Below, in pieces: positions 1 to 64,000 of a DNA stretch of 64,000 bases. The stretch spans positions 496,001-560,000 of the forward strand of contig NC_018178.1 of NCBI RefSeq assembly GCF_000279145.1. Reading direction: 5' to 3'. Source of the DNA: Melioribacter roseus P3M-2 (GTDB lineage Bacteria; Bacteroidota; Ignavibacteria; Ignavibacteriales; Melioribacteraceae). Position numbers and translations under genes: made by a program. The notes below the pieces were generated by a model that was not told the origin of the DNA, searched no databases, and worked only from the letters and a program-made list of their open reading frames with translations. The first letter of the stretch is position 1. Every line of letters starts with the position of its first letter.

Positions 1-11
1 CCGGCCTGGAA

Positions 12-440
12 GTGGCACGGATTAATAGAATGGTTAAAATTATCAAATCAGCAAATAATAAAATTTCAAGCATTGTGATTGCAATATTACATTATTCTTT
101 AATATTTTATCTTTTTATGAATTCATTATTGTCGCTGCTGCAGCCCAAACCGTTATTCGATAGATTGACGGAAGAAATGAATATTTTTCCCGAGCTTGCC
201 TTTTTTATTGTAACTTTGATGCCATTATTTATCCTGATCTTGAGCGTTCTACTTTTCTTCAAAATCAGAACCGGTCAGGTTATAGTAACGCTTCTGATAA
301 CTTACATAGTGCATTTTATCTTTTATTTAATAGTTTTTGTTTTTATGGGTATATTATTGTTATCGGAATTACTAATAGCCCTGATAATTATCATTATTAC
401 GACAATCCTGCATAAATACCGCTCTCCCGCAAAACAATAG
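12..440 (+). CDS. Hypothetical integral membrane protein, possibly 5'-truncated
   Basis: I do not recognise a family. The protein is very hydrophobic, with about four predicted membrane helices near residues 18-42, 58-83, 87-113 and 113-134, and a short basic C-terminal tail (HKYRSPAK). The frame stays open to the left edge of the window, so the gene may begin upstream. Inside the window the possible starts are GTG at 12 and ATG at 30, neither with a clear ribosome binding site. It is followed after 68 bp by the M14 peptidase gene on the same strand, but nothing ties their functions together. Confidence 0.6.
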   Translation: MARINRMVKIIKSANNKISSIVIAILHYSLIFYLFMNSLLSLLQPKPLFDRLTEEMNIFPELAFFIVTLMPLFILILSVLLFFKIRTGQVIVTLLITYIVHFIFYLIVFVFMGILLLSELLIALIIIIITTILHKYRSPAKQ

Positions 441-508
441 CCAAATATTCCGGCGGCTGAATTTCGTCCATTTTATTCATAATTTTAGATTAATAATAAA
501 ATAAACTT

Positions 509-1924
509 ATGTTAACTAAAGAAACATTAGAATTATTACTCAATAATTACTCCATTTATAAGATTGACGATATAAATGCCGATTATATAAATCCGGCTGA
601 CTTCTATAATGTACTGAACAGACTCGTCGCAGACGACTCGGTAGAATTAGCGGGAATTTCTATTGGGGGCAAGAAAATTTTTAAGATTAAGCGCGGACAA
701 GGCAAAACTAAAATTTTAATTTGGACGCAAATGCACGGCGACGAGCCTACGGCGACTGCGGCTCTTCTCGACCTGCTTAATTTTCTCAACCGTCAAGACG
801 ACATTAATAATTTGAAAAAGAAAATAAAGGAAAATCTTACAATATCGATTATTCCCATGCTCAACCCGGACGGCGCCGAATTGTTCACGCGGGAAAATTT
901 AATCGGTATTGACATCAACCGTGACGCTTTACGACTCCAGTCGCCCGAAGCAAAAATTCTGATGAACGAATTTGAAAATTTCAAACCCGATTTCGCATTC
1001 AACATGCACGACCAAAATCGTTACTATACAATCGAAAACAGCGATAAACTGCCGGCTGTTTCGTTCCTTGCGCCGCCGTTCGACTTTAACTGCTCTTTGA
1101 ATCCCGGAAGAATAAAAAGTATGAAACTTATAGCAGAACTTAACCGACTGCTATCATTCTTGAATGCAGGCTTGACCGCAAGGTACAAAGACGATCACGA
1201 GCCGAGATCATTCGGCGATTATTTTGCGGGCAGGGGCGCAAGCGTTATTCTTATCGAATCGGGAAACACGCTCGGGCCGGAAGGTAAAGAAATGATACGC
1301 AAGTTGAATTTTCTGCTCCTGCTTGCGGCCTTCGATGCAATTGCAGATAATTCGTATATGAATTATGACGAAAAATTTTATTATAATATTCCCGAAAACA
1401 AAGAAAGAATGTACGACCTCATTCTTCGAAACCTGCTCATTGAAAAAAATAATCATACCTACACCGTCGATATCGGAATTAAAAGGACAAAGAAATTCGA
1501 CATTAATAAAAAAAGATTCTATTACATAAGCAGCATAGAAGAAATCGGAGACCTTTCCACATACTATGCCTGGGAAAATTATAATCTCGATGGATTTTCA
1601 TTAGAACCGTTAAAGTATTACACTTATAAAAACGCTGCAACTCCGTCAAATACCGCTATAGCAGAATTACTTAGAAACGGTTACGGCTTTATCGTCGGCG
1701 AACTACCGTCGGATCATTCGGCATATACGGAGTTGCCTGTCAATATTGCGAAGTCATATAAATCGCAAGGCGAGCCAGCGATAGGCGAACCTGCAAATTT
1801 TAGGCTGTCGAATGAAGAAAATGAATATTATATTCTTATTAACGGTTTTATAGTATCCGGCAACGATTTAAATTGCTTACCGGATTTGTCGGACAAAATC
1901 AAGAATGCTCTTGTTTATGATTAG
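509..1924 (+). CDS. M14-family zinc carboxypeptidase-like protein
   Basis: This is a metallopeptidase of the M14 (carboxypeptidase A/succinylglutamate desuccinylase-like) superfamily. The zinc-binding HxxE motif is at residues 76-79 (MHGDEP), the NPDG and DINRDA substrate-binding segments follow at 119-140, the third zinc ligand is H167 (NMHDQN) and the catalytic glutamate is E250 (ILIES). No signal peptide is seen, so a cytoplasmic peptidase or deacylase is likely. The C-terminal 200 residues are an extra domain I cannot name. The substrate is unknown. The gene ends 8 bp before an ECF sigma factor and probably starts that operon. ATG at 509 has no obvious Shine-Dalgarno site. Confidence 0.85.
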   Translation: MLTKETLELLLNNYSIYKIDDINADYINPADFYNVLNRLVADDSVELAGISIGGKKIFKIKRGQGKTKILIWTQMHGDEPTATAALLDLLNFLNRQDDINNLKKKIKENLTISIIPMLNPDGAELFTRENLIGIDINRDALRLQSPEAKILMNEFENFKPDFAFNMHDQNRYYTIENSDKLPAVSFLAPPFDFNCSLNPGRIKSMKLIAELNRLLSFLNAGLTARYKDDHEPRSFGDYFAGRGASVILIESGNTLGPEGKEMIRKLNFLLLLAAFDAIADNSYMNYDEKFYYNIPENKERMYDLILRNLLIEKNNHTYTVDIGIKRTKKFDINKKRFYYISSIEEIGDLSTYYAWENYNLDGFSLEPLKYYTYKNAATPSNTAIAELLRNGYGFIVGELPSDHSAYTELPVNIAKSYKSQGEPAIGEPANFRLSNEENEYYILINGFIVSGNDLNCLPDLSDKIKNALVYD

Positions 1925-1932
1925 CAGAACAA

Positions 1933-2529
1933 ATGACCAAAGAAAATAACATAACGACAAATAAAGACGTCTACAAAGATTTCGAGCGGGAAGCAATTCC
2001 TCATATGAACGCTCTATACAATTTTGCGTTGAGATTGACGGGCGACCCGGACGAGGCGGACGATTTGCTTCAGGAAACTTACCTTAAAGCATTCAGATTT
2101 TTCGATAAATTTGAAAAAGGCACAAATTGCAAAGCCTGGCTATACCGCATAATGAAGAATTCGTTTATTAACGACTACCGTAAAGTAACCAAAGAGCCCG
2201 CAAAAGTCGATTACGAAGACGTACAAAATTTTTACGAGACAATAAAAGCCGAGGAAATTACATTCAATCATTATCAATCCGATGCCTTCAGCAATCTTCT
2301 GGACGACGACATTACCGGAGCGATTTCCAATTTGCCGGAGGATTTCAGAACGGTAATAATACTAAGCGATATCGAGGGATTTTCTTACGAAGAGATTGCC
2401 GATTTTGTCGATATTCCGGTTGGCACAGTCCGCTCGAGACTTCACAGAGCCAGGAAGATGCTCTATTCAAAGCTATTCGATTATGCCAAATCAAAAGGTT
2501 TCCTAAAAAAAGCTGGTAAAAAAAAGTAA
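1933..2529 (+). CDS. ECF-type RNA polymerase sigma factor (sigma-70 family)
   Basis: An alternative sigma factor of the extracytoplasmic-function type. Region 2 lies at about residues 20-95 (ADDLLQETYLKAFRFFDKF, then AWLYRIMKNSFINDYRK, which contacts the -10 element). Region 4 lies at about 130-185 (LPEDFRTVIILSDIEGFSYEEIADF with the helix-turn-helix VGTVRSRLHRARKML). Regions 1 and 3 are absent and the length of 198 residues is normal. A linker between regions 2 and 4 is longer than in minimal ECFs. No anti-sigma gene lies beside it; instead it sits between the M14 peptidase (8 bp) and a universal stress protein (1 bp), suggesting a cotranscribed stress module. Confidence 0.92.
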   Translation: MTKENNITTNKDVYKDFEREAIPHMNALYNFALRLTGDPDEADDLLQETYLKAFRFFDKFEKGTNCKAWLYRIMKNSFINDYRKVTKEPAKVDYEDVQNFYETIKAEEITFNHYQSDAFSNLLDDDITGAISNLPEDFRTVIILSDIEGFSYEEIADFVDIPVGTVRSRLHRARKMLYSKLFDYAKSKGFLKKAGKKK

Positions 2530-2530
2530 T

Positions 2531-2998
2531 ATGAAAAACGTAAAAAATATTATAATGCCGACAGATTTCAGCAGATTGTCTCTCTCTGCTTTCGAGCTCG
2601 TCAAGCAAATATCGGAACTGATCAATGCTGAAATTCACATAATCCATGTGGCAGAGACGAATCCGCCGATAATTTCAATGAAATCATATAATATTGACGA
2701 GAACGATTTGAAATCAAAATATATGGAACAAACCCGGGAAGAGCTTGAAAAGATAGCCGACGAATTACGGGACGAGACCGACAGCAGGATAAAATCGGTT
2801 CTTTTGACGGGTCTTGATTTTGAAGAAATAGTAAAATATGCGGCGGAGTTACACAAACCAGGAGAGGCGGAATCGTTAATCGTAATTGCAACGCACGGCA
2901 GAACCGGCTTAATGCATACATTGATGGGAAGCGTGGCGGAAAAAGTAATCCGCTATGCAAAATGTCCTGTGTTGGTCGTTCCTCACTCTTCGGATTGA
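2531..2998 (+). CDS. Universal stress protein (UspA family)
   Basis: A 155-residue single-domain Usp. The N-terminus IIMPTDFSRLS is the usual first strand and loop of the fold. The ATP-binding signature G-2x-G-9x-G(S/T) is visible near the C-terminus (HGRTGLMHTLMGSVAEKV), followed by the characteristic CPVLVVP strand, so this is an ATP-binding type Usp. It is cytoplasmic and starts one base after the ECF sigma stop codon, so the two are almost certainly translated from one message. The precise role is unknown, as for most Usps. Confidence 0.92.
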   Translation: MKNVKNIIMPTDFSRLSLSAFELVKQISELINAEIHIIHVAETNPPIISMKSYNIDENDLKSKYMEQTREELEKIADELRDETDSRIKSVLLTGLDFEEIVKYAAELHKPGEAESLIVIATHGRTGLMHTLMGSVAEKVIRYAKCPVLVVPHSSD

Positions 2999-3072
2999 TT
3001 CTTTTAAGATTTATTTATAAGTTTGAATGCTAAATATTTTTTTATAGAATCAAACAAAGGCAGGTGATAAGA

Positions 3073-3276
3073 GTGGTAGGCATCATAGTCCAGGAAAACG
3101 AAAACATCGACAAGGCTTTAAAACGTTTCAAGAAAAAATACGAACGTTCCGGTATCCTTAAAGAATACAAAAAGAGAACGTTTTACGTTAAGCCGTCGAT
3201 TGAAAAAAGGATGGACATGATCAAGGCCAAGCGAAGAGCTTCGCGCGAGCAAGCTCTCCGAGAAAGAAAGGCTTGA
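3073..3276 (+). CDS. rpsU: Small ribosomal subunit protein bS21
   Basis: The sequence IVQENENIDKALKRFKKKYERSGILKEYKKR is the classic bS21 body, followed by a very basic C-terminal helix that lies on 16S rRNA in the 30S subunit. I place the start at GTG 3073, giving 67 residues, because AGGTGAT at 3062-3068 is a direct match to the anti-Shine-Dalgarno end of 16S rRNA and is well spaced from it. The in-frame GTG at 3064 lies inside that site and is a poor start. The gene stands alone and ends in a strong hairpin terminator. Confidence 0.95.
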   Translation: MVGIIVQENENIDKALKRFKKKYERSGILKEYKKRTFYVKPSIEKRMDMIKAKRRASREQALRERKA

Positions 3277-3278
3277 CA

Positions 3279-3308
3279 AAATAAACCCCGGTTATCCGGG
3301 GTTTATTT
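3279..3308. terminator. Bidirectional intrinsic terminator between rpsU and the LOG-family gene
   Basis: A perfect 13-bp inverted repeat (AAATAAACCCCGG at 3279-3291 and CCGGGGTTTATTT at 3296-3308) with a TTAT loop is followed by T-rich DNA on the plus strand and, read in reverse, preceded by the matching A-tract. It serves both convergent genes, and the LOG-family stop codon lies inside it. Confidence 0.9.
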
Positions 3309-4148
3309 TTTTCCGTTATTTTCGATTAAACTTCCCTTTTGATTCAGAAAATGTTTCTTGAAATGAGTCGTAATCTTATCGAAGGCTTCATCGACCGTAT
3401 TACAAAAATCAAATAGTTTCATATCTTCTTTACTTATCGTGCCATGATCGATCAACGCGTCGAAATTGATAATTTCTTTCCAATATGCTTCGTCGTAAAT
3501 AATGATCTTCATTTTCTTCGTTACTTTCTTTGTCTGTACAAGCGTCAATACCTCCATCAACTCGTCCATTGTGCCGAAGCCGCCGGGGAATACAATGAGC
3601 GCTTTAGCCAGGTACATAAACCAGAGCTTTCTCATGAAGAAGTAATGAAATTCAAAAGCAAGTTTATGGTCGACATATTTATTAACGAATTGTTCGTAAG
3701 GGATACTGATGTTTAATCCGATAGAATGGCCTCCCGCCATATAGGCGCCTTTATTTGCCGCTTCCATAATACCGGGACCGCCGCCGGTGCAAATAATAAA
3801 CCTGTTGCCGTTGCCGTCGAGCTTCTTCGACCAGAGCGTCAATTTTTTCGAAAGTTCAACCGCGTCTTCATAGTATTTCGACATTTCAAGAAGTTTAACG
3901 GCTTTCTCGAATTTTCTTTTACCGGCAGGCGTGTTTTGTTTTTTTGCTTCGTTGACAAGTTTTAACGCGTCTTTTCTTGATATAATTCGAGCCGAGCCGA
4001 AGAAAACGATTGTATCGATAATTTTATTTTTTTCGAATCTCGATTTCGGCTCGTAATACTCCGACAGAATACGGATTGTACGAGCTTCGGCAGAATTTAA
4101 GAATTCAGCGTTTTTATAAGCTTTGACTGGTCTTTTGGATTTGCCCAT
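3303..4148 (-). CDS. LOG-family protein (lysine decarboxylase-like Rossmann fold)
   Basis: The two nucleotide-binding signatures of the LOG family (TIGR00730-like) are present: GGGPGIMEA at residues 122-130 and PGGFGTMDE at 188-196. Characterised LOG proteins are cytokinin riboside 5'-monophosphate phosphoribohydrolases; bacterial relatives cleave nucleoside monophosphates, and some with an extended N-terminus like this one resemble the PpnN nucleosidase type. At 281 residues it is longer than the short LOG form, with a lysine-rich N-terminal extension of about 45 residues. It is cytoplasmic. GAGG lies upstream of the ATG. The in vivo substrate cannot be told from sequence. Confidence 0.88.
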   Translation of the reverse strand: MGKSKRPVKAYKNAEFLNSAEARTIRILSEYYEPKSRFEKNKIIDTIVFFGSARIISRKDALKLVNEAKKQNTPAGKRKFEKAVKLLEMSKYYEDAVELSKKLTLWSKKLDGNGNRFIICTGGGPGIMEAANKGAYMAGGHSIGLNISIPYEQFVNKYVDHKLAFEFHYFFMRKLWFMYLAKALIVFPGGFGTMDELMEVLTLVQTKKVTKKMKIIIYDEAYWKEIINFDALIDHGTISKEDMKLFDFCNTVDEAFDKITTHFKKHFLNQKGSLIENNGKK

Positions 4149-4185
4149 TTTTACCTCGGATGGTTATAATAGGGAAGAATGAAAC

Positions 4186-4208
4186 GGGCGGGCGATAATC
4201 GTCCGCCC
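4186..4208. terminator. GC-rich intergenic hairpin between secG and the LOG-family gene
   Basis: GGGCGGGCGAT at 4186-4196 pairs with ATCGTCCGCCC at 4198-4208, with one G-U pair. A TTTTATT tract follows on the plus strand only; on the minus strand, which carries both flanking genes, the downstream sequence is only moderately U-rich. It may attenuate or end the secG transcript. Confidence 0.55.
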
Positions 4209-4220
4209 TTTTATTAAATA

Positions 4221-4562
4221 TCATTGATTCGGCTGTTCTGTCGATTGTTGAGGCAAAACTGGCGTAGCCGGCACTGATTGCTGGCCGCTGCCTTGTATTA
4301 CGCTTTCTCGTTCCGTGACGGCAGATTTCCCCGGGAGGAAAAACAGGTTGATTAGTATAGCCAGCACAATTAATGCTCCTGCCAGCCACCATGTAGATTT
4401 GCTCAAAAAATCAGCCGTTCTTCTCGAACCGAACATAGTACCGAATTGCCCGGTTCCGCCGAATGTTCCGGCAAGTCCCCCTCCTTTGCTCGACTGCATC
4501 AAAACTATGACAATCAACAAGAAGGATATGATTAGCGCTATTGTAACTAAAATACTGTACAT
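4221..4562 (-). CDS. secG: Protein translocase subunit SecG
   Basis: The protein has the SecG layout: an N-terminal membrane helix (residues 3-22), the conserved cytoplasmic loop LMQSSKGGGLAGTFGG, then a second helix at about 56-76. A Gln/Pro/Thr-rich, probably disordered tail follows. SecG binds SecY and stimulates SecA-driven export at the inner membrane. The ATG is preceded by GGAG. The tRNA-Met gene lies just upstream on the same strand. Confidence 0.92.
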   Translation of the reverse strand: MYSILVTIALIISFLLIVIVLMQSSKGGGLAGTFGGTGQFGTMFGSRRTADFLSKSTWWLAGALIVLAILINLFFLPGKSAVTERESVIQGSGQQSVPATPVLPQQSTEQPNQ

Positions 4563-4582
4563 TCTTATCTCCGAAAAAATTG

Positions 4583-4656
4583 TAGCGAGGGAGGGATTCG
4601 AACCCCCGACACGTGGATTATGATTCCACTGCTCTAACCGACTGAGCTACCTCGCC
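4583..4656 (-). tRNA. tRNA-Met (anticodon CAT), elongator type
   Basis: On the minus strand the 74 bases fold as a standard cloverleaf: acceptor GGCGAGG with CCTCGCT, D-arm GCTC/GAGC, anticodon stem GTGGA/TCCAC around the loop ATCATAA (anticodon CAT), and T-loop GGTTCGAATCC. The anticodon stem lacks the three G-C pairs of initiator tRNA, so elongator Met is most likely; a lysidine-modified Ile2 tRNA cannot be excluded. The CCA tail is not encoded (the next bases are CAA). Position 1 is a G facing U72, a wobble pair at the end of the acceptor stem. Confidence 0.92.
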
Positions 4657-4719
4657 AGATATTTTAAAATCGGATAGTAAATATAAAGAGTTGCTTCCCA
4701 AAGTTCAAGAATTTTTCTC

Positions 4720-5540
4720 TTATTGCATTTTCGATTTAACGAACCTCTGGTACTCCTTATAAAAAATACCCGGTGCGGATGTGTCTTTATACGTCAATAC
4801 ATTATAGCCCATTTCAGAAATTCTTTTTTCGGTATTTTCAATCCTGTCCAAAGGATCGGGGTGAGTCGACAAAAACGTGGCAATGCCTGCATCGGCAGTT
4901 GATATCTTGCCGTCGTCTCGTAACTTCTCGAAAAAGAATTTAACGCTTCCTGGATAAAATCGAGTTGTCTTTAAATACAAAATCGAATACTGGTCGCTCT
5001 CGTCTTCGTTTGAACGACTGTTTGCGAGCAGCGCCAAACCTGTGAACATATTGGCGGCGAGCTCGGCAAGTTGCGTAGGATTATTTCCCAGAACAACACT
5101 CATCACAAAGGAAATGCCGTATGCCGCAGTAATACGTTGCGTTGCGTGTCGTCTTTCTACGTGAGCTATCTCATGCCCGATTACGCCGGCAAGCGCCGCT
5201 TCCGAGTCGAGATATTTAAGCAATCCCGTATAAATATAGATGTAACCTCCCGGCACTGCAAATGCATTCAATACCGAATCGTTGTCGATAATTTCCATCT
5301 TGTAGTTATATACCGTTCTTTTTTTTACTTCCGGCGAATTTAATATTTCGTTGAAAATGTTTTTTTCGATATAATTTTTCAATTCGGGATTTTTATCGTA
5401 AATAGGGTACTCTTCCGAATTCTTGCGTATTTCCTCGTCGAATTTTTTACCGAGCGCCACCTCGTCGCTGTCGGTAAATAAATTTATACCGGTGGAACAA
5501 GCCGTCGCAATAATTATCACGTATAAAAATATTTTTTTCT

Positions 5541-5544
<4 letters not shown>
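4720..5544 (-). CDS. M48-family zinc metalloprotease, lipoprotein
   Basis: A secreted BepA/Oma1-like peptidase of 274 residues. The N-terminus MKKKIFLYVIIIATAC looks like a lipoprotein signal with C16 as the lipidated residue, though its lipobox (ATAC) is weak. The active site HEIAH has zinc ligands H124 and H128 with catalytic E125, and E180 (SNEDESDQ) is the likely third ligand. In this family such proteins act in outer-membrane quality control. I chose ATG 5544 because it overlaps the stop of the FecCD gene as ATGA and has AGAGG upstream; the longer frame has no signal peptide. Confidence 0.9.
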
Positions 5545-9074
<3,530 letters not shown>

Positions 9075-9143
9075 AAATATCAGCCCGGCGAATTAAACAT
9101 GGATAATTTATTGAAATCACACTCCAATAATACCAAAAAGGTC

Positions 9144-9173
9144 AAAAAAAATCCCGACATAGAATGTCGGGAT
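9144..9173 (-). terminator. Intrinsic terminator of the sdhCAB operon
   Basis: Read on the minus strand, ATCCCGACAT and ATGTCGGGAT form a perfect 10-bp stem with a 3-base loop, followed by seven or more T residues (the A-tract at 9144-9150). It lies 5 bp past the sdhB stop. Confidence 0.93.
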
Positions 9174-9177
9174 TAAA

Positions 9178-9948
9178 TTAAGCGTCGACCTCTTCGGTCT
9201 TAACTTTAGCCGCTATAAATTCCCTATTCATTCTGGCAATATTCTTTATGGAAATTCCTTTCGGACATTCCGCTTCGCATGCATAGGTATTGGAGCAGGC
9301 GCCGAATCCGAGTTCATCCATTTTTTTAACCATCGCCTGCACTCTTCTGTATCTTTCCGGTTGCCCCTGAGGAAGCAATGCGAACTGCGAAACTTTCGCG
9401 CTTACGAACAGCATTGCCGAGGCGTTTTTACATGCAGCCACGCACGCGCCGCAACCGATACACGAAGCCGAGTCCATAGCTTCCGAAGCTATATCTTTCG
9501 GAATAGGGATCGTATTACCGTCGGGCACGCTGCCTGTATTGACCGAAATAAATCCTCCAGCTTCCATTATTCTGTCGAAAGCCGACCTGTCAACCATCAG
9601 GTCTTTTATTACGGGGAATGCTTTTGCCCGGAAAGGTTCTACCCAAATAGTGTCTCCGTCTTTGAAATTTCTCATATGCAGCTGACACGTGGCAATTTTG
9701 GGAAGCGGTCCGTGAGGGTGACCGTTAATTACCAATCCGCATGTGCCGCAAATACCTTCGCGACAGTCGCTTTCGAAAGCGATCGGGTCGAGATTCTTGC
9801 TTTCAAGCTCATTGTTCAATTCGTCGAGCATTTCGAGAAAAGAAGTATCCGGCGAAACGGATATTTTATACTCCTGAAAGCTTCCGGCGGCATCGGGCGC
9901 CGGTTGTCTCCAGATTTTCAAAGTAAGATTTAATTTTTTTTCTTCCAT
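9178..9948 (-). CDS. sdhB: Succinate dehydrogenase/fumarate reductase iron-sulfur subunit
   Basis: The electron-transfer subunit of complex II. The N-terminal plant-ferredoxin domain binds a [2Fe-2S] cluster through C62, C67, C70 and C88. The C-terminal domain holds C163, C166, C169 with C173 ([11 protein letters not shown]) and then C218, C224 and C228 ([14 protein letters not shown]), the ligands of the [4Fe-4S] and [3Fe-4S] clusters. It passes electrons between the SdhA flavin and the membrane quinone. It is the last gene of the sdhC-sdhA-sdhB operon. Sequence alone does not decide whether the complex runs as a succinate dehydrogenase or a fumarate reductase. Confidence 0.96.
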
Positions 9949-9973
9949 TTTAATACCCTTAAACTTTTCAGTA

Positions 9974-11884
9974 TTATTTATAACTTCTTGTAGCTAACTG
10001 AATATTTTCGAATTCGAGCGGTTCTTTTACAAGTTCCCAATCTCCCAATTCCTTGAAAACCCAGGCAGCTACATAAGCATATTCCTCGTCGTTTCTGAGC
10101 GCTTCGCCTTCTTCGGTTTGATATTCTTCCCTGAAGTGAGCTCCGCAAGATTCATTTCGATTCAATGCGTCGCGAGCCATCAATTCGCCGAGTTCGAGAT
10201 AATCTGCCACTCTGCCCGCTCTTTCCAGGCATTGATTGACATCTTCGTTTTTACCGACAACATTGACATTTTTCCAGAATTCTTCTCTCAGCGTTTTGAT
10301 TTCTTCGATTGCTTCTTTTAGACCTTTTTCGTTTCTCGACATTCCAACTTTATTCCACATAATTCTGCCGAGTTCTTTATGAATACTGTCGACAGTTCTC
10401 TTGCCTTTTATCGAAAGCAGCTGATTGATCATATTCTTAATGTTTTCTTCCGTTTTGTCGAATTCCGGATGAGAAGTTTTTACCAATTCGGGTTTTTCGG
10501 AAGCGAGATAATTTCCGATAGTATACGGCAGAACGAAATAGCCGTCGGCGAGTCCCTGCATCAATGCGCTTGCACCGAGCCGGTTGGCGCCGTGGTCTGA
10601 AAAATTGGCTTCGCCCGCAACAAACAATCCCGGAATCGTGCTCATCAGATTGTAATCGACCCAGAGTCCTCCCATTGTATAGTGAGGCGCAGGATAAATC
10701 TTCATCGGAACTTCGTACGGGTTTTCGCCCGTTATGGTTTGATAGATTTCGAACAGATTGCCGTAACGTTCTTCGATTACTTTTTTACCGAGTCGTTTAA
10801 TAGCGTCCCTGAAATCGAGATAAACCGCTTCCTGACCCTGAGCGCCTCTTCCTTCGTCGACTACTTCTTTTGCGGAACGCGACGAAATATCGCGCGGACT
10901 GAGATTTCCGTATGAAGGATATTTTCGTTCGAGGTAGTAATCGCGTTCTTCTTCGGGAATGTCGTTCGGATGTCTTTTATCTCCTTTTATTTTGGAGACC
11001 CATATCCTGCCGTCGTTACGCAAGCTTTCGCTCATCAGCGTCAGTTTCGACTGACCTTCGCCGTGAACGGGCAGACATGTGGGGTGAATCTGAGTGAAAC
11101 ACGGATTTGCAAACGCGGCGCCTTTTTTATGAGCGCGCCAGATTGCCGTCGCATTGCTGTTCATTGCGTTTGTGGACAAAAAGAATACATTAGAATAGCC
11201 GCCGGTAGCCAAAACAACCGCATGAGCCGAGTACTTTTCGATTTCGCCGGTAATCAAATTTCTTACAACTATGCCTCTCGCCACTCCATCGACTACGACC
11301 AGATCGAGCATTTCTCTGCGCGAATAGAGTTTAACTTTACCCAGGTTGATTTGGCGGTTCATTGCGGAATAAGCGCCGAGCAGCAATTGCTGTCCGGTTT
11401 GTCCTTTGGCGTAAAAAGTTCTTGAAACCAGAGCGCCGCCGAATGACCTGTTTGCGAGAGCGCCTCCGTATTCGCGCGCAAACGGAACTCCCTGCGCAAC
11501 GCATTGGTCGATAATGTTGCCGCTGACTTCCGCAAGCCGGTATACATTCGCTTCCCGAGAACGAAAGTCGCCGCCTTTGATCGTATCGTAAAAGAGGCGG
11601 AATACCGAGTCGCCGTCGTTTTGATAATTCTTTGCGGCGTTAATTCCGCCTTGAGCGGCAATACTGTGCGCTCTTCTGGCGCTGTCGTGAAATGTAAACG
11701 CTTTAACATTGTATCCCAATTCGCCCAGAGTAGCGGCAGCCGACGCGCCTGCCAATCCTGTTCCAACAACAATAATGTCAAATTTACGTTTATTGGCAGG
11801 GCTTACCAATTTCATGTTGAATATATGATTAGTCCATTTTTCTTCGATAGGACCAGCCGGAACTTTTGAATCTAATTTTACCAT
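9974..11884 (-). CDS. sdhA: Succinate dehydrogenase/fumarate reductase flavoprotein subunit
   Basis: The catalytic subunit, 636 residues. The dinucleotide-binding GxGxxG ([12 protein letters not shown]) is at 40-51 and the histidine that covalently carries FAD is H73 in [11 protein letters not shown]. The substrate-binding segment with HPT (TQIHPTCLP) and the helical C-terminal domain are intact. Its 5' end overlaps sdhC by 56 bp, and the ATG at 11884 has its GGAGG site inside the sdhC coding region, so translation of the two is probably coupled. The sequence is of the B. subtilis/Bacteroidota b558-associated type. Confidence 0.96.
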
Positions 11885-12551
11885 CAGTTACCTCCGTAAA
11901 AAATAAAAAGTAGATAGGAATCGAGGCAAAGCCGATAACCATTATATAAGTATAAATATCTCCCAGTTTTTTGATCAACGGGAAATATTTATTGTTATTC
12001 CAGCCGAATGTCTGAAACGCGCTCTGGAAACCGTGCTTTAAATGAAAGCCGAGTAAAATAATGGCCGCTACGTAAAGCAAGGAATAAACCGGGTCGCTAA
12101 ACGCCTGCACAACAATTTCATAATAATTATGAGATTGCGCCAGCGGGTGTCCCAAATTAAACGAGACCCAGAAAGTTCGCAAATGAATTACCAGGAAAAT
12201 AAAAATAACGCTTCCGCTCCAGATCATTGTTCTGGAAAACAGAGTGCTGTTTTCCGAAGAAGCATTGACTTTATAATTAACCGGTCGCGCCTTTTTGTTT
12301 CCGTACCATACGCGAATCGCGTCATAGATGTGAAAGACAAATATTAGAGCGAGTATCAATTCGATTACTCGTACCAGAGGCTTGATATTTTCCAGGTTTT
12401 TAACAACCGTGTTAAACAACTCGGGTCCGCCGTAAAGCGTCAGATTATTAATCAAGTGAATAATCAGGAAGAGTAAAAGGCAGACTCCGGTTAGAGCCAT
12501 TATAAATTTTTTGCCGATAGAGGAATTGAGTGCGTTAGCGATCCAACCCAT
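11829..12551 (-). CDS. sdhC: Succinate dehydrogenase cytochrome b558 subunit
   Basis: The single membrane-anchor subunit (240 residues) of a type B complex II, which carries two haems b and the quinone site. About five membrane helices are visible, and histidines suited as haem ligands occur within them ([32 protein letters not shown]). Unlike SdhC/SdhD pairs, one gene supplies the whole anchor. It is the first gene of the operon; GGGAG precedes the ATG. It diverges from the cobalamin riboswitch region. Confidence 0.93.
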
Positions 12552-12755
12552 TAATTATCTCCCGTATTTAGATTGTGGTTGAATATAATTATTAGATGTG
12601 CCTTTGAGAAATGTGAAGTTAAACGCGTAATCACGATTAATACCGAATTTTAATTATTCGTTAATTAAGATAAGTTTATTAAATATCTTTTTCAAAGGAA
12701 AATTTGTTATTGAATCAGTCGAAATTTTTTTATATTAGCTCAGAGTTCTTATAAA
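12552..12755. other. Intergenic region upstream of sdhC and the riboswitch
   Basis: No reading frame of note lies here. It is AT-rich and must hold the divergent promoters for sdhCAB (minus strand) and for the riboswitch-btuB transcript (plus strand). I cannot single out either promoter with confidence. Confidence 0.5.
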
Positions 12756-12921
12756 AGTTTGCGGTGTCTTTAAAGACTTAATAGGGAAACCGGTGAGTAG
12801 ATACAAATCCGGTGCTGCCCCGCAACTGTGAGGAACAATTAAATCCTTCAGCAAAATGCCACTGGAAACATTCCGGGAAGGCGCTGAAAGGAGTTCCGAG
12901 CCAGGAGACCTGCCGCAAATT
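12756..12921 (+). promoter_or_regulatory. Cobalamin (adenosylcobalamin-type) riboswitch aptamer
   Basis: The conserved core is plain: AATAGGGAAACCGGTG at about 12780-12795, the paired ATCCGG and GCTGCCCCGCAACTGT at 12807-12828, the GCCACTG and GGGAAGGCG elements at 12858-12883, and a full B12 box (CCGAGCCAGGAGACCTGCC) at 12896-12914. The closing P1 stem can be drawn between TTTGCGG at 12758-12764 and CCGCAAA at 12913-12919. In this family binding of cobalamin represses the downstream gene, here a BtuB-like receptor. Confidence 0.96.
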
Positions 12922-12934
12922 AAGAATAATCAAC

Positions 12935-13003
12935 CTTCGCGGGTGAGGTTTTGATTAACGAATCTTCCGATTATAATTCGTTCCGATCTCCTAACCCACG
13001 AAG
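12935..13003 (+). promoter_or_regulatory. Long hairpin in the riboswitch expression platform
   Basis: CTTCGCGGGTGAGG (12935-12948) pairs with CCTAACCCACGAAG (12990-13003) over 12 of 14 positions, and an inner stem AACGAAT/ATTCGTT lies at about 12957-12982. No good U-tract follows, so it is not a clear terminator. Its last bases (13000-13003) are also part of a segment complementary to the region beside the btuB ribosome binding site, which suggests translational control. Confidence 0.6.
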
Positions 13004-13053
13004 TTACAACTTTTTAATCAACCGATTTGTCATTTTAAAAAGGAGTAACTTCC

Positions 13054-14964
13054 ATGAAAACTTTTATTGCATCACTACTTATTATTTCCTTTACTTTTTT
13101 AAAAGCCCAGACTGACACGTTAAAATCATCATTGTCGGAAATCGTTGTTACAGCCACCAAGACCGAAACGCCCTACTATGCGGTAGCCAGTTCAGTTACG
13201 GTATTTACACGTGAAGATATCGAGAAAGCCAACGTCAACGACGTAATCGAACTATTAAGAAGAGCTCCCGGAATTTCGATTACTCAACAGGGCGGTCCCG
13301 GTAAGATATCATATTCTTTTATCAGAGGAGCCAACTCCAGCCACACTCTGGTTTACATCGACGGCGTTAAAATGAACGACCCGACTTCTCCTAACAACGC
13401 TTTCGATTTCGCCAATTTGACTACCGGCGATATTGAACGCATTGAAATCGTCAGGGGACCTCAAAGCACTTTATACGGCGCGGACGCCGCGGCGGGAGTT
13501 ATAAACATTATCACCAGAAAAGCCGGACTGAACAATTATTCGCTAAATTTAGAAGCAGGTTCTCATTCGACATATAAGGGCAGCCTTAATCTGAATAGCG
13601 TTCTCGGAAGACTGAATTACTTCATCAATTTGAGCCGGTTCGCGACGGATGGGATATCGGCGAGCAATTCCAAATACGGCAATACCGAAACCGACGGCTA
13701 CAACAATAACGGCATTACGCTTAAGCTCAATTATCCGCTGCTGAGCAATCTAAAAGCGGAAATCTTATATAAATATATAAAAACAAAAACCGATTTGGAC
13801 CAAAACGAAAAATTCGGAGACGATCCGAATTACGCCTATAAAAATGAAGACCAGATATTCAAAGCTTCTCTGAATTATAAAGGTTTTGAAAATAAACTGG
13901 AACAATCGCTGGTTTTTACCGCAACCAAACGTTTTGCAAATACACTCGATTTGCCTGACGAGTTAAGACCTTCCATTTCGTCAGACAATTACAATAGAGG
14001 CACGCGCCTTTCCGCCGATTTTACAAACACGCTGCATTTAAGCTCCAATACAATTACTGCGGGAATTACATACGAGCAAGAAACAGCATATACTAACTAC
14101 ATTAGCAATTCGGAATGGGGCGAGTATACGAGCACGTTTCCGGAATCGTCTCTGGACAATGTTGGATTTTATTTGCAGGATCAAATTAATATTACGGGAA
14201 AGATTTTTGTAACCGCCGGAATAAGGTACGACAAACACAGCAAATACGGCGGTAAAACCACATTCAGAATAGCTCCGGCTTATTTTATTCCTCAAACAGG
14301 CACGAAAATTAAATTCTCTTACGGCACAGGATTCAAAGCCCCCTCTTTATATTATTTGCTTGACCCGCTATACGGCAATCCGGATTTAAAACCGGAAGAA
14401 ACCGAAGGGATGGATTTCGGTATCGAACAATATCTCTTCGACAATGCTCTAATTGCAGGACTTACATATTTCCGGCTAGATATGAATAACATGTTCGGTT
14501 ATGACGCCAATTTTAAGACAATAAACATTGCCGAAGCCGAATCGTACGGGTTGGAAGCTTATGTTAATCTGAGAAATTATCGCGGCATCGACTTCAACAT
14601 TAGTTATACATACAACAATACTAAAGACAAATACGCCGGCAGCGGGGATTACGGCAAAGAACTTTTAAGAAGACCGGTTCATCAGGCATTTATTTCCGCA
14701 GGTTATCAGTTTGACCGATTTTATTTTTCGGGAGAACTAAAATATAAAGGCGTCAGATACGACAAAGATTTTTCCGTTTATCCGGCCCAAAGAGTGGAAT
14801 TGGATCCTTACACACTGGTTCATCTTACCGTTTCATATAAACTAACCGACAACATAAAATTATACGGAAGAATAGAAAACCTCTTTAATACGGATTATGA
14901 AGAAATTCTTTATTACGGCGCTCTCGGCAGGTCAATTTACGGAGGGATTAACTTAAGCTTGTAA
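13054..14964 (+). CDS. btuB: TonB-dependent outer-membrane receptor, probable cobalamin transporter
   Basis: A 636-residue receptor with a signal peptide (cut after about residue 18, LKA/Q), a short TonB-box region (SEIVVTATKTE), the plug domain (about 40-150, including IRGANSSHTLVYIDGVKMNDP and the IERIEIVRGPQSTLYGADAAAGVINI signature) and a 22-strand type barrel ending in an aromatic-rich strand. It lacks the N-terminal carboxypeptidase-like domain of the other receptors here, as expected for BtuB. The riboswitch upstream is the main reason to assign cobalamin or a related corrinoid as substrate. GGAG lies before the ATG. Confidence 0.93.
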   Translation: MKTFIASLLIISFTFLKAQTDTLKSSLSEIVVTATKTETPYYAVASSVTVFTREDIEKANVNDVIELLRRAPGISITQQGGPGKISYSFIRGANSSHTLVYIDGVKMNDPTSPNNAFDFANLTTGDIERIEIVRGPQSTLYGADAAAGVINIITRKAGLNNYSLNLEAGSHSTYKGSLNLNSVLGRLNYFINLSRFATDGISASNSKYGNTETDGYNNNGITLKLNYPLLSNLKAEILYKYIKTKTDLDQNEKFGDDPNYAYKNEDQIFKASLNYKGFENKLEQSLVFTATKRFANTLDLPDELRPSISSDNYNRGTRLSADFTNTLHLSSNTITAGITYEQETAYTNYISNSEWGEYTSTFPESSLDNVGFYLQDQINITGKIFVTAGIRYDKHSKYGGKTTFRIAPAYFIPQTGTKIKFSYGTGFKAPSLYYLLDPLYGNPDLKPEETEGMDFGIEQYLFDNALIAGLTYFRLDMNNMFGYDANFKTINIAEAESYGLEAYVNLRNYRGIDFNISYTYNNTKDKYAGSGDYGKELLRRPVHQAFISAGYQFDRFYFSGELKYKGVRYDKDFSVYPAQRVELDPYTLVHLTVSYKLTDNIKLYGRIENLFNTDYEEILYYGALGRSIYGGINLSL

Positions 14965-14973
14965 CGCTCAAGA

Positions 14974-15011
14974 CCGCCCCGCATTTTATATTAAATGCGG
15001 GGCGGCTTTTT
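14974..15011 (+). terminator. Intrinsic terminator of btuB
   Basis: CCGCCCCGCATTT (14974-14986) pairs perfectly with AAATGCGGGGCGG (14993-15005) around a TATATT loop, followed by CTTTTTC. It lies 10 bp past the btuB stop. Confidence 0.95.
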
Positions 15012-15013
15012 CT

Positions 15014-15592
15014 TTAATTATTTTTAAAAAATTCCGAAAGAGCAACGCCTTTCAATTCCATTACTTCGCCCGGGTTCATTTTTGCAATACGAAGATTTTC
15101 AATGCGCACTCTCACAAGCCTTAAAGTAGGATACCCCACAGCAGCCGTCATTCTTCTTACCTGTCTGTTTTTACCTTCAATGAGCGTTATACTCAACCAA
15201 GAAGTAGGAATGTTCAACCTTTTTCTGATTGGAGGAATTCTATCGGGAAGACCGGGCGTTTCAATCAATCTGACTTTAGCCGGCAAGGTCTGATTTCCTT
15301 TTATCATCACTCCTTTTCTCAATTTTTCGAGCGCCGATTCGTCGGGAATTCCTTCAACCTGCGCATAATATTCTCTTTCGTGACGATACTCGGGACTTAG
15401 CAACAATGAATTTATTCTCTTATCGTTTGTTAAGAGCAATAGACCTTCGCTGTCCATGTCGAGTCTGCCGACAGGGTAGACATCTTTCGGAAAAGGGAAA
15501 AGCGATTTCAAGGTACGCCTTCCCTGCTCATCCGAAAATTGAGACAGTACCCCATAGGGTTTATAAGCCAGATAGTATTTATACTTTCTCAT
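15014..15592 (-). CDS. RluE/RsuA-family rRNA pseudouridine synthase
   Basis: The catalytic motif [16 protein letters not shown] places the active aspartate at D45. The protein is 192 residues and lacks the N-terminal S4 RNA-binding domain, which matches the RluE type (modifying a single uridine in 23S rRNA in E. coli) better than RsuA or RluB. The KNRQVRRM motif near the C-terminus is also present. Its start overlaps the end of the kinase gene upstream by 14 bp, so the two are probably cotranscribed although functionally unrelated. Confidence 0.92.
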
Positions 15593-16511
15593 TATCCCAG
15601 GGTAAAATAATTGAAAAGCGGGCGCCTTCTCCTACTCTGCTTTCCACCGTAATTTTTCCGCCGAGCCGTTCTATCATTTCTTTGCATATCAGTAATCCCA
15701 GCCCGGTGCCGTTTTCGTTATGAGTGCCGGCAGTCGAACGGTTGCCTCCGGGTTTGAACAAAGTTTTCAATCTGTCTACGGGAATACCCACCCCGGTATC
15801 CTGTATCGATATTTCCAGATTCTCCTTGTTGAACTCACACCTCGCAATTACCTTGTCTCCTTCGTTAGAATACTTAATTGCGTTCCCAATCAAATTATTA
15901 AGAACGGAATTGAGCATATATTCGTCGCCTTCGATAACTGCGTTTTCGTCTATTTCATTCAATAACTCGATGTTTTTCTTTTTTGCATTAGCCGAATGAA
16001 CGCTAAACACTTCGCATACTTTGTCGTACAGGTTAATTTCTTTAATATTAATATCCATTCTGTTGGTTTGAAGTCTCGACCATTCGAGTAAGTTTATTAA
16101 AAGATTATAAATATTCTTCGAAGCCAAGCGAATGCCTTTTACGAGATCCAGTTTAATACTGTTGTCGAGTTCGTTAAATTCTTCATACAGCATATCGGCA
16201 TATCCGAGTAGTCCCTGGAATGGATTTTTTAAGTCGTGTGAAATAACGGAAAACATCCTGTCTTTGTCTAGATTGGATTGTTGGAGTTCCTCGGCTTTTT
16301 CGAGTAATTTTTTTTCGGTTTCTTTTCGGAGTTTAATTTCTTCCATCAAAGTACTATTGAGAATTTCGAGCTGTTGCAGTTTAAGATGCAACTGATTCTC
16401 GAGTTCCCTGCTTTTTTCTTTTATCCTTTTTACCAGAAAGTAAACCGTAATACCGGCAGCCAGAGAAAGCAGCAGCGCAACGATTAATATTAGTTCGACG
16501 TTTATATTCAT
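15579..16511 (-). CDS. Membrane-bound sensor histidine kinase (orphan)
   Basis: A 310-residue kinase. One membrane helix (residues 5-27) is followed by a coiled coil (about 30-82), then the dimerisation/phosphoacceptor domain with H92 in [14 protein letters not shown], and a complete ATPase domain: N box [11 protein letters not shown]1 DTGVGIP and G2 [10 protein letters not shown]. There is almost no periplasmic sensor domain, so it may sense through the membrane or a partner. No response regulator gene adjoins it. GHKL-type kinase activity should be intact. Confidence 0.93.
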
Positions 16512-16585
16512 TATATCGACATAAATTATAGATATCCGACCGATTAAAATAGAAAAAGAGGGATTTAATTGTAAAGTGGCGAGGG

Positions 16586-16614
16586 AAATAAAAAGGCTGC
16601 AGGGCTGCAGCCTT
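16586..16614 (-). terminator. Intrinsic terminator of the dps-prx operon
   Basis: On the minus strand AAGGCTGCAG and CTGCAGCCTT form a 10-bp inverted repeat (16593-16602 and 16605-16614) followed by TTTTTATTT. It lies 5 bp past the peroxiredoxin stop. Confidence 0.9.
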
Positions 16615-16619
16615 ACTAA

Positions 16620-17270
16620 TCAAAGCGATTTATAAGTAAACCACCAGTCGTATCCTTCGGCAGAGGATTTTCTTTTTTCGGCTTCGTCAATATCTTTCGG
16701 AGGTGGAATGATTACTTTATCCTGAATCAATTCGTTGTTGGGCCAGTTCTCAGGCATTGCAACCTTATTGACGTCCGAAATTTGAAGAGCTCTGAGAGCT
16801 CTCAACACTTCGTCGATCTGTCTGCCAATTTCCTGCGGGTAGTAAATCATAAGGCGTATAACTCCGTTCGGGTCGATCAGGAATACCGCTCTTACAGTGT
16901 TGGTTCCTTTGCCCGGGTGCACCATGCCAAAAGCTTCCGCTACTCTGCCCATATCGTCTGCAATTATCGGGAAAGGAATTTTAACGCCGATTTTTTCTTC
17001 GATCCATTCGACCCATTTAATATGCGAGAACACCTGGTCGATTGAAAGTCCGATCAGTTCGGCGTTTAGTTTTTTGAATTCGTCGTTCCTCTTTGCAAAA
17101 GCAACGAATTCGGTAGTGCACACCGGCGTAAAATCCGCAGGGTGACTGAAGAGCACAATCCATTTCCCTTTGTAATCGCCTGGAATATTTTTCACGCCGT
17201 GAGTTGTCTGCACCGTCAGTTCCGGCATTTTGTCGCCTATCAAAGGGATCCCGTTTTTTACCTGTTCCAT
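16620..17270 (-). CDS. 1-Cys peroxiredoxin (Prx6-type)
   Basis: A thiol peroxidase of 216 residues reducing hydrogen peroxide and organic hydroperoxides. The active-site motif [11 protein letters not shown] puts the peroxidatic cysteine at C51, and it is the only cysteine in the protein, so it is a 1-Cys enzyme needing an external thiol. The long C-terminal Prx6 extension is present ([26 protein letters not shown]). It follows dps by 12 bp with AGGAG before its ATG, and shares the sigma-54-type promoter upstream of dps. Iron storage by Dps and peroxide removal by Prx fit together as one protective unit. Confidence 0.95.
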
Positions 17271-17282
17271 TTTTCTTACTCC

Positions 17283-17753
17283 TTAATTATTAATTAATGA
17301 TTTTAGCATCCAAATATTTTTCTGGTATTTCTGAGCAAGACCGTATAAAAGTCCCGCAGTCACTTCGTCTTTGTATTCGTCCTGAATTCTTGCAGCGTTT
17401 TCGAGTATACGATTGGTTACCAGCTCATAGTCGTTAGTAAATGTATTGACCATTTCATCCGCTTCGGGATAATAATTTTCTGTTTCGGTAATATTAGAAA
17501 GCTTTAAAAACTCGCTCATAGCGCCGGGCGCATAGGCGCCCAAAGCTCGTATTCTTTCGGCAACTTCATCAATATCGTCGGCTAATTCGTCGTACAATTT
17601 TTCGAACAGTTCATGAAGTCTGAAAAAGTGTCCGCCGGTTACATTCCAGTGATAATTTCGTGCTTTAGTGTAAAGCACAAACTGATCTGCCAAAACAGAC
17701 TTGAGAGCTTCCGCTATTTCTACAGTTACATTATTGGCTACTTGCGTTGTCAT
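17283..17753 (-). CDS. dps: Dps-family ferritin-like protein
   Basis: A 156-residue mini-ferritin. The ferroxidase ligands follow the family spacing: H35, H47, D62 and E66 in the segment HWNVTGGHFFRLHELFEKLY and IDEVAERIRALG. Dps dodecamers oxidise Fe(II) with hydrogen peroxide and store iron, and some also bind DNA; the basic N-terminal tail needed for DNA binding is not evident here. GGAGG precedes the ATG. A -24/-12 promoter starts a leader of about 34 bases. The peroxiredoxin gene follows. Confidence 0.95.
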   Translation of the reverse strand: MTTQVANNVTVEIAEALKSVLADQFVLYTKARNYHWNVTGGHFFRLHELFEKLYDELADDIDEVAERIRALGAYAPGAMSEFLKLSNITETENYYPEADEMVNTFTNDYELVTNRILENAARIQDEYKDEVTAGLLYGLAQKYQKNIWMLKSLINN

Positions 17754-17797
17754 TTTTTCCTCCGTTTATTTGTTTATAATTAAAATCACTACTTTTA

Positions 17798-17814
17798 TTG
17801 CAAGATGAGTGCCA
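17798..17814 (-). promoter_or_regulatory. Sigma-54 (-24/-12) promoter of dps-prx
   Basis: On the minus strand the bases read TGGCAC-TCATC-TTGCAA, matching the consensus TGGCAC-N5-TTGCA with the required 10 bases between the invariant GG (17813-17812) and GC (17801-17800). Transcription would start near 17788, about 34 bases before the dps ATG. Confidence 0.88.
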
Positions 17815-17882
17815 GAATTTTTCACATTCATAACTCATTTAATTTCAATAAGTTACTATCTCTTTACTTTCACTTGTTGAAG

Positions 17883-17904
17883 AAATAACTATATTTAGTT
17901 ATTT
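17883..17904. promoter_or_regulatory. Palindromic candidate enhancer site 1 for the divergent sigma-54 activator
   Basis: A perfect inverted repeat with 9-bp arms AAATAACTA and TAGTTATTT around TATT. Its centre is about 105 bp upstream of the predicted dps transcription start and about 55 bp upstream of the activator gene's ATG. It shares the core AAC-N-ATATT-T-N-GTT with site 2. Confidence 0.72.
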
Positions 17905-17909
17905 TAACA

Positions 17910-17923
17910 AACGATATTTCGTT
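17910..17923. promoter_or_regulatory. Palindromic candidate enhancer site 2
   Basis: AACGATATTTCGTT, a perfect inverted repeat with 5-bp arms. It differs from the core of site 1 (AACTATATTTAGTT) only by a symmetric T-to-G and A-to-C change that keeps the palindrome. The two centres are 23 bp apart, close to two helical turns. Confidence 0.7.
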
Positions 17924-17948
17924 ATCCAACTATTAATCGGTGTATAAT

Positions 17949-19433
17949 ATGAACGAACTGAAATTAAATACAATCAGCTATTTAACGCCTGCGGTTACAA
18001 TGGATATACTGTTGGAAGCCATACAGGAGATTGTGCCGTATGAACTTGCGGTTATATCGAGCCGGGAAGGGGACGACAAATTGAAAGTTCGTTACGCAAA
18101 AGGGCCTCTGATAACCGACGAAATCTACAATTTCGAAATTGACCTTAAAAAAAGGACGGACATAAGGGACGTTCTCATATCCGGAAACGTAAAATTGGTG
18201 GAAGAATCGAAAGATCCCCATCACGACGACACATACAAAGGCGTTATCGACCTCCCTTTGGGCCATTCGTGTATGCTGGCTCCGCTGAAGATTAACGGAG
18301 AAATACTCGGTTTGATGACTCTTGATCATCGACAGTGCGATATGTTCACACCGATGAGAGTCAATCTTACTAATACATTGTCAAAATTGATATCTCTGGC
18401 TCTTGCCCAATCGATAATGAACGATTCCCTGCTGAATGAAAAACAAACTTTGATATACGAAAGAAATTCTCTGTTGGGAGATGTATCATCCGTTCTCGAG
18501 GGTCTGGTAGGCAAATCGCAAAAATGGATTCAGATAATCGAAAAAATCAAATTGGTTGCCCCGACGGAATCACACGTAATGATACTCGGCGAGACCGGCA
18601 CCGGTAAAGAGCAGGTTGCAAAGTCAATTCACGCTCTTTCAAACCGCTCCGATAAACCGTTCATAACGCTTAATTGTTCAGCGCTAAATTACAATCTGGC
18701 TGAGAGCGAATTATTCGGACACGAAAAGGGAGCTTTTACGGGCGCGGTGTCGCAAAGACGGGGACGTTTTGAACTTGCCGACGGCGGCACTCTTTTTCTG
18801 GACGAAATTGCCGACCTGCCCTTCGAAATACAACCGAAATTACTGCGCGCAATTCAGGAAGGAACATTCGAAAGATTGGGCGGCGAAAAAACCATCAAAT
18901 CCGACGTAAGGATTATTTGCGCCACAAACGCAGATTTGCTTGAAAAAGTTAAAGAAGGAAAATTCCGCGAAGATTTGTATTACCGCCTGAATGTATTTCC
19001 GATAAAACTTCCTCCGCTCAGAGAACGAAAAGAAGATATATTCTTACTGTCCAATCATTTCATAGAAAAATTAGGAAAAAAGCTCAACAAACCGAACATA
19101 ACTCTTTCCGAAGAAGCATTGAGCAAACTGAAGAACTACAGTTGGCACGGCAACGTACGCGAGCTTCAGAACACACTAGAAAGGGCAATTATTTTGTGCA
19201 ATTACGGAGTAATAAAACCCGAACATATAATTTTCGAATACGAAGAAATCAACCATGATACGGCGGAAAGCGACGACACAATAGCTGCGTTCGACGAAGA
19301 AGTAAAAAAGATTATACTCAGGGCGCTCAGAAAATCGAAAGGTAAAATTTACGGCGCAGACGGCGCGGCAGCGCTCTTGAAATTAAAGCCGACAACTTTG
19401 CAAAGTAAAATGAAAAAGCTCGGTATCGCCTAA
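17949..19433 (+). CDS. GAF-domain sigma-54-dependent transcriptional activator
   Basis: An enhancer-binding protein of 494 residues. Residues about 15-155 form a GAF sensor. The AAA+ domain has Walker A GETGTGKE at 214-221, the sigma-54 contact loop GAFTGA at 261-266 and Walker B LFLDEI at 282-287. A Fis-type helix-turn-helix ends the protein (AAALLKLKPTTLQSKMKKLG). The layout resembles FhlA and NorR. It is divergent from dps-prx, whose promoter is of the sigma-54 type, so it is the natural activator of that operon. I prefer ATG 17949 over the GTG at 17940. The signal sensed is unknown. Confidence 0.93.
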   Translation: MNELKLNTISYLTPAVTMDILLEAIQEIVPYELAVISSREGDDKLKVRYAKGPLITDEIYNFEIDLKKRTDIRDVLISGNVKLVEESKDPHHDDTYKGVIDLPLGHSCMLAPLKINGEILGLMTLDHRQCDMFTPMRVNLTNTLSKLISLALAQSIMNDSLLNEKQTLIYERNSLLGDVSSVLEGLVGKSQKWIQIIEKIKLVAPTESHVMILGETGTGKEQVAKSIHALSNRSDKPFITLNCSALNYNLAESELFGHEKGAFTGAVSQRRGRFELADGGTLFLDEIADLPFEIQPKLLRAIQEGTFERLGGEKTIKSDVRIICATNADLLEKVKEGKFREDLYYRLNVFPIKLPPLRERKEDIFLLSNHFIEKLGKKLNKPNITLSEEALSKLKNYSWHGNVRELQNTLERAIILCNYGVIKPEHIIFEYEEINHDTAESDDTIAAFDEEVKKIILRALRKSKGKIYGADGAAALLKLKPTTLQSKMKKLGIA

Positions 19434-19900
19434 TCGGCAATATTTAACCTGCTTAATTTTGAGTGTATTTCGGGTATCATCATAACCGCCGCGGAGCCGT
19501 ACCACGACTTTATTTCCATTTTAAGAACGCCGGCTTTCACGGCGGGATCTGATTCGGTAAGCCTCCTGGCTTCATCCAAAGACTCAACGTCAAAAATAAA
19601 AATCCCTCTCATATCGCTGTCATCCAGAAACGGTCCGGCTAAAATCAATTTTTTCTCTTCCGCTAGTTTAGTAATATTTTTAAGATGCGCTTTTTGAATT
19701 TCGCTCCGTTTAGATTCGTCTTCGATTTTAACGTCGCCGCGGTAGAGAAATACCGTCACGTACTTTTTCATGCCGTATTGATCTGCGCCGAGCCGCTTTG
19801 CCAAAGTGGAATCGTATCCGTTGTTTTGCGCCGTAGTTTTGACCGAAACAACCGATAAAACAAGAGCGATTATTACCGGCATAAGATTCGAATTTTTCAT
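19430..19900 (-). CDS. Exported YciI-like domain protein
   Basis: A 156-residue protein with a signal peptide (MKNSNLMPVIIALVLSVVSVKTTAQ) and a YciI-like ferredoxin-fold domain (residues about 45-140), recognisable from HLKNITKLAEEKKLILAGPFLDDSDMRGIFIFDVESLDEARRLTESDPAVKAG spread over that region. YciI proteins are usually cytoplasmic and of unclear function, so export is unusual. Its ATG overlaps the galT stop as ATGA, making it the last gene of the galactose operon. Its stop overlaps the convergent activator gene by 4 bp. Confidence 0.8.
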   Translation of the reverse strand: MKNSNLMPVIIALVLSVVSVKTTAQNNGYDSTLAKRLGADQYGMKKYVTVFLYRGDVKIEDESKRSEIQKAHLKNITKLAEEKKLILAGPFLDDSDMRGIFIFDVESLDEARRLTESDPAVKAGVLKMEIKSWYGSAAVMMIPEIHSKLSRLNIAD

Positions 19901-20946
19901 TGCATATCCTTGTAATGTTTAGCCGGCAATTTACGCAGAATTTCCGAACTATACTCCGGCGTAATGTCCCTCTGGGGTTCGGCGAGCATTTCGTAGCCGA
20001 CCATAAATTTCTTAACCGTAGCCGACCTCAAAAGAGGCGGATAGAAATGCATGTGAAAATGCCATTCTTTGTGTTCCCTTCCGTCCGTTGGCGCCTGATG
20101 TAGCCCTGCGGAATACGGAAAAGATACTTTGAATAAGTTATCGTATTTGGTTGTTATTGTTTTGAGTATATCGGCGAAATCTCTTTTTTCCTTTTTTTTG
20201 AACTGTAAAATATTCGATATCGGTCTGCGGGATACAATCAAAGTTTCGTATGGCCAAACCGCCCAGAACGGCACCACGGCAACAAACGAATCGTTGCTAT
20301 AAACCAAGCGTTCCTTTTTGCGCAGTTCAAGCTTCAGATAATCCTGCAGCAAAGTTCTTTCATTCTTATTAAAGTATTTCCTGAATTGCTTTAATTCTTT
20401 GAGAGGTTCGTTGGGAATCTCTTCCTGCGCCCAAATCTGGCAATGAGGATGGGGATTGCTGTTCCCCATAATTTTCCCTTTGTTCTCGAATATCTGGACA
20501 TATTTTATAAAAGGTTTGCTTCCGAGGAATTCAAATTCATTCTGCCAGACGGAAATTACGTTTTCGATATCTTCCGTGTTCATCTCGGCCAATGTTAAAT
20601 CGTGCCTGGGCGAGAAATTTACAACCCGGCAAATTCCTTTCTGACTTTTAGCTACGAGCAGATTTTTTTCGTTCAGGTCGAATTTCGGAGCTTCTTCCAA
20701 CAAAGCGGAAAAATCATTTGTAAAAACAAAAGTCGATGTATAATCCGGATTCCGTTCGCCGTTGGCTCTCACATTACCCGGACATAAATAACATTGCGGG
20801 TCGTACTGAGGTCTTTTGTCTTCCTGCGTTTCCGATTGTTCTCCCTGCCAGGGTCTTTTTGTTCTATGCGGAGAGCAAAGCGTCCACTCGCCCGTCAAAA
20901 TATTCAATCTTCTGTGAGGGTAATCGGTCAAATTTGAATTCTTCAT
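19897..20946 (-). CDS. galT: Galactose-1-phosphate uridylyltransferase
   Basis: The Leloir-pathway enzyme that exchanges UMP between UDP-glucose and galactose 1-phosphate. The active site HPHCQ lies at 166-170, with H168 the nucleophile that becomes uridylylated, and C52/C55 (CYLC) are zinc ligands. At 349 residues it is full length. It overlaps galK and the YciI-like gene by ATGA junctions, so translation along this stretch is coupled. galE is not in the window. Confidence 0.96.
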   Translation of the reverse strand: MKNSNLTDYPHRRLNILTGEWTLCSPHRTKRPWQGEQSETQEDKRPQYDPQCYLCPGNVRANGERNPDYTSTFVFTNDFSALLEEAPKFDLNEKNLLVAKSQKGICRVVNFSPRHDLTLAEMNTEDIENVISVWQNEFEFLGSKPFIKYVQIFENKGKIMGNSNPHPHCQIWAQEEIPNEPLKELKQFRKYFNKNERTLLQDYLKLELRKKERLVYSNDSFVAVVPFWAVWPYETLIVSRRPISNILQFKKKEKRDFADILKTITTKYDNLFKVSFPYSAGLHQAPTDGREHKEWHFHMHFYPPLLRSATVKKFMVGYEMLAEPQRDITPEYSSEILRKLPAKHYKDMQ

Positions 20947-22094
20947 AACTCGATAATTTCCGTTCCGTTGTTTATTGAAGTGATATAAACTTCGGCTTCG
21001 ATACCGAATTTCTTTTTATAATTTTCTTTTACAAATTGCGACACGGAATCGACATATTTATTTTCAATCAGATTTATCGTACAGCCTCCGAATCCGCCGC
21101 CCATCATTCTGGCTCCGTATACTCCTTCCCGATCGGCGACCAATTCAACAAGATAATCCAGTTCAGGGCAACTTACTTCGTATTCCTTACTCAGACCCTG
21201 ATGCGAACCGTACATAAATTGCCCGAATTCGCGCAGATCATTTTTGTTCAACGCTTCGCATGCGCTCAGGAGCCGTTCGTTTTCTTCAATCACATACTTA
21301 CATCTTTTATAGATTACGCCGTCAAGTTGATCCTTGTTTTCTTCAAGCATATCGAGAGTAACGTCTCTGAGCGATTCGATATGCGGATATTTTTGTTTAA
21401 TAATATCCACGCCGGCAGAGCATTCCTTCCTTCTTTGATTATATTCGGAGGACGCCAATGAATGAGAAACATTCGTGTTAAAGAGCACAACCGAAACACC
21501 GTCGAATTCAAACGGGAAATATTCATAATCGAGACTTCGGCAGTCGATTCTCAATACATTGCCCTTTTTGCCGAAGATATTAATATACTGGTCCATAATT
21601 CCGCATTGAACTCCGACAAATTGATTTTCCGCTCTTTGAGCCAACTTAACCAATTCGATTTTATCGAAACCCAGATCGAACAAATTGTTCAATGCGTAAG
21701 CCAGCCCCGCTTCAATTGCTGCGGAAGAAGAGAGTCCCGCGCCGATCGGTATATTCCCCCCGAACACACAATCGAATCCCATTATTTCTCTGCCGGATTG
21801 ATTAATCTGGTCGACAACGCCAATTAAATAGTTTGCCCAACTTTTTTCCGATTTTCTTACTTCGTCCACTTCAAATTGCCATTCTTCGTTAAGATCAAAC
21901 GCAAACAGGTTTACTTGTTTGTCTTTTCTCGGTTTAATTGCGTAATAAACCGCCTTATCGATTGCAGCCGGCAGAACAAATCCCATATTATAATCGGTAT
22001 GCTCGCCAATAAGATTGACTCTCCCGGGCGATCTGACTATTACAGGTTCGCCCTCGAAGAGTTCGTAGAATTTTTCTTTAATGGAATCAATCAT
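20943..22094 (-). CDS. galK: Galactokinase
   Basis: A GHMP kinase of 383 residues that phosphorylates galactose at C1. The galactokinase signature GRVNLIGEHTDY is at 24-35, the ATP-binding loop PIGAGLSSSAA at 116-126, and the third GHMP motif GARMMGGGFGGCTI near the C-terminus. All are intact. It is separated by 2 bp from the 66-residue membrane protein gene upstream and overlaps galT by 4 bp. Confidence 0.97.
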   Translation of the reverse strand: MIDSIKEKFYELFEGEPVIVRSPGRVNLIGEHTDYNMGFVLPAAIDKAVYYAIKPRKDKQVNLFAFDLNEEWQFEVDEVRKSEKSWANYLIGVVDQINQSGREIMGFDCVFGGNIPIGAGLSSSAAIEAGLAYALNNLFDLGFDKIELVKLAQRAENQFVGVQCGIMDQYINIFGKKGNVLRIDCRSLDYEYFPFEFDGVSVVLFNTNVSHSLASSEYNQRRKECSAGVDIIKQKYPHIESLRDVTLDMLEENKDQLDGVIYKRCKYVIEENERLLSACEALNKNDLREFGQFMYGSHQGLSKEYEVSCPELDYLVELVADREGVYGARMMGGGFGGCTINLIENKYVDSVSQFVKENYKKKFGIEAEVYITSINNGTEIIEL

Positions 22095-22096
22095 TT

Positions 22097-22297
22097 TCAG
22101 ACACTCTGATTTTTAGTTTTGAAAAACATGACCGCGCCGAATAGAACCATCACAGCTCCCCACCAGAGAGAAGGGTGAGTTTCTTTAAGAACCGTATTTA
22201 CCGTTTCGGGATAAAGCGCCTGATAGATACCGTTCAGAAAAATTATCCCGCCCATTATTAAAAGTATTAATCCTACAAAATACCATATCGGTTTCAT
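22097..22297 (-). CDS. Small two-helix membrane protein in the galactose operon
   Basis: A 66-residue protein with two predicted membrane helices (about residues 5-25 and 44-60) joined by a loop containing the motif HPSLWWG. AGGAG lies before the ATG, so it is a real gene. It sits between the symporter and galK. I do not know a named family; position and size suggest an accessory subunit or stabiliser of the symporter, which is inference. Confidence 0.78.
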   Translation of the reverse strand: MKPIWYFVGLILLIMGGIIFLNGIYQALYPETVNTVLKETHPSLWWGAVMVLFGAVMFFKTKNQSV

Positions 22298-22315
22298 GAT
22301 TTATCTCCTTGGTTT

Positions 22316-23977
22316 TTACCAAAAGATTACATTTAGAATAATTAAAACAATTAACGAAATAACCGCATAGAACTCGGGCTTTTTGGTAAGAGGAATGTTT
22401 TTGTCAATTTTCTCCTCGGTTAATCCCTTGACCAAACCGACAAGTTCCTCTTTCGGCTTCTTCTTGGTAAACAAACTGATAACAACCGTCAGCACAGCGC
22501 AAATTAGCCAAGCCCACCATGCTCTCCAGAAGTTAGCCGCCATATCGCTCTGTACGCTCGACATTGTTATAATACTCTCATTGAACCAGTCGAATTTTAC
22601 GCCCAGGTACATAAAGAAAGAAGAAAGCATACCGATTACCAATCCCCAGAAAGCGCCGTTTGGGGTAATCCACCAGACAAACATGCCGAGCAGCATAGTG
22701 GCAAAGAGAGGAGCGTTTACCCACGAAAAGATTGCCTGCATATAGTCCATGATACTCGGAAAACTTTTTGCCCAATAAGCGGTTCCCAACGAAAGAATAA
22801 CTCCAACTACCGTAGATACTCTTCCCATCCAGAGCAGGTGTTTGTCGGAGGCGTTTTTATTCAGTACCGATTTATAAATATCGTACGTCCAGACCGTATT
22901 GAAAGCGCTGATATTACCCGCCTGTCCCGCCATAAAGCCCGCAAGCAAAGCGGTTACGCCTAGACCCACCAAACCGCTCGGATAATATCGGGCAATCAGG
23001 AGCGGCAACGCAGAATCGTAATTGACCTGTCCTCCGTCTTCCAATAATTTAAAACCGCTCGAAGGATCATTCGAAAGAGCTATAGCGACCAAACCGGCTA
23101 AAATAACAATAAAGGGAAGAGCCATCTTAAAGAATGAGGCTAAAATCGGAGTCATACGAGCGGCTCTTAAATCTTTGGCGGAGAACGCTCTTTGCACTAC
23201 AAGGAAATCCGTCGTCCAGTAGCCGAACGACAAAACAAATCCGAGCCCCAGCACAATGCCCGCCCAGTGAACCAACATGCCGTTTTGAGTCGGATCGCCG
23301 GAAGTAGACCAGAGCGTATTCATCGATTCCGGCAGTCTGCTCAAAATATCGTTCACGCTGCCGATTTCAATTATACCCATAACTGAAACAAGGAACAGAC
23401 CGAACCAGATTAAGAAAAACTGAATAATTTCCGTAAAAATTGCCGACATTAATCCGCTCAGCGTAACATAAGCCGCAACAGTAGCAGCCGAGGCCCACAT
23501 ACTAACATCCCAGTTCCATCCCAGAAATGTATGGAGTACAAGAGCCATTGCATAAAGATTAATACCGGAGACGAGCAGTGTCATTACGGCAAAAGAAATT
23601 CCGTTAATAACCCTGGTTTTTTCGTCAAAACGGAGTTTCAAATATCCGGGAATCGACTTTATTTTACTGCTGTAGTAAAAAGGCATCATATAGATTCCGA
23701 GAAACAGCATAGCCGGGACTGCGCCTATCCAATAAAAATGAGCTACATACATCCCGTATTTGAAAGTGTTGCCCGTCATGCCGAGCAATTCGAGGGCGCC
23801 GAGATTAGCCGAAAGGAATGCGAGTCCAGCAACCCACGAAGAATTTTTTCGTCCGGCAAGAAAGAAATCTTCCTCGCTCGTCGTAAATTTTTTCAAGTAG
23901 AAACCGATTCCGATAACAAAGACGAAATAGATAAGGATTATAATCCAGTCGATAAAGGAGAGCCCGATTGCTTCCAT
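22316..23977 (-). CDS. Sodium/solute symporter (SSS family, SGLT-like)
   Basis: A 553-residue inner-membrane transporter with about 14 helices. Features of the SSS family include the N-terminal helix IDWIIILIYFVFVIGIGFYLKK, the unwound region GLELLGMTGNTFKYG-like segment near residues 58-75 and the GLGVTALLAGFMAGQAGNISAFNTVWTYDIYK stretch that forms part of the sodium site. Length and sequence resemble the Vibrio Na+/galactose transporter vSGLT. With galK, galT and a LacI regulator alongside, Na+-driven uptake of galactose is the best call. It opens the operon. Confidence 0.92.
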   Translation of the reverse strand: MEAIGLSFIDWIIILIYFVFVIGIGFYLKKFTTSEEDFFLAGRKNSSWVAGLAFLSANLGALELLGMTGNTFKYGMYVAHFYWIGAVPAMLFLGIYMMPFYYSSKIKSIPGYLKLRFDEKTRVINGISFAVMTLLVSGINLYAMALVLHTFLGWNWDVSMWASAATVAAYVTLSGLMSAIFTEIIQFFLIWFGLFLVSVMGIIEIGSVNDILSRLPESMNTLWSTSGDPTQNGMLVHWAGIVLGLGFVLSFGYWTTDFLVVQRAFSAKDLRAARMTPILASFFKMALPFIVILAGLVAIALSNDPSSGFKLLEDGGQVNYDSALPLLIARYYPSGLVGLGVTALLAGFMAGQAGNISAFNTVWTYDIYKSVLNKNASDKHLLWMGRVSTVVGVILSLGTAYWAKSFPSIMDYMQAIFSWVNAPLFATMLLGMFVWWITPNGAFWGLVIGMLSSFFMYLGVKFDWFNESIITMSSVQSDMAANFWRAWWAWLICAVLTVVISLFTKKKPKEELVGLVKGLTEEKIDKNIPLTKKPEFYAVISLIVLIILNVIFW

Positions 23978-24079
23978 ATTTTTACCTTTTTTATTTATTA
24001 GAATTAAAATGCCAGGTATCAGCTACAGATGGAGAAAGAACAAATTCAAGAGTCAAAATAAAGTAATAAAAACGAATTA

Positions 24080-24093
24080 TGCAAACGTTTGCA
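24080..24093. promoter_or_regulatory. LacI-family operator of the galactose operon
   Basis: TGCAAACGTTTGCA is a perfect 14-bp palindrome with the central CG typical of LacI/GalR-family operators. It lies in the 135 bp between the regulator gene and the symporter start, about 103 bp upstream of the symporter ATG, so it can control the operon; the regulator gene itself ends 19 bp away. Confidence 0.85.
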
Positions 24094-24112
24094 GAAAATG
24101 TTAAAAATTTTT

Positions 24113-25120
24113 TTATGTCGATTTTCTTACGATTAATTCCGTATCCAATACAACCACCGAAGGCTTTATACTTTCCTGGGGATTTTCTATAAGATCTATC
24201 AGTATTTCAGCCGCTTTTTTGCCCATTTCAAAAGACGGCTGATCGACGGTTGTCAACGGCGGATCCACCAAAGTTGTTATTTTGTTGTTCGAAAACCCCA
24301 CTATTCCGATATCATCCGGTATTTTCAAACCTTCTTCTTTTATTCTTTGAAAGGCTCCTACCGCCACAGGATCGTTTACGGCAAAAACCGCGTCGGGAAC
24401 CGTTCTTTTTTTGATTAATTCGTCCATAGAGCTATAACCGTCGTTTTCGTGCATGCCGCCGTATATTATATATTCTTCCTTTAACGGAACGCCCGCATAT
24501 AAAAGAGCTTCTTTATACCCTTCCAGGCGCTCTTTACAAATTTCGAGCGTTTTAGGACCGGCCAGATGAGCTATATTTCTGTAGCCTCTTTCAATTAAGT
24601 GCATGACTGCTTTGAAGGCGCTCTGTTTATCGTCGATTATGACTTTGAATACGTCGAGTTCGTCGATTACACGGTCGAAGAAGACAAGCGGTATGCCCCT
24701 GTCAATCAGCGCCTGAAAATGTTCTCCCGACTTTGTACTCTGAGATATCGACACAATCAAACCCGCAACACGCTGCTGAACCAGGGCTGTAGTATTGACG
24801 ACTTCTCTTTCAAAACTCTCGTTCGACTGCGATACAATTATGGTATATCCTGCGTGATATGCAACTTCTTCAATACCGCTGATTGCCGAAGAGAAAAAGT
24901 CGTGTTTGATTTCAGGCACTATTACTCCGATTGCATTTGTGCGTTTGGTCTTCAGGCTCTGTGCAATCTGATTGGGAGTATAATTTAGCTCTTTGGCTGC
25001 TTTTCTGACTTTTTTCTTCGTCTCCTCTTTAACATCGGGATGGTCGCTTAAGGCTCTCGAAACTGTCGAAGGCGAGATTCCTAATTTCCGGGCAATATCG
25101 TTTATCGTAGTATGTTTCAT
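24113..25120 (-). CDS. LacI/GalR-family transcriptional regulator
   Basis: A 335-residue regulator. The N-terminal helix-turn-helix (TINDIARKLGISPSTVSRALSDHPDV) with hinge helix (NYTPNQIAQSLKTK) covers residues 1-62, and the periplasmic-binding-protein-like ligand domain follows (IGVIVPEIKHDFFSSAISGIEE, then AVFAVNDPVAVGAF and GIVGFSNN). I start at ATG 25120 rather than the TTG at 25135. It lies just upstream of the galactose operon and its likely operator, so galactose or a derivative is a plausible inducer. Confidence 0.94.
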   Translation of the reverse strand: MKHTTINDIARKLGISPSTVSRALSDHPDVKEETKKKVRKAAKELNYTPNQIAQSLKTKRTNAIGVIVPEIKHDFFSSAISGIEEVAYHAGYTIIVSQSNESFEREVVNTTALVQQRVAGLIVSISQSTKSGEHFQALIDRGIPLVFFDRVIDELDVFKVIIDDKQSAFKAVMHLIERGYRNIAHLAGPKTLEICKERLEGYKEALLYAGVPLKEEYIIYGGMHENDGYSSMDELIKKRTVPDAVFAVNDPVAVGAFQRIKEEGLKIPDDIGIVGFSNNKITTLVDPPLTTVDQPSFEMGKKAAEILIDLIENPQESIKPSVVVLDTELIVRKST

Positions 25121-25180
25121 TGAAAATTTATTCAATCAATACTACAATAATATGCGTTATCGACTTTATTATCAAACGGG

Positions 25181-25220
25181 AAAATAAAAAGTGCGGCTGC
25201 GGACACAATTATCCGCAGCC
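25181..25220 (-). terminator. Intrinsic terminator of the TPR-cytochrome operon
   Basis: On the minus strand GGCTGCGGA and TCCGCAGCC form a 9-bp stem (25195-25203 with 25212-25220), followed by CGCAC and then TTTTTATTTT. It lies 12 bp beyond the cytochrome stop. Confidence 0.9.
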
Positions 25221-25231
25221 CAATGAAATGA

Positions 25232-26353
25232 TTATTTCGCAAGGTTCATTTTGCGGGTGAACTGATATTGTCCGGCGGTCATTCTTGCAAAGTAGATGCC
25301 GCTTGTTACCTTCTTACCGAAGTTATCCGTACCGTTCCATTCTACGGTGTATTTACCGGGGTTCAGCAATTCATGGTCGATAAGCCTTTTAACTTCCTGC
25401 CCCATGATATCGTAAACCACTACTGACACTTTTTCATTTTTAGGTATGGCGAATTGAATTTTTGTAGACGGATTGAAGGGATTAGGATAATTTTGCGACA
25501 ACTGATAATCCGAAGGAATTGAGCCGTCGGACTCGATTAGTCCCGTAACACTGTGCGGATCGCCATGGCACGGTTCGCAATCCATCTGAGTCATAACCGT
25601 ATTGAAAGCAGCCGGACCGTGACATGTCTGACATTGAGCGGCATATTCGTCAGTTACGTAAGTGGACGTAAATGTACCTGCAAAATATGCATTCAAAATT
25701 TCAGCGGTTTTTGCCGCAACATCGCCGGCAAGACGAGCGCATCTTTCCTTTCTTTCGATATCGCTCACTTTTTTCTTAGCAATCATACACCATTGAGAAA
25801 CAGATGCATGACACAAAACACTGCCTCCTACCGATTGTGGTAAAACATCGTTGTACTTTTTATCGATATATTTACCGTCGACAGCAGCTTGATTGGCAGC
25901 GTCGCTCGGAAGTTTTTCCGTGCAGTACCAGCCCCATAACTCGTTAATTAATTTTCCGGAGTCGGCTTTTGGTACTACGAGACTGATAAGAGCGGCTCCG
26001 CCGTTTGTGGCTCCGCACAATGTTCCCCAGCCGACGCCTCCGCCTCGACCGAAAAGCATAACCTCGATCGGCATATTAGTCCATGGATCGCCGATTTTCT
26101 CTCTCAGCGCTTCAACCAGACCTCCGTATGCGCCAGAACAGCAATCCATATCGTTCCAGTAAAGATGATGGGCGCGGATACGAACGTCTTCAGGGTCCAA
26201 TGCTTCGTACGGCCAGGGCCAGGTTGCGTCTTTTGGACTAGCTAAAATTTTTCCTCCGGACAATGCGTTCAAACCTGCGACACCGGCTATCGCGCCGATT
26301 GCATATTTGGAGGTGTTCGATAGAAATTCTTTTCTAGTTAATTCTTTCGGCAT
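25232..26353 (-). CDS. Secreted split-Soret-like c-type cytochrome with T9SS sorting domain
   Basis: A 373-residue protein in three parts. The N-terminus (TRKEFLSNTSKYAIGAIAGVAGLNAL) resembles a Tat-type signal with RK in place of RR. Residues about 45-270 match split-Soret/C-GCAxxG-C-C family cytochromes: cysteines at 71, 72 and 113 (TLCGATNGG) and two haem c motifs, CQTCH (241-245) and CEPCH (259-263). Residues 288-373 are a type A C-terminal sorting domain (NYPNPFNPSTKIQF to KMNLAK) for type IX secretion. It is likely an extracellular or surface dihaem redox protein. It follows the TPR gene by 12 bp; AGGAG precedes its ATG. Confidence 0.86.
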   Translation of the reverse strand: MPKELTRKEFLSNTSKYAIGAIAGVAGLNALSGGKILASPKDATWPWPYEALDPEDVRIRAHHLYWNDMDCCSGAYGGLVEALREKIGDPWTNMPIEVMLFGRGGGVGWGTLCGATNGGAALISLVVPKADSGKLINELWGWYCTEKLPSDAANQAAVDGKYIDKKYNDVLPQSVGGSVLCHASVSQWCMIAKKKVSDIERKERCARLAGDVAAKTAEILNAYFAGTFTSTYVTDEYAAQCQTCHGPAAFNTVMTQMDCEPCHGDPHSVTGLIESDGSIPSDYQLSQNYPNPFNPSTKIQFAIPKNEKVSVVVYDIMGQEVKRLIDHELLNPGKYTVEWNGTDNFGKKVTSGIYFARMTAGQYQFTRKMNLAK

Positions 26354-26365
26354 AACGTTTCTCCT

Positions 26366-26806
26366 TTAATTATTTAGTTTGACGTACGGTTCTATTAGTT
26401 TTATTATGTGAAACAGTCTTTCATCCGAACTATATTTTGAAGCTTTTTTGAAATTTTTTATTGATTCTTTCGCGTCGCAGTAGAGCCAGAGCATACCGAG
26501 CTGCAAATATTTTTCATATTTATTTTTCGTGGGTATTTCGTCTTTTTCGATTTTATTTACTAGATGAGGGCAGGGACAATCCTCCCAATCGGGTCTTGTG
26601 TTTATTATTATTTCAATGTCCTCTTCAATAAGGGAACAAAATTGACTGAAGGCATCTTCAACTTTACCCACCTGCGTCAGGCATATTATCAGCTTTTTCC
26701 TGATTAATTTGTTTCCGGGGTCTTTATCGAGAGCTTTTTCCAGCTCGTTCAGAGCCGAATAGTAATCCCGGATCATAAAATGATAATTTCCAAGCATCTC
26801 ACTCAT
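26366..26806 (-). CDS. TPR-like protein cotranscribed with the cytochrome
   Basis: A 146-residue protein. The first 30 residues fit a tetratricopeptide repeat (LG, then A18, A25 and P30 at repeat spacing), a second repeat follows at about 34-66, and a third is likely at 100-135 (YEKYLQLGMLWLYCDAKESIKNFKKAS). Between them is a Cys/Pro motif, DCPCPHLV. There is no signal peptide, so it is cytoplasmic and may chaperone or assemble the cytochrome, which is inference. The sigma-54 promoter start falls about 2 bases before ATG 26806, so a downstream start (26797 or 26776) is possible. Confidence 0.72.
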   Translation of the reverse strand: MSEMLGNYHFMIRDYYSALNELEKALDKDPGNKLIRKKLIICLTQVGKVEDAFSQFCSLIEEDIEIIINTRPDWEDCPCPHLVNKIEKDEIPTKNKYEKYLQLGMLWLYCDAKESIKNFKKASKYSSDERLFHIIKLIEPYVKLNN

Positions 26807-26817
26807 GTCTGGAATCG

Positions 26818-26835
26818 ATACAAAATGCTTGCCAA
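26818..26835 (-). promoter_or_regulatory. Candidate sigma-54 promoter of the TPR-cytochrome operon
   Basis: On the minus strand TTGGCAAG-CATT-TTGTAT fits the -24/-12 consensus (TTGGCACG-N4-TTGCAT) with GG and the -12 dinucleotide 10 bases apart. The one important mismatch is GT for GC at -12. A T-run precedes the -24 box. Transcription would start near 26808. Confidence 0.68.
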
Positions 26836-26885
26836 AAAAAAGTTAGTTAAATAGACAAAAAGATGCTTTTATAACTTGCATGAGT

Positions 26886-26899
26886 GTTGCATTTGCAAC
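26886..26899. promoter_or_regulatory. Enhancer-like palindrome, copy 1
   Basis: GTTGCATTTGCAAC, a perfect inverted repeat, followed by CGTTTTTTGGTAA. Its centre is about 85 bp upstream of the predicted sigma-54 start. The same palindrome and flank recur 65 bp away. Confidence 0.78.
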
Positions 26900-26950
26900 G
26901 TTTTTTGGTAACTCTTTAGTGTAGAAAGAATTACGAAATTGCAACGCAAT

Positions 26951-26964
26951 GTTGCACTTGCAAC
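26951..26964. promoter_or_regulatory. Enhancer-like palindrome, copy 2
   Basis: GTTGCACTTGCAAC followed by CGTTTTTAGGTAA, differing from copy 1 at one central position and one flank position. It lies about 150 bp upstream of the predicted start and runs into the stop codon of the PAS activator gene. An extra half-site, TTGCAACGCAA, lies between the copies at 26939-26949. Confidence 0.78.
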
Positions 26965-26968
26965 GTTT

Positions 26969-28267
26969 TTAGGTAAGATTGCTCTCTTTCATCCAGCGCC
27001 AGAGAGTTGTACGATTGATTCCCAGTAGACGAGCTACTTTCGACTTGTTCCAGTGGTTTTCTTCCAGAAGCTGAAGCAGGCGTGCAGGGCTTACACTCTG
27101 GCTTTGCTTTTTACCGCATGTAGTTTTACCGTCGAATATAAATTCCGGAAGAGAACAGAGTGTAATCGATTCCTCGCTTTTCGTTCGAATGACGGCATAT
27201 TCAATTACGTTTTCGAGTTCGCGGATGTTTCCCGGCCAATGATATGCTATTAAAATATCGAGCGCGTCTTTATCGATTTTTACAATCTCTTTTTTGTAGA
27301 CGAAGTCATATTTCTTAAGAAAATGAGTAACCAGAAAAGGAATATCTTCCTTGCGTTCTCTCAATGGCGGCACTTCAATCGGAATTACGTTCAATCTGTA
27401 ATAGAGGTCTTCTCTGAATTTTCCGGCTTCTATTGCTTCTTTAATATCGACATTCGTAGCGGCAATAATTCGCACGTCCACCTTACGCGTTATCGACTCG
27501 CCGAGCCGTTCAAAAGTGCCTTCCTGTATTACCCTCAGCAGCTGCGCCTGCATTTGAATCGGCATTTCCGCAATTTCATCGAGAAAAATCGTTCCGCCGT
27601 CGGCTAATTCGAATCTGCCGATCCTGTCTTTAACCGCATCGGTAAAAGCTCCTTTGGCATGCCCGAATAATTCGCTTGCAAGTAAGGACGGAGGTAATAC
27701 GGCGCAGTTCACTTTAATATATTTTTCGTTTTTTCTTTTGCTCGTAGCCTGGATAGCGTTGGCAATCATCTCCTTGCCCGTACCCGTCTCTCCCGTAATC
27801 AATACGCTGGCGTCGGTATATGCTATCTCCTGAATTAAATTAAAAATATTAGTCATAACGCGGCTATTTCCAACTATCCCGTAGAAATGCTCGCAGTTGT
27901 CGTATTTATTATCGAGCAAATACGACAAGTCCCTGAATGTTACTACCCCGCCAACGGGATTCTGGTCTTCGTCTTTCAATATTCCGACATTCAACTTAAC
28001 ATTTACAAACGTGCCGTCTTTCTTTTTAATTCTAGATTTTAAGTCAAACAGATTTCTGCCGCTTGAAAGAGCTTCCGCAATAGGACATTTGCCTGTGCAA
28101 AGGTCGGACTGAAAAACCTGCTTGCACATCCTCCCTTTTACTTCATCCGGATCAAATCCGGTTATTCTTTCGGAAGCCTTATTGAAATAATTAATAACAA
28201 AATTTTTGTCGACTGTAAAAACACCCTCGGCAAGAAAATCCAATATTTCTTCTTTTCTTCGATGCAT
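26969..28267 (-). CDS. PAS-domain sigma-54-dependent transcriptional activator
   Basis: A 432-residue enhancer-binding protein. Residues 5-118 are a PAS sensor with cysteines C48, C57 and C61 in the segment CKQVFQSDLCTGKCP, which could bind a metal, an Fe-S cluster or act as a redox switch. The AAA+ domain has Walker A GETGTGKE (159-166) and GAFTDA (206-211) where GAFTGA is usual. The C-terminus is a Fis-type helix-turn-helix (NKSKVARLLGINRTTLWRWMK). It is followed by palindromic sites, a sigma-54-like promoter and the TPR-cytochrome operon, its likely target. Confidence 0.92.
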   Translation of the reverse strand: MHRRKEEILDFLAEGVFTVDKNFVINYFNKASERITGFDPDEVKGRMCKQVFQSDLCTGKCPIAEALSSGRNLFDLKSRIKKKDGTFVNVKLNVGILKDEDQNPVGGVVTFRDLSYLLDNKYDNCEHFYGIVGNSRVMTNIFNLIQEIAYTDASVLITGETGTGKEMIANAIQATSKRKNEKYIKVNCAVLPPSLLASELFGHAKGAFTDAVKDRIGRFELADGGTIFLDEIAEMPIQMQAQLLRVIQEGTFERLGESITRKVDVRIIAATNVDIKEAIEAGKFREDLYYRLNVIPIEVPPLRERKEDIPFLVTHFLKKYDFVYKKEIVKIDKDALDILIAYHWPGNIRELENVIEYAVIRTKSEESITLCSLPEFIFDGKTTCGKKQSQSVSPARLLQLLEENHWNKSKVARLLGINRTTLWRWMKESNLT

Positions 28268-28458
28268 TGAATCACCCGTTCATACTCATAGATAAAAAGT
28301 GTCTTTTGTCTTTTTTTTAACAAAAATATAAAATTCCCCCCTTGAAGTAAATAAAAATCGGTATTGGCGCATAAATTTTTAAACTCATAGGCAAGAGGCT
28401 CTGTCAAATGAACGATAATTTTCTTACCGCTGTTTATTTTTCTCGAAAGGAGCATAAA

Positions 28459-30861
28459 ATGAAAAATTTATTATTTCTAATATTGCTGGGCATTTCTCAA
28501 GTTATTGCGCAGAGCGGAGGTAAATTAACCGGGCGCGTACTCGATGCATCGACAAGAAATCCCCTGGAATTTGCTAATTTGGTTTTATTCAACGCCGCGG
28601 ATTCAACTCAGTATTCAGGCACAGTCACCGACAAAAACGGAAATTTTCTTATCGAAAAAATCAGACCCGGAAAATATTATTTGCGCATCAGTTTTATCGG
28701 CTACGATAATCGTTTCATAAACGACCTTACAATTAAACCGAATACCACGCTTGATTTGGGGATTATCGAAATTTCGCCGCGCACTGTCGGCATCAACGAC
28801 GTTGTAGTGAGCGGCGAACGAGCGCCGATTTCTTACGAAATAGACAAAAAAGTTATTAATGTGGGACAAAACATAGTCGCCGCTTCAGGCACCGCGGTCG
28901 ATATTCTTGAAAACGTACCTTCAATTACAGTAGACGTCGAAGGCAATGTCAGCTTGCGCGGAAGCACTAACTTTCGGGTTCTTATAGACGGCAGACCGTC
29001 CATATTAGACCCGAATGAAATACTTCAGCAAATTCCCGCCAGCGAAATCGAAAACATCGAGATAATTACAAATCCTTCTGCCAAATACGACCCGGAAGGC
29101 ACAGCGGGCATTATTAATATTGTGATGAAAAAAAATAAGAATATCGGACTGAGCGGATTGGTAGAACTTAACGGCGGACTGAAAGACAAATACGGCGGCG
29201 AAATAATAACCGACCTCAAAAGCGACAAACTCGATATTAATCTCGGCTTAAACTACAATAAAAGAAATTTCGGAATAGACCAGAATCAAAACAACTGGAC
29301 TAACCGAAACGATATTTATACATATTATAACTCAATCGGCACGTCTAACAGAAACAGAGAATATTACGGAATAAGAGGTTCGATTTCTTACGATTTCGGC
29401 AATAAAAAGATTCTGACTTTCGGAGGCAGAGCGGGCAGCCGTTCGTTCGGAGGCAATTCAAATCTTTATTATACTCAATGGAACTCTTTGAATACGCTTC
29501 CCGAAAGCTATATAAACAGTTCGAACCGAAAGAGGAGCGGCGATTATTATTCCCTCTTTTTAAATTATATACATAATTTTGAAGAAAAAGGTCATCAGCT
29601 TACCGCCGACATCAGCTTTGACCGAGACAATTCCGACGAAGAATCGAGAAACAATCTTGTGCTCGACAACAAAATAGTAGACGGAAAAATAAATACAGAA
29701 TCCGGTCCCGGCAAAGAATTCACCGCTAAAATCGATTATACGCTTCCCCTCGGCGGCGACAGAAAATTCGAAGCGGGATATCAGGGACAAATCGACATTT
29801 CGGACGAATCGATCGGACTGTTGAATTATAATCCGGTAACTTCAAATTATGATTTCATTGAGGAGTACAGCCATACCACCAAATATAACCGGAACGAATC
29901 GGCTATCTATTCGTTGTTCCAGGATAAAATCGGAACATTCGGATACCAATTCGGATTGAGAGCCGAATATACCGGCAGGTCCGTCGAAATTCCCGACAGC
30001 AGTCTTGAATTCACTCTTTACAGATGGGACTTTTTCCCATCGCTTCATATTTCGTACGAAATTTTCGAAGGCAACGAAATAATGACAAGTTACACACGGC
30101 GAATTAATCGTCCCAGAGGATGGGAATTCGAACCGTTCTATACATGGATGGACGCATATAACGTTAGAATCGGGAACCCTTCCCTTCTGCCCGAGTATAT
30201 CGATTCATACGAACTCGGCTATCAAACTTTGATCGGCAACACTGTATTTTCGGTTGAAACTTATTACCGCGTAGTAAAAAACAAAAAAGAACGCGTACGC
30301 TCTGCTTTTTCGGATAACGTTACTTTGATGAGCGTGCAAAATGTCGGCACCGATTATTCGCTTGGAACCGAACTCTTTTTGAATTTCGATTTGATAAAGA
30401 ACTGGAATATAAACCTGATGGGCAATCTCTACAACTACCGTATAAAAGGGCGATTAAACGACATACCTTTCGAAAGAAGCAGTTTCAACTGGAACGTTCG
30501 ATTCAACAACTCGATAAAATTGACAACGAGCACCACGCTTCAATTTAACTTAATTTACAACAGTCCGAGCGTATCCTCGCAAGGCAGGCGCGAATCCTTC
30601 ATGTTTACAAATCTTGCACTGAAACAGGAATTTCTCAATAAAATGCTGAGCGTAACGCTTCAGGTAAGAGACCTGTTCGGCACCGCTGAATTCGAGATGC
30701 AGGAAGAATCTCACGACTTTTACAATTACAGTCATTTCAAACGGGAAGCTCCGATTGTAATGCTCAATCTCCGTTTTAACATAAACAACTATAAAAACAA
30801 CCGTCGCGAAAATCAGGGCGAAGACATGCCTCCGAACGGAGGAGTATCTGATGATTTTTAG
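28459..30861 (+). CDS. Outer-membrane beta-barrel receptor (TonB-dependent-like, OMP_b-brl type)
   Basis: An 800-residue protein: signal peptide (MKNLLFLILLGISQVIAQ), a carboxypeptidase-regulatory-like beta sandwich (about 22-105, LTGRVLDASTRNPLEFANLVLF), a plug (about 120-225, EILENVPSITVDVEGNVSLRGSTNFRVLIDGRPS) and an outer-membrane barrel. The plug and barrel are of the Bacteroidota outer membrane beta-barrel family that is related to, but distinct from, classic TonB receptors. The substrate is unknown. I start at ATG 28459 because AAAGGAG precedes it and the signal peptide begins there. It diverges from the PAS activator. Confidence 0.88.
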   Translation: MKNLLFLILLGISQVIAQSGGKLTGRVLDASTRNPLEFANLVLFNAADSTQYSGTVTDKNGNFLIEKIRPGKYYLRISFIGYDNRFINDLTIKPNTTLDLGIIEISPRTVGINDVVVSGERAPISYEIDKKVINVGQNIVAASGTAVDILENVPSITVDVEGNVSLRGSTNFRVLIDGRPSILDPNEILQQIPASEIENIEIITNPSAKYDPEGTAGIINIVMKKNKNIGLSGLVELNGGLKDKYGGEIITDLKSDKLDINLGLNYNKRNFGIDQNQNNWTNRNDIYTYYNSIGTSNRNREYYGIRGSISYDFGNKKILTFGGRAGSRSFGGNSNLYYTQWNSLNTLPESYINSSNRKRSGDYYSLFLNYIHNFEEKGHQLTADISFDRDNSDEESRNNLVLDNKIVDGKINTESGPGKEFTAKIDYTLPLGGDRKFEAGYQGQIDISDESIGLLNYNPVTSNYDFIEEYSHTTKYNRNESAIYSLFQDKIGTFGYQFGLRAEYTGRSVEIPDSSLEFTLYRWDFFPSLHISYEIFEGNEIMTSYTRRINRPRGWEFEPFYTWMDAYNVRIGNPSLLPEYIDSYELGYQTLIGNTVFSVETYYRVVKNKKERVRSAFSDNVTLMSVQNVGTDYSLGTELFLNFDLIKNWNINLMGNLYNYRIKGRLNDIPFERSSFNWNVRFNNSIKLTTSTTLQFNLIYNSPSVSSQGRRESFMFTNLALKQEFLNKMLSVTLQVRDLFGTAEFEMQEESHDFYNYSHFKREAPIVMLNLRFNINNYKNNRRENQGEDMPPNGGVSDDF

Positions 30862-30866
30862 AACTC

Positions 30867-30894
30867 AGGCTGTCCTGTTTTGACAGGACAGCCT
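30867..30894. terminator. Hairpin terminator between convergent genes
   Basis: AGGCTGTCCTGT (30867-30878) and ACAGGACAGCCT (30883-30894) form a perfect 12-bp stem with a TTTG loop. The downstream tracts are only moderately T-rich on either strand, but the position between the convergent receptor and GNAT/nitrilase genes suits a shared terminator. Confidence 0.78.
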
Positions 30895-30898
30895 TATT

Positions 30899-32434
30899 CT
30901 ATTCTTTCCAGTCGATTTTATAGAGGTCGAGTCTTCTGTCGTTCCAATTCCTGGTTGTTCCTTGCAGTCTTGCTTTTCTGAGTAATTCAATATCCACATC
31001 ATGGATAACAACTGTTTCCACATTTGGCGTACATTCCGCTGCGATACCGTCGCGCGCAAAAACGAAATCCGAAGGAGTGAGAATTGCCGACTGAGCGTAC
31101 TGAATATCCATATTTTCAACTTCCGGCAGATTTCCCACGGTTCCCGCCATAGCCACGAACACCTGATTCTCGACGCAACGAGCCTGAGCGCAATATCTTA
31201 CCCGCAAATATCCTTTCCTTTCGTCCGTACAGAAAGGAACGAATATTATATCGGCTCCTTTTTCGGTGGCTATTCTAGCAAGCTCCGGAAACTCAACGTC
31301 GTAACAAATTTGAATCGAGATTTTTCCTGCGTCGGTCTCAAAGACCTCCACTTTGTCGCCGGGTTCGACTCCCCACCATTTCCTTTCATTAGGCGTAATA
31401 TGAATTTTATATTGTTTGCCTATTTCTCCGTTTCTCTTGAAGAGGAAAGATACGTTATAAAGGTGGTCGTTTTCGTTTACAAAATGCGACCCGCCGATAA
31501 TATTCACGTTGTATTTGATTGCCAGATTGGTAAAAAGCTCGAGATATTGCGGAGTAAAATTGCTCAGTTCGCGGGCTGCAAGTCCCGGTCTTTTATTATC
31601 GATGAACGACAGGAGTTGAGTAGTAAGCAATTCGGGGAACAAAACAAAATCACTTTTATAACCGGACGCCACATCGACAAAGTATTCGCATTGTCGCGCA
31701 AACTCGTCGAAGTTATCTATCTTTCGCATTCTGTATTGAACCACGCAAATTCTGACAGGCTGCGAACTGTAATATTTCTTTTTTGACGTCGGCGAATAAT
31801 TGAGATTCGTCCATTCCAGAAGCGTCGCATAACCCGCCGATTCTTTATCCGTATTCAGGTATTTAGGTATCAGTCTTTTAAGTACAAAACCGTTGGATAA
31901 TTGGGTGGTCAACACCGGGTCATAAATTATTTTTCTCGAGACCCTGTCCACGTATTCCTCGATAGAAATTTTATCCTTGAAGTCGTTGTAACCGGGCACT
32001 CTGCCGCCTATAACGATTCTTTTAAGATTTTTTTGGCGAGCCAATTCCTTGCGAGCTTCGTACAAACGACGCGCTAATTTCATGCCTCTGTACGCCGGGT
32101 CTACCATAATTTCGATGCCGTAGAGCGTATCGCCCTGAGGATTATGGTTTGTAATATATCCTTTGCTGCTGATATCGAACCAGCTATGCTCTTCGTCGTA
32201 GATATCTATATCGACAATCAAACTTGAAGAAGAAGCGATTATTTTTTTCTTATACTCAATAACAATCTGGCCTTCCGGGAATATTCGCAACTGGCTTTCT
32301 ATTTGTTCCTTTGTCCACGGGTTCATCCCGGGGAAGCATTTTTTTTGCAGTTCTACCAGATCGTCGTAATCCTCCGGCCGTAAATTCCGGATTGTTATTT
32401 TTTTCTGAAATTGGTCCAGATTTTTTATTGTCAT
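30899..32434 (-). CDS. Bifunctional GNAT acetyltransferase/carbon-nitrogen hydrolase
   Basis: A 511-residue fusion. Residues about 12-185 are a GNAT domain ([22 protein letters not shown] is the acetyl-CoA loop). Residues about 225-500 are a nitrilase-superfamily amidase with the Glu-Lys-Cys triad visible in [22 protein letters not shown] and [11 protein letters not shown]. This two-domain arrangement is a known bacterial family of unknown substrate; an amide or N-acyl metabolite is likely. It is cytoplasmic. It follows ppc by 10 bp on the same strand and ends at a shared terminator. Confidence 0.92.
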
Positions 32435-32444
32435 TTTTCCTCCA

Positions 32445-35192
32445 TTATCCTGTATTTCTCAAACCCGAAGATATTCCGTTGACAGTAGCCCGGAGCAGGT
32501 TCAGTATTTTTTTCTTTTTGTCGCCGGGCAATTTTTTATTTCTGTACAACTTTAAAAATCTTATTTGAATAAAACTTACCGGATCAATATAAGGATTGCG
32601 CAGCAGAATTGATTGCTGTAATATTTTGTTTGAACCGAGAAGTTCTTTTTCCCGCGTGATTTTCAATACGGCTTCCACGGACCTCCTATATTCTTCCTCG
32701 AAAGAATTAAAAATCTTTTTGTTGGCTTTGTTTTTAACGCACAACTCGCTGTAATATTCACGCGCTATCATTACATCGGTCTTGAGCAAAACCATTTCAA
32801 TATTTTGAATCAACGTTTTGAAAAAATTCCACGAATTAAATATTTCCGACAATTCTTTCCATGTGGTTAGTCCTTCCCTGACCGCTCGGTTTATTGCATA
32901 GCCGAATCCGTACCATCCTGACAAAGTTTGACGGTTTTGCGTCCATGCAAAAACCCACGGTATGGCTCGTAGATTTTTAATGTCGTTTCCTTTTTTACGC
33001 GAAGCCGGTCTTGAACCGATTTCGATATTTTCTATTACGTCTATCGGCGTAGCCGTTCTGAAATATTCAATGAAGTTTTCCGACTCAATCAGAGAACGGT
33101 AGTGTTCAAACGCATAACCGGAAATTTTGTCGAACAGATTATTGTACCTGAATAAATACTCCGGCTGTTTCTTTAATTCAGTATAAATAGTGGCAATCAA
33201 AACCGCCGACGAAAAATATTCGAGACTTCTGATAGCCAATTGAGGAACCAGGTACTTAAATGAAATCATTTCGCCCTGTTCGGTAATTTTCAGTTTACCG
33301 TTGACAGTGCCTCTCGGCTGGGAAAGAATCGATTGAAAAACCGGTCCTCCTCCGCGCGAAATGCTCCCGCCTCTTCCGTGAAATAATATTAATTCGATAT
33401 TGTTCCTGTCGCACAGAGCTTTCAGATTGACCTGCGATTTGAACAATTCATAATTCGACGTCAATATACCGCCGTCTTTGTTGCTGTCGGAATACCCGAG
33501 CATTACATATTGAATTTTATTTCTGCATTCGAGGTGATTCCTGTAAGCTCTGTTATCGAACAATTCTTTCATTATATTTTGCGACTCTCTCAAATCTTCG
33601 ATTGTTTCGAATAGCGGCAATATATCGAGCTGCGAATTCAGTATTTTGTTTTTCCTTACTTTAATAACGCCGGCTTCTTTTGCCAGCAGCAATGCAGAAA
33701 GGACGTCGCTTACGCTGCTGCAATTGCTTATTATGTAGTCCTTACTGCTGTTTGACGAAATATTTTCGCGCGACCATTTAATCAAGCCGATTTCCCCGAG
33801 CACCTGTTTCGTCGGTTGTTTCAGCTCTGTATTTATCCCTATTAACGGTCTGTCGTTCAAAATTTCCGCGGTAAGAATTTCCGTTTTTTCTTTATCATTG
33901 AGACGCAGGTATTTATTCGTAACTCCGCTCTTTTTTAAAATGTCGTCGATAGCGTTTCTTATCAACGACGAGTTTTGTCTTATATCGAGCGTTGCAAGCT
34001 GAAATCCGAAGGTTTCAATTCGTCGAATAACCGGCAGCAGAAAGTTTTCGGCAATTTCTTTACCCTTGTTCTTTTGAAGACTTATATACATTAAATAGAG
34101 GTCTTCGAGAAGTTGTTTTTCGTTTTTGTACGAATATGCTTCCATCTTCAACGTGCGCGTCAATCTTTCTTCGATTATCAGAAAATACGCTCTGTATATT
34201 TCGCTGGGATTTCGATCTATCGATTCACGAATTTCTTTTCCAAGTTTATTCTTAAATTTTAGCACGTTGCTGATAAGAGCGGGTTCTGCGCCGGTAATCT
34301 TGTAAGAAGCGCTAATTTGTTCGTACAGTTTTTTAATATCGTCTATGTACAGATTCAGGATTACCGATTTCTGGTAATTGAATGTATATTTAGTAACTTC
34401 TTCGGTAACGAAGGGGTGCCCGTCGCGGTCGCTTCCGACCCAGCTGCCGAATCTCAAAAAAGGCTTGCCCGATAGCTTTTCGCCGTAGTTTTCTTTTAAT
34501 TTATAATCGAGGCGCGCGTAGAATTCCGGCAACACCTGATATATTATATTTTTAAGGAAAAAGATTATTCTTTCTATCTCATCATAAACCGTAATTTTGG
34601 AAGACCTGATTTCCTCCGTTTGCCAGAGTAAAGTTATTGTAGTGTAGATTTGTTTTTCAATTTTTCTGTATTCGAAACCGGCTCGGTTGACCTTCTCTCT
34701 CATCAAAAGAAGTTTCGTTATTTCGAGAATTTTCCGAAGTATTGTCTCGCGCGTCGCTTCAGTCGGATGAGCGGTAAATACCGGGGATATCTCGGTCTTT
34801 TCAATCACTTTTTTCAGGAGCTCGGCTTCGACGTTTTCCTCTTCTATGACTTCAATCAATTTATTCCACGTATCGCCGTTGTTTTCTTTTTCTCTCTTTA
34901 ATATTTGGAACACCTCGTCGGCTGCATTTACTATAAGGAAATAGATATAGAAAGCTTTTACGACTTTGCGAGCTTTGTTTTCATCGAGAGCAGCCACAAT
35001 CCTCTTAATTTTTTTCTTTGCTTCCACTGTATTTCCCGATCTGAATTCTTTCGACAAAACCCGAAGGTTTTCAACGGCATTAAATATTTCTCTGCCCTCT
35101 TGCTCTATTAAAATATTGCCGAGAATTGTTCCCAGCTCTTTAATATTGCGACGCAGATTGTCGTCGATAATAATTTCTTCTTTCCGCAGCAT
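32445..35192 (-). CDS. ppc: Phosphoenolpyruvate carboxylase
   Basis: This enzyme makes oxaloacetate from PEP and bicarbonate, feeding the TCA cycle. The catalytic histidine motif [12 protein letters not shown] (H142), the glycine loop [39 protein letters not shown] and the C-terminal LRNTG are all intact over 915 residues. I start at ATG 35192, which has AAGGAG upstream; the longer frame begins with unrelated hydrophobic residues. It diverges from the rhomboid gene over 72 bp and is cotranscribed with the GNAT/nitrilase gene. Confidence 0.97.
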
Positions 35193-35264
35193 GCAACTCC
35201 TTTTTTCCAATTTTGTTTTATAATTTAAAATAATTATTATGCAAATAAAATCGAGAGCTGCCAA

Positions 35265-35960
35265 ATGATTCCGATATCGGACAATATTCCTTCAAGGCAT
35301 TTTCCCGTAATTAACTGGACGTTAATAGCTCTAAACATAATAATTTTCTTCTTTACGTTGAGCTTAGGAAAAGACGCCGAAATATTTGTAAAACTCTTCG
35401 GGGTTGTACCGTATCGCTTTATTAATGATTTTGATATATACGAAATTTCCACGATATATACATCTATGTTTTTACACGGGGGCTGGGCGCATATTTTCAG
35501 CAATATGCTGGCGCTTTACATTTTCGGAGATAATGTAGAAGACCGACTCGGTTCTTTTCGTTATTTAATTTTTTATTTGTTGACGGGTACGGCGGCGGCT
35601 CTTCTTCATATATATTTAAATCAGGATTCCGTCATACCGACGGTAGGCGCAAGCGGCGCCATAAGCGGCGTAATGGCGGCATATATATTTCTTTATCCCC
35701 GCGCCAAAGTTATTACCCTATTCCCGATTTTATTTATACCATTTTTTATTGACATACCCGCGCTCGTCTATACAGGCGTCTGGTTCATAACTCAATTCTT
35801 CAGCGGATTGCTGTCGATCGTTTCGAACACCGCCGCTTTCGGCGGCGTGGCTTACTGGGCGCATGTGGGAGGATTTGTAGCCGGAGCCGTACTGTTGCCC
35901 TTTATGCTAAGAAACAGGAAAAAAAGAAGAACTTATATTGACGAATTTTATCCATGGTAA
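35265..35960 (+). CDS. Rhomboid-family intramembrane serine protease
   Basis: A six-helix intramembrane protease of 231 residues. The catalytic serine is S130 in GASGAISG and the catalytic histidine is H200 in AHVGGFVAG; the conserved HGGWAHIFSNM segment (71-81) is also there. It cleaves membrane proteins within the bilayer. The C-terminus is a basic cytoplasmic tail. It is followed after 14 bp by an SDH-type membrane protease gene, suggesting joint function in membrane protein turnover. Confidence 0.94.
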   Translation: MIPISDNIPSRHFPVINWTLIALNIIIFFFTLSLGKDAEIFVKLFGVVPYRFINDFDIYEISTIYTSMFLHGGWAHIFSNMLALYIFGDNVEDRLGSFRYLIFYLLTGTAAALLHIYLNQDSVIPTVGASGAISGVMAAYIFLYPRAKVITLFPILFIPFFIDIPALVYTGVWFITQFFSGLLSIVSNTAAFGGVAYWAHVGGFVAGAVLLPFMLRNRKKRRTYIDEFYPW

Positions 35961-35974
35961 GAAAGGAGGAGTAA

Positions 35975-36802
35975 ATGGATTTCCTTGCTCTCTTTTGGTT
36001 ATTTATAATAATATCTTCAATTCAGCCCTTGATAAGAAAAAAGATGCTCGACTCGGCGCGCATTAAGCTGCTCGAATTAATTGAGAAGAAACGTGGGAGT
36101 CGCGTTATTGCGCTCATACATCGCCAGGAAACATTGAGCATGCTCGGTTTCCCTCTTATGAAATATATCGACATCAACGATTCCGAACAAATACTGCGCG
36201 CAATAAAATTAACCGACAAAGACGTTCCGATCGACATAATACTTCATACTCCGGGAGGACTTGTGCTTGCCACAGAACAGATTGCAAACGCCCTCAAAAA
36301 GCACCACGCAAAAGTGACTGTATTCATACCCCACTACGCCATGTCCGGCGGAACAATGATTGCTCTTGCCGCCGACGAAATTGTAATGGATGAAAATGCG
36401 GTGCTCGGTCCGCTCGATCCTCAAATCGGAACCAAACCGGCAGCGTCGATTTTGAGCATATTGAATAAAAAGCCGATCGATAAAATCGACGACGAAACCT
36501 TAATACTGGCGGACGTTTCCCAGAAAGCGATTAATCAGGTCAAAAATGTTATTCTCCGATTGATCGAAGGCAAAATTAATAACGCCGAAGAAGTCGCAGA
36601 AAAATTATCCTCGGGAATTTGGACTCACGACTATCCGATTACCGTGGACGAAGCCATTAACCTGGGTCTGCCCGTATCTACCGAAATGCCAAACGAAGTT
36701 TATCAACTAATGGCTCTCTATCCCCAGACAGCTCAGAGACGCCCGTCGGTGGAATACATTCCTCTGCCCAGGACAAAGGGCGAAAGGACTTCGGAAGAAT
36801 AA
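35975..36802 (+). CDS. SDH-family Clp-fold serine protease, membrane-anchored
   Basis: A 275-residue protein of the serine dehydrogenase proteinase family (PF01972), related to SppA and ClpP. One N-terminal membrane helix (residues 2-20) is followed by the protease fold: HTPGGLVLATEQIANAL, then the catalytic serine S124 in YAMSGGTMIALAADEIVMDENAVLGPLDPQIG (about 121-152). AAAGGAGG precedes the ATG. It lies 14 bp after the rhomboid gene. Members are thought to degrade signal peptides or membrane fragments. Confidence 0.9.
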   Translation: MDFLALFWLFIIISSIQPLIRKKMLDSARIKLLELIEKKRGSRVIALIHRQETLSMLGFPLMKYIDINDSEQILRAIKLTDKDVPIDIILHTPGGLVLATEQIANALKKHHAKVTVFIPHYAMSGGTMIALAADEIVMDENAVLGPLDPQIGTKPAASILSILNKKPIDKIDDETLILADVSQKAINQVKNVILRLIEGKINNAEEVAEKLSSGIWTHDYPITVDEAINLGLPVSTEMPNEVYQLMALYPQTAQRRPSVEYIPLPRTKGERTSEE

Positions 36803-36824
36803 ATCCCCGGAGACATTTTCAATT

Positions 36825-36843
36825 TGACACGTCTAATGTGTCA
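36825..36843. promoter_or_regulatory. Inverted repeat in the promoter region of the tricorn-like gene
   Basis: TGACAC and GTGTCA form a perfect 6-bp inverted repeat with a 7-base spacer. TTGACA within it (36824-36829) could be a -35 box, with AATAAT at 36849-36854 as a -10 box after a long 19-base spacer. A repressor site over the promoter is possible. The evidence is positional only. Confidence 0.4.
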
Positions 36844-36865
36844 CACTCAATAATAAAGAGGCAAT

Positions 36866-39800
36866 ATGAAAAAGATCACTTTAACATTATTTTTAATGTG
36901 CGTTTTCTCAATGGCTGCTCAAGCTCAGGTGGACGCGCGCATGTTTCAAAATCCCGACGTATCGGAGACGCAAATCGTCTTTTCTTACGGCGATGATTTA
37001 TGGGTTGTCGATAAGAACGGCGGCATAGCCCACAAATTAACTTCCCCGAAAGGAATGGAAATGTTCCCGAGATTTTCACCCGACGGCAAATCAATCGCTT
37101 TTATTGCCAATTATTTCGGCAACATCGACATTTTTATAATTCCCGCAACGGGAGGCACGCCGGAGAGAATTACAAATCACGGGTATACCGACCGTTTGAT
37201 CGATTGGTATCCCGACGGTAAAAATTTGATTTTTGCCTCGATGATGAACAGCGGAAGGGAACGATTTAATCAATTTTTCAAAGTAAGTAAAGAAGGCGGC
37301 TTGCCCGAGCAACTTCCGATACCCTACGGCGAAATGGCGTCGGTTTCTCCCGACGGTAAAAAAATCGCTTATACTCCCCGTACTCGAGCATTCCGTACAT
37401 GGAAAAGATACCGGGGAGGAATGAACGCCGACATCTGGATATTCGACCTCGAAAAGAAAACCGCGGAATTGATTATAGAAGGAGACTCGAACGATGAATT
37501 CCCTATGTGGCGAGGCGACAAAATTTATTTCCTTTCCGACAGAGGCAGCGAAAAGAGATTCAACATTTGGCAATACGACATTCCTACAAAGGCGCTAAAA
37601 CAAATCACCAAATTCAAGGATTTCGACATTCATTTTCCCGCGCTCGGCAAAGACGAAATCGTATTTGAAGCCGGCGGCGCAATCTACCTGTTAAACCTGA
37701 ATGACGAATCAACAAGAGAAATAAAAATCAAAGTCGTCACCGACAATATTACTCTTTTACCCAAAGAAGAAAACGTATCGAAATATCTGAGCAACGGCGA
37801 CATTTCGCCTGACGGGAACAGAGTTCTTCTGGAAGCGCGGGGCGAAATCTTTTCGGCGCCTGTAAAAGAAGGCGTTACTTATAATCTTTCCAATTCTTCC
37901 GCCTCGGCCGAAAGATATCCCGCTTGGTCCCCAAACGGCAAATACGCAGCATACTGGAGCGATATAAACGGAGAGTATAACCTTACGATCTATGATTTTG
38001 AGAATCCGGGGAAAACCAAAATTCTGACTGACTTCGTAGACGGCTATCGTTATAATATTTATTGGTCGCCCGACAGCAAAAAATTGGCTTTTATCGATAA
38101 AGCCATGCAGATTCATATCTATGACATGAAAAAAAACAAAACCGTCAAAGTCGACAAATGCAATTACCTCTATCAGGGAGGACTCGATAATTTCAAAGTA
38201 AATTGGTCGCCCGACAGCAAATGGTTGGCGTATGCAAAAGATATGACCAATCGCAGCAGCGCTCTCTTTTTATTTAATCTGGACAATGAGAAATCGCAAC
38301 AATTAACTTCGGGTTTCTATTCGGATTTCAATCCCGTATTCGATCCGGAAGGGAAATACCTTTTCTTTATGACCAACAGGGAACTGAACCCGCTCTACTC
38401 CGACCTCGACAACACATGGATTTATTCCAACACTACAAAACTGGCGGTAGCGACTCTTTCGAAGGATACAAAATCTTTAATGGCAGCAAAGAACGATACG
38501 ACCGCAATTAAAAAAGAAGAAACGGATAAAAAAGACAAAGAAAAGGACGACAAGAAGAAAGACGATAAAAAAGATGAAAAGTCAAAAGACGTAAAAATAG
38601 ACCTTGCCGATTTCGAAAACAGAGTTGAGCTTTTGCCCGTCGAAGCAGGCAATTTTGCCGGGATAGCCGCCGTTAAAGGGAAACTGATATTCCATCGTTT
38701 TCCCAATACGGGCTCCTCTTCAAAGAACAAACCTCTGAAATATCTCGATCTGGAATCGATGAAAGAAAAAGATATAGTCGACGATGCGGACGCTTTCAAA
38801 GTGAGCGCCGACGGAAACAAAATACTGGTTGTTAAGGACAGAGCCGTCTACGTAATCGACGCAAAAGAAAACCAGAAACTAAGCGATCGCGTTTCCACGG
38901 ACAACCTCGTTATGAATATTACGCCTAAAGAAGAATGGAAACAAATATTCAACGACGTTTGGAGATTCGAACGCGACTTCTTCTACGATCCCAATATGCA
39001 CGGCGTCGACTGGAAAAAGATGAAGGAGCGTTACGGTAAATTAATCGACAATTGCATTACCAGAGGAGACGTAAATTATGTTATCGGCGAATTGATCTCC
39101 GAATTGAACGCCTCGCACACATACCGCGGCGGCGGCGATATCGACTATCCCGAATCGAAAGACGTCGGCTATCTGGGCATCGATTGGACGGTGGATAACG
39201 GCAGATTTAAGATAAAGAAAATAATCGAAGGCGCCCCCTGGGATGCAGAAACGCGTTCGCCCCTGAGTCAACCAGCTTTGAATGTAAAAGCGGGTGATTA
39301 TATACTTGCGGTCAACGGCGTTGAACTCGACACAAAAAAAGCGCCCTGGGAAGCCTTTACAGGACTTGCAAATAAAACCGTAGAACTCACCGTCAACGAC
39401 AAGCCGACATTTGAAGGCGCCAGGAAAATTTATGTAAAAACCCTTTCGGCCGAAAATCGACTCCGGCATCTCGCATGGATTGAGTCGAATCGAAAATACG
39501 TCGACCAAAAAACAAACGGCAAAGTCGGTTATATCTACGTTCCGAATACAGGCATCGAAGGTCAAACCGAACTTGTCCGCCAATTCATGGCGCAATTCGA
39601 TAAAGACGGACTGATAATCGACGAACGCTTTAACAGCGGCGGACAAATACCCGACAGGTTTATAGAACTGCTCAACAGAAAGCCGTTGGCATTTTGGGCG
39701 GTGCGCGACGGGAAAAATTGGAAGTGGCCTCCCATAGCGCACTTCGGTCCGAAAGTTATGTTAATCAACGGCTGGAGCGGTTCGGGCGGCGACGCATTCC

Positions 39801-40117
39801 CCGATTATTTCCGCAAAGCTGGCTTGGGCCCTTTGGTCGGGACTCGCACATGGGGCGGATTGATCGGAATTACAGGCGCGCCCAGACTGATTGACGGCGG
39901 AATTGTAACCGTTCCTACTTTCAGGATGTACGACCCCGACGGCAAATGGTTCAGAGAAGGTCACGGCGTCGACCCGGACTACGAAGTTATTGACGATCCG
40001 GCATTACTGTCGAAAGGGATCGACCCTCAAATCGATAAAGCTATCGAAGTGATTACGGATTTAATAAAGAAAAATCCCGCGCAATTCCCTAAACAACCGC
40101 CGTACGAAAAAAGATAA
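36866..40117 (+). CDS. Tricorn-like S41 serine protease, exported
   Basis: A 1083-residue tricorn homologue. A signal peptide (MKKITLTLFLMCVFSMAAQAQ) is followed by two beta-propellers with repeated FSPDGK, WSPDSK and WYPDGK blade motifs (about 25-560), a Lys/Asp-rich linker (about 545-580), then the C1 helical, PDZ (about 760-860) and catalytic C2 domains. S973 in GWSGSGGD is the likely nucleophile, with RTWGG after it. Archaeal tricorn trims peptides from the proteasome in the cytoplasm; this one is exported, as in other Bacteroidota, and probably digests peptides in the periplasm. Confidence 0.93.
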   Translation: MKKITLTLFLMCVFSMAAQAQVDARMFQNPDVSETQIVFSYGDDLWVVDKNGGIAHKLTSPKGMEMFPRFSPDGKSIAFIANYFGNIDIFIIPATGGTPERITNHGYTDRLIDWYPDGKNLIFASMMNSGRERFNQFFKVSKEGGLPEQLPIPYGEMASVSPDGKKIAYTPRTRAFRTWKRYRGGMNADIWIFDLEKKTAELIIEGDSNDEFPMWRGDKIYFLSDRGSEKRFNIWQYDIPTKALKQITKFKDFDIHFPALGKDEIVFEAGGAIYLLNLNDESTREIKIKVVTDNITLLPKEENVSKYLSNGDISPDGNRVLLEARGEIFSAPVKEGVTYNLSNSSASAERYPAWSPNGKYAAYWSDINGEYNLTIYDFENPGKTKILTDFVDGYRYNIYWSPDSKKLAFIDKAMQIHIYDMKKNKTVKVDKCNYLYQGGLDNFKVNWSPDSKWLAYAKDMTNRSSALFLFNLDNEKSQQLTSGFYSDFNPVFDPEGKYLFFMTNRELNPLYSDLDNTWIYSNTTKLAVATLSKDTKSLMAAKNDTTAIKKEETDKKDKEKDDKKKDDKKDEKSKDVKIDLADFENRVELLPVEAGNFAGIAAVKGKLIFHRFPNTGSSSKNKPLKYLDLESMKEKDIVDDADAFKVSADGNKILVVKDRAVYVIDAKENQKLSDRVSTDNLVMNITPKEEWKQIFNDVWRFERDFFYDPNMHGVDWKKMKERYGKLIDNCITRGDVNYVIGELISELNASHTYRGGGDIDYPESKDVGYLGIDWTVDNGRFKIKKIIEGAPWDAETRSPLSQPALNVKAGDYILAVNGVELDTKKAPWEAFTGLANKTVELTVNDKPTFEGARKIYVKTLSAENRLRHLAWIESNRKYVDQKTNGKVGYIYVPNTGIEGQTELVRQFMAQFDKDGLIIDERFNSGGQIPDRFIELLNRKPLAFWAVRDGKNWKWPPIAHFGPKVMLINGWSGSGGDAFPDYFRKAGLGPLVGTRTWGGLIGITGAPRLIDGGIVTVPTFRMYDPDGKWFREGHGVDPDYEVIDDPALLSKGIDPQIDKAIEVITDLIKKNPAQFPKQPPYEKR

Positions 40118-40120
40118 TTT

Positions 40121-40151
40121 AAAAAGGGCTGCTTAACCGGCAGCCCTTTTT
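40121..40151. terminator. Bidirectional intrinsic terminator
   Basis: AAAAAGGGCTGC (40121-40132) and GCAGCCCTTTTT (40140-40151) form a perfect 12-bp stem with U-tracts on both strands. It ends the tricorn-like gene and the efflux operon; the stop codon of the RND gene lies in its loop. Confidence 0.93.
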
Positions 40152-43100
40152 CTTAGTTTATTCTTTATTTTTTCGCCCATTCTTTCGAACACAATATAAA
40201 GCACCGGTATTACAATCAAAGTAAGAAGCGTTGTCGTTAACAGGCCTCCGATTACCGCTCTTGCCAACGGAGACCAGGTCTCGGCGCCGGAACCAAGTTC
40301 GATTGCGAGAGGAACCATTCCCAATATGGTTGTCATAGCAGTCATCAATACGGGACGCATTCTTGTTTTGCCCGCTTCTTCAACAGCTTCAAATAATTCC
40401 AATCCCTCCTTTCGCAACTGATTTATGTAATCCACCAATACAATTCCGTTATTGACCGCAATACCTACAAGCATAACAATTCCCACCAATGCCATAACGC
40501 TTAATGTCGTCCCTGTAATTGCCAGAAAAAGTATGACTCCTATAATCGACAACGGCACGGTAAACATAATAATTAACGGATCCACGAAAGATTCGAATAA
40601 AGACGCCATAATCATATATACGAGTAAAATTGCCGCAATAAATGCGAGTCCCAAATAAAAGAACGCTTCCTGCTGGTCTTCGGCCGTACCGCCGATAATA
40701 ACCTGATATTCCGACGGGATAGGAGTGCGCTGAATAATATCGTTAATTTTAGCTACTGCCGTAGAAAGATCGATGCCGGAGAGAGCGCATCCCACAGAGA
40801 CGAATCTGCTTTGATTTTCCCTGAATATTGTAGGAGTCGATTCTTCTTCGGTAATTTCCGCCACGTCTTTTAATTTGATTCTGCCGCCGGTCGGTAGGAC
40901 TATTTCCATATTCTCAAGAGCGTCCTTCTTTTTGCGATATTTCTTGTCGTATTGAACGTAGATATCGTATTCGTCGCCTTTTTCGCGGTATATTGCAGCT
41001 ACTCTTCCTTGAATAGCCGTCGATATATTGCCTGCGACCATCAGATTTGTCAATCCGAAATCATTCAGAATTTCTTTGTTCAAATGAACCTGCAGTTCGG
41101 GCGTGGTCTCTTTTGTATTCAAAGCGATATCTACAAGTCCTTCAATTTTTTCCATTTCAGATTTTATCTGATTTGCAATTGCTTTTGCGCCGTCAATATC
41201 GAACCCGATTATTTTCACTTCGATGTCTTTTTCGGTAGTAAAAGATCCGCCCTGTTGGAAAGCATAAGTTATGCCCGGAATTTCGTCGAATTTTTCTCTC
41301 AATTTGTCCTCGATTTCGAATTGGGATATCTTTCTTTCTTCGACGGGTTTTAATCTCACAAAGAGTTCAATCGTACTGGCGGTAGTGCCGAAAGCCCCGA
41401 TGCCTTCGCGGGTTCCGAAAAAGAGCGATACGGATTCCAGATCTTTCGGGGCAACGGTTTCTTTAATTATTTGTTCAATATTGTGCGCATATCTCCTAGT
41501 AATTTCTATTGGGGTTCCGGACGGAGATTCAATCAAAACATTAATCAAAGCTTCATCGCTTCTGGGCAGAAATTCTCCGCCCAACAATCCGGAAATGGAA
41601 AGCGATAAAACAAATAAAAAGGTTACCGCAGCCAAAACGGTTTTCCTATGACTAATCGACCAATGAAGCCACCCTTTATATTTCGCCGACAATTTTTCCA
41701 GCATTACGCCTACTTTATCTTTCCAGCGGCTCCATTTACCTTTTGGAGAGGAATCAATCTTTACCTTTAATAATTGAGAGGACATTAACGGAACCAGCGT
41801 TAATGCCACAAGCAGAGAGACCACCAAACTGAACGTAATTGTCAGAACCATATCCTTAAACAGTTGCCCGGTAATATTCGGAACGAACAGGACGGGAAGA
41901 AAGACGCTTATGGTAGTAAGAGTTGAGGCTGTGATTGCAATGCCTACTTCTTTAGCGCCGAGTTCCGCGGAGGTTTCGGCGTCTTTGCCCAATTCTCTGT
42001 GACGGTAAATATTCTCCAGCACCACAATTGAATTATCCACGAGCATTCCCACAGCCAGAGCCAGTCCCGCCATCGAAATGATATTCAATGTCAGGTCGGC
42101 TGCATACATAACGGCAAATGTGGTTATAATCGACATGGGTATCGATATTCCCATTATTATGCTGCCGCGCAAGTTTCTCAGAAAGAAATAGATTACAATA
42201 AACGCCATTATGAAGGCAATAAAAGCTGTATTTCTGAGATTGTTGACCGCCCTCAAAATAAAATCCGACTGGTCCCACAAGACCGTAAATTTTGTTTCCT
42301 GAGGGAGGCGTTTCGTAATTTCGGGCAATGCTTCCGCAATTCGTCGGCTTGTGAGAACCGTATTTGCGTCGGATTGTTTATAAATCATAACCATAACGCC
42401 TTCGGTATAGTCCGAACGCACTTCCGTGGCGTTTTCTTTATAGCCGTCAATAACGTTCGCAACGTCTTTTACATAAACCGGCGTTCCGTTTTTGTACGTT
42501 ATTATTGTATTTTTTATCTGATCGATCGAAGTGTATTCGCTGAATACTCTCAAGTTATAACTTTTATTTTCCGTTTCAATATTTCCCGCAGGCTGCAAAC
42601 CGCTGCTCGTTTGAATCGCCATTAAAACTTCATTCGGCGATAAATTGTATGCCGATAAATTAACCGGATTCATATTGACATTAATCTGCCTGCGCAGACC
42701 TCCCTGAGTAACGACGGACGCCACGCCTTCCACTCTTTCGAGCAACGGCTCTATTACATCTTCAGAAAGTCTTCGGAGTTCTGCCGGACCGAGATAAGGC
42801 GAACTGATATTTATAAAACTTACCGGCATCATCGAAGGATCGAAAACAAAAACGAGAGGTTCTTCCGCATCGTCGGGCAAATATTCTCTTATATAATCGA
42901 GATTCTTCCTGATGTCGTTTTCCGCTTTATCCATATCCGTACCGTACTTGAACTCGAGAGTTACTATGGAAGAGCCCTTGAAGGATTGCGAGCTGACTTT
43001 CTCTATATTTTTAACGGAAGAAACAGTCTCTTCGATAGGACGGGTAATTAAATTTTCTATATCTTCCGGACCCACGCCCGGATAGTTGGTAATTACGCCT

Positions 43101-43234
43101 GCTATCGGGAAAGTAATATTGGGAAAGAAATCGATTTTCAACTGAGAAAACGAGAAAAAACTGAAACCGATAATTACGCTGTAGATCATTACGAGCGTAA
43201 CTTTCCTTTTAAGTGAAAATTTTGTCAACGTCAT
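40133..43234 (-). CDS. RND-family efflux pump permease (AcrB/MdtB-like)
   Basis: The inner-membrane proton-driven pump subunit, 1033 residues. It has the standard 12-helix, two-large-loop plan. Visible family motifs include GPEDIENLITRPIEE near the N-terminus, the helix-4 segment GLALAVGMLVDNSIVVLENIYRH with the proton-relay aspartate, and the second-half repeat GIVMLVGIAVNNGIVLVDYINQLR. It is full length. It works with the adaptor and TolC proteins encoded just upstream. The sequence is nearer the hydrophobe/multidrug exporter branch than the heavy-metal CusA branch, since CusA methionines are not apparent. Confidence 0.95.
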   Translation of the reverse strand: MTLTKFSLKRKVTLVMIYSVIIGFSFFSFSQLKIDFFPNITFPIAGVITNYPGVGPEDIENLITRPIEETVSSVKNIEKVSSQSFKGSSIVTLEFKYGTDMDKAENDIRKNLDYIREYLPDDAEEPLVFVFDPSMMPVSFINISSPYLGPAELRRLSEDVIEPLLERVEGVASVVTQGGLRRQINVNMNPVNLSAYNLSPNEVLMAIQTSSGLQPAGNIETENKSYNLRVFSEYTSIDQIKNTIITYKNGTPVYVKDVANVIDGYKENATEVRSDYTEGVMVMIYKQSDANTVLTSRRIAEALPEITKRLPQETKFTVLWDQSDFILRAVNNLRNTAFIAFIMAFIVIYFFLRNLRGSIIMGISIPMSIITTFAVMYAADLTLNIISMAGLALAVGMLVDNSIVVLENIYRHRELGKDAETSAELGAKEVGIAITASTLTTISVFLPVLFVPNITGQLFKDMVLTITFSLVVSLLVALTLVPLMSSQLLKVKIDSSPKGKWSRWKDKVGVMLEKLSAKYKGWLHWSISHRKTVLAAVTFLFVLSLSISGLLGGEFLPRSDEALINVLIESPSGTPIEITRRYAHNIEQIIKETVAPKDLESVSLFFGTREGIGAFGTTASTIELFVRLKPVEERKISQFEIEDKLREKFDEIPGITYAFQQGGSFTTEKDIEVKIIGFDIDGAKAIANQIKSEMEKIEGLVDIALNTKETTPELQVHLNKEILNDFGLTNLMVAGNISTAIQGRVAAIYREKGDEYDIYVQYDKKYRKKKDALENMEIVLPTGGRIKLKDVAEITEEESTPTIFRENQSRFVSVGCALSGIDLSTAVAKINDIIQRTPIPSEYQVIIGGTAEDQQEAFFYLGLAFIAAILLVYMIMASLFESFVDPLIIMFTVPLSIIGVILFLAITGTTLSVMALVGIVMLVGIAVNNGIVLVDYINQLRKEGLELFEAVEEAGKTRMRPVLMTAMTTILGMVPLAIELGSGAETWSPLARAVIGGLLTTTLLTLIVIPVLYIVFERMGEKIKNKLRKRAAG

Positions 43235-43243
43235 TTGAAGTCC

Positions 43244-44350
43244 TTATTTAATTACATTAACTTTTTGACCGTCTTTAACAATATTCTGCCCTACAACAAT
43301 TATCGTATCCCCTACGGACAATCCTTCCGTTATTTCGGCTCTGCCCGATTCTTCAATTCCTTTCGTAACTTCTTTTAATTTTGCCATTCCGTTTTCCACA
43401 ATAAAGACAAAATACTTCTTTACAGTATTTTGCAAACCCGTTTCAAGGTTGGTTTGAACGATTGTCTGAGGCAACAAAGCGGACTGCGGTACGGTTATAG
43501 CATTCTCTTTCTTTTCGACCTCGATATTGATTTCGGCAAACATTCCCGATTTTATTTCTCCTGAGCCGTTGTTCAGTTCCACCTCTACTTCGATATTTTT
43601 GGACAATTTATCCAGCGCATAATCGATACTCGTAACTTTCCCCTGGTATACTTTATCGGCAAGGACGGGGACGGAGATCAATACAGGTTGACCTAATTTA
43701 ACCCGATATATATCGCTGCCCGTTACGAATACTTTCGATTTCATTTTATCTGGACCTATAACTCTTGCCAATTGTTGTCCTGCGCCTACCATCTGGTTTC
43801 TTTCTACATATACAGAAGCGACTATGCCGTCGACAGGCGATTTTATATAACAAAATTGCAATTGTTCTTCGGCAAGTTTTGCTTGCGCTTCGGCTTGTTC
43901 CAGCATTAGTTTGGAGTTCTTATAGGTCGTTTTAATCTGGTCGTATTGTTGAGACGAAATTGCGTTTTCTTCATAGAGTTTATTTTGTCGTTCAAATTCC
44001 TTCTCGGTTAATTCAAGTTGGGCTTTTGCCGAATTCAGTGCGGCCATTGCGGCATTATAATTTTGTTTATGAATATTGTCGTTCAGTCTAATCAGCAAGT
44101 CGCCCTTTCTAACCTTCTGTCCGGGTTTTACGATAATCTCTTCGACGGTTTCGTTCACTTTACTTATCAAAACGGCGTCGTCTTTTGATTCGAGAGTGCC
44201 GGTAACTTTTATATAACTCGATATCGATGACGGCTTTGCAATATAGACTTTCACCGGAACGGTTTTTTCTTCTGCAATTTGTTCATCCTGAGTGCAACTT
44301 ACTCCGGCGAACAATATAATTGCAGTAAATAATAATGATAGATATTTCAT
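43244..44350 (-). CDS. RND efflux periplasmic adaptor (membrane fusion protein), lipoprotein
   Basis: A 368-residue adaptor. The signal MKYLSLLFTAIILFAGVSC ends in a lipobox with C19. The lipoyl/barrel-sandwich halves (VKVTGTLESKDDAVLISKVNETVEEIIVKPGQKVRKGDLLIRL, and later SPVDGIVASVYVERNQMVGAGQQL) flank a helical hairpin (about 95-165), followed by the beta-barrel and membrane-proximal domains. It links the RND pump to the TolC channel. It lies 9 bp upstream of the RND gene and 17 bp after the TolC gene. Confidence 0.94.
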   Translation of the reverse strand: MKYLSLLFTAIILFAGVSCTQDEQIAEEKTVPVKVYIAKPSSISSYIKVTGTLESKDDAVLISKVNETVEEIIVKPGQKVRKGDLLIRLNDNIHKQNYNAAMAALNSAKAQLELTEKEFERQNKLYEENAISSQQYDQIKTTYKNSKLMLEQAEAQAKLAEEQLQFCYIKSPVDGIVASVYVERNQMVGAGQQLARVIGPDKMKSKVFVTGSDIYRVKLGQPVLISVPVLADKVYQGKVTSIDYALDKLSKNIEVEVELNNGSGEIKSGMFAEINIEVEKKENAITVPQSALLPQTIVQTNLETGLQNTVKKYFVFIVENGMAKLKEVTKGIEESGRAEITEGLSVGDTIIVVGQNIVKDGQKVNVIK

Positions 44351-44367
44351 TTCATCTCCGAACTAAT

Positions 44368-45714
44368 TTAGTTTAATATCTTGGTAAGAATTCCGGTCGA
44401 TTTCAAAATCGACATTTGACTCATATTATACTTGTAAATGCCTTCGAGATATTCAGTTTTACTCTTGCTGTAGAGCAATTGAGCGTTCAATACGTCGAGT
44501 TGGTTGGACATACCTTGCGAATAAAGCAGCCTTGCAATACGCAGCGATTCACGGGCGTGTTCCAATGCGTCTTGAAGATTTTTCAGATTTTTTTCCGATT
44601 CTAAAAAATTATAATAGCTCTGCTCCACGTCCAATTCTACGGCGTACTCGGTCTGCTTTTTCATAATTTCAATTTTATCTGAATTTATCTTTGCAATCTG
44701 CCAGTCGATTATTCGCCTGCCTCCTTCGAAAAGCGGGACGTCTACTGTCAGCACAATCGACTTGGAACGGATATAATCTCTCCATTGAACTTTCGAGTTT
44801 TCCAATGGCGCGGCGTGATCGACGCTGGCCGCAAGAGATACGACAGGACTGAATTTACTCAAAGCAAGCTTTTCTCCCGTCGAACTCACATCGGACTGAT
44901 AATTTACGATTTTCAGTTCGGTACGATTTTCATTAGACAGCGATTTCAAATTTTCGAGCGAAATATCCTCCAATTCACCCAAAACATTTTTAATTTCGAG
45001 AGTGTCGCTGATTACCAGTGAATCACCGAGCGAGATATTCAAAAGACTTTTCAGGCGTTGTTTGGAAAGTTTGTAATTGGTAGTTGCAGATTCCAGCGCG
45101 GGCAATGTCGAAGAATACTGGGAACGGGCTCTTTGCAAATCAAGTTCGGTTGCGGCGCCGGCATTATAAAATTTCTTTACCTGTTCCAGATTTTCGTAAG
45201 CAACTTTAACCGCCTCTTGCGCGGTATTAATCAGTTCTTTAGCGAGTACAATAGAATAATATGTAGCCACTGCGTCATAAACAACCGATTCTTCTTTTCC
45301 CTTCAGCTCTTCTTTCAAGGACTTCCTGAGTGTTTTTTGCAAGTCGTAATTAAACCATCTGGCTCCCCCCGTAAACAATGGCAGCGAAGCGACAATCGAA
45401 TGTTGAAAATTGTAAGGCGTGCCTACCGTGAATCTTTGCCCCATAAAGACAAAGACAGGCAATTCGACGTTGCGCTGAAATATTCCCTGATAGTTCAACG
45501 AAGGCAGAAAGTTCGATAACGATTTCCATGTTTCCAGTTTCTGGATATTATAGTCGAGTCTTTTGCTACGAAGTTCCAAACTGTTTTCTTTTGTAATTTC
45601 GACTACATCTTTCCAGCTCAAATAGACGATATTTTTCTCGCCCTGCGCTAATAAAACGTCAGCCGATAAAAAGCTCAGCATTAATCCTACGACAAGGCAT
45701 ATTGCTCTTTTCAT
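44368..45714 (-). CDS. TolC-family outer-membrane efflux channel
   Basis: A 448-residue outer-membrane factor with a signal peptide (to about residue 23, LLAQ) and two long helix-coil repeats typical of the family (AVKVAYENLEQVKKFYNAGAATELDLQRARSQYSSTLP and LEHARESLRIARLLYSQGMSNQLDVLNAQLLYSKSKTEYL, each spread over its repeat). It forms the exit duct for the RND pump. It is the first pump gene, and the putative TetR operator at 45788-45805 lies 74 bp upstream of its ATG. Confidence 0.93.
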   Translation of the reverse strand: MKRAICLVVGLMLSFLSADVLLAQGEKNIVYLSWKDVVEITKENSLELRSKRLDYNIQKLETWKSLSNFLPSLNYQGIFQRNVELPVFVFMGQRFTVGTPYNFQHSIVASLPLFTGGARWFNYDLQKTLRKSLKEELKGKEESVVYDAVATYYSIVLAKELINTAQEAVKVAYENLEQVKKFYNAGAATELDLQRARSQYSSTLPALESATTNYKLSKQRLKSLLNISLGDSLVISDTLEIKNVLGELEDISLENLKSLSNENRTELKIVNYQSDVSSTGEKLALSKFSPVVSLAASVDHAAPLENSKVQWRDYIRSKSIVLTVDVPLFEGGRRIIDWQIAKINSDKIEIMKKQTEYAVELDVEQSYYNFLESEKNLKNLQDALEHARESLRIARLLYSQGMSNQLDVLNAQLLYSKSKTEYLEGIYKYNMSQMSILKSTGILTKILN

Positions 45715-45787
45715 TCATTTCTCCCGTTTAATAGGAAATTTAAATTCGCAAAAATTAGACGAATCACAATATGAATAGTTCGCATAA

Positions 45788-45805
45788 ATTGACCAAACGG
45801 TCAAT
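45788..45805. promoter_or_regulatory. TetR-type operator upstream of the TolC-adaptor-RND genes
   Basis: ATTGACC-AAAC-GGTCAAT, a perfect 7-bp inverted repeat with a 4-base spacer, in the 133-bp gap between the TonB receptor stop and the TolC start. The TTGACC/GGTCAA form is common among TetR-family repressor sites. Two TetR genes are nearby. Confidence 0.78.
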
Positions 45806-45847
45806 CAAAAATATCCACTCATTTAATAAATTTCAAGTAATGTTCAG

Positions 45848-48139
45848 TTAAAATTCATACTCTAAGCCGAATATTGGCAGAAGACCCCATTGCTGAACCG
45901 GTTTCTGCTTTTTTTCATATTGATGCCAGAAATACGACGCTATATTTTTCCGATTGTAAGCGTTCCATACGCTAACATAAAGCGTCATGTTCGAATTTCG
46001 GAAGAAAAATCTTTTATCTATCCTTAAATTCAAGGAATGATAATCCGGAAGTCTCTCCATATTTATTCGCTCCTCGTCCAGTACGCCTCTGTTCAGATTA
46101 GCTGATTTTTCGATATTAAAGGGAGTATACGGCGTCCCTCCGGCATAAATCCATCTCATACTAAACTGCCAATCGTTACCGAGTTTGTAACCTCCTTCGA
46201 TATTAAAAATTATCCGGTTATCGTACACTCTGTTCCTCCAATTTCCTTTAGAATCTCGATATTGAGACAAGGAATATGAGAAACCGGCAATCCCGTAAAA
46301 ATCAGAAGACATCTTTTTCTGAATCGTAATTTCGATTCCTCTTGATCTGGCAACTCCGTTGCTTTTCAGATTTTCATGCCCGTATATATTTCCGTCCCTG
46401 TAATAAAATTCATCGATTAAGAACAAGTCTTTCTGTGAAGGGTCTAACGGCATATTTTCATATTCCTTAAGATAAAATTCCGCGGTTATCTTAGTATCTT
46501 CAGCAATAAGATATTCGACTCCCGCCGTATAATGATATGCTTTCGGGTCATCCAGGCTCTTTGTTTGTTCATTTTGAACCAGCAGTATTTCCGGCAAATT
46601 TTGATAATATATACCCGTAGATAAATTTAATTTTGTTCTATCATTCAAGGCATACGAAAGCTGGAATCGGGGTGATAAATTAAATTTTTGATTGTACTGA
46701 AAATAATCGCCTCGCGCGCCAAAATTTACACTCAAATTACGCAGCAATTTAGTTGTATACTTAAAAAACACACCCAATTTAGTTGTATTCAACTTTCGAG
46801 ATATATTCATTGCCGGTGTGGCGTTTCCGACGGCGTCAATGTATTCCCCGTAAAAATTCTCATATGTATCAAACAAATACTTTAAGTCGGTTCCAAATTC
46901 TATACTCGTATTATCATTAATGTTATAATGATTGACATTTCTCAATTTTACAAACCGATTAAAGGCGATGTTCTTTCTTAACAATTGGTCGGTGCCGGTT
47001 TCGAAAAAAATTTCGTCGAATTTTGCGCCCGTAAAGGAAAAAGACGTCAAGGAATATCCGTTTTTATCCCAAATCGAAAGCCATGTTAATCCTGCTGTTC
47101 CTTCGTAAACATCCTGATTGCCGTAGGTTAACATATCGTTATCAATGGCAGTTTGTTTGTCCGGAGAATTATGGTCGTCGCCGAATATTCCAATAAAGGA
47201 GATCTTATTAGATGCGTTCAGGTCATAAACAATTTTTGTTTGAAAGTCGCCGTACCTCGGGACGACGCTTGTACCCATATCAATAGTTTTTATTAAAAAG
47301 TCCAAGTAGCTTCTTCTTAGAGAAAAGATCCACGATCCTTTGCCGTCGTTCAATGGACCTTCTATAACGCCGCCAAACCCCGACCAATTCAGGTCCAATT
47401 GGGCGTCATATTCTTCCCTGTTACCTTCCCTGAATTTTATATTCAACACCGAAGAGAGACGATCCCCGTAGGAGACATCGAAACCGCCGGCATAGAATGT
47501 GGCGTCTTCTATAAAATCCACATTAAGCAATCCGATCGGGCCGCTAGTAGTGCCGAATGTAGGGAAATGATTTATATTGGGAATTTCAATATTATCCACA
47601 TAGAATGCGTTTTCTGTAGGGCTTCCGCCTCTTACTATCAGCCCGTTGGATTGGTCGTTTACTTTAGCTACGCTCGGCAACGACATCATAATCCTGCTTA
47701 TGTCTCCTGCAGAACCGGGCGCTCTACGAACTTCTTCGTAAGAAAAATTAATTGCGCTTATCGAATGTTCTTCGGTTTCCGTAAAATAGCCTCCGGCAAC
47801 GACTACTTCTTCGGATTCCAAAGCAGCGCTCTCCAATTCTGCCGTAACCGTAATAATTCTGTTGGATTTAACAATAATATCTGTTTTTATAACGGGCTGA
47901 TAGCCGATATATGAAAATTTTATCGAATGCGCACCCACCGGCACATGTTCTATGCGATAGATACCGTCTTCGTCGGTTGCAGCCCCTATATTAGTTCCCA
48001 TAATAATCACATTTGCTCCGATTAACGGTACCTTTGAATTTCTGTCCAATACCGAGCCCGTAATAATCCCGTATCTCTCTTCCTGCGCGCTGACACTTAT
48101 AGTTCTCAGGAACAGCAACAATAAAATAATTTTTTTCAT
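45848..48139 (-). CDS. TonB-dependent receptor with carboxypeptidase-like N-domain
   Basis: A 763-residue outer-membrane receptor: signal peptide (to about residue 18), carboxypeptidase-regulatory-like domain (about 25-110, ITGSVLDRNSKVPLIGANVIIMGTNIGAATDEDGIYRI), plug (about 115-225, PGSAGDISRIMMSLPSVAKVNDQSNGLIVRGGSPTENAFYVDNIE) and barrel. The unusual plug with GGSPTENAFYVDNIEIPNINHF is typical of a Bacteroidota receptor subfamily of unknown ligand. It follows a TetR gene by 12 bp and precedes the efflux genes, all on the minus strand. Confidence 0.92.
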   Translation of the reverse strand: MKKIILLLLFLRTISVSAQEERYGIITGSVLDRNSKVPLIGANVIIMGTNIGAATDEDGIYRIEHVPVGAHSIKFSYIGYQPVIKTDIIVKSNRIITVTAELESAALESEEVVVAGGYFTETEEHSISAINFSYEEVRRAPGSAGDISRIMMSLPSVAKVNDQSNGLIVRGGSPTENAFYVDNIEIPNINHFPTFGTTSGPIGLLNVDFIEDATFYAGGFDVSYGDRLSSVLNIKFREGNREEYDAQLDLNWSGFGGVIEGPLNDGKGSWIFSLRRSYLDFLIKTIDMGTSVVPRYGDFQTKIVYDLNASNKISFIGIFGDDHNSPDKQTAIDNDMLTYGNQDVYEGTAGLTWLSIWDKNGYSLTSFSFTGAKFDEIFFETGTDQLLRKNIAFNRFVKLRNVNHYNINDNTSIEFGTDLKYLFDTYENFYGEYIDAVGNATPAMNISRKLNTTKLGVFFKYTTKLLRNLSVNFGARGDYFQYNQKFNLSPRFQLSYALNDRTKLNLSTGIYYQNLPEILLVQNEQTKSLDDPKAYHYTAGVEYLIAEDTKITAEFYLKEYENMPLDPSQKDLFLIDEFYYRDGNIYGHENLKSNGVARSRGIEITIQKKMSSDFYGIAGFSYSLSQYRDSKGNWRNRVYDNRIIFNIEGGYKLGNDWQFSMRWIYAGGTPYTPFNIEKSANLNRGVLDEERINMERLPDYHSLNLRIDKRFFFRNSNMTLYVSVWNAYNRKNIASYFWHQYEKKQKPVQQWGLLPIFGLEYEF

Positions 48140-48151
48140 ATTGAGCCTCTT

Positions 48152-48736
48152 CTATTTAAGTCTGTTTTTACTGATAAATTTATTTACGAGGGAAATCACG
48201 AACTCTTTTCTGTTTTCTTCAATGTAGTAATCAACACCCGAATAAATTTTCATTAGACCGGGAAACAGAATGACGTTAAATAAAGCGCCAAATAGCTGGG
48301 TAAGCGTGAGTTTAAGCTGTTTGTTCTCTATTCCAGGATAATTGTCTATTATCAATTTGTGAAGTTTTGTAAAAAATAAATTGAGTCTTTTGACAGCCGC
48401 CGATTTGTAGTTATTATTTACAAACGGTTCAAAAAAATGAGCTTTTGTAATATTCGGATAATTCAGAGAGCCGTCGAACCATTCAAGTAATATTTTTGTC
48501 AGCGCCTCCTCCAAAGTTGATTTTGCATTAAATTCCTCAATTGGATCCTTGAAAGCATTGTCGAGAGTTTTATCTAGCGCCAGTTGTATCAGTTTTTTTT
48601 GACTTCCGAAATAATAATTCACCGCCGCCACGTTGACTCCTGCTTTGGCTGCAATTTTCCTTGTCGTTACCTTATTCATGCCCTCCGCTTCAATAACTTC
48701 TATTGTTGAATTAATGATGTTCTCTTTTATATCCAT
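48152..48736 (-). CDS. TetR-family transcriptional regulator (first)
   Basis: A 194-residue repressor. The DNA-binding helix-turn-helix is at about residues 20-48 (VTTRKIAAKAGVNVAAVNYYFGSQKKL). The C-terminal ligand domain is divergent, as usual. I start at ATG 48736 rather than the TTG at 48748. It is the first gene of the strand-wise series TetR, TonB receptor, TolC, adaptor, RND, so it probably regulates itself and the receptor, and perhaps the pump. Confidence 0.92.
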   Translation of the reverse strand: MDIKENIINSTIEVIEAEGMNKVTTRKIAAKAGVNVAAVNYYFGSQKKLIQLALDKTLDNAFKDPIEEFNAKSTLEEALTKILLEWFDGSLNYPNITKAHFFEPFVNNNYKSAAVKRLNLFFTKLHKLIIDNYPGIENKQLKLTLTQLFGALFNVILFPGLMKIYSGVDYYIEENRKEFVISLVNKFISKNRLK

Positions 48737-48857
48737 GGGCTTTTTCAAACTTTTGTTTTAAATAGTTGTTTAAATATAGTCCGGCAGTTAGAAAAAGTCA
48801 AATAAGTTGCATCCATTTTCATATTGTATTCGAGCGGGAAATAGAATATATTTTTGG

Positions 48858-48873
48858 TTGGAATATCGGTCAG
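48858..48873. promoter_or_regulatory. Degenerate copy of the TetR-type operator before the second TetR gene
   Basis: TTGGAATATCGGTCAG matches TTGACCAAACGGTCAA at 10 of 16 positions, with the CGGTCA half-site intact. It lies 8 bp upstream of the ATG of the second TetR gene. This is weak evidence of autoregulation. Confidence 0.35.
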
Positions 48874-48881
48874 TTTAAAAA

Positions 48882-49484
48882 ATGCCCAGAACAAAAGAAC
48901 AAAACGAACAAATACGAGCCAGGACGAAACAACTGATTATCGACAAAGCTCTGGCTCTCTTTTCCGAAAAAGGTTTTGCCGCCACGACAGTAGACGACAT
49001 CGCCGGATCAGCCGGCATATCGAAAGGCCTCATTTATAATTATTTTGACAGCAAAGAAGCAATTCTCGACACTCTCTGGAGCGAGGTTTATAAAATTGCT
49101 GAGACTATCGATGCGGAATTAAAGAATTTAAAAAGCCCGTACGACAAAATCAGATATTTCATAAATTTCACATTCGATTTCCTCGTAAAGAACGAAAACT
49201 TCTGGAAATTGTACGTTTCGATTGCCCTTCAGCCCAACATGCTGAAAAAAACCGAACATATTACTTTCGAAATTTCCCGCAAAATGATGCCCAAGGCTTT
49301 TGAAATTTTTAAGGAAGCCGGTTTCAAAAATCCGACGGAAGAAGCTTACTTTTTCAGTACATCACTGGACGGAATCGCCCTCAATTATTTCTTCGACAAA
49401 AAGAATTTCCCGCTCGATAAAATGCATAAATTTCTACTCGACTATTATTCCGAAAAGTCGATACGCAAAAGGAACCGGAACTAA
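48882..49484 (+). CDS. TetR-family transcriptional regulator (second)
   Basis: A 200-residue AcrR-like regulator with its helix-turn-helix at about residues 30-60 (TTVDDIAGSAGISKGLIYNYFDSKEAIL) and an all-helical ligand domain. It diverges from the first TetR gene over 145 bp, and its 3' end overlaps the convergent thioredoxin-like gene by 4 bp. With an efflux operon alongside, a role as the drug-responsive repressor of that pump is plausible but not shown. Confidence 0.92.
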   Translation: MPRTKEQNEQIRARTKQLIIDKALALFSEKGFAATTVDDIAGSAGISKGLIYNYFDSKEAILDTLWSEVYKIAETIDAELKNLKSPYDKIRYFINFTFDFLVKNENFWKLYVSIALQPNMLKKTEHITFEISRKMMPKAFEIFKEAGFKNPTEEAYFFSTSLDGIALNYFFDKKNFPLDKMHKFLLDYYSEKSIRKRNRN

Positions 49485-49786
49485 AAGTAGAGGTTATATA
49501 TCCGCCCTATTTTGTCGCCCAATTCGTCGAGCCCGACAAATCTTGACATTCTAAAACTTTCTTTCCCGTCGGCGAATAATATTAACGTAGGAACGGCAAA
49601 GACGTTCAATTGAGCAGCCAACTCTCTATCGTTCGATACATCGACATAGAGAAATTTCACTTCGGGATACCGGGTCCCGAGCAGTTCCTTCACTTTTGGT
49701 TTCAATGTCTTGCAAACATTACAATCCGGCGTGCTGAAGTAACCAAGCGTCAAGCCGTTTTTGTCAATCGATTTAATTTCTTCCAT
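49481..49786 (-). CDS. Thioredoxin-like protein
   Basis: A 101-residue single thioredoxin fold. The active site is C22-N-V-C25 (STPDCNVCKTLKP), and the cis-proline loop is VPTLILF. CNVC replaces the usual CGPC and the N-terminus is short, so it may be a thiol reductase or a Trx variant with a special partner. No signal peptide is present. It is the last of a minus-strand run starting with the AlaX-like gene. Confidence 0.88.
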   Translation of the reverse strand: MEEIKSIDKNGLTLGYFSTPDCNVCKTLKPKVKELLGTRYPEVKFLYVDVSNDRELAAQLNVFAVPTLILFADGKESFRMSRFVGLDELGDKIGRIYNLYF

Positions 49787-49804
49787 CTTCTCGCTCTTCT
49801 AAAA

Positions 49805-50314
49805 TCAGGATTTTATATACGTGCAAATATCCGCTTCCCTGTAGTAGAGGGGCTCGCCTTGATAAAGATATATTTCTCCAAGATTTAAATACCCCGTTTC
49901 CCCGCCTAGCCTTTCACATTCCGCCGACGGCTCAATTTTATCATAACGTTTTACGTTTATAATAAAGCAGATATGATTTGTGCGAATATTATTAATATAT
50001 CTTTCAAGTTTTTTATTGCATTTAATTCTCAGATAGCTTTTTACGCCATTTTTCGTATTGATCGCGGCATTCAAATATTTGGCATGATTGCTTTGAGAAT
50101 AACCGATTACAGTAGTGTCGAACAGCACTCTTTTTCCGAGATAATTTTCCGGCTCCGCTTCACCGTAGATCAGTTCGTGAAACTGAAGAGCTGCAAATTT
50201 TGAGATCGGCTTCTCGCCGTTCGTCCGGTTCATTTCCTGTGTGTTGAACAGCGAAAGCATAAATAAAAGAACGACCAGAAGCGGCAATGAATATTTTCTT
50301 GTTACAGAACTCAT
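49805..50314 (-). CDS. Exported protein of unknown function
   Basis: I do not recognise this 169-residue protein. The N-terminus (residues 9-24, LPLLVVLLFMLSLFNT) is a signal peptide or membrane anchor. The middle part (YLGKRVLFDTTVIGYS, then YLRIKCNKKLERYI and HICFIINVKRYD) has a strand pattern that resembles a small OB-like barrel, which is only a guess. A pair of cysteines sits near the C-terminus (AECERLGG and ADICTY). It lies 5 bp after the AlaX-like gene. Confidence 0.65.
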   Translation of the reverse strand: MSSVTRKYSLPLLVVLLFMLSLFNTQEMNRTNGEKPISKFAALQFHELIYGEAEPENYLGKRVLFDTTVIGYSQSNHAKYLNAAINTKNGVKSYLRIKCNKKLERYINNIRTNHICFIINVKRYDKIEPSAECERLGGETGYLNLGEIYLYQGEPLYYREADICTYIKS

Positions 50315-50319
50315 TACAG

Positions 50320-50769
50320 TTACGCCCCTATTTTAAAACGAACTCGCAGCGCTCCGTCCTGATGACTTGTGGAAACGATTCGAAAACTTTTTATTTCGCT
50401 CGTAGAATTTACGTGAACTCCGCTGCAAGGGCAGGCGTCATAATCGCCTATTTTAATAATTCTAATAGTATCGCCTGCCTCCTCGGGCAAACGTTCCAGA
50501 TTGAATTTGCTCTCGGCTTCTTTCCTCGTAATAAAATCTTCTTTTACGGGCAGATCGTCTCTAATTAATTGATTTATAATTTCTTCTATTTTTCTTATTT
50601 CTTCTTCGGTTAAATTTCTGTCGAACTTATAGTCGCACTTTGACTTTTTCTTTTCGATGTGAGCGCTGAAAGCTCTGCCGCAATTATAAATCTTATTCAT
50701 CGTCCCGTTCAAAAGATGCTCCGCCGTATGCATCGGCGGATAATATTCTTTTGGATTTTCGTTATACAA
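50320..50769 (-). CDS. AlaX-like alanyl-tRNA editing protein
   Basis: A 149-residue free-standing relative of the alanyl-tRNA synthetase editing domain. The zinc-binding motifs are HTAEH (H14 and H18) and CSGVH (C115 and H119). AlaX proteins hydrolyse Ser-tRNA(Ala) or Gly-tRNA(Ala) in the cytoplasm and prevent mistranslation. It is of the short type without the AlaRS C-terminal parts. It lies 15 bp downstream of the DPP-IV-type peptidase gene. Confidence 0.9.
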   Translation of the reverse strand: MYNENPKEYYPPMHTAEHLLNGTMNKIYNCGRAFSAHIEKKKSKCDYKFDRNLTEEEIRKIEEIINQLIRDDLPVKEDFITRKEAESKFNLERLPEEAGDTIRIIKIGDYDACPCSGVHVNSTSEIKSFRIVSTSHQDGALRVRFKIGA

Positions 50770-50784
50770 AACTTTTTCCTCCGT

Positions 50785-52950
50785 TTAATCTGTAGCGAGT
50801 TCTTTATTCAATAAATTTTTAAAGATAAATTCCGCGATTGTTTTTTGAGCGTGGAAATAGTGAGGGAAACGAATGCCATGGCGTTGATTCGGATAAAACA
50901 TCATTTCAAATTCCTTATTTAATCTCTGTAATTTGTCAATTAGCTGTATTGAATTCTGCATATGAACGTTGTCGTCCATAGTTCCGTGAATAATTAGCAT
51001 ACCGCCTTTGTAATTTTCGGCATAATTTAAGACCGAAGACTTCCTGTAGCCGTCCGGATTTTCATCCGGCGTATCCATATACCTTTCAGTATAAACATTA
51101 TCGTAGAGCATCCAATCCATAACTCCGAACTCTGCAATGCCATAGTTAAAGTAGCCGGGAGCCGACGTAAGCGCCAGCGCCGTGACGTATCCGCCGTAAC
51201 TTCCTCCGTTGATTGCTATTTTGGCAGTGTCGACGAAAGGCAATTTTCTCAACCATTTAACGGCTTCGATATAATCGTGCATCTCCCACTTGCCCAAATT
51301 TCTGTGCATTAAATCGGTTCCGGCTTTTCCGAAATGCCCGCTTCCCCTGTGATCGACGCTCATATAAATAATTCCGTTCTGAGCCAGAAATTGTGGTTCC
51401 AATCTGTAAGGGAAAGAATTTCTAACGGTAGGCGCGTTCGGACCTCCGTAAATACTTATCAAAACAGGATATTTTTTTGTAGAATCAAGATCCTCGGGTA
51501 AATACCATAACGCCGGCAAATCATAACCGTCTTCCGTTTTTATTTTGAACAACTGCGCCTTTGGCAAATCATATTCGTCAAAGATATCGGATTTTGAATT
51601 TCCGATTTCTCTTATTAATTCTCCATTTGCTTCGTACAATAAGAGCGCAGGCGGGGTATTTATACAACTGAATCTGTCGATAAAGTACTTGCCGTTAGGC
51701 GAAAGATTACACGCGTGCGTACCCGGCTTGTCCGTTAATTTAACAATTTTATTATTGTTCATATTCACAACAAACAAATGACGCTCCGTCGAATTATTCG
51801 ACCATCCCTCGAAATAGACCAGGTTGTTCTTTTCGTCCACCAATTCAAGCGACGTAACGTTTATATCCGCCCCTTCCGTAAGCTTTTTCAGCAGCTTGCC
51901 TTTTCCGTCATAGAGGTAAAGATGATAATATCCGTCCAATCCGGTACGAATAATAAAGCCCGGATTGTTTTTCATAAAATAGATATCTTCAAACCATTCC
52001 ACCCATGTTTTCTGATGTTCCGTATGAAGGAGCCGTTTGCTTCCGTCTTTAACGTCAATACTATAAATCTTTATCGTATCCTGTTGACGGTTCATCCATT
52101 GTACTGTCAGTTGTGAATCGCGAGTCCATACCGGCCATGCAATGTATTGATCGTTGTCGTCGGGGAAATCCGCCCAGACTATATTATTTTTTTCAAGATC
52201 AGCTATTCCGAGTTTTACAAACGGATTCGGGTCGCCCGCTTTCGGATATCTTTGTTTTTCGATAGAGCCGTGCTGTCCGTCGGCTTTAACCAGAATAAAT
52301 TCGGGAACGGGAGAATCGTCGAATCTGAGGAACGAGATTTTTCTCGAATCAGGCGCCCACCAGAAGGCGGCGTAATTTGTGGAGCGTCCGAGAATTTCCT
52401 CCATATAAACCCACGAAGCCCGGCCGTTATAAACCAAGTCGCTACCGTCGTCGGTAAGCCGGCGCTCAATTTCGTTTTCGATATCGTAATAATAAAGATT
52501 GTTTTCTTTGGTATATGCAACTTTTTTCCCGTCCGGCGAGAACTTAGGATTTTTTTCTTCCGCTTTGTCGTCTGTCAATTTCTTGAAAAGATTATCTTCT
52601 ACGGAAAGATAGTAGAGGTCGTTATCCCGTTCAAAAATAAACTTAGTGTAGCTGTCGTTATTGATTACAGCCTCATCAAGATTAAATCCTTCTGGCAAGC
52701 CGATTTGGGAATAATCCAGGTATACTTCCCTTTCATTGTTTTCAACGTTCACCTTTTCAATAATACTTTTACCATCTCTTACTGACAATTCAAAATAATG
52801 TTCATCGTCAAGCCATCCCTTAATTTGAGGCAACGATTTTGTTAGTCTCGGTTGACCGAAATAAAACGCCTGTTGAAAAGTGAGTTTTTTATTTTGTCCG
52901 TAGACAAGAGAAGCGATAATAACAAACAGCATTATTTTTCTTGATTTCAT
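50785..52950 (-). CDS. Exported S9 prolyl oligopeptidase/dipeptidyl peptidase IV-like
   Basis: A 721-residue serine peptidase. A signal peptide (KIMLFVIIASLVYGQ) is followed by a DPP-IV-type beta-propeller (about 40-470) and an alpha/beta hydrolase domain. The nucleophile motif GGSYGGYV, the oxyanion-region DHRGSGHFG, the aspartate in HGTMDDNVH and the histidine in NQRHGIRF are present. Such enzymes release Xaa-Pro dipeptides from peptides. I start at ATG 52950, which has GAGG upstream. With the tricorn-like and M48 proteins this adds to a strong peptide-degrading capacity. Confidence 0.94.
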   Translation of the reverse strand: MKSRKIMLFVIIASLVYGQNKKLTFQQAFYFGQPRLTKSLPQIKGWLDDEHYFELSVRDGKSIIEKVNVENNEREVYLDYSQIGLPEGFNLDEAVINNDSYTKFIFERDNDLYYLSVEDNLFKKLTDDKAEEKNPKFSPDGKKVAYTKENNLYYYDIENEIERRLTDDGSDLVYNGRASWVYMEEILGRSTNYAAFWWAPDSRKISFLRFDDSPVPEFILVKADGQHGSIEKQRYPKAGDPNPFVKLGIADLEKNNIVWADFPDDNDQYIAWPVWTRDSQLTVQWMNRQQDTIKIYSIDVKDGSKRLLHTEHQKTWVEWFEDIYFMKNNPGFIIRTGLDGYYHLYLYDGKGKLLKKLTEGADINVTSLELVDEKNNLVYFEGWSNNSTERHLFVVNMNNNKIVKLTDKPGTHACNLSPNGKYFIDRFSCINTPPALLLYEANGELIREIGNSKSDIFDEYDLPKAQLFKIKTEDGYDLPALWYLPEDLDSTKKYPVLISIYGGPNAPTVRNSFPYRLEPQFLAQNGIIYMSVDHRGSGHFGKAGTDLMHRNLGKWEMHDYIEAVKWLRKLPFVDTAKIAINGGSYGGYVTALALTSAPGYFNYGIAEFGVMDWMLYDNVYTERYMDTPDENPDGYRKSSVLNYAENYKGGMLIIHGTMDDNVHMQNSIQLIDKLQRLNKEFEMMFYPNQRHGIRFPHYFHAQKTIAEFIFKNLLNKELATD

Positions 52951-52976
52951 TTTCAGCCTCAAAATATTTTAATTAA

Positions 52977-53948
52977 TTACCAGGCATAAGCTTCGGGCGC
53001 CTGGTTGCCGGGTCCGGGCCAAATTTCGTCGAGTTTTTTCAGTGTATCTTCATCAAGTTTGATATTCAGAGCATTGTAATTTAGTTCAAGTTGTTCGACG
53101 GTTCTCGGTCCGATAATCGGAGAAGTAACCGCCGGATTCGACAGCGTCCATGCCAGCGCCACATCCGCGGGCTTTTGACCGATTTCCTTGCACAATTTTT
53201 CATATGCCTCCAATTGAGGTCGAAGTTTTTCCACCGACTTTTGGAGCGGCTCTCTGGTTCTCCTTCCTTCCTTTGCTTTTTCTAATACGCCGCATAGGAT
53301 TCCTCCGCCCATCGGACTCCACGGTATTAAACCGATACCGAAAGCTTTGCAAGCGGGAATTACCTCCAGCTCAATATTTCTATTGCGTAAACTGTAAATA
53401 CTCTGCTCCGAAATTATACCCAAAAAGTTTCTTTCTTTTGCTTTATAAAACGCTTCCGCCAAATTCCAAGCCGCAAAGTTCGAACTTCCCACGTAAATTA
53501 TTTTACCTTCGCGTACAAGCTGTTCCATCGCCTGATAGATCTCGTCCCAGGGAGTGTTCCTGTCGATATGGTGCATCTGATACAAATCGATGCGGTCTGT
53601 TTTCAGCCTCTTCAGACTGTCTTCGCATGCTCTTTTGATATGATAAGCGGACAATCCGGAATCGTTGGGACCGTCGCCCATTTTTCCGTAAACCTTTGTC
53701 GCCAGAACAATTTTATCGCGTCTCGAAGGATCTTCGGAGAGCCATTTGCCGATTAATTGCTCGGTATAGCCTGCTCCTTTATCCCAACCGTAAACATTTG
53801 CTGTGTCAAAAAAATTTATTCCCAATTCGAGAGCGCGGTTCATAATTCGAAAACTCTCTTCGTCGCTCGTATAAGGTCCGAAGTTCATAGTGCCGAGGCA
53901 CAATCTGCTGACTTTCAACCCCGACCTTCCAAGATGAACGTATTCCAT
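52977..53948 (-). CDS. Aldo/keto reductase
   Basis: A 323-residue NAD(P)H-dependent oxidoreductase with the TIM-barrel fold. The catalytic tetrad reads D48, Y53 (FFDTANVYG), K85 (ATKVYG) and H125 (YQMHHID). The cofactor-binding IIGPRTVEQLELN segment near the C-terminus is present. The substrate is unknown; relatives reduce aldehydes and sugars. GGAGG precedes the ATG. It is followed by the DPP-IV-type gene after 26 bp. Confidence 0.94.
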   Translation of the reverse strand: MEYVHLGRSGLKVSRLCLGTMNFGPYTSDEESFRIMNRALELGINFFDTANVYGWDKGAGYTEQLIGKWLSEDPSRRDKIVLATKVYGKMGDGPNDSGLSAYHIKRACEDSLKRLKTDRIDLYQMHHIDRNTPWDEIYQAMEQLVREGKIIYVGSSNFAAWNLAEAFYKAKERNFLGIISEQSIYSLRNRNIELEVIPACKAFGIGLIPWSPMGGGILCGVLEKAKEGRRTREPLQKSVEKLRPQLEAYEKLCKEIGQKPADVALAWTLSNPAVTSPIIGPRTVEQLELNYNALNIKLDEDTLKKLDEIWPGPGNQAPEAYAW

Positions 53949-54051
53949 TATTCCTCCATTCCGATTCGTTAAACTCTTTTCTAATTTAATAAAGATTTTC
54001 TTTTTAGTGCAAAAAAATTTATTTTCTTATGAAATTTTGAGGAAAAATGAG

Positions 54052-54240
54052 ATGGGTTCGTTCTCCTGCCAATATATCGACAGCGAAAAAGGCTACTGCC
54101 TTAGAATAAAAAAAGAGTGTGTTCCGGGAAGACCGGGCTGCGTATTAAAAGGCAAATATGCTTTTGCCATACCTATAGAAGAACGCTTGCCCGACATTAA
54201 AAGGAAAAAGGATGACAAAGATAAAAATACTGGTAAATAG
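54052..54240 (+). CDS. Small cysteine-rich protein
   Basis: A 62-residue protein. Cysteines at 6, 16, 23 and 30 lie in CQYIDSEKGYC, ECVPGRPGC and form a spaced set that could hold a zinc ion or an iron-sulfur cluster. The C-terminus is lysine/aspartate-rich. I start at ATG 54052 (GAGG upstream) rather than the GTG at 54007. The end overlaps the next gene by 29 bp. I know no family with confidence. Confidence 0.72.
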   Translation: MGSFSCQYIDSEKGYCLRIKKECVPGRPGCVLKGKYAFAIPIEERLPDIKRKKDDKDKNTGK

Positions 54241-54691
54241 TCTGCTCTTATTAATTTTATTCTTTTCATGCACAAGCAATCAAAATTTATTGCCCGAGGA
54301 AATGTTCGGACTTAAGCTTCAGAAAAAATTAACAGGCAAAGAAGCGCTCGACTACGTAAACAGATTGCATTTCAACAAGGTGACGGATGAAGAAAATCTG
54401 ATCGGATTTTATTCCGGACGAAAAGGAGAGGCTGTAATCTACATTACCGTCTATTCAGACAATAAAAAAGCTACGAATGCATTCCGCAGAATGACAGAAA
54501 AAATTTCGCCGCTTAATTCGGCGTTCTACGGCGGCTCTTTGGAAAATATAAACGGCAAAGAAATTTACACTACATACGGCATGGGAGCAAAACATTTTGT
54601 ATTTGTCGACAATAATAATTTATTCTGGATAACCGCGGAAAGAAAATGGGCGGACGATTTCCTCGCATATTATTTACTAATACTAGAATAA
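54212..54691 (+). CDS. Lipoprotein of unknown function
   Basis: A 159-residue protein with a clear lipoprotein signal (LLLLILFFSC, lipid on C20). The mature part, about 140 residues, has alternating strands and helices and no motif I recognise. It overlaps the Cys-rich gene by 29 bp and is followed after 10 bp by a membrane protein gene, so these three form an operon. Confidence 0.75.
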   Translation: MTKIKILVNSLLLLILFFSCTSNQNLLPEEMFGLKLQKKLTGKEALDYVNRLHFNKVTDEENLIGFYSGRKGEAVIYITVYSDNKKATNAFRRMTEKISPLNSAFYGGSLENINGKEIYTTYGMGAKHFVFVDNNNLFWITAERKWADDFLAYYLLILE

Positions 54692-54701
54692 AGAGGCAGC
54701 T

Positions 54702-55133
54702 ATGGACGAATTCAACGAACTGAATATTGAAGAAACCCCGCAGCCGGTAAGTTTATTCAAATTGAATTTTGAGAAGATGATTCGCGACATGCGATTCGTC
54801 GGCATTTTTGTGATTATTTACGGAGCTCTTGCGTGCCTTTCAATTATCGGCGCAATTATCGGCGTGCCGATTATAATCATCGGTCTTAGAATTCGAGAAG
54901 CCGCGGAACAATTTGAAATCTATAAAGCGACCAATCAGGCGGCGGCTTTACGAATGGGCTTCGAATTGCAGGGCAAATATTTTCGCCTTGCCAAGATAAT
55001 AATCATTGTATCTCTGATTATAACCGCTCTCTGGTTCATCTTTATTCTCGGACTTTTGATATCGGGTTTTCATTCTTTCTATCAGCTGGACTGCATGGAT
55101 TATAATTCGATCGGACTCTTCAGCCTGCTGTAA
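54702..55133 (+). CDS. DUF5362-like membrane protein
   Basis: A 143-residue protein with an acidic N-terminal tail, two helices close together (about residues 31-67, VGIFVIIYGALACLSIIGAIIGVPIIIIGLRIREAA) and a third near 97-123. The segment MRFVGIFVIIYGAL and GVPIIIIGLRIREAAEQF resembles the DUF5362 family of Bacteroidota membrane proteins, recalled from memory. Function is unknown. GAGG precedes the ATG. Confidence 0.7.
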   Translation: MDEFNELNIEETPQPVSLFKLNFEKMIRDMRFVGIFVIIYGALACLSIIGAIIGVPIIIIGLRIREAAEQFEIYKATNQAAALRMGFELQGKYFRLAKIIIIVSLIITALWFIFILGLLISGFHSFYQLDCMDYNSIGLFSLL

Positions 55134-55186
55134 GAACCTTTAAAATTCTTTATATTTGGATATCCGATCCTGATTTTTGGAAAGAG

Positions 55187-55810
55187 ATGAACAGAAATTA
55201 TAAAACAGCTTTTTTATTAACTTATATAACAATCGGATATAATATACTCGAAGGTATAATTTCCGTTGCCTGGGGAATAGAAGATGAAACTCTATCTCTT
55301 CTGGGATTCGGAATCGATTCGTTCGTAGAAGTAATGTCCGGAATCGGACTTCTGCACATGCTTTTACGTATAAAAAACAATAACGGAGAGACAAGCGATA
55401 AGTTCGAAAGGACTGCGCTAAGAATTACAGGCGCGGGATTTTATATTCTGTCGGCAGGCTTGGTTGTAGGCTCTATGATTAATACTTACGCAGGACATAA
55501 ACCGGAGACTACCGTTGTAGGGATTATTATTTCCGTAATTTCCATAATAACAATGTCTGTTTTGATTTATTATAAAATGAAAATCGGAAAGGCTCTTCAA
55601 TCGGAAGCAATAATCGCCGATGCAAATTGCACAAAGACGTGTCTCTATCTATCGATTATATTGCTTGCTGCCAGCGCAGGCTACGAATTAACGGGTATAG
55701 GCGGCATCGATTCGATTGGAGCGATTGCGATTGCATGGTTCTCTTACAAGGAAGGCAAAGAAGCTTTCGAAAAGGCTAAGGGAAATTTGATTTGTTCATG
55801 CGGGCATTAA
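55187..55810 (+). CDS. Short cation diffusion facilitator-like membrane protein
   Basis: A 207-residue protein with about six membrane helices. GFGIDSFVEVMSG (41-53, with D44) and ADANCTKTCLYLS (near 140-155) lie where CDF transporters have their metal-binding aspartates, but here with cysteines in the second motif. It ends in CSCGH. The cytoplasmic CDF domain is missing, as in a known truncated class. A metal export role is likely but the metal is unknown. It lies upstream of a lipoprotein and a TonB receptor. Confidence 0.8.
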   Translation: MNRNYKTAFLLTYITIGYNILEGIISVAWGIEDETLSLLGFGIDSFVEVMSGIGLLHMLLRIKNNNGETSDKFERTALRITGAGFYILSAGLVVGSMINTYAGHKPETTVVGIIISVISIITMSVLIYYKMKIGKALQSEAIIADANCTKTCLYLSIILLAASAGYELTGIGGIDSIGAIAIAWFSYKEGKEAFEKAKGNLICSCGH

Positions 55811-55844
55811 ACAAGAAGTTAATAAAACATTCGTTGATTCTTCT

Positions 55845-56357
55845 ATGAAAAAAGTACTGCTGATAATTTTAATCTCTGCCGTATTTATATTCAGATGCGA
55901 CGGCGGCATTGAACCCGAGCCCGTTAAACCCGACGGACCCACCGGTTTCAAGGGCGCCGTTACATTCACGGGGAATTGGCCTGCCGGAGTTAAAAGAACT
56001 CACCTGGTAGTATTTAAAAAGCCCATACAAAAAACCGACGACTTTTTTCCGCCGAATCTCAGCTTTGTTTCCGATTCGATTCCTTACGGCAGTTCGGCGT
56101 TCAATTACAATTCATTGGAAAATAATTTCTTGCCGATACTTCAGTTGGGAGAAGGAACATATTCTTATGTGGTTGTTGCTCAATCGAAGACCGAAGAAAT
56201 TTCCTTCGAGCGAAAAGACTGGTACGTGGTCGGAGTTTATTGCAACAACGGGGATCAGGCGAGCCCAAAGGAATTAATACTACGCCCCGGCGAAATTACG
56301 GAAGGAGTAAACATAAAAGTCGACTTTAATAATCCTCCGCCGCAGCCTCCATATTAA
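55845..56357 (+). CDS. Lipoprotein cotranscribed with a TonB receptor
   Basis: A 170-residue protein with a lipoprotein-type signal (LLIILISAVFIFRC, C18) and a Pro/Glu-rich linker. The body looks like a beta-sandwich of the kind found on surface or periplasmic ligand-binding lipoproteins (GFKGAVTFTGNWP and GEGTYSYVVVAQSK). The C-terminus is Pro-rich. It ends 10 bp before the TonB receptor gene and probably acts with it, like SusD- or ligand-capturing partners, though it is not a SusD homologue. Confidence 0.75.
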   Translation: MKKVLLIILISAVFIFRCDGGIEPEPVKPDGPTGFKGAVTFTGNWPAGVKRTHLVVFKKPIQKTDDFFPPNLSFVSDSIPYGSSAFNYNSLENNFLPILQLGEGTYSYVVVAQSKTEEISFERKDWYVVGVYCNNGDQASPKELILRPGEITEGVNIKVDFNNPPPQPPY

Positions 56358-56367
56358 AGAGGGAATT

Positions 56368-58533
56368 ATGCACAGATTTCTATTAATTTTATTTATTTCA
56401 TACAACATATTAGTGGCACAGAAAGGCGTAATAACCGGCAGAATAATCGAAGAAGACTCGCAGCCCGTAGTAGGCGCAAATATAATTATTACCGGAACGT
56501 CCTTCGGAGCGGCATCCGACGATAAAGGAAGATACGAAATACGAGGAGTGCCTTACGGTCAATATACGCTAGAAGTATCGTGCGTCGGCTACGAAAAGGT
56601 CAGCAAAAAAATTACAATCGACAAAGAGATTTCTCAAATTAATTTCATCCTGAGGGAATCCGCAGTAGAGACCGAACAAATTTTGGTAACCGCATCCAAG
56701 TTCGAGCAAAGGAAAGAAGATTTGTCCGTAAGCGCGTTTGTAATTAAGCCCGATTTAATATCGCATAAAAATTATATTGCTTTCGACGAAATATTAAGAG
56801 ACATACCCGGCGTCCAGGTAAACCTTGAGCAGGTAAGCATCCGCGGATCGAGCGGTTACAGCAAAGGAGTGGGCGCTAGAGTATTGGTTGCAATCAACGG
56901 CATACCTCTTTACGGCGGAGATAACGGCGATATTGTATGGGAATTGATTCCCATTTCAGATATAGAGCGCGTGGAAGTAATCAAAGGACCTGCTAGCTCG
57001 CTCTACGGCACTTCGGCTATCGGAGGCGTAATTAATATAATTACCAAAGAAGCCGCTCAAATTCCCGTTACTTATATAAAATCTTATGCCGGCTTTTATG
57101 ACAATCCCTCTTACGACATCTGGAAATGGAACGACAACCTGCGCACATTTTACGGTACGGAGATTTCGCACTCTTCCTCGATTGGATCGGTCGGATATAC
57201 TCTGTCTCTTAAAAAATTCGACAATATGAGTTATCGTCAAAATGATTACAGGAAAAATTACCTCGGATATTTCAAAATCAACAAGACAATCGACGCTAAT
57301 CGATCGATACTTCTTTTCGGCGACTATTTATATATGGACAGGGGAAACTTTTTGTACTGGAAAGATTCCCGGAATGCGTTGGTCCCGAAAGATGAAGATA
57401 ACGGCAATACAGTGAAATCGAATCGATTCTTCAGCGGATTCGTATACAACAATCGTTTTTCGGACAATCTGAATTCAACATTCAAACTGAGTTATTATTA
57501 CACCCGATTCGACGGTTATGGCATAGAAGTGACCACCTCCATCGCCAATCTCTACAGAGCCGAAGCAATTTTTAATTATTCGACAAAAGGTAATTTCAAC
57601 CATACAGGCGGAATTGAAATTTCCGGTTCGACCGTAAAATCCAATATTTTTTCCAACACTAAATTTGGAGGCGGAGCGCTTTATTTTCAAACTGAGTACA
57701 GGGGCGTTAAAAATTTAATAGCCACTTTAGGCCTCCGTTACGACTATATAAAACTCGATACAATACAAGGGAAAAACGCCATAACCCCGCGTTTCGGATT
57801 GAATTACAAGATTACCCGCAATCTAATCTTAAGAGCGTCGGCCGGGGCGGGCTTCAGAGCGCCTACTCCGGCAGAAGTCTTTACAACAGCAGGAATTGCA
57901 GGCGGAATTGACGTCGAACAAAATCCCGATTTGAAATCCGAAACGAGTTTTTCATTCGAAAGCGGACTGATATACAGTCCGTCTGAGCATCTCAACTTCG
58001 ATGCGACATTCTATCAGACAGATTATAATAATTTCATAGAACCGAACCTCACAAAAACGGGAGATATAAAATTCATCAATCTCACAAAAGCAAGAATACA
58101 GGGAGCGGAAATTTTATGCGCCTGGGCTGCCGTTCCTTCGACGTTTAATCTTACGTTCGCTTACAATTATATGTGGGCGAGAGACGTTGAAAAAAACCGA
58201 CCGATGAAATATCGCCCGCGCAATACGGTTAATTTACAAATCGGTTTTACCAAACAACCATTCGAATTAAACGCCGATTTCAGATATTCGAGCAAGGTCG
58301 AAGAAATAGATTTCGAGCTGACCGAGCCGCCCCTGGCGCTTATAAAAGACGGCTACAAACGCGTTCCCGTATACGTAATCGACTTGGCGGGCGGCGTAAA
58401 TTTTGTTTTCAGCAATATAGCGGCTAAACTTAAATTGAGCGTTAAAAATCTGCTCAATTATAATTACGTAGAGTTTATCGGGAATCTAGCTCCCATCCGG
58501 AATTATTCACTAAGCGCCGAGATTTATTTTTAA
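56368..58533 (+). CDS. TonB-dependent receptor with carboxypeptidase-like N-domain
   Basis: A 721-residue receptor: signal peptide (to about residue 17, LVAQ), carboxypeptidase-regulatory-like domain (about 20-95, ITGRIIEEDSQPVVGANIIITGTSFGAASDDKGRYEI), TonB-linking segment, plug (about 125-225 with IPGVQVNLEQVSIRGSSGYSKGVGARVLVAINGIPLYGG and IERVEVIKGPASSLYGTSAIGGVINI) and barrel. The plug is of the BtuB/FhuA-like siderophore type. The substrate is unknown; the upstream lipoprotein and CDF gene make a metal chelate possible. It converges on the NifX-like gene with only 3 bp between. Confidence 0.93.
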   Translation: MHRFLLILFISYNILVAQKGVITGRIIEEDSQPVVGANIIITGTSFGAASDDKGRYEIRGVPYGQYTLEVSCVGYEKVSKKITIDKEISQINFILRESAVETEQILVTASKFEQRKEDLSVSAFVIKPDLISHKNYIAFDEILRDIPGVQVNLEQVSIRGSSGYSKGVGARVLVAINGIPLYGGDNGDIVWELIPISDIERVEVIKGPASSLYGTSAIGGVINIITKEAAQIPVTYIKSYAGFYDNPSYDIWKWNDNLRTFYGTEISHSSSIGSVGYTLSLKKFDNMSYRQNDYRKNYLGYFKINKTIDANRSILLFGDYLYMDRGNFLYWKDSRNALVPKDEDNGNTVKSNRFFSGFVYNNRFSDNLNSTFKLSYYYTRFDGYGIEVTTSIANLYRAEAIFNYSTKGNFNHTGGIEISGSTVKSNIFSNTKFGGGALYFQTEYRGVKNLIATLGLRYDYIKLDTIQGKNAITPRFGLNYKITRNLILRASAGAGFRAPTPAEVFTTAGIAGGIDVEQNPDLKSETSFSFESGLIYSPSEHLNFDATFYQTDYNNFIEPNLTKTGDIKFINLTKARIQGAEILCAWAAVPSTFNLTFAYNYMWARDVEKNRPMKYRPRNTVNLQIGFTKQPFELNADFRYSSKVEEIDFELTEPPLALIKDGYKRVPVYVIDLAGGVNFVFSNIAAKLKLSVKNLLNYNYVEFIGNLAPIRNYSLSAEIYF

Positions 58534-58536
58534 TTT

Positions 58537-58929
58537 TCAATGCCTTCCGTGATGACAAACGTTATCTTCTTTTTCGGTCAGTTCTCCCGACAGATATTTT
58601 TCAACGGCGCGGTCTGCAATTTCTTCGTCAGTCATAAACGGTTTGATGCCGTTGGCTTCGAGGTCTTCAATCAATCTCCAGCCGCCGGATGTAAAAATCA
58701 AAACCTCGGCTCCTTTTAAAGCTTCTATCAGTCGTTCGTGACCGTGTCTGTGACCTTCGCCGTGATGATGTTCTCCCCTGTTGCCGCGACCGTGATTGGT
58801 AAAATTATTTTCGAGATATTGTTTGTCGAGAATTTTTCCATCGGAGCATTCATAAATAATAAATCCGTTAACGCGTCCTATATGTCCCGATACGTGAAAA
58901 TTATCGTCCGAGGCTACCGCTATTTTCAT
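58537..58929 (-). CDS. NifX/NifB-like dinitrogenase cofactor-domain protein, His-rich
   Basis: A 130-residue single domain of the Nif cofactor-binding family (MKIAVASDDNFHVSGHIGRVNGFIIYE start and EVLIFTSGGWRLIEDLEANGIKPFM). An inserted His/Gly-rich loop at about 45-66 (NHGRGNRGEHHHGEGHRHGHE) and a C-terminal CHHGRH could bind metal. Outside nitrogen fixers these proteins are of unclear function, often linked to iron-sulfur or metal handling. No nif genes are in the window. It follows the DUF134 gene by one base. Confidence 0.9.
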   Translation of the reverse strand: MKIAVASDDNFHVSGHIGRVNGFIIYECSDGKILDKQYLENNFTNHGRGNRGEHHHGEGHRHGHERLIEALKGAEVLIFTSGGWRLIEDLEANGIKPFMTDEEIADRAVEKYLSGELTEKEDNVCHHGRH

Positions 58930-58930
58930 T

Positions 58931-59233
58931 TTATTCCTCCTTTAGCTTGTTAAAATAATCCTGATTTATACTAAGCGCTTTGCCGTTAATAAGAGCGTCC
59001 GCAATTTTACTTCTTGCAGATTTTAGAATACGCCCGAATGTAGGGCGGGATATCTGCATCTTCCGCGCTCCGGCTTCGTGGTCGAAACCTTTTAAGTCCG
59101 CCCAATAAACAGCTTCCACTTCGTCTTCTGCGAGAATATTTTCGAGAAGCTCATACATCGGAATTCCGCGCGGCTTGAAATAATAAGCCGCCGGGCAACA
59201 TTTTATTCTTCTATGTTTTTTCGGTCTGGGCAT
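58931..59233 (-). CDS. DUF134-family DNA-binding protein
   Basis: A 100-residue protein starting MPRPKKHRRIKCC, the hallmark of DUF134. A sigma-70 region-4-like helix-turn-helix covers about residues 35-75 (DEVEAVYWADLKGFDHEAGARKMQISRPTFGRILKSARSKIADAL). These proteins are predicted regulators and are commonly adjacent to NifX-like genes. Here it lies one base upstream of such a gene, and a 20-bp near-palindrome sits 8 bp upstream of its ATG. Confidence 0.9.
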   Translation of the reverse strand: MPRPKKHRRIKCCPAAYYFKPRGIPMYELLENILAEDEVEAVYWADLKGFDHEAGARKMQISRPTFGRILKSARSKIADALINGKALSINQDYFNKLKEE

Positions 59234-59240
59234 AAAATAA

Positions 59241-59260
59241 TTATGAGCATATGTTCATAA
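59241..59260. promoter_or_regulatory. Palindromic operator upstream of DUF134-NifX
   Basis: TTATGA-GCATATGT-TCATAA is a palindrome apart from one symmetric mismatch pair (18 of 20 positions). It sits 8 bp upstream of the DUF134 start, a suitable place for autoregulation of the DUF134-NifX pair. Confidence 0.7.
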
Positions 59261-59347
59261 CAAAATTATAAAATTATCCGTTAATAATCCAGTTAATATT
59301 ATGCTTGAGGTTAATTATCTTCCGGGAATTAGTATTCAGGAAGGTTA

Positions 59348-59602
59348 TTAAAGCTCGTCGGATTCGTCATTCTGCCTTTTAACCACTTCCACCGTAAAAT
59401 TTGCAGCCATGCCGGCAAGGGCTCCTACAGCCGCCAGCACCGGCGCAAAGAGAGCTCCGAGCACGGCGACCGTAACCGGTATCTCGATATACGTATTTCC
59501 CTTTTCGTCTTTTATAATAATGCGTCTCACGTTGCCTTCTTTGATCAACTCTTCGATTTTACCGAGAAGCTCTTTCCCTTTAACTTTGAACTCATTAATC
59601 AT
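59348..59602 (-). CDS. DUF4342-family membrane-associated protein
   Basis: An 84-residue protein with an amphipathic N-terminal helix (KGKELLGKIEELIKEGNVR), a beta hairpin (RIIIKDEKGNTYIEIPVTV) and a hydrophobic stretch (VAVLGALFAPVLAAVGALAGMAANF), as in DUF4342. Function unknown. I start at ATG 59602, since GGGAGG lies upstream; the frame's earlier ATG at 59614 reads through that binding site. It stands alone between the RR and DUF134 genes. Confidence 0.8.
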   Translation of the reverse strand: MINEFKVKGKELLGKIEELIKEGNVRRIIIKDEKGNTYIEIPVTVAVLGALFAPVLAAVGALAGMAANFTVEVVKRQNDESDEL

Positions 59603-59656
59603 AATTCCTCCCAAGCTTTAACACCTGAGACGCATAAGGGAGACAATAAGTTCCGT

Positions 59657-61111
59657 TTATTTCAAACCGAGTTCTTTACACATCCTATAAAAATTGGAAG
59701 GAGCCAATCCGAGTTTTTCGGCGGCAGCCGAATCGGAACTTGAGATGCTTCTAACATATTTGAAATAACGTATTCTGAATTTTCTTTCCACTTCTTTCAA
59801 CGGCAGCACTTGCCCCTCGTACAAATCTTCGAAACCCGATTCTTCCTTAGAGACGATGCTGTTCCCGAGTATCATCGGATTGCTTACGTCTTTGGCTGTA
59901 ATGCGATCAGGACAATTCAAAACCAAACGTTGAACTACATTTCTCAGTTCTCTCACATTGCCGGGCCATTTGTAATTCAACAAAATTTCCTTAGCGCTCT
60001 CTTCAAGCACCGGCTTTGTAAATCCGAGGTCCTGACTGAAGTAGTCGAGGAAATGTTCGAACAGCAAGAGTATATCGTCGCCGCGCTGCCTGAGGGGCAC
60101 GATTTCAAGCGGCACAACATTCAAACGATAATACAAATCTTCGCGGAAGCGGTTATTATTAACTTCGTGAGCAAGATTTTTATTAGTTGCCGCTATAATT
60201 CTCACGTTAACGGATATTTTACCCGTCCTTCCGATTTTTTCAATTTCACCTTCCTGCAACACTCTCAGTAATTTTACCTGAGCTGTAGGAGGAAGTTCGC
60301 CGACTTCGTCGAGGAACAAAGTCCCGTTATTAGCCACTTCGAAAAGACCGGGTTTTTCTCTGTTGGCGCCGGTAAAAGACCCCTTTTCAAATCCGAACAA
60401 CTCACTTTCGAGCAAATCGCTCGGTATACTTCCGCAGTTAATCGGTACGAAATTTTCGTATTTTCTCTTGCTCCTCAGATGGATATTCCATGCGACCAAT
60501 TCTTTGCCGGTTCCGGACGGTCCGTTTATCAATATGTTTACATCGCTCTTGGCGTATTTTTCTATATTTTCTTTCAATTGAATCATCGGTTTCGATTCGC
60601 CTATTATCTTTTTTGCTTCCAGCAGATTTTCAATATTTTTCTTAAGCCGCTTGTCGGATTTCAACTTTTGCTTTTCGAGTTTCTTTTTTTCATACGCATT
60701 GAATATACTGAGTATGAAGTCGGTCGGTTGATAAATGTATTCTTCAATATTGCCGGGATATTTCGTACAGTACCAGAAAGCGCCCGCCTGAAGTAAATTA
60801 TTGGCGAAATCGTAATTTGTAATATTTATGGTCATCTTCGTTACGACAATGATTTGAATAAACGGGTCGTAACTTTTCATTTTGGAAATCAGTTCCTCGC
60901 CTTTAAGCCCGCCGGAGATCTGATAGTCCATTATAACCACGTCATACTTATCGGGATTTTCCCTGATCAACGAGAGCGCCGCCATTCCGTTTGAAACAGT
61001 GTCGAGTAGTTTGATTCTCGAATTGTAATAGTCGAGCGTGTTTTTTACTCTTCTTACGTCGAATTCTTCGTCTTCCACAAGTAAAATATTAATCATTTCT
61101 TGTTTCTGCAT
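59657..61111 (-). CDS. Sigma-54-dependent response regulator (NtrC family)
   Basis: A 484-residue regulator. The receiver domain (1-135) has phosphoacceptor D62 (VVIMDYQIS) and K117. The AAA+ domain has Walker A GPSGTGKE (197-204), the sigma-54 contact GSFTGA (244-249, Ser in place of Ala) and LFLDEV. A C-terminal Fis-type helix-turn-helix closes it (DSAAAEKLGLAPSNFYRMCKELG). It is the third gene after a solute-binding protein and a kinase and is their likely output. Its target promoter is not seen in the window. Confidence 0.95.
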   Translation of the reverse strand: MQKQEMINILLVEDEEFDVRRVKNTLDYYNSRIKLLDTVSNGMAALSLIRENPDKYDVVIMDYQISGGLKGEELISKMKSYDPFIQIIVVTKMTINITNYDFANNLLQAGAFWYCTKYPGNIEEYIYQPTDFILSIFNAYEKKKLEKQKLKSDKRLKKNIENLLEAKKIIGESKPMIQLKENIEKYAKSDVNILINGPSGTGKELVAWNIHLRSKRKYENFVPINCGSIPSDLLESELFGFEKGSFTGANREKPGLFEVANNGTLFLDEVGELPPTAQVKLLRVLQEGEIEKIGRTGKISVNVRIIAATNKNLAHEVNNNRFREDLYYRLNVVPLEIVPLRQRGDDILLLFEHFLDYFSQDLGFTKPVLEESAKEILLNYKWPGNVRELRNVVQRLVLNCPDRITAKDVSNPMILGNSIVSKEESGFEDLYEGQVLPLKEVERKFRIRYFKYVRSISSSDSAAAEKLGLAPSNFYRMCKELGLK

Positions 61112-61123
61112 ACTGCTTCTTCC

Positions 61124-62605
61124 TTAATTTTTTATTTTAATTGTAAAGCGGCAGCCGCCTTCTTTTAAATTTTCCACGTCGAGTTCCCACCCGCATTTTT
61201 CGACCGCCATTTGATAGGCTATATAGCAGCCGTAACCGGAATTTGTCGCTTCGAGCTTCTTGGTGGATATATTTTCCAGAAATATTTTTTTAACGCCTTT
61301 CGAGTCGACTTCCAGCAACTCGCTTTTAATTCCCACGCCGTCGTCCTCGATCGTTAAAACAGTCAGATTGTTATTCTTATCGTATTTGGTAGTTATTTTT
61401 ATTTTAACGGAATCTTTCTGACTGTGATCGATGCTGTTTTGAATCAACGGCTCGAGTATTTCCCACACTACAAACTCATTGACGTTAACCGGAGGAATAT
61501 CGTCGTCGAGCAATAACTCAAAACTAAACATATCGTTTCGGCTCGATATCCTGAGAAAAATGTTTTCCACTATAAATTTGATAACTTCATTAATGTTTGT
61601 ATGGAACATCGGGTTAATTATAGTATTGATTTCCTGGTCGTACCATTTCATATCGTAAATAATTCTCGAAATAAAGTTGGAATAAGTCAGCACTCTTTTT
61701 TTCAGCTCGTCGATTCCTTCGCTGTTCATTTTGCGGACGTCTTCTTTTATAAAGCCGATAATTTTTTCGGCTTTGTGATGCGTATGATAAATTCTTTTTG
61801 TAAAAAGCGATTCCTTTTCGAGCCTGATTTGTTTTTTTATGTTTTCTTCGTGTTCCTGGAAAAACTTTCTCTGCGCTTCGTTTCTCTCTTTAACTGCCTG
61901 AGACGAGATGTAAAATATAATAACGAGTCCTAGAAAAATTAAAGACGTATAAATAACCGCCACTTTATCGAAATTAGCCGTCACTTCTTTTGTAAGGAAC
62001 GTAAAGTCGGGCGTAATTTTCATATACATCGCGCCGAGATATTCGCCGTCCGGCACAAATGGAACGAGGATTTTGAAAGTCTTGTTGTTTTCGAGGATCG
62101 AATAGATTGTTTCCGAGGCTCTAATTTCGTCTCTGTAACCGAGAAAGAGTTTAACAGCCTCCGAATGTCCGTTGGGGCCGGTCTCGTAGGGTTCGAGTTT
62201 GTTCGTGAGAAACGCATAAAGTTTTTGACCGCTGTCGATAACATAAACGCGATGATTTTTAAGAAGAATTAGACTGATATCCTCCACGCTCTTTTGTATT
62301 AATTGCTGTTTAAAGATAACGTTAAACGAGTATGTTATTTTCCTCTGATCGTATTCGGACATCGGTTTTTCCATAAAAAGATTTTCGTAGAGTAGTTCCA
62401 TACTCGTCGTCGTAATGATAGCCAGCCGTTCGGCAGAATATTTTTGATACCAATCCTGAGTCTCGTTCAAAAAATCGCTCAACGAAGATTTTTGAACAAA
62501 AGCCATTACAAGTTGAAAAATAATAAGCACAAACAGGAAGGCCGAAAGGTGCCTTATTTCGAATCTGTATTTGGAAAATTTATTTTTTAATTTTTGCCGT
62601 ACCAT
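61124..62605 (-). CDS. Two-helix sensor histidine kinase
   Basis: A 493-residue kinase. Membrane helices at 20-37 and 214-234 frame a 175-residue periplasmic sensor domain. A coiled coil leads to RIYHTHHKAEKIIGF (H274, H276, H277), the likely phosphoacceptor region, and a GHKL ATPase follows with N box EPLIQNSIDHS, G1 DDGVGI and a glycine lid SGYGCYIA. The H-box differs from the usual SHELRTPL. It lies between the solute-binding protein (9 bp) and response regulator (12 bp) genes. Confidence 0.9.
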   Translation of the reverse strand: MVRQKLKNKFSKYRFEIRHLSAFLFVLIIFQLVMAFVQKSSLSDFLNETQDWYQKYSAERLAIITTTSMELLYENLFMEKPMSEYDQRKITYSFNVIFKQQLIQKSVEDISLILLKNHRVYVIDSGQKLYAFLTNKLEPYETGPNGHSEAVKLFLGYRDEIRASETIYSILENNKTFKILVPFVPDGEYLGAMYMKITPDFTFLTKEVTANFDKVAVIYTSLIFLGLVIIFYISSQAVKERNEAQRKFFQEHEENIKKQIRLEKESLFTKRIYHTHHKAEKIIGFIKEDVRKMNSEGIDELKKRVLTYSNFISRIIYDMKWYDQEINTIINPMFHTNINEVIKFIVENIFLRISSRNDMFSFELLLDDDIPPVNVNEFVVWEILEPLIQNSIDHSQKDSVKIKITTKYDKNNNLTVLTIEDDGVGIKSELLEVDSKGVKKIFLENISTKKLEATNSGYGCYIAYQMAVEKCGWELDVENLKEGGCRFTIKIKN

Positions 62606-62614
62606 AAACTTTAC

Positions 62615-63922
62615 TCATCGCTCCTGCAAAATATTTTTTTCAAGTTGAATAGCGTTCGTGGCTTTGTTCAACGCTTCTTTTACGGACAAACGTCTTTTCA
62701 AAGCCTCGTCGATATAGTACGACATTATTTTGGAAAATCTCGTATAGTCGGGATGCGCAGGTCTGTGCTTAGCAGTTTTCAGATATTCTTTTATTTTGGG
62801 AATTTCAGGGTACTTGTTCAAATAGACGGAATCTTCGTAAAATCTTTTAACTACCGGGTAATGTCCGCTCAATTTATAGAAAATTTCCTGGGCTTCGTCG
62901 CTCAATAGAAATTTCAGGAAATCGATTGTTTCTTTCTTCTTGGTAGAAAATTTGGATACCATCAAATCCCAGCCGCCTACTACCGAGGTAGGGACGCCGT
63001 CTTTGAAATACGGTATCCACATTTTCTTCAATCTCGATTGTTTCTCTTTGTCGAAAGGTTCATTAATAAAATCCATGTCGTATGTAGGCCAGCCGTGTAT
63101 TACCAAGCCGTCATTGTTAATGAAATATTCGTAGCTCGATATCTCCGTAAATTTAGTTACAACGGGCGGAGTCGCTTTATACTTATAAATAAGGTCGACC
63201 ATAAATTGCAAAGCTTTTTCGGCTTCCGGTCTGTCCAGATTAAAGCCGTATTGTTGAAAATAATTCGGATTGAGGCTCAAAAGGAATTCCATAAAGTTAC
63301 ATATCATACCTTCGTAATCGGCGGCGGGAAAGATGTAAAACGGTTTGTCGCCTTTGTAGAGTTTTCTGTAGCTTAAAAAATCTTCCCAGGTAATATTGGC
63401 GCTGTCGAGCTTTTCAATCAACTCTTTGCCTTTTGGGAGCGTTTCGACCAAATCTTCTCTGTAATAACAAATACTGTTTACCAGTACAAGCGGCGCCGCG
63501 ACCAATTCGCCGTTGAAATAACACGACTCCACCGCTAGAGGCAGAAGTCGTTTTTTTTCTTCTTCCGTAAGATACTTATCGAGCGACTCGCCCCATTTGG
63601 CAAATCTTTGCACCCATATAATATCAACCGCAAAAAGATCAATCCCGTCGCCAGTGCCCCGGAGCGAACGCGCCAGCACTTCCTTTCTTTCATTCGTGCT
63701 AAAATCGAAATTGGGAAAGTCTATCGGTATTACGCGCACTTTCCCTTTATTTCTGTCGTTATAGATTTCAATCAATTTTTTGTGGGCTGCGGTAATTCTG
63801 TCGGCAAAATAAATTTCAACGACTTTGTCGCCTTCGCTCCGGTAAAAGAAAAAGTTAATCGCATAATAAGCGAAGAAGGCGACAATTAGAATGCCGAGCG
63901 CCCATTTGAATTTAGAATTCAT
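62615..63922 (-). CDS. Membrane-anchored extracellular solute-binding protein (family 1-like)
   Basis: A 435-residue periplasmic-binding-protein fold of the sugar-binding cluster. The N-terminal helix (residues 6-27, KWALGILIVAFFAYYAINFFF) has no lipobox or cleavage site, so the protein is probably tethered to the inner membrane with its binding domain outside. VVEIYFADRITAAHKKLIEIYNDRN and GGWDLMVSKFSTKKKETIDFLKFL are family segments. I start at ATG 63922 rather than the TTG at 63937. No ABC permease lies beside it; it precedes a histidine kinase by 9 bp and is probably its sensory partner. Confidence 0.88.
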   Translation of the reverse strand: MNSKFKWALGILIVAFFAYYAINFFFYRSEGDKVVEIYFADRITAAHKKLIEIYNDRNKGKVRVIPIDFPNFDFSTNERKEVLARSLRGTGDGIDLFAVDIIWVQRFAKWGESLDKYLTEEEKKRLLPLAVESCYFNGELVAAPLVLVNSICYYREDLVETLPKGKELIEKLDSANITWEDFLSYRKLYKGDKPFYIFPAADYEGMICNFMEFLLSLNPNYFQQYGFNLDRPEAEKALQFMVDLIYKYKATPPVVTKFTEISSYEYFINNDGLVIHGWPTYDMDFINEPFDKEKQSRLKKMWIPYFKDGVPTSVVGGWDLMVSKFSTKKKETIDFLKFLLSDEAQEIFYKLSGHYPVVKRFYEDSVYLNKYPEIPKIKEYLKTAKHRPAHPDYTRFSKIMSYYIDEALKRRLSVKEALNKATNAIQLEKNILQER

Positions 63923-64000
63923 ATATAATCTGTTCAATTCGGTTTGTCAAAATAACAAACGCAATTTTATTATTCATTGCATTATTTTTTCCCTTCCATT

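Follow-up and report, generated by a model that had tools for sequence, protein, structure and literature searches.

Split-Soret cytochromes have stacked haems, an axial histidine that comes from the partner subunit and a split Soret spectrum. Their structure has been solved and, to our knowledge, their function is not settled. The solved member, from Desulfovibrio desulfuricans ATCC 27774 (PDB 1h21; profile NF047622), belongs to a family with extra cysteines at a non-haem iron centre. Split-Soret proteins of Shewanella (SO0939) and of archaea have predicted Tat-type signals, and a sorting domain is not mentioned in the passages that describe them (PMC3623810; PMC4429474). SO0939 is tabulated among putative Tat substrates, its predicted location given as 'E', that is, extracellular (PMC3623810), so the statement of our first-pass annotation that split-Soret cytochromes are otherwise periplasmic was too strong. 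A second described system is the set of ars operons in which CcdA, thioredoxin and a small thioredoxin-like protein recur. In the relevant part of the paper that noted these genes, electrons are proposed to flow to cytoplasmic ArsC, no cytochrome is named and the role of the CcdA and thioredoxin genes is left open (PMC2963123). The third is type IX secretion (T9SS), whose type A cargo carries a C-terminal sorting domain. M. roseus is described as respiring arsenate with non-Arr enzymes in the portion of PMC5492636 that deals with this; the words 'split' and 'Soret' are both absent from the main text of that paper. In the open-licence PMC literature, as far as our searches covered it, nothing on point combined T9SS or its sorting domain with cytochromes, or an ars operon with type IX secretion, beyond PMC3534657, and section 16 of that paper makes no mention of the protein described here.

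The gene described here lies on the minus strand of a 64-kb stretch of DNA, which we call the window, in a genome that consists of a single contig of 3,300,414 bases. A contig of Melioribacter roseus bears a 91% identical gene. The features of the locus, in window positions, are as follows.

25232-26353, minus strand: split-Soret cytochrome with a C-terminal T9SS sorting domain, 373 amino acids from an ATG
26240-26353, minus strand: predicted signal peptide, residues 1-38 (MPKELTRKEFL...KILA), from alignment, motif count and hydropathy; R-K replaces the twin arginine
25553-26230, minus strand: split-Soret / C_GCAxxG_C_C domain, residues 42-267
25619-25633, minus strand: haem motif 1, CQTCH, residues 241-245
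25565-25579, minus strand: haem motif 2, CEPCH, residues 259-263
25235-25501, minus strand: T9SS type A C-terminal sorting domain, residues 285-373, from profile matches and model
26366-26806, minus strand: TPR protein, 146 amino acids, separated from the cytochrome by a 12-base gap and probably co-transcribed with it
26819-26834, minus strand: sigma-54-like -24/-12 site, TGGCAAGCATTTTGTA, upstream of the TPR-cytochrome operon
26875-26965, minus strand: cluster of TGCAAC/GTTGCA repeats, possible sites for the sigma-54 activator
26969-28267, minus strand: sigma-54-dependent activator (PAS, AAA+, Fis HTH), 432 amino acids

AAAGGAG, a good ribosome-binding site, lies a short way before the cytochrome ATG. 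The split-Soret profile NF047622 matched residues 37-269 (E 4.2e-49); its 167 bits fall below the equivalog cut-off of 400, which makes the protein a member of a homologous subfamily rather than an equivalog of the Desulfovibrio protein. The PF09719 (C_GCAxxG_C_C) profile covered residues 80-219. A phmmer search of the PDB found 1h21_A across residues 45-265 (E 6.5e-35) as the sole strong solved relative, the three other matches reaching only E 0.48 to 0.8. An AF2 model built from 27 homologues, of modest confidence (mean pLDDT 73.6, below 50 at residues 105-112 and 268-272), placed residues 42-263 on 1h21 with Z 22.3, 207 aligned residues, rmsd 4.0 and 31% identity, which bears out the split-Soret comparison proposed for the structure. 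Residues 280-373 of the model matched the C-terminal domains of the T9SS proteins PorU (Z 10.4), PorZ (8.9) and mirolase (8.1), and Foldseek agreed, adding the T9SS complex chains 8glk_D and 8gl8_D at weak E-values. Because this Ig-like tail also resembles many unrelated Ig folds, the T9SS assignment is carried by the sequence models TIGR04183 (35.8 bits, cut-off 23) and PF18962 (31.1 bits, cut-off 27), both above cut-off over residues 289-369. The fusion that the first-pass annotation had read from the sequence, a split-Soret-like domain with two CxxCH motifs joined to a type IX sorting signal, is thus upheld by profiles, by 1h21 and by the model, and its presence at all 65 loci analysed below argues against chance. 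A domain scan at E<=0.1 gave no MtrC/MtrF-like match in the cytochrome. We had also considered a link to the SAO selenoproteins and dropped it: the part of the review that deals with SaoC assigns it to the Cys-Cys-COOH family, not to C-GCAxxG-C-C.

To place the protein among its relatives, we collected NF047622 matches, which occurred in 26 of 395 genomes of a phylum sample and 67 of 391 genomes of a class sample, the two samples overlapping. We left out four of the 67 (G432, with a split frame; G629, a contig-edge fragment; G473 and G486, with weak matches of 21-22 bits) and kept 63 genomes with 65 loci, as G463 and G632 carry two each. One further locus, L003, came from the contig search and entered only the motif, promoter and repeat counts, and L002 and L033 are one contig, so that the first 23 loci are 22 distinct ones. 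All 65 loci encode two CxxCH motifs and a sorting tail; a motif in the last 100 residues identified the tail in 64, and L145 was added by reading its sequence. In L145 the motif lies further in and the sorting tail looks doubled. TIGR04183 was also run on seven more proteins; six have the tail and scored 31.9 to 41.8 bits, over the cut-off, and the tail-less L239 gave no match. The 27-sequence alignment shows no variation at Cys 71, 113, 181 and 205, at both CxxCH motifs, at His 62 and at His 182, nor, in the tail, at PNPF, D315, G318, G333, G352 and Y354.

Comparison with 1h21 shows what this subfamily shares with the Desulfovibrio cytochrome and what it has added. The fold, the places of both CxxCH motifs (invariant across 66 tailed forms, L239 and 1h21), His 182 and the conserved non-haem Cys 71, 113, 181, 189 and 205 are common to the two; these cysteines are the extra ones of the iron-centre family, and their role as iron ligands here is putative. 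By contrast, identity is only about 31%, a T9SS tail is added, the signal carries RK, and 65 of the 66 tailed forms (the other has a gap) have His 62 where 1h21 and L239 have Tyr. A FastTree phylogeny of the haem domain, in which many inner nodes are weak, set the 66 tailed forms apart from L239 and 1h21 (support 0.990). In the phylum of a KSB1-titled genome, NF047622 matched 2 of 82 genomes (G744 and G733), and one KSB1-titled genome gave no match. The domain without the sorting domain, which had been named as evidence against an external role if found in relatives, was seen once, in this other phylum: G733 encodes a tail-less form of 281 residues with an RR start and shows no arsenic marker in 19.9 kb. 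A search of genome contigs returned five loci, two of them tail only, and tblastn of plasmid records returned the sorting domain alone, in four Rhodothermus/Salinibacter records. This is a real and conserved subfamily of split-Soret cytochromes, predicted from sequence to be targeted to the surface.

We found that the N terminus departs from a canonical twin-arginine signal. Among 66 members the start motif is RK in 61, KR in one and RH in one. Three were not caught by the pattern: the motif is RQ in L144, L120 is truncated at a contig edge, and in L117 the RK is there but a stop codon comes after it. That stop interrupts the signal region, meaning that the gene is broken or the sequence was misread. 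None of these homologues with a readable start has RR. In our own genome, the Tat-signal model TIGR01409 gave seven matches at E<=10, the cytochrome not among them, and six of the seven carry RR, a biased sample because the model favours RR. We therefore rejected twin-arginine export as first stated, the pair being RK nearly throughout as against RR in six of those seven matches. The hydropathy of the signal is 1.79, compared with 1.44-1.82 for the six RR signals and a median of 2.39 for 83 other tailed frames. The N terminus that had been called 'Tat-like' has R-K (TRKEFL) and a weak hydrophobic stretch, and looks like a drifted Tat signal that may use Sec or Tat. All 26 genomes examined have TatC. 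We assigned the predicted cleavage site, after the nearly invariant A38, by eye. By eye, too, a Tat-like start occurs in 2 of the 88 tailed frames of our own genome, the cytochrome (RK) and a DUF362 protein (RR). The latter, L222:450-1895 (G000:C1:2432577-2435822), pairs a canonical RR Tat-type signal with a T9SS tail, an unusual combination.

The machinery for outer-membrane export is also encoded. SprA scored over cut-off in 26 of 26 genomes, PorU reached 977 bits in our own genome, and TIGR04183 gave 90 matches there, from which we recovered 88 tailed frames, a few of them fragmentary. Given the fold, the haem-binding motifs, the T9SS tail and the translocon and sortase genes, the predicted location of the protein is on or outside the cell, in agreement with what the first-pass annotation had proposed. 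The protein resembles T9SS type A cargo in its complete sorting domain, above cut-off and matching the C-terminal domains of PorU, PorZ and mirolase, and differs in that the cargo is a predicted cytochrome with a Tat-like RK start. That the sorting domain is non-functional and the protein periplasmic, like that of Desulfovibrio, seems to us very improbable. The split-Soret proteins of D. alaskensis are described as periplasmic and without a fitness phenotype in the relevant part of PMC4215793, which would fit such a location; against it stand the tail itself, present at 65 of 65 loci with invariant residues in the 27-sequence alignment, the T9SS machinery and the many other tailed proteins of the same genome.

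To ask in what company the gene is found, we inspected its neighbourhoods and observed in many loci ArsR, ArsM, ArsC, ArsE, ArsP, thioredoxin, CcdA and ACR3. We counted ACR3, ArsM, ArsC, ArsE and ArsP within 10 kb as arsenic markers. Of the 65 loci, 28 have one or more such genes nearby and 23 have two or more kinds. Core ars genes were absent from the stretch examined in the other 37 of 65, where some contigs are short. Control stretches of 19 kb at arbitrary positions in cytochrome-bearing genomes, only 20 in number, contained no arsenic marker (0/20; Fisher p 1e-4 for 28/65 against 0/20). Because the loci are related to each other this p value overstates their independence, and it is more telling that the linkage extends across families and gene arrangements: 9 of 11 families have at least one arsenic-linked locus, in varied gene orders. 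By family, the linked loci number 5/20 in f1 (our own), 7/8 in f2, 2/6 in f4, 3/5 in f5, 2/5 in f8, 3/3 in f10, 0/1 in f11, 1/1 in f19, 4/5 in f56, 1/6 in f57 and 0/5 in f60. In the other phylum, the cytochrome of G744 is tailed and carries RK, and ArsR-ArsE-Trx-CcdA-ArsP come after it.

The identities of these neighbours were checked at L033 with Pfam and NCBIfam models, where acr3 (465 bits), arsenite methyltransferase (352), ArsE-family TIGR00412 (88.5), ArsP_1 (256), DsbD_TM (50) and ArsR-type NF033788 (70) all scored over cut-off; ArsC (TIGR02691) scored 135 bits, below its 174-bit cut-off, yet this was the best family. At the other loci we used HMMs made from these clusters with hand-set bit thresholds, and the activator HMM recovered its targets when these were mixed into control stretches. 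CcdA lies close to 19 of 65 loci, and 17 of 18 thioredoxins in cytochrome loci have a hydrophobic N terminus. CcdA, thioredoxin and the small ArsE/MTH895-family protein recur beside the cytochrome in relatives as they do in the ars operons of PMC2963123; to judge from the model name redox_disulf_2, the last is presumably that paper's redox-active disulfide protein 2. The difference is that here an exported dihaem protein is predicted in or beside the cluster. In the haem-domain tree, the cytochromes of L125 and L134 (family f10) pair with L033 (f1) with support 0.53 within an otherwise f1 clade (0.96), and this nesting of f10 loci with arsenic islands suggests horizontal transfer of the island.

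The association concerns position. In 7 of 26 genomes (G019, G031, G062, G082 with a contig-edge piece, G116, G148 and G259), ACR3 and the cytochrome share a contig and are no more than 25 kb apart, against about 1.3% expected per genome. By contrast, we found no association between the presence of ACR3 and that of the cytochrome (23 of 26 genomes with it and 22 of 29 without it have ACR3; p 0.30), the 29 cytochrome-less genomes all coming from our own order and being taken from listings rather than at random. The arsenic link is one of position only; ACR3 itself is common whether or not a genome has the cytochrome. Our own genome shows no linkage: about 0.7 Mb separates the cytochrome (0.522 Mb) from ACR3 (1.236 Mb). 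Its ars region contains ACR3, ArsC, ArsE, ArsP and ArsR, and 19.5 kb around them gave no match to ArsM, CcdA, thioredoxin, TPR or activator. Lipoprotein- or binding-protein-like and sensor-like frames, recognized by eye, follow, as in MROS_1063-1070 in the section of PMC5492636 that lists these genes. In G290, about 1 kb separates the cytochrome from a weak ACR3-like fragment (C1:1983983-1984120; 21 bits, one stop), possibly a decayed arsenite pump.

The cytochrome also belongs to a recurrent regulatory unit. Among the first 23 loci (22 distinct), the TPR gene is directly upstream of the cytochrome in 16 and the sigma-54 activator upstream of the TPR gene in 15; a TPR gene is near 25 of all 65 loci. 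Scanning from 250 bases before to 40 after the TPR start, we found a sigma-54-like site scoring at least 9 of 11 at 18 of 26 loci, compared with 18 of 336 other genes there. Thirteen of these 18 sites start 26-30 bases before the TPR start (-26 to -30), where four further loci have weaker sites (7-8). The promoter-like matches of L125 and L134 fall on the repeats, not at the usual place, and the sites of L032, L035 and L131 lie nearer the start or inside the frame as called. The DNA upstream contains, on average, 3.7 TGCAAC/GTTGCA half-sites per 300 bases, compared with 0.17 for 1260 control windows; at least two occur in 25 of 26 loci, and at least three per 300 bases occur nowhere else in the window. 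This half-site count, with a model picked after viewing the sequence, is a stronger result than the alternative repeat models, TTGCA-N-TGCAA (8 of 26 loci) and a palindrome (12 of 26). With one contig counted twice in each set, Cys 48, 57 and 61 of the activator PAS domain are conserved in 15, 14 and 15 of 15 sequences, and Cys 42, 77, 79 and 110 of the TPR protein in 16, 16, 16 and 15 of 16. Cys 77 and 79 of the TPR protein form a CPC motif. The cysteines of the two proteins could sense a thiol-reactive metalloid.

The best reading of these observations, to which we give about an even chance, is that the protein is a surface-exported dihaem redox partner of a response to arsenic or another thiol-toxic metalloid, under a sigma-54 activator. 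The N-terminal signal would take the cytochrome across the inner membrane, haem would be attached in the periplasm, and T9SS would carry it across the outer membrane, where the tail would be removed and the protein released or anchored at the surface. The product would be a dihaem protein with a probable extra iron or thiol site, and would act as the outermost redox partner of the response. CcdA and a secreted CxxC thioredoxin, which adjoin the gene in many relatives, may draw on cytoplasmic thiols to supply the periplasm with reducing power, and may there hold the CxxCH cysteines in the reduced state for the attachment of haem or pass electrons to the cytochrome. The dedicated sigma-54 activator would turn on the TPR-cytochrome operon. 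Observed are the domain architecture and its conservation, the genes of the export machinery, the linkage in relatives, and the conserved promoter-like site with the repeats; that haem is loaded, the protein exported and the operon regulated in this way, that electrons flow in this direction and that arsenic is the signal or substrate, we infer. On this reading, the cytochrome offers an extracytoplasmic partner for the CcdA and thioredoxin genes of ars operons. A member of the lineage respires arsenate yet lacks an Arr-type reductase, as reported in part of PMC5492636. A bolder version is speculative and, in our view, more probably wrong than right: an undescribed extracellular arsenic step in which CcdA and thioredoxin feed the cytochrome, which would alter the oxidation state of arsenicals or methylarsenicals at the surface through its haems and Cys/His 62, with a cysteine-sensing sigma-54 activator in control. 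If this were true, the CcdA and thioredoxin genes of ars operons would gain an extracytoplasmic target.

Two other roles have to be weighed against the metalloid reading. The protein might have a general role, as a haem-thiol protein, in thiol, metal or nitrosative stress outside the cytoplasm, its ars neighbours reflecting the tendency of resistance genes to cluster in islands. We regard this as possible but rather doubtful. The many loci that lack core ars genes in the stretch examined (37 of 65) would be expected under it, and the cysteine clusters of the activator and the TPR protein could equally sense several metals or redox stress; in the nitric oxide table for D. desulfuricans, the one part of PMC5701242 that bears on this, ssc has a fold change of -1.74. 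Against it stand the arsenic-free control stretches and the linkage itself, which recurs in differing gene orders across 9 of 11 families and again in another phylum. The other role, which the first-pass annotation had thought conceivable, is that of an extracellular cytochrome with Fe(III) or some other insoluble compound as its electron acceptor. A single small domain with two haems is sparsely equipped for long-range electron transfer, and no multihaem gene appeared among the shared neighbourhood clusters that we looked at, the recurrent neighbours being arsenic, thioredoxin/CcdA, TPR and sigma-54 genes. A T9SS tail on a dihaem domain does fit such a role, as do the reported use of Fe(III) by M. 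roseus (in part of PMC3534657) and the presence in our own genome of tailed proteins with eight and nine CxxCH motifs and MtrC/MtrF-like matches, which could be partners. A split-Soret cytochrome was also found in both ferrihydrite- and nitrate-grown Pyrodictium, where it was not differentially abundant according to the pertinent part of PMC8105010. We consider the Fe(III) role unlikely: the context of arsenic detoxification, thioredoxin/CcdA and a sigma-54 unit lends it no support and speaks for arsenic or thiol stress rather than iron respiration. Conserved, predicted to reach the surface and linked to arsenic genes as well as to a sigma-54-like circuit of their own, these cytochromes have a function that can be tested.

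The cytochrome is not the only haem-motif protein with a sorting tail in this genome. CxxCH occurs in four of the 88 tailed frames: the cytochrome (two motifs), proteins with eight and nine motifs, and one with a single motif, whose sole non-tail domain match is Temptin_C and which is probably no cytochrome. The eight-motif protein (L185; G000:C1:705151-707180; 474 amino acids) has a PF22113 MtrC/MtrF-like match and is a candidate secreted multihaem cytochrome. The nine-motif protein (L218; G000:C1:2382417-2384995; 664 amino acids) likewise matches PF22113 and is a candidate extracellular reductase. To judge by their motifs and domain matches, both are better Fe(III)-reductase candidates than the split-Soret protein, and the split-Soret protein and these two CxxCH-rich proteins point to a redox-cargo class for T9SS.
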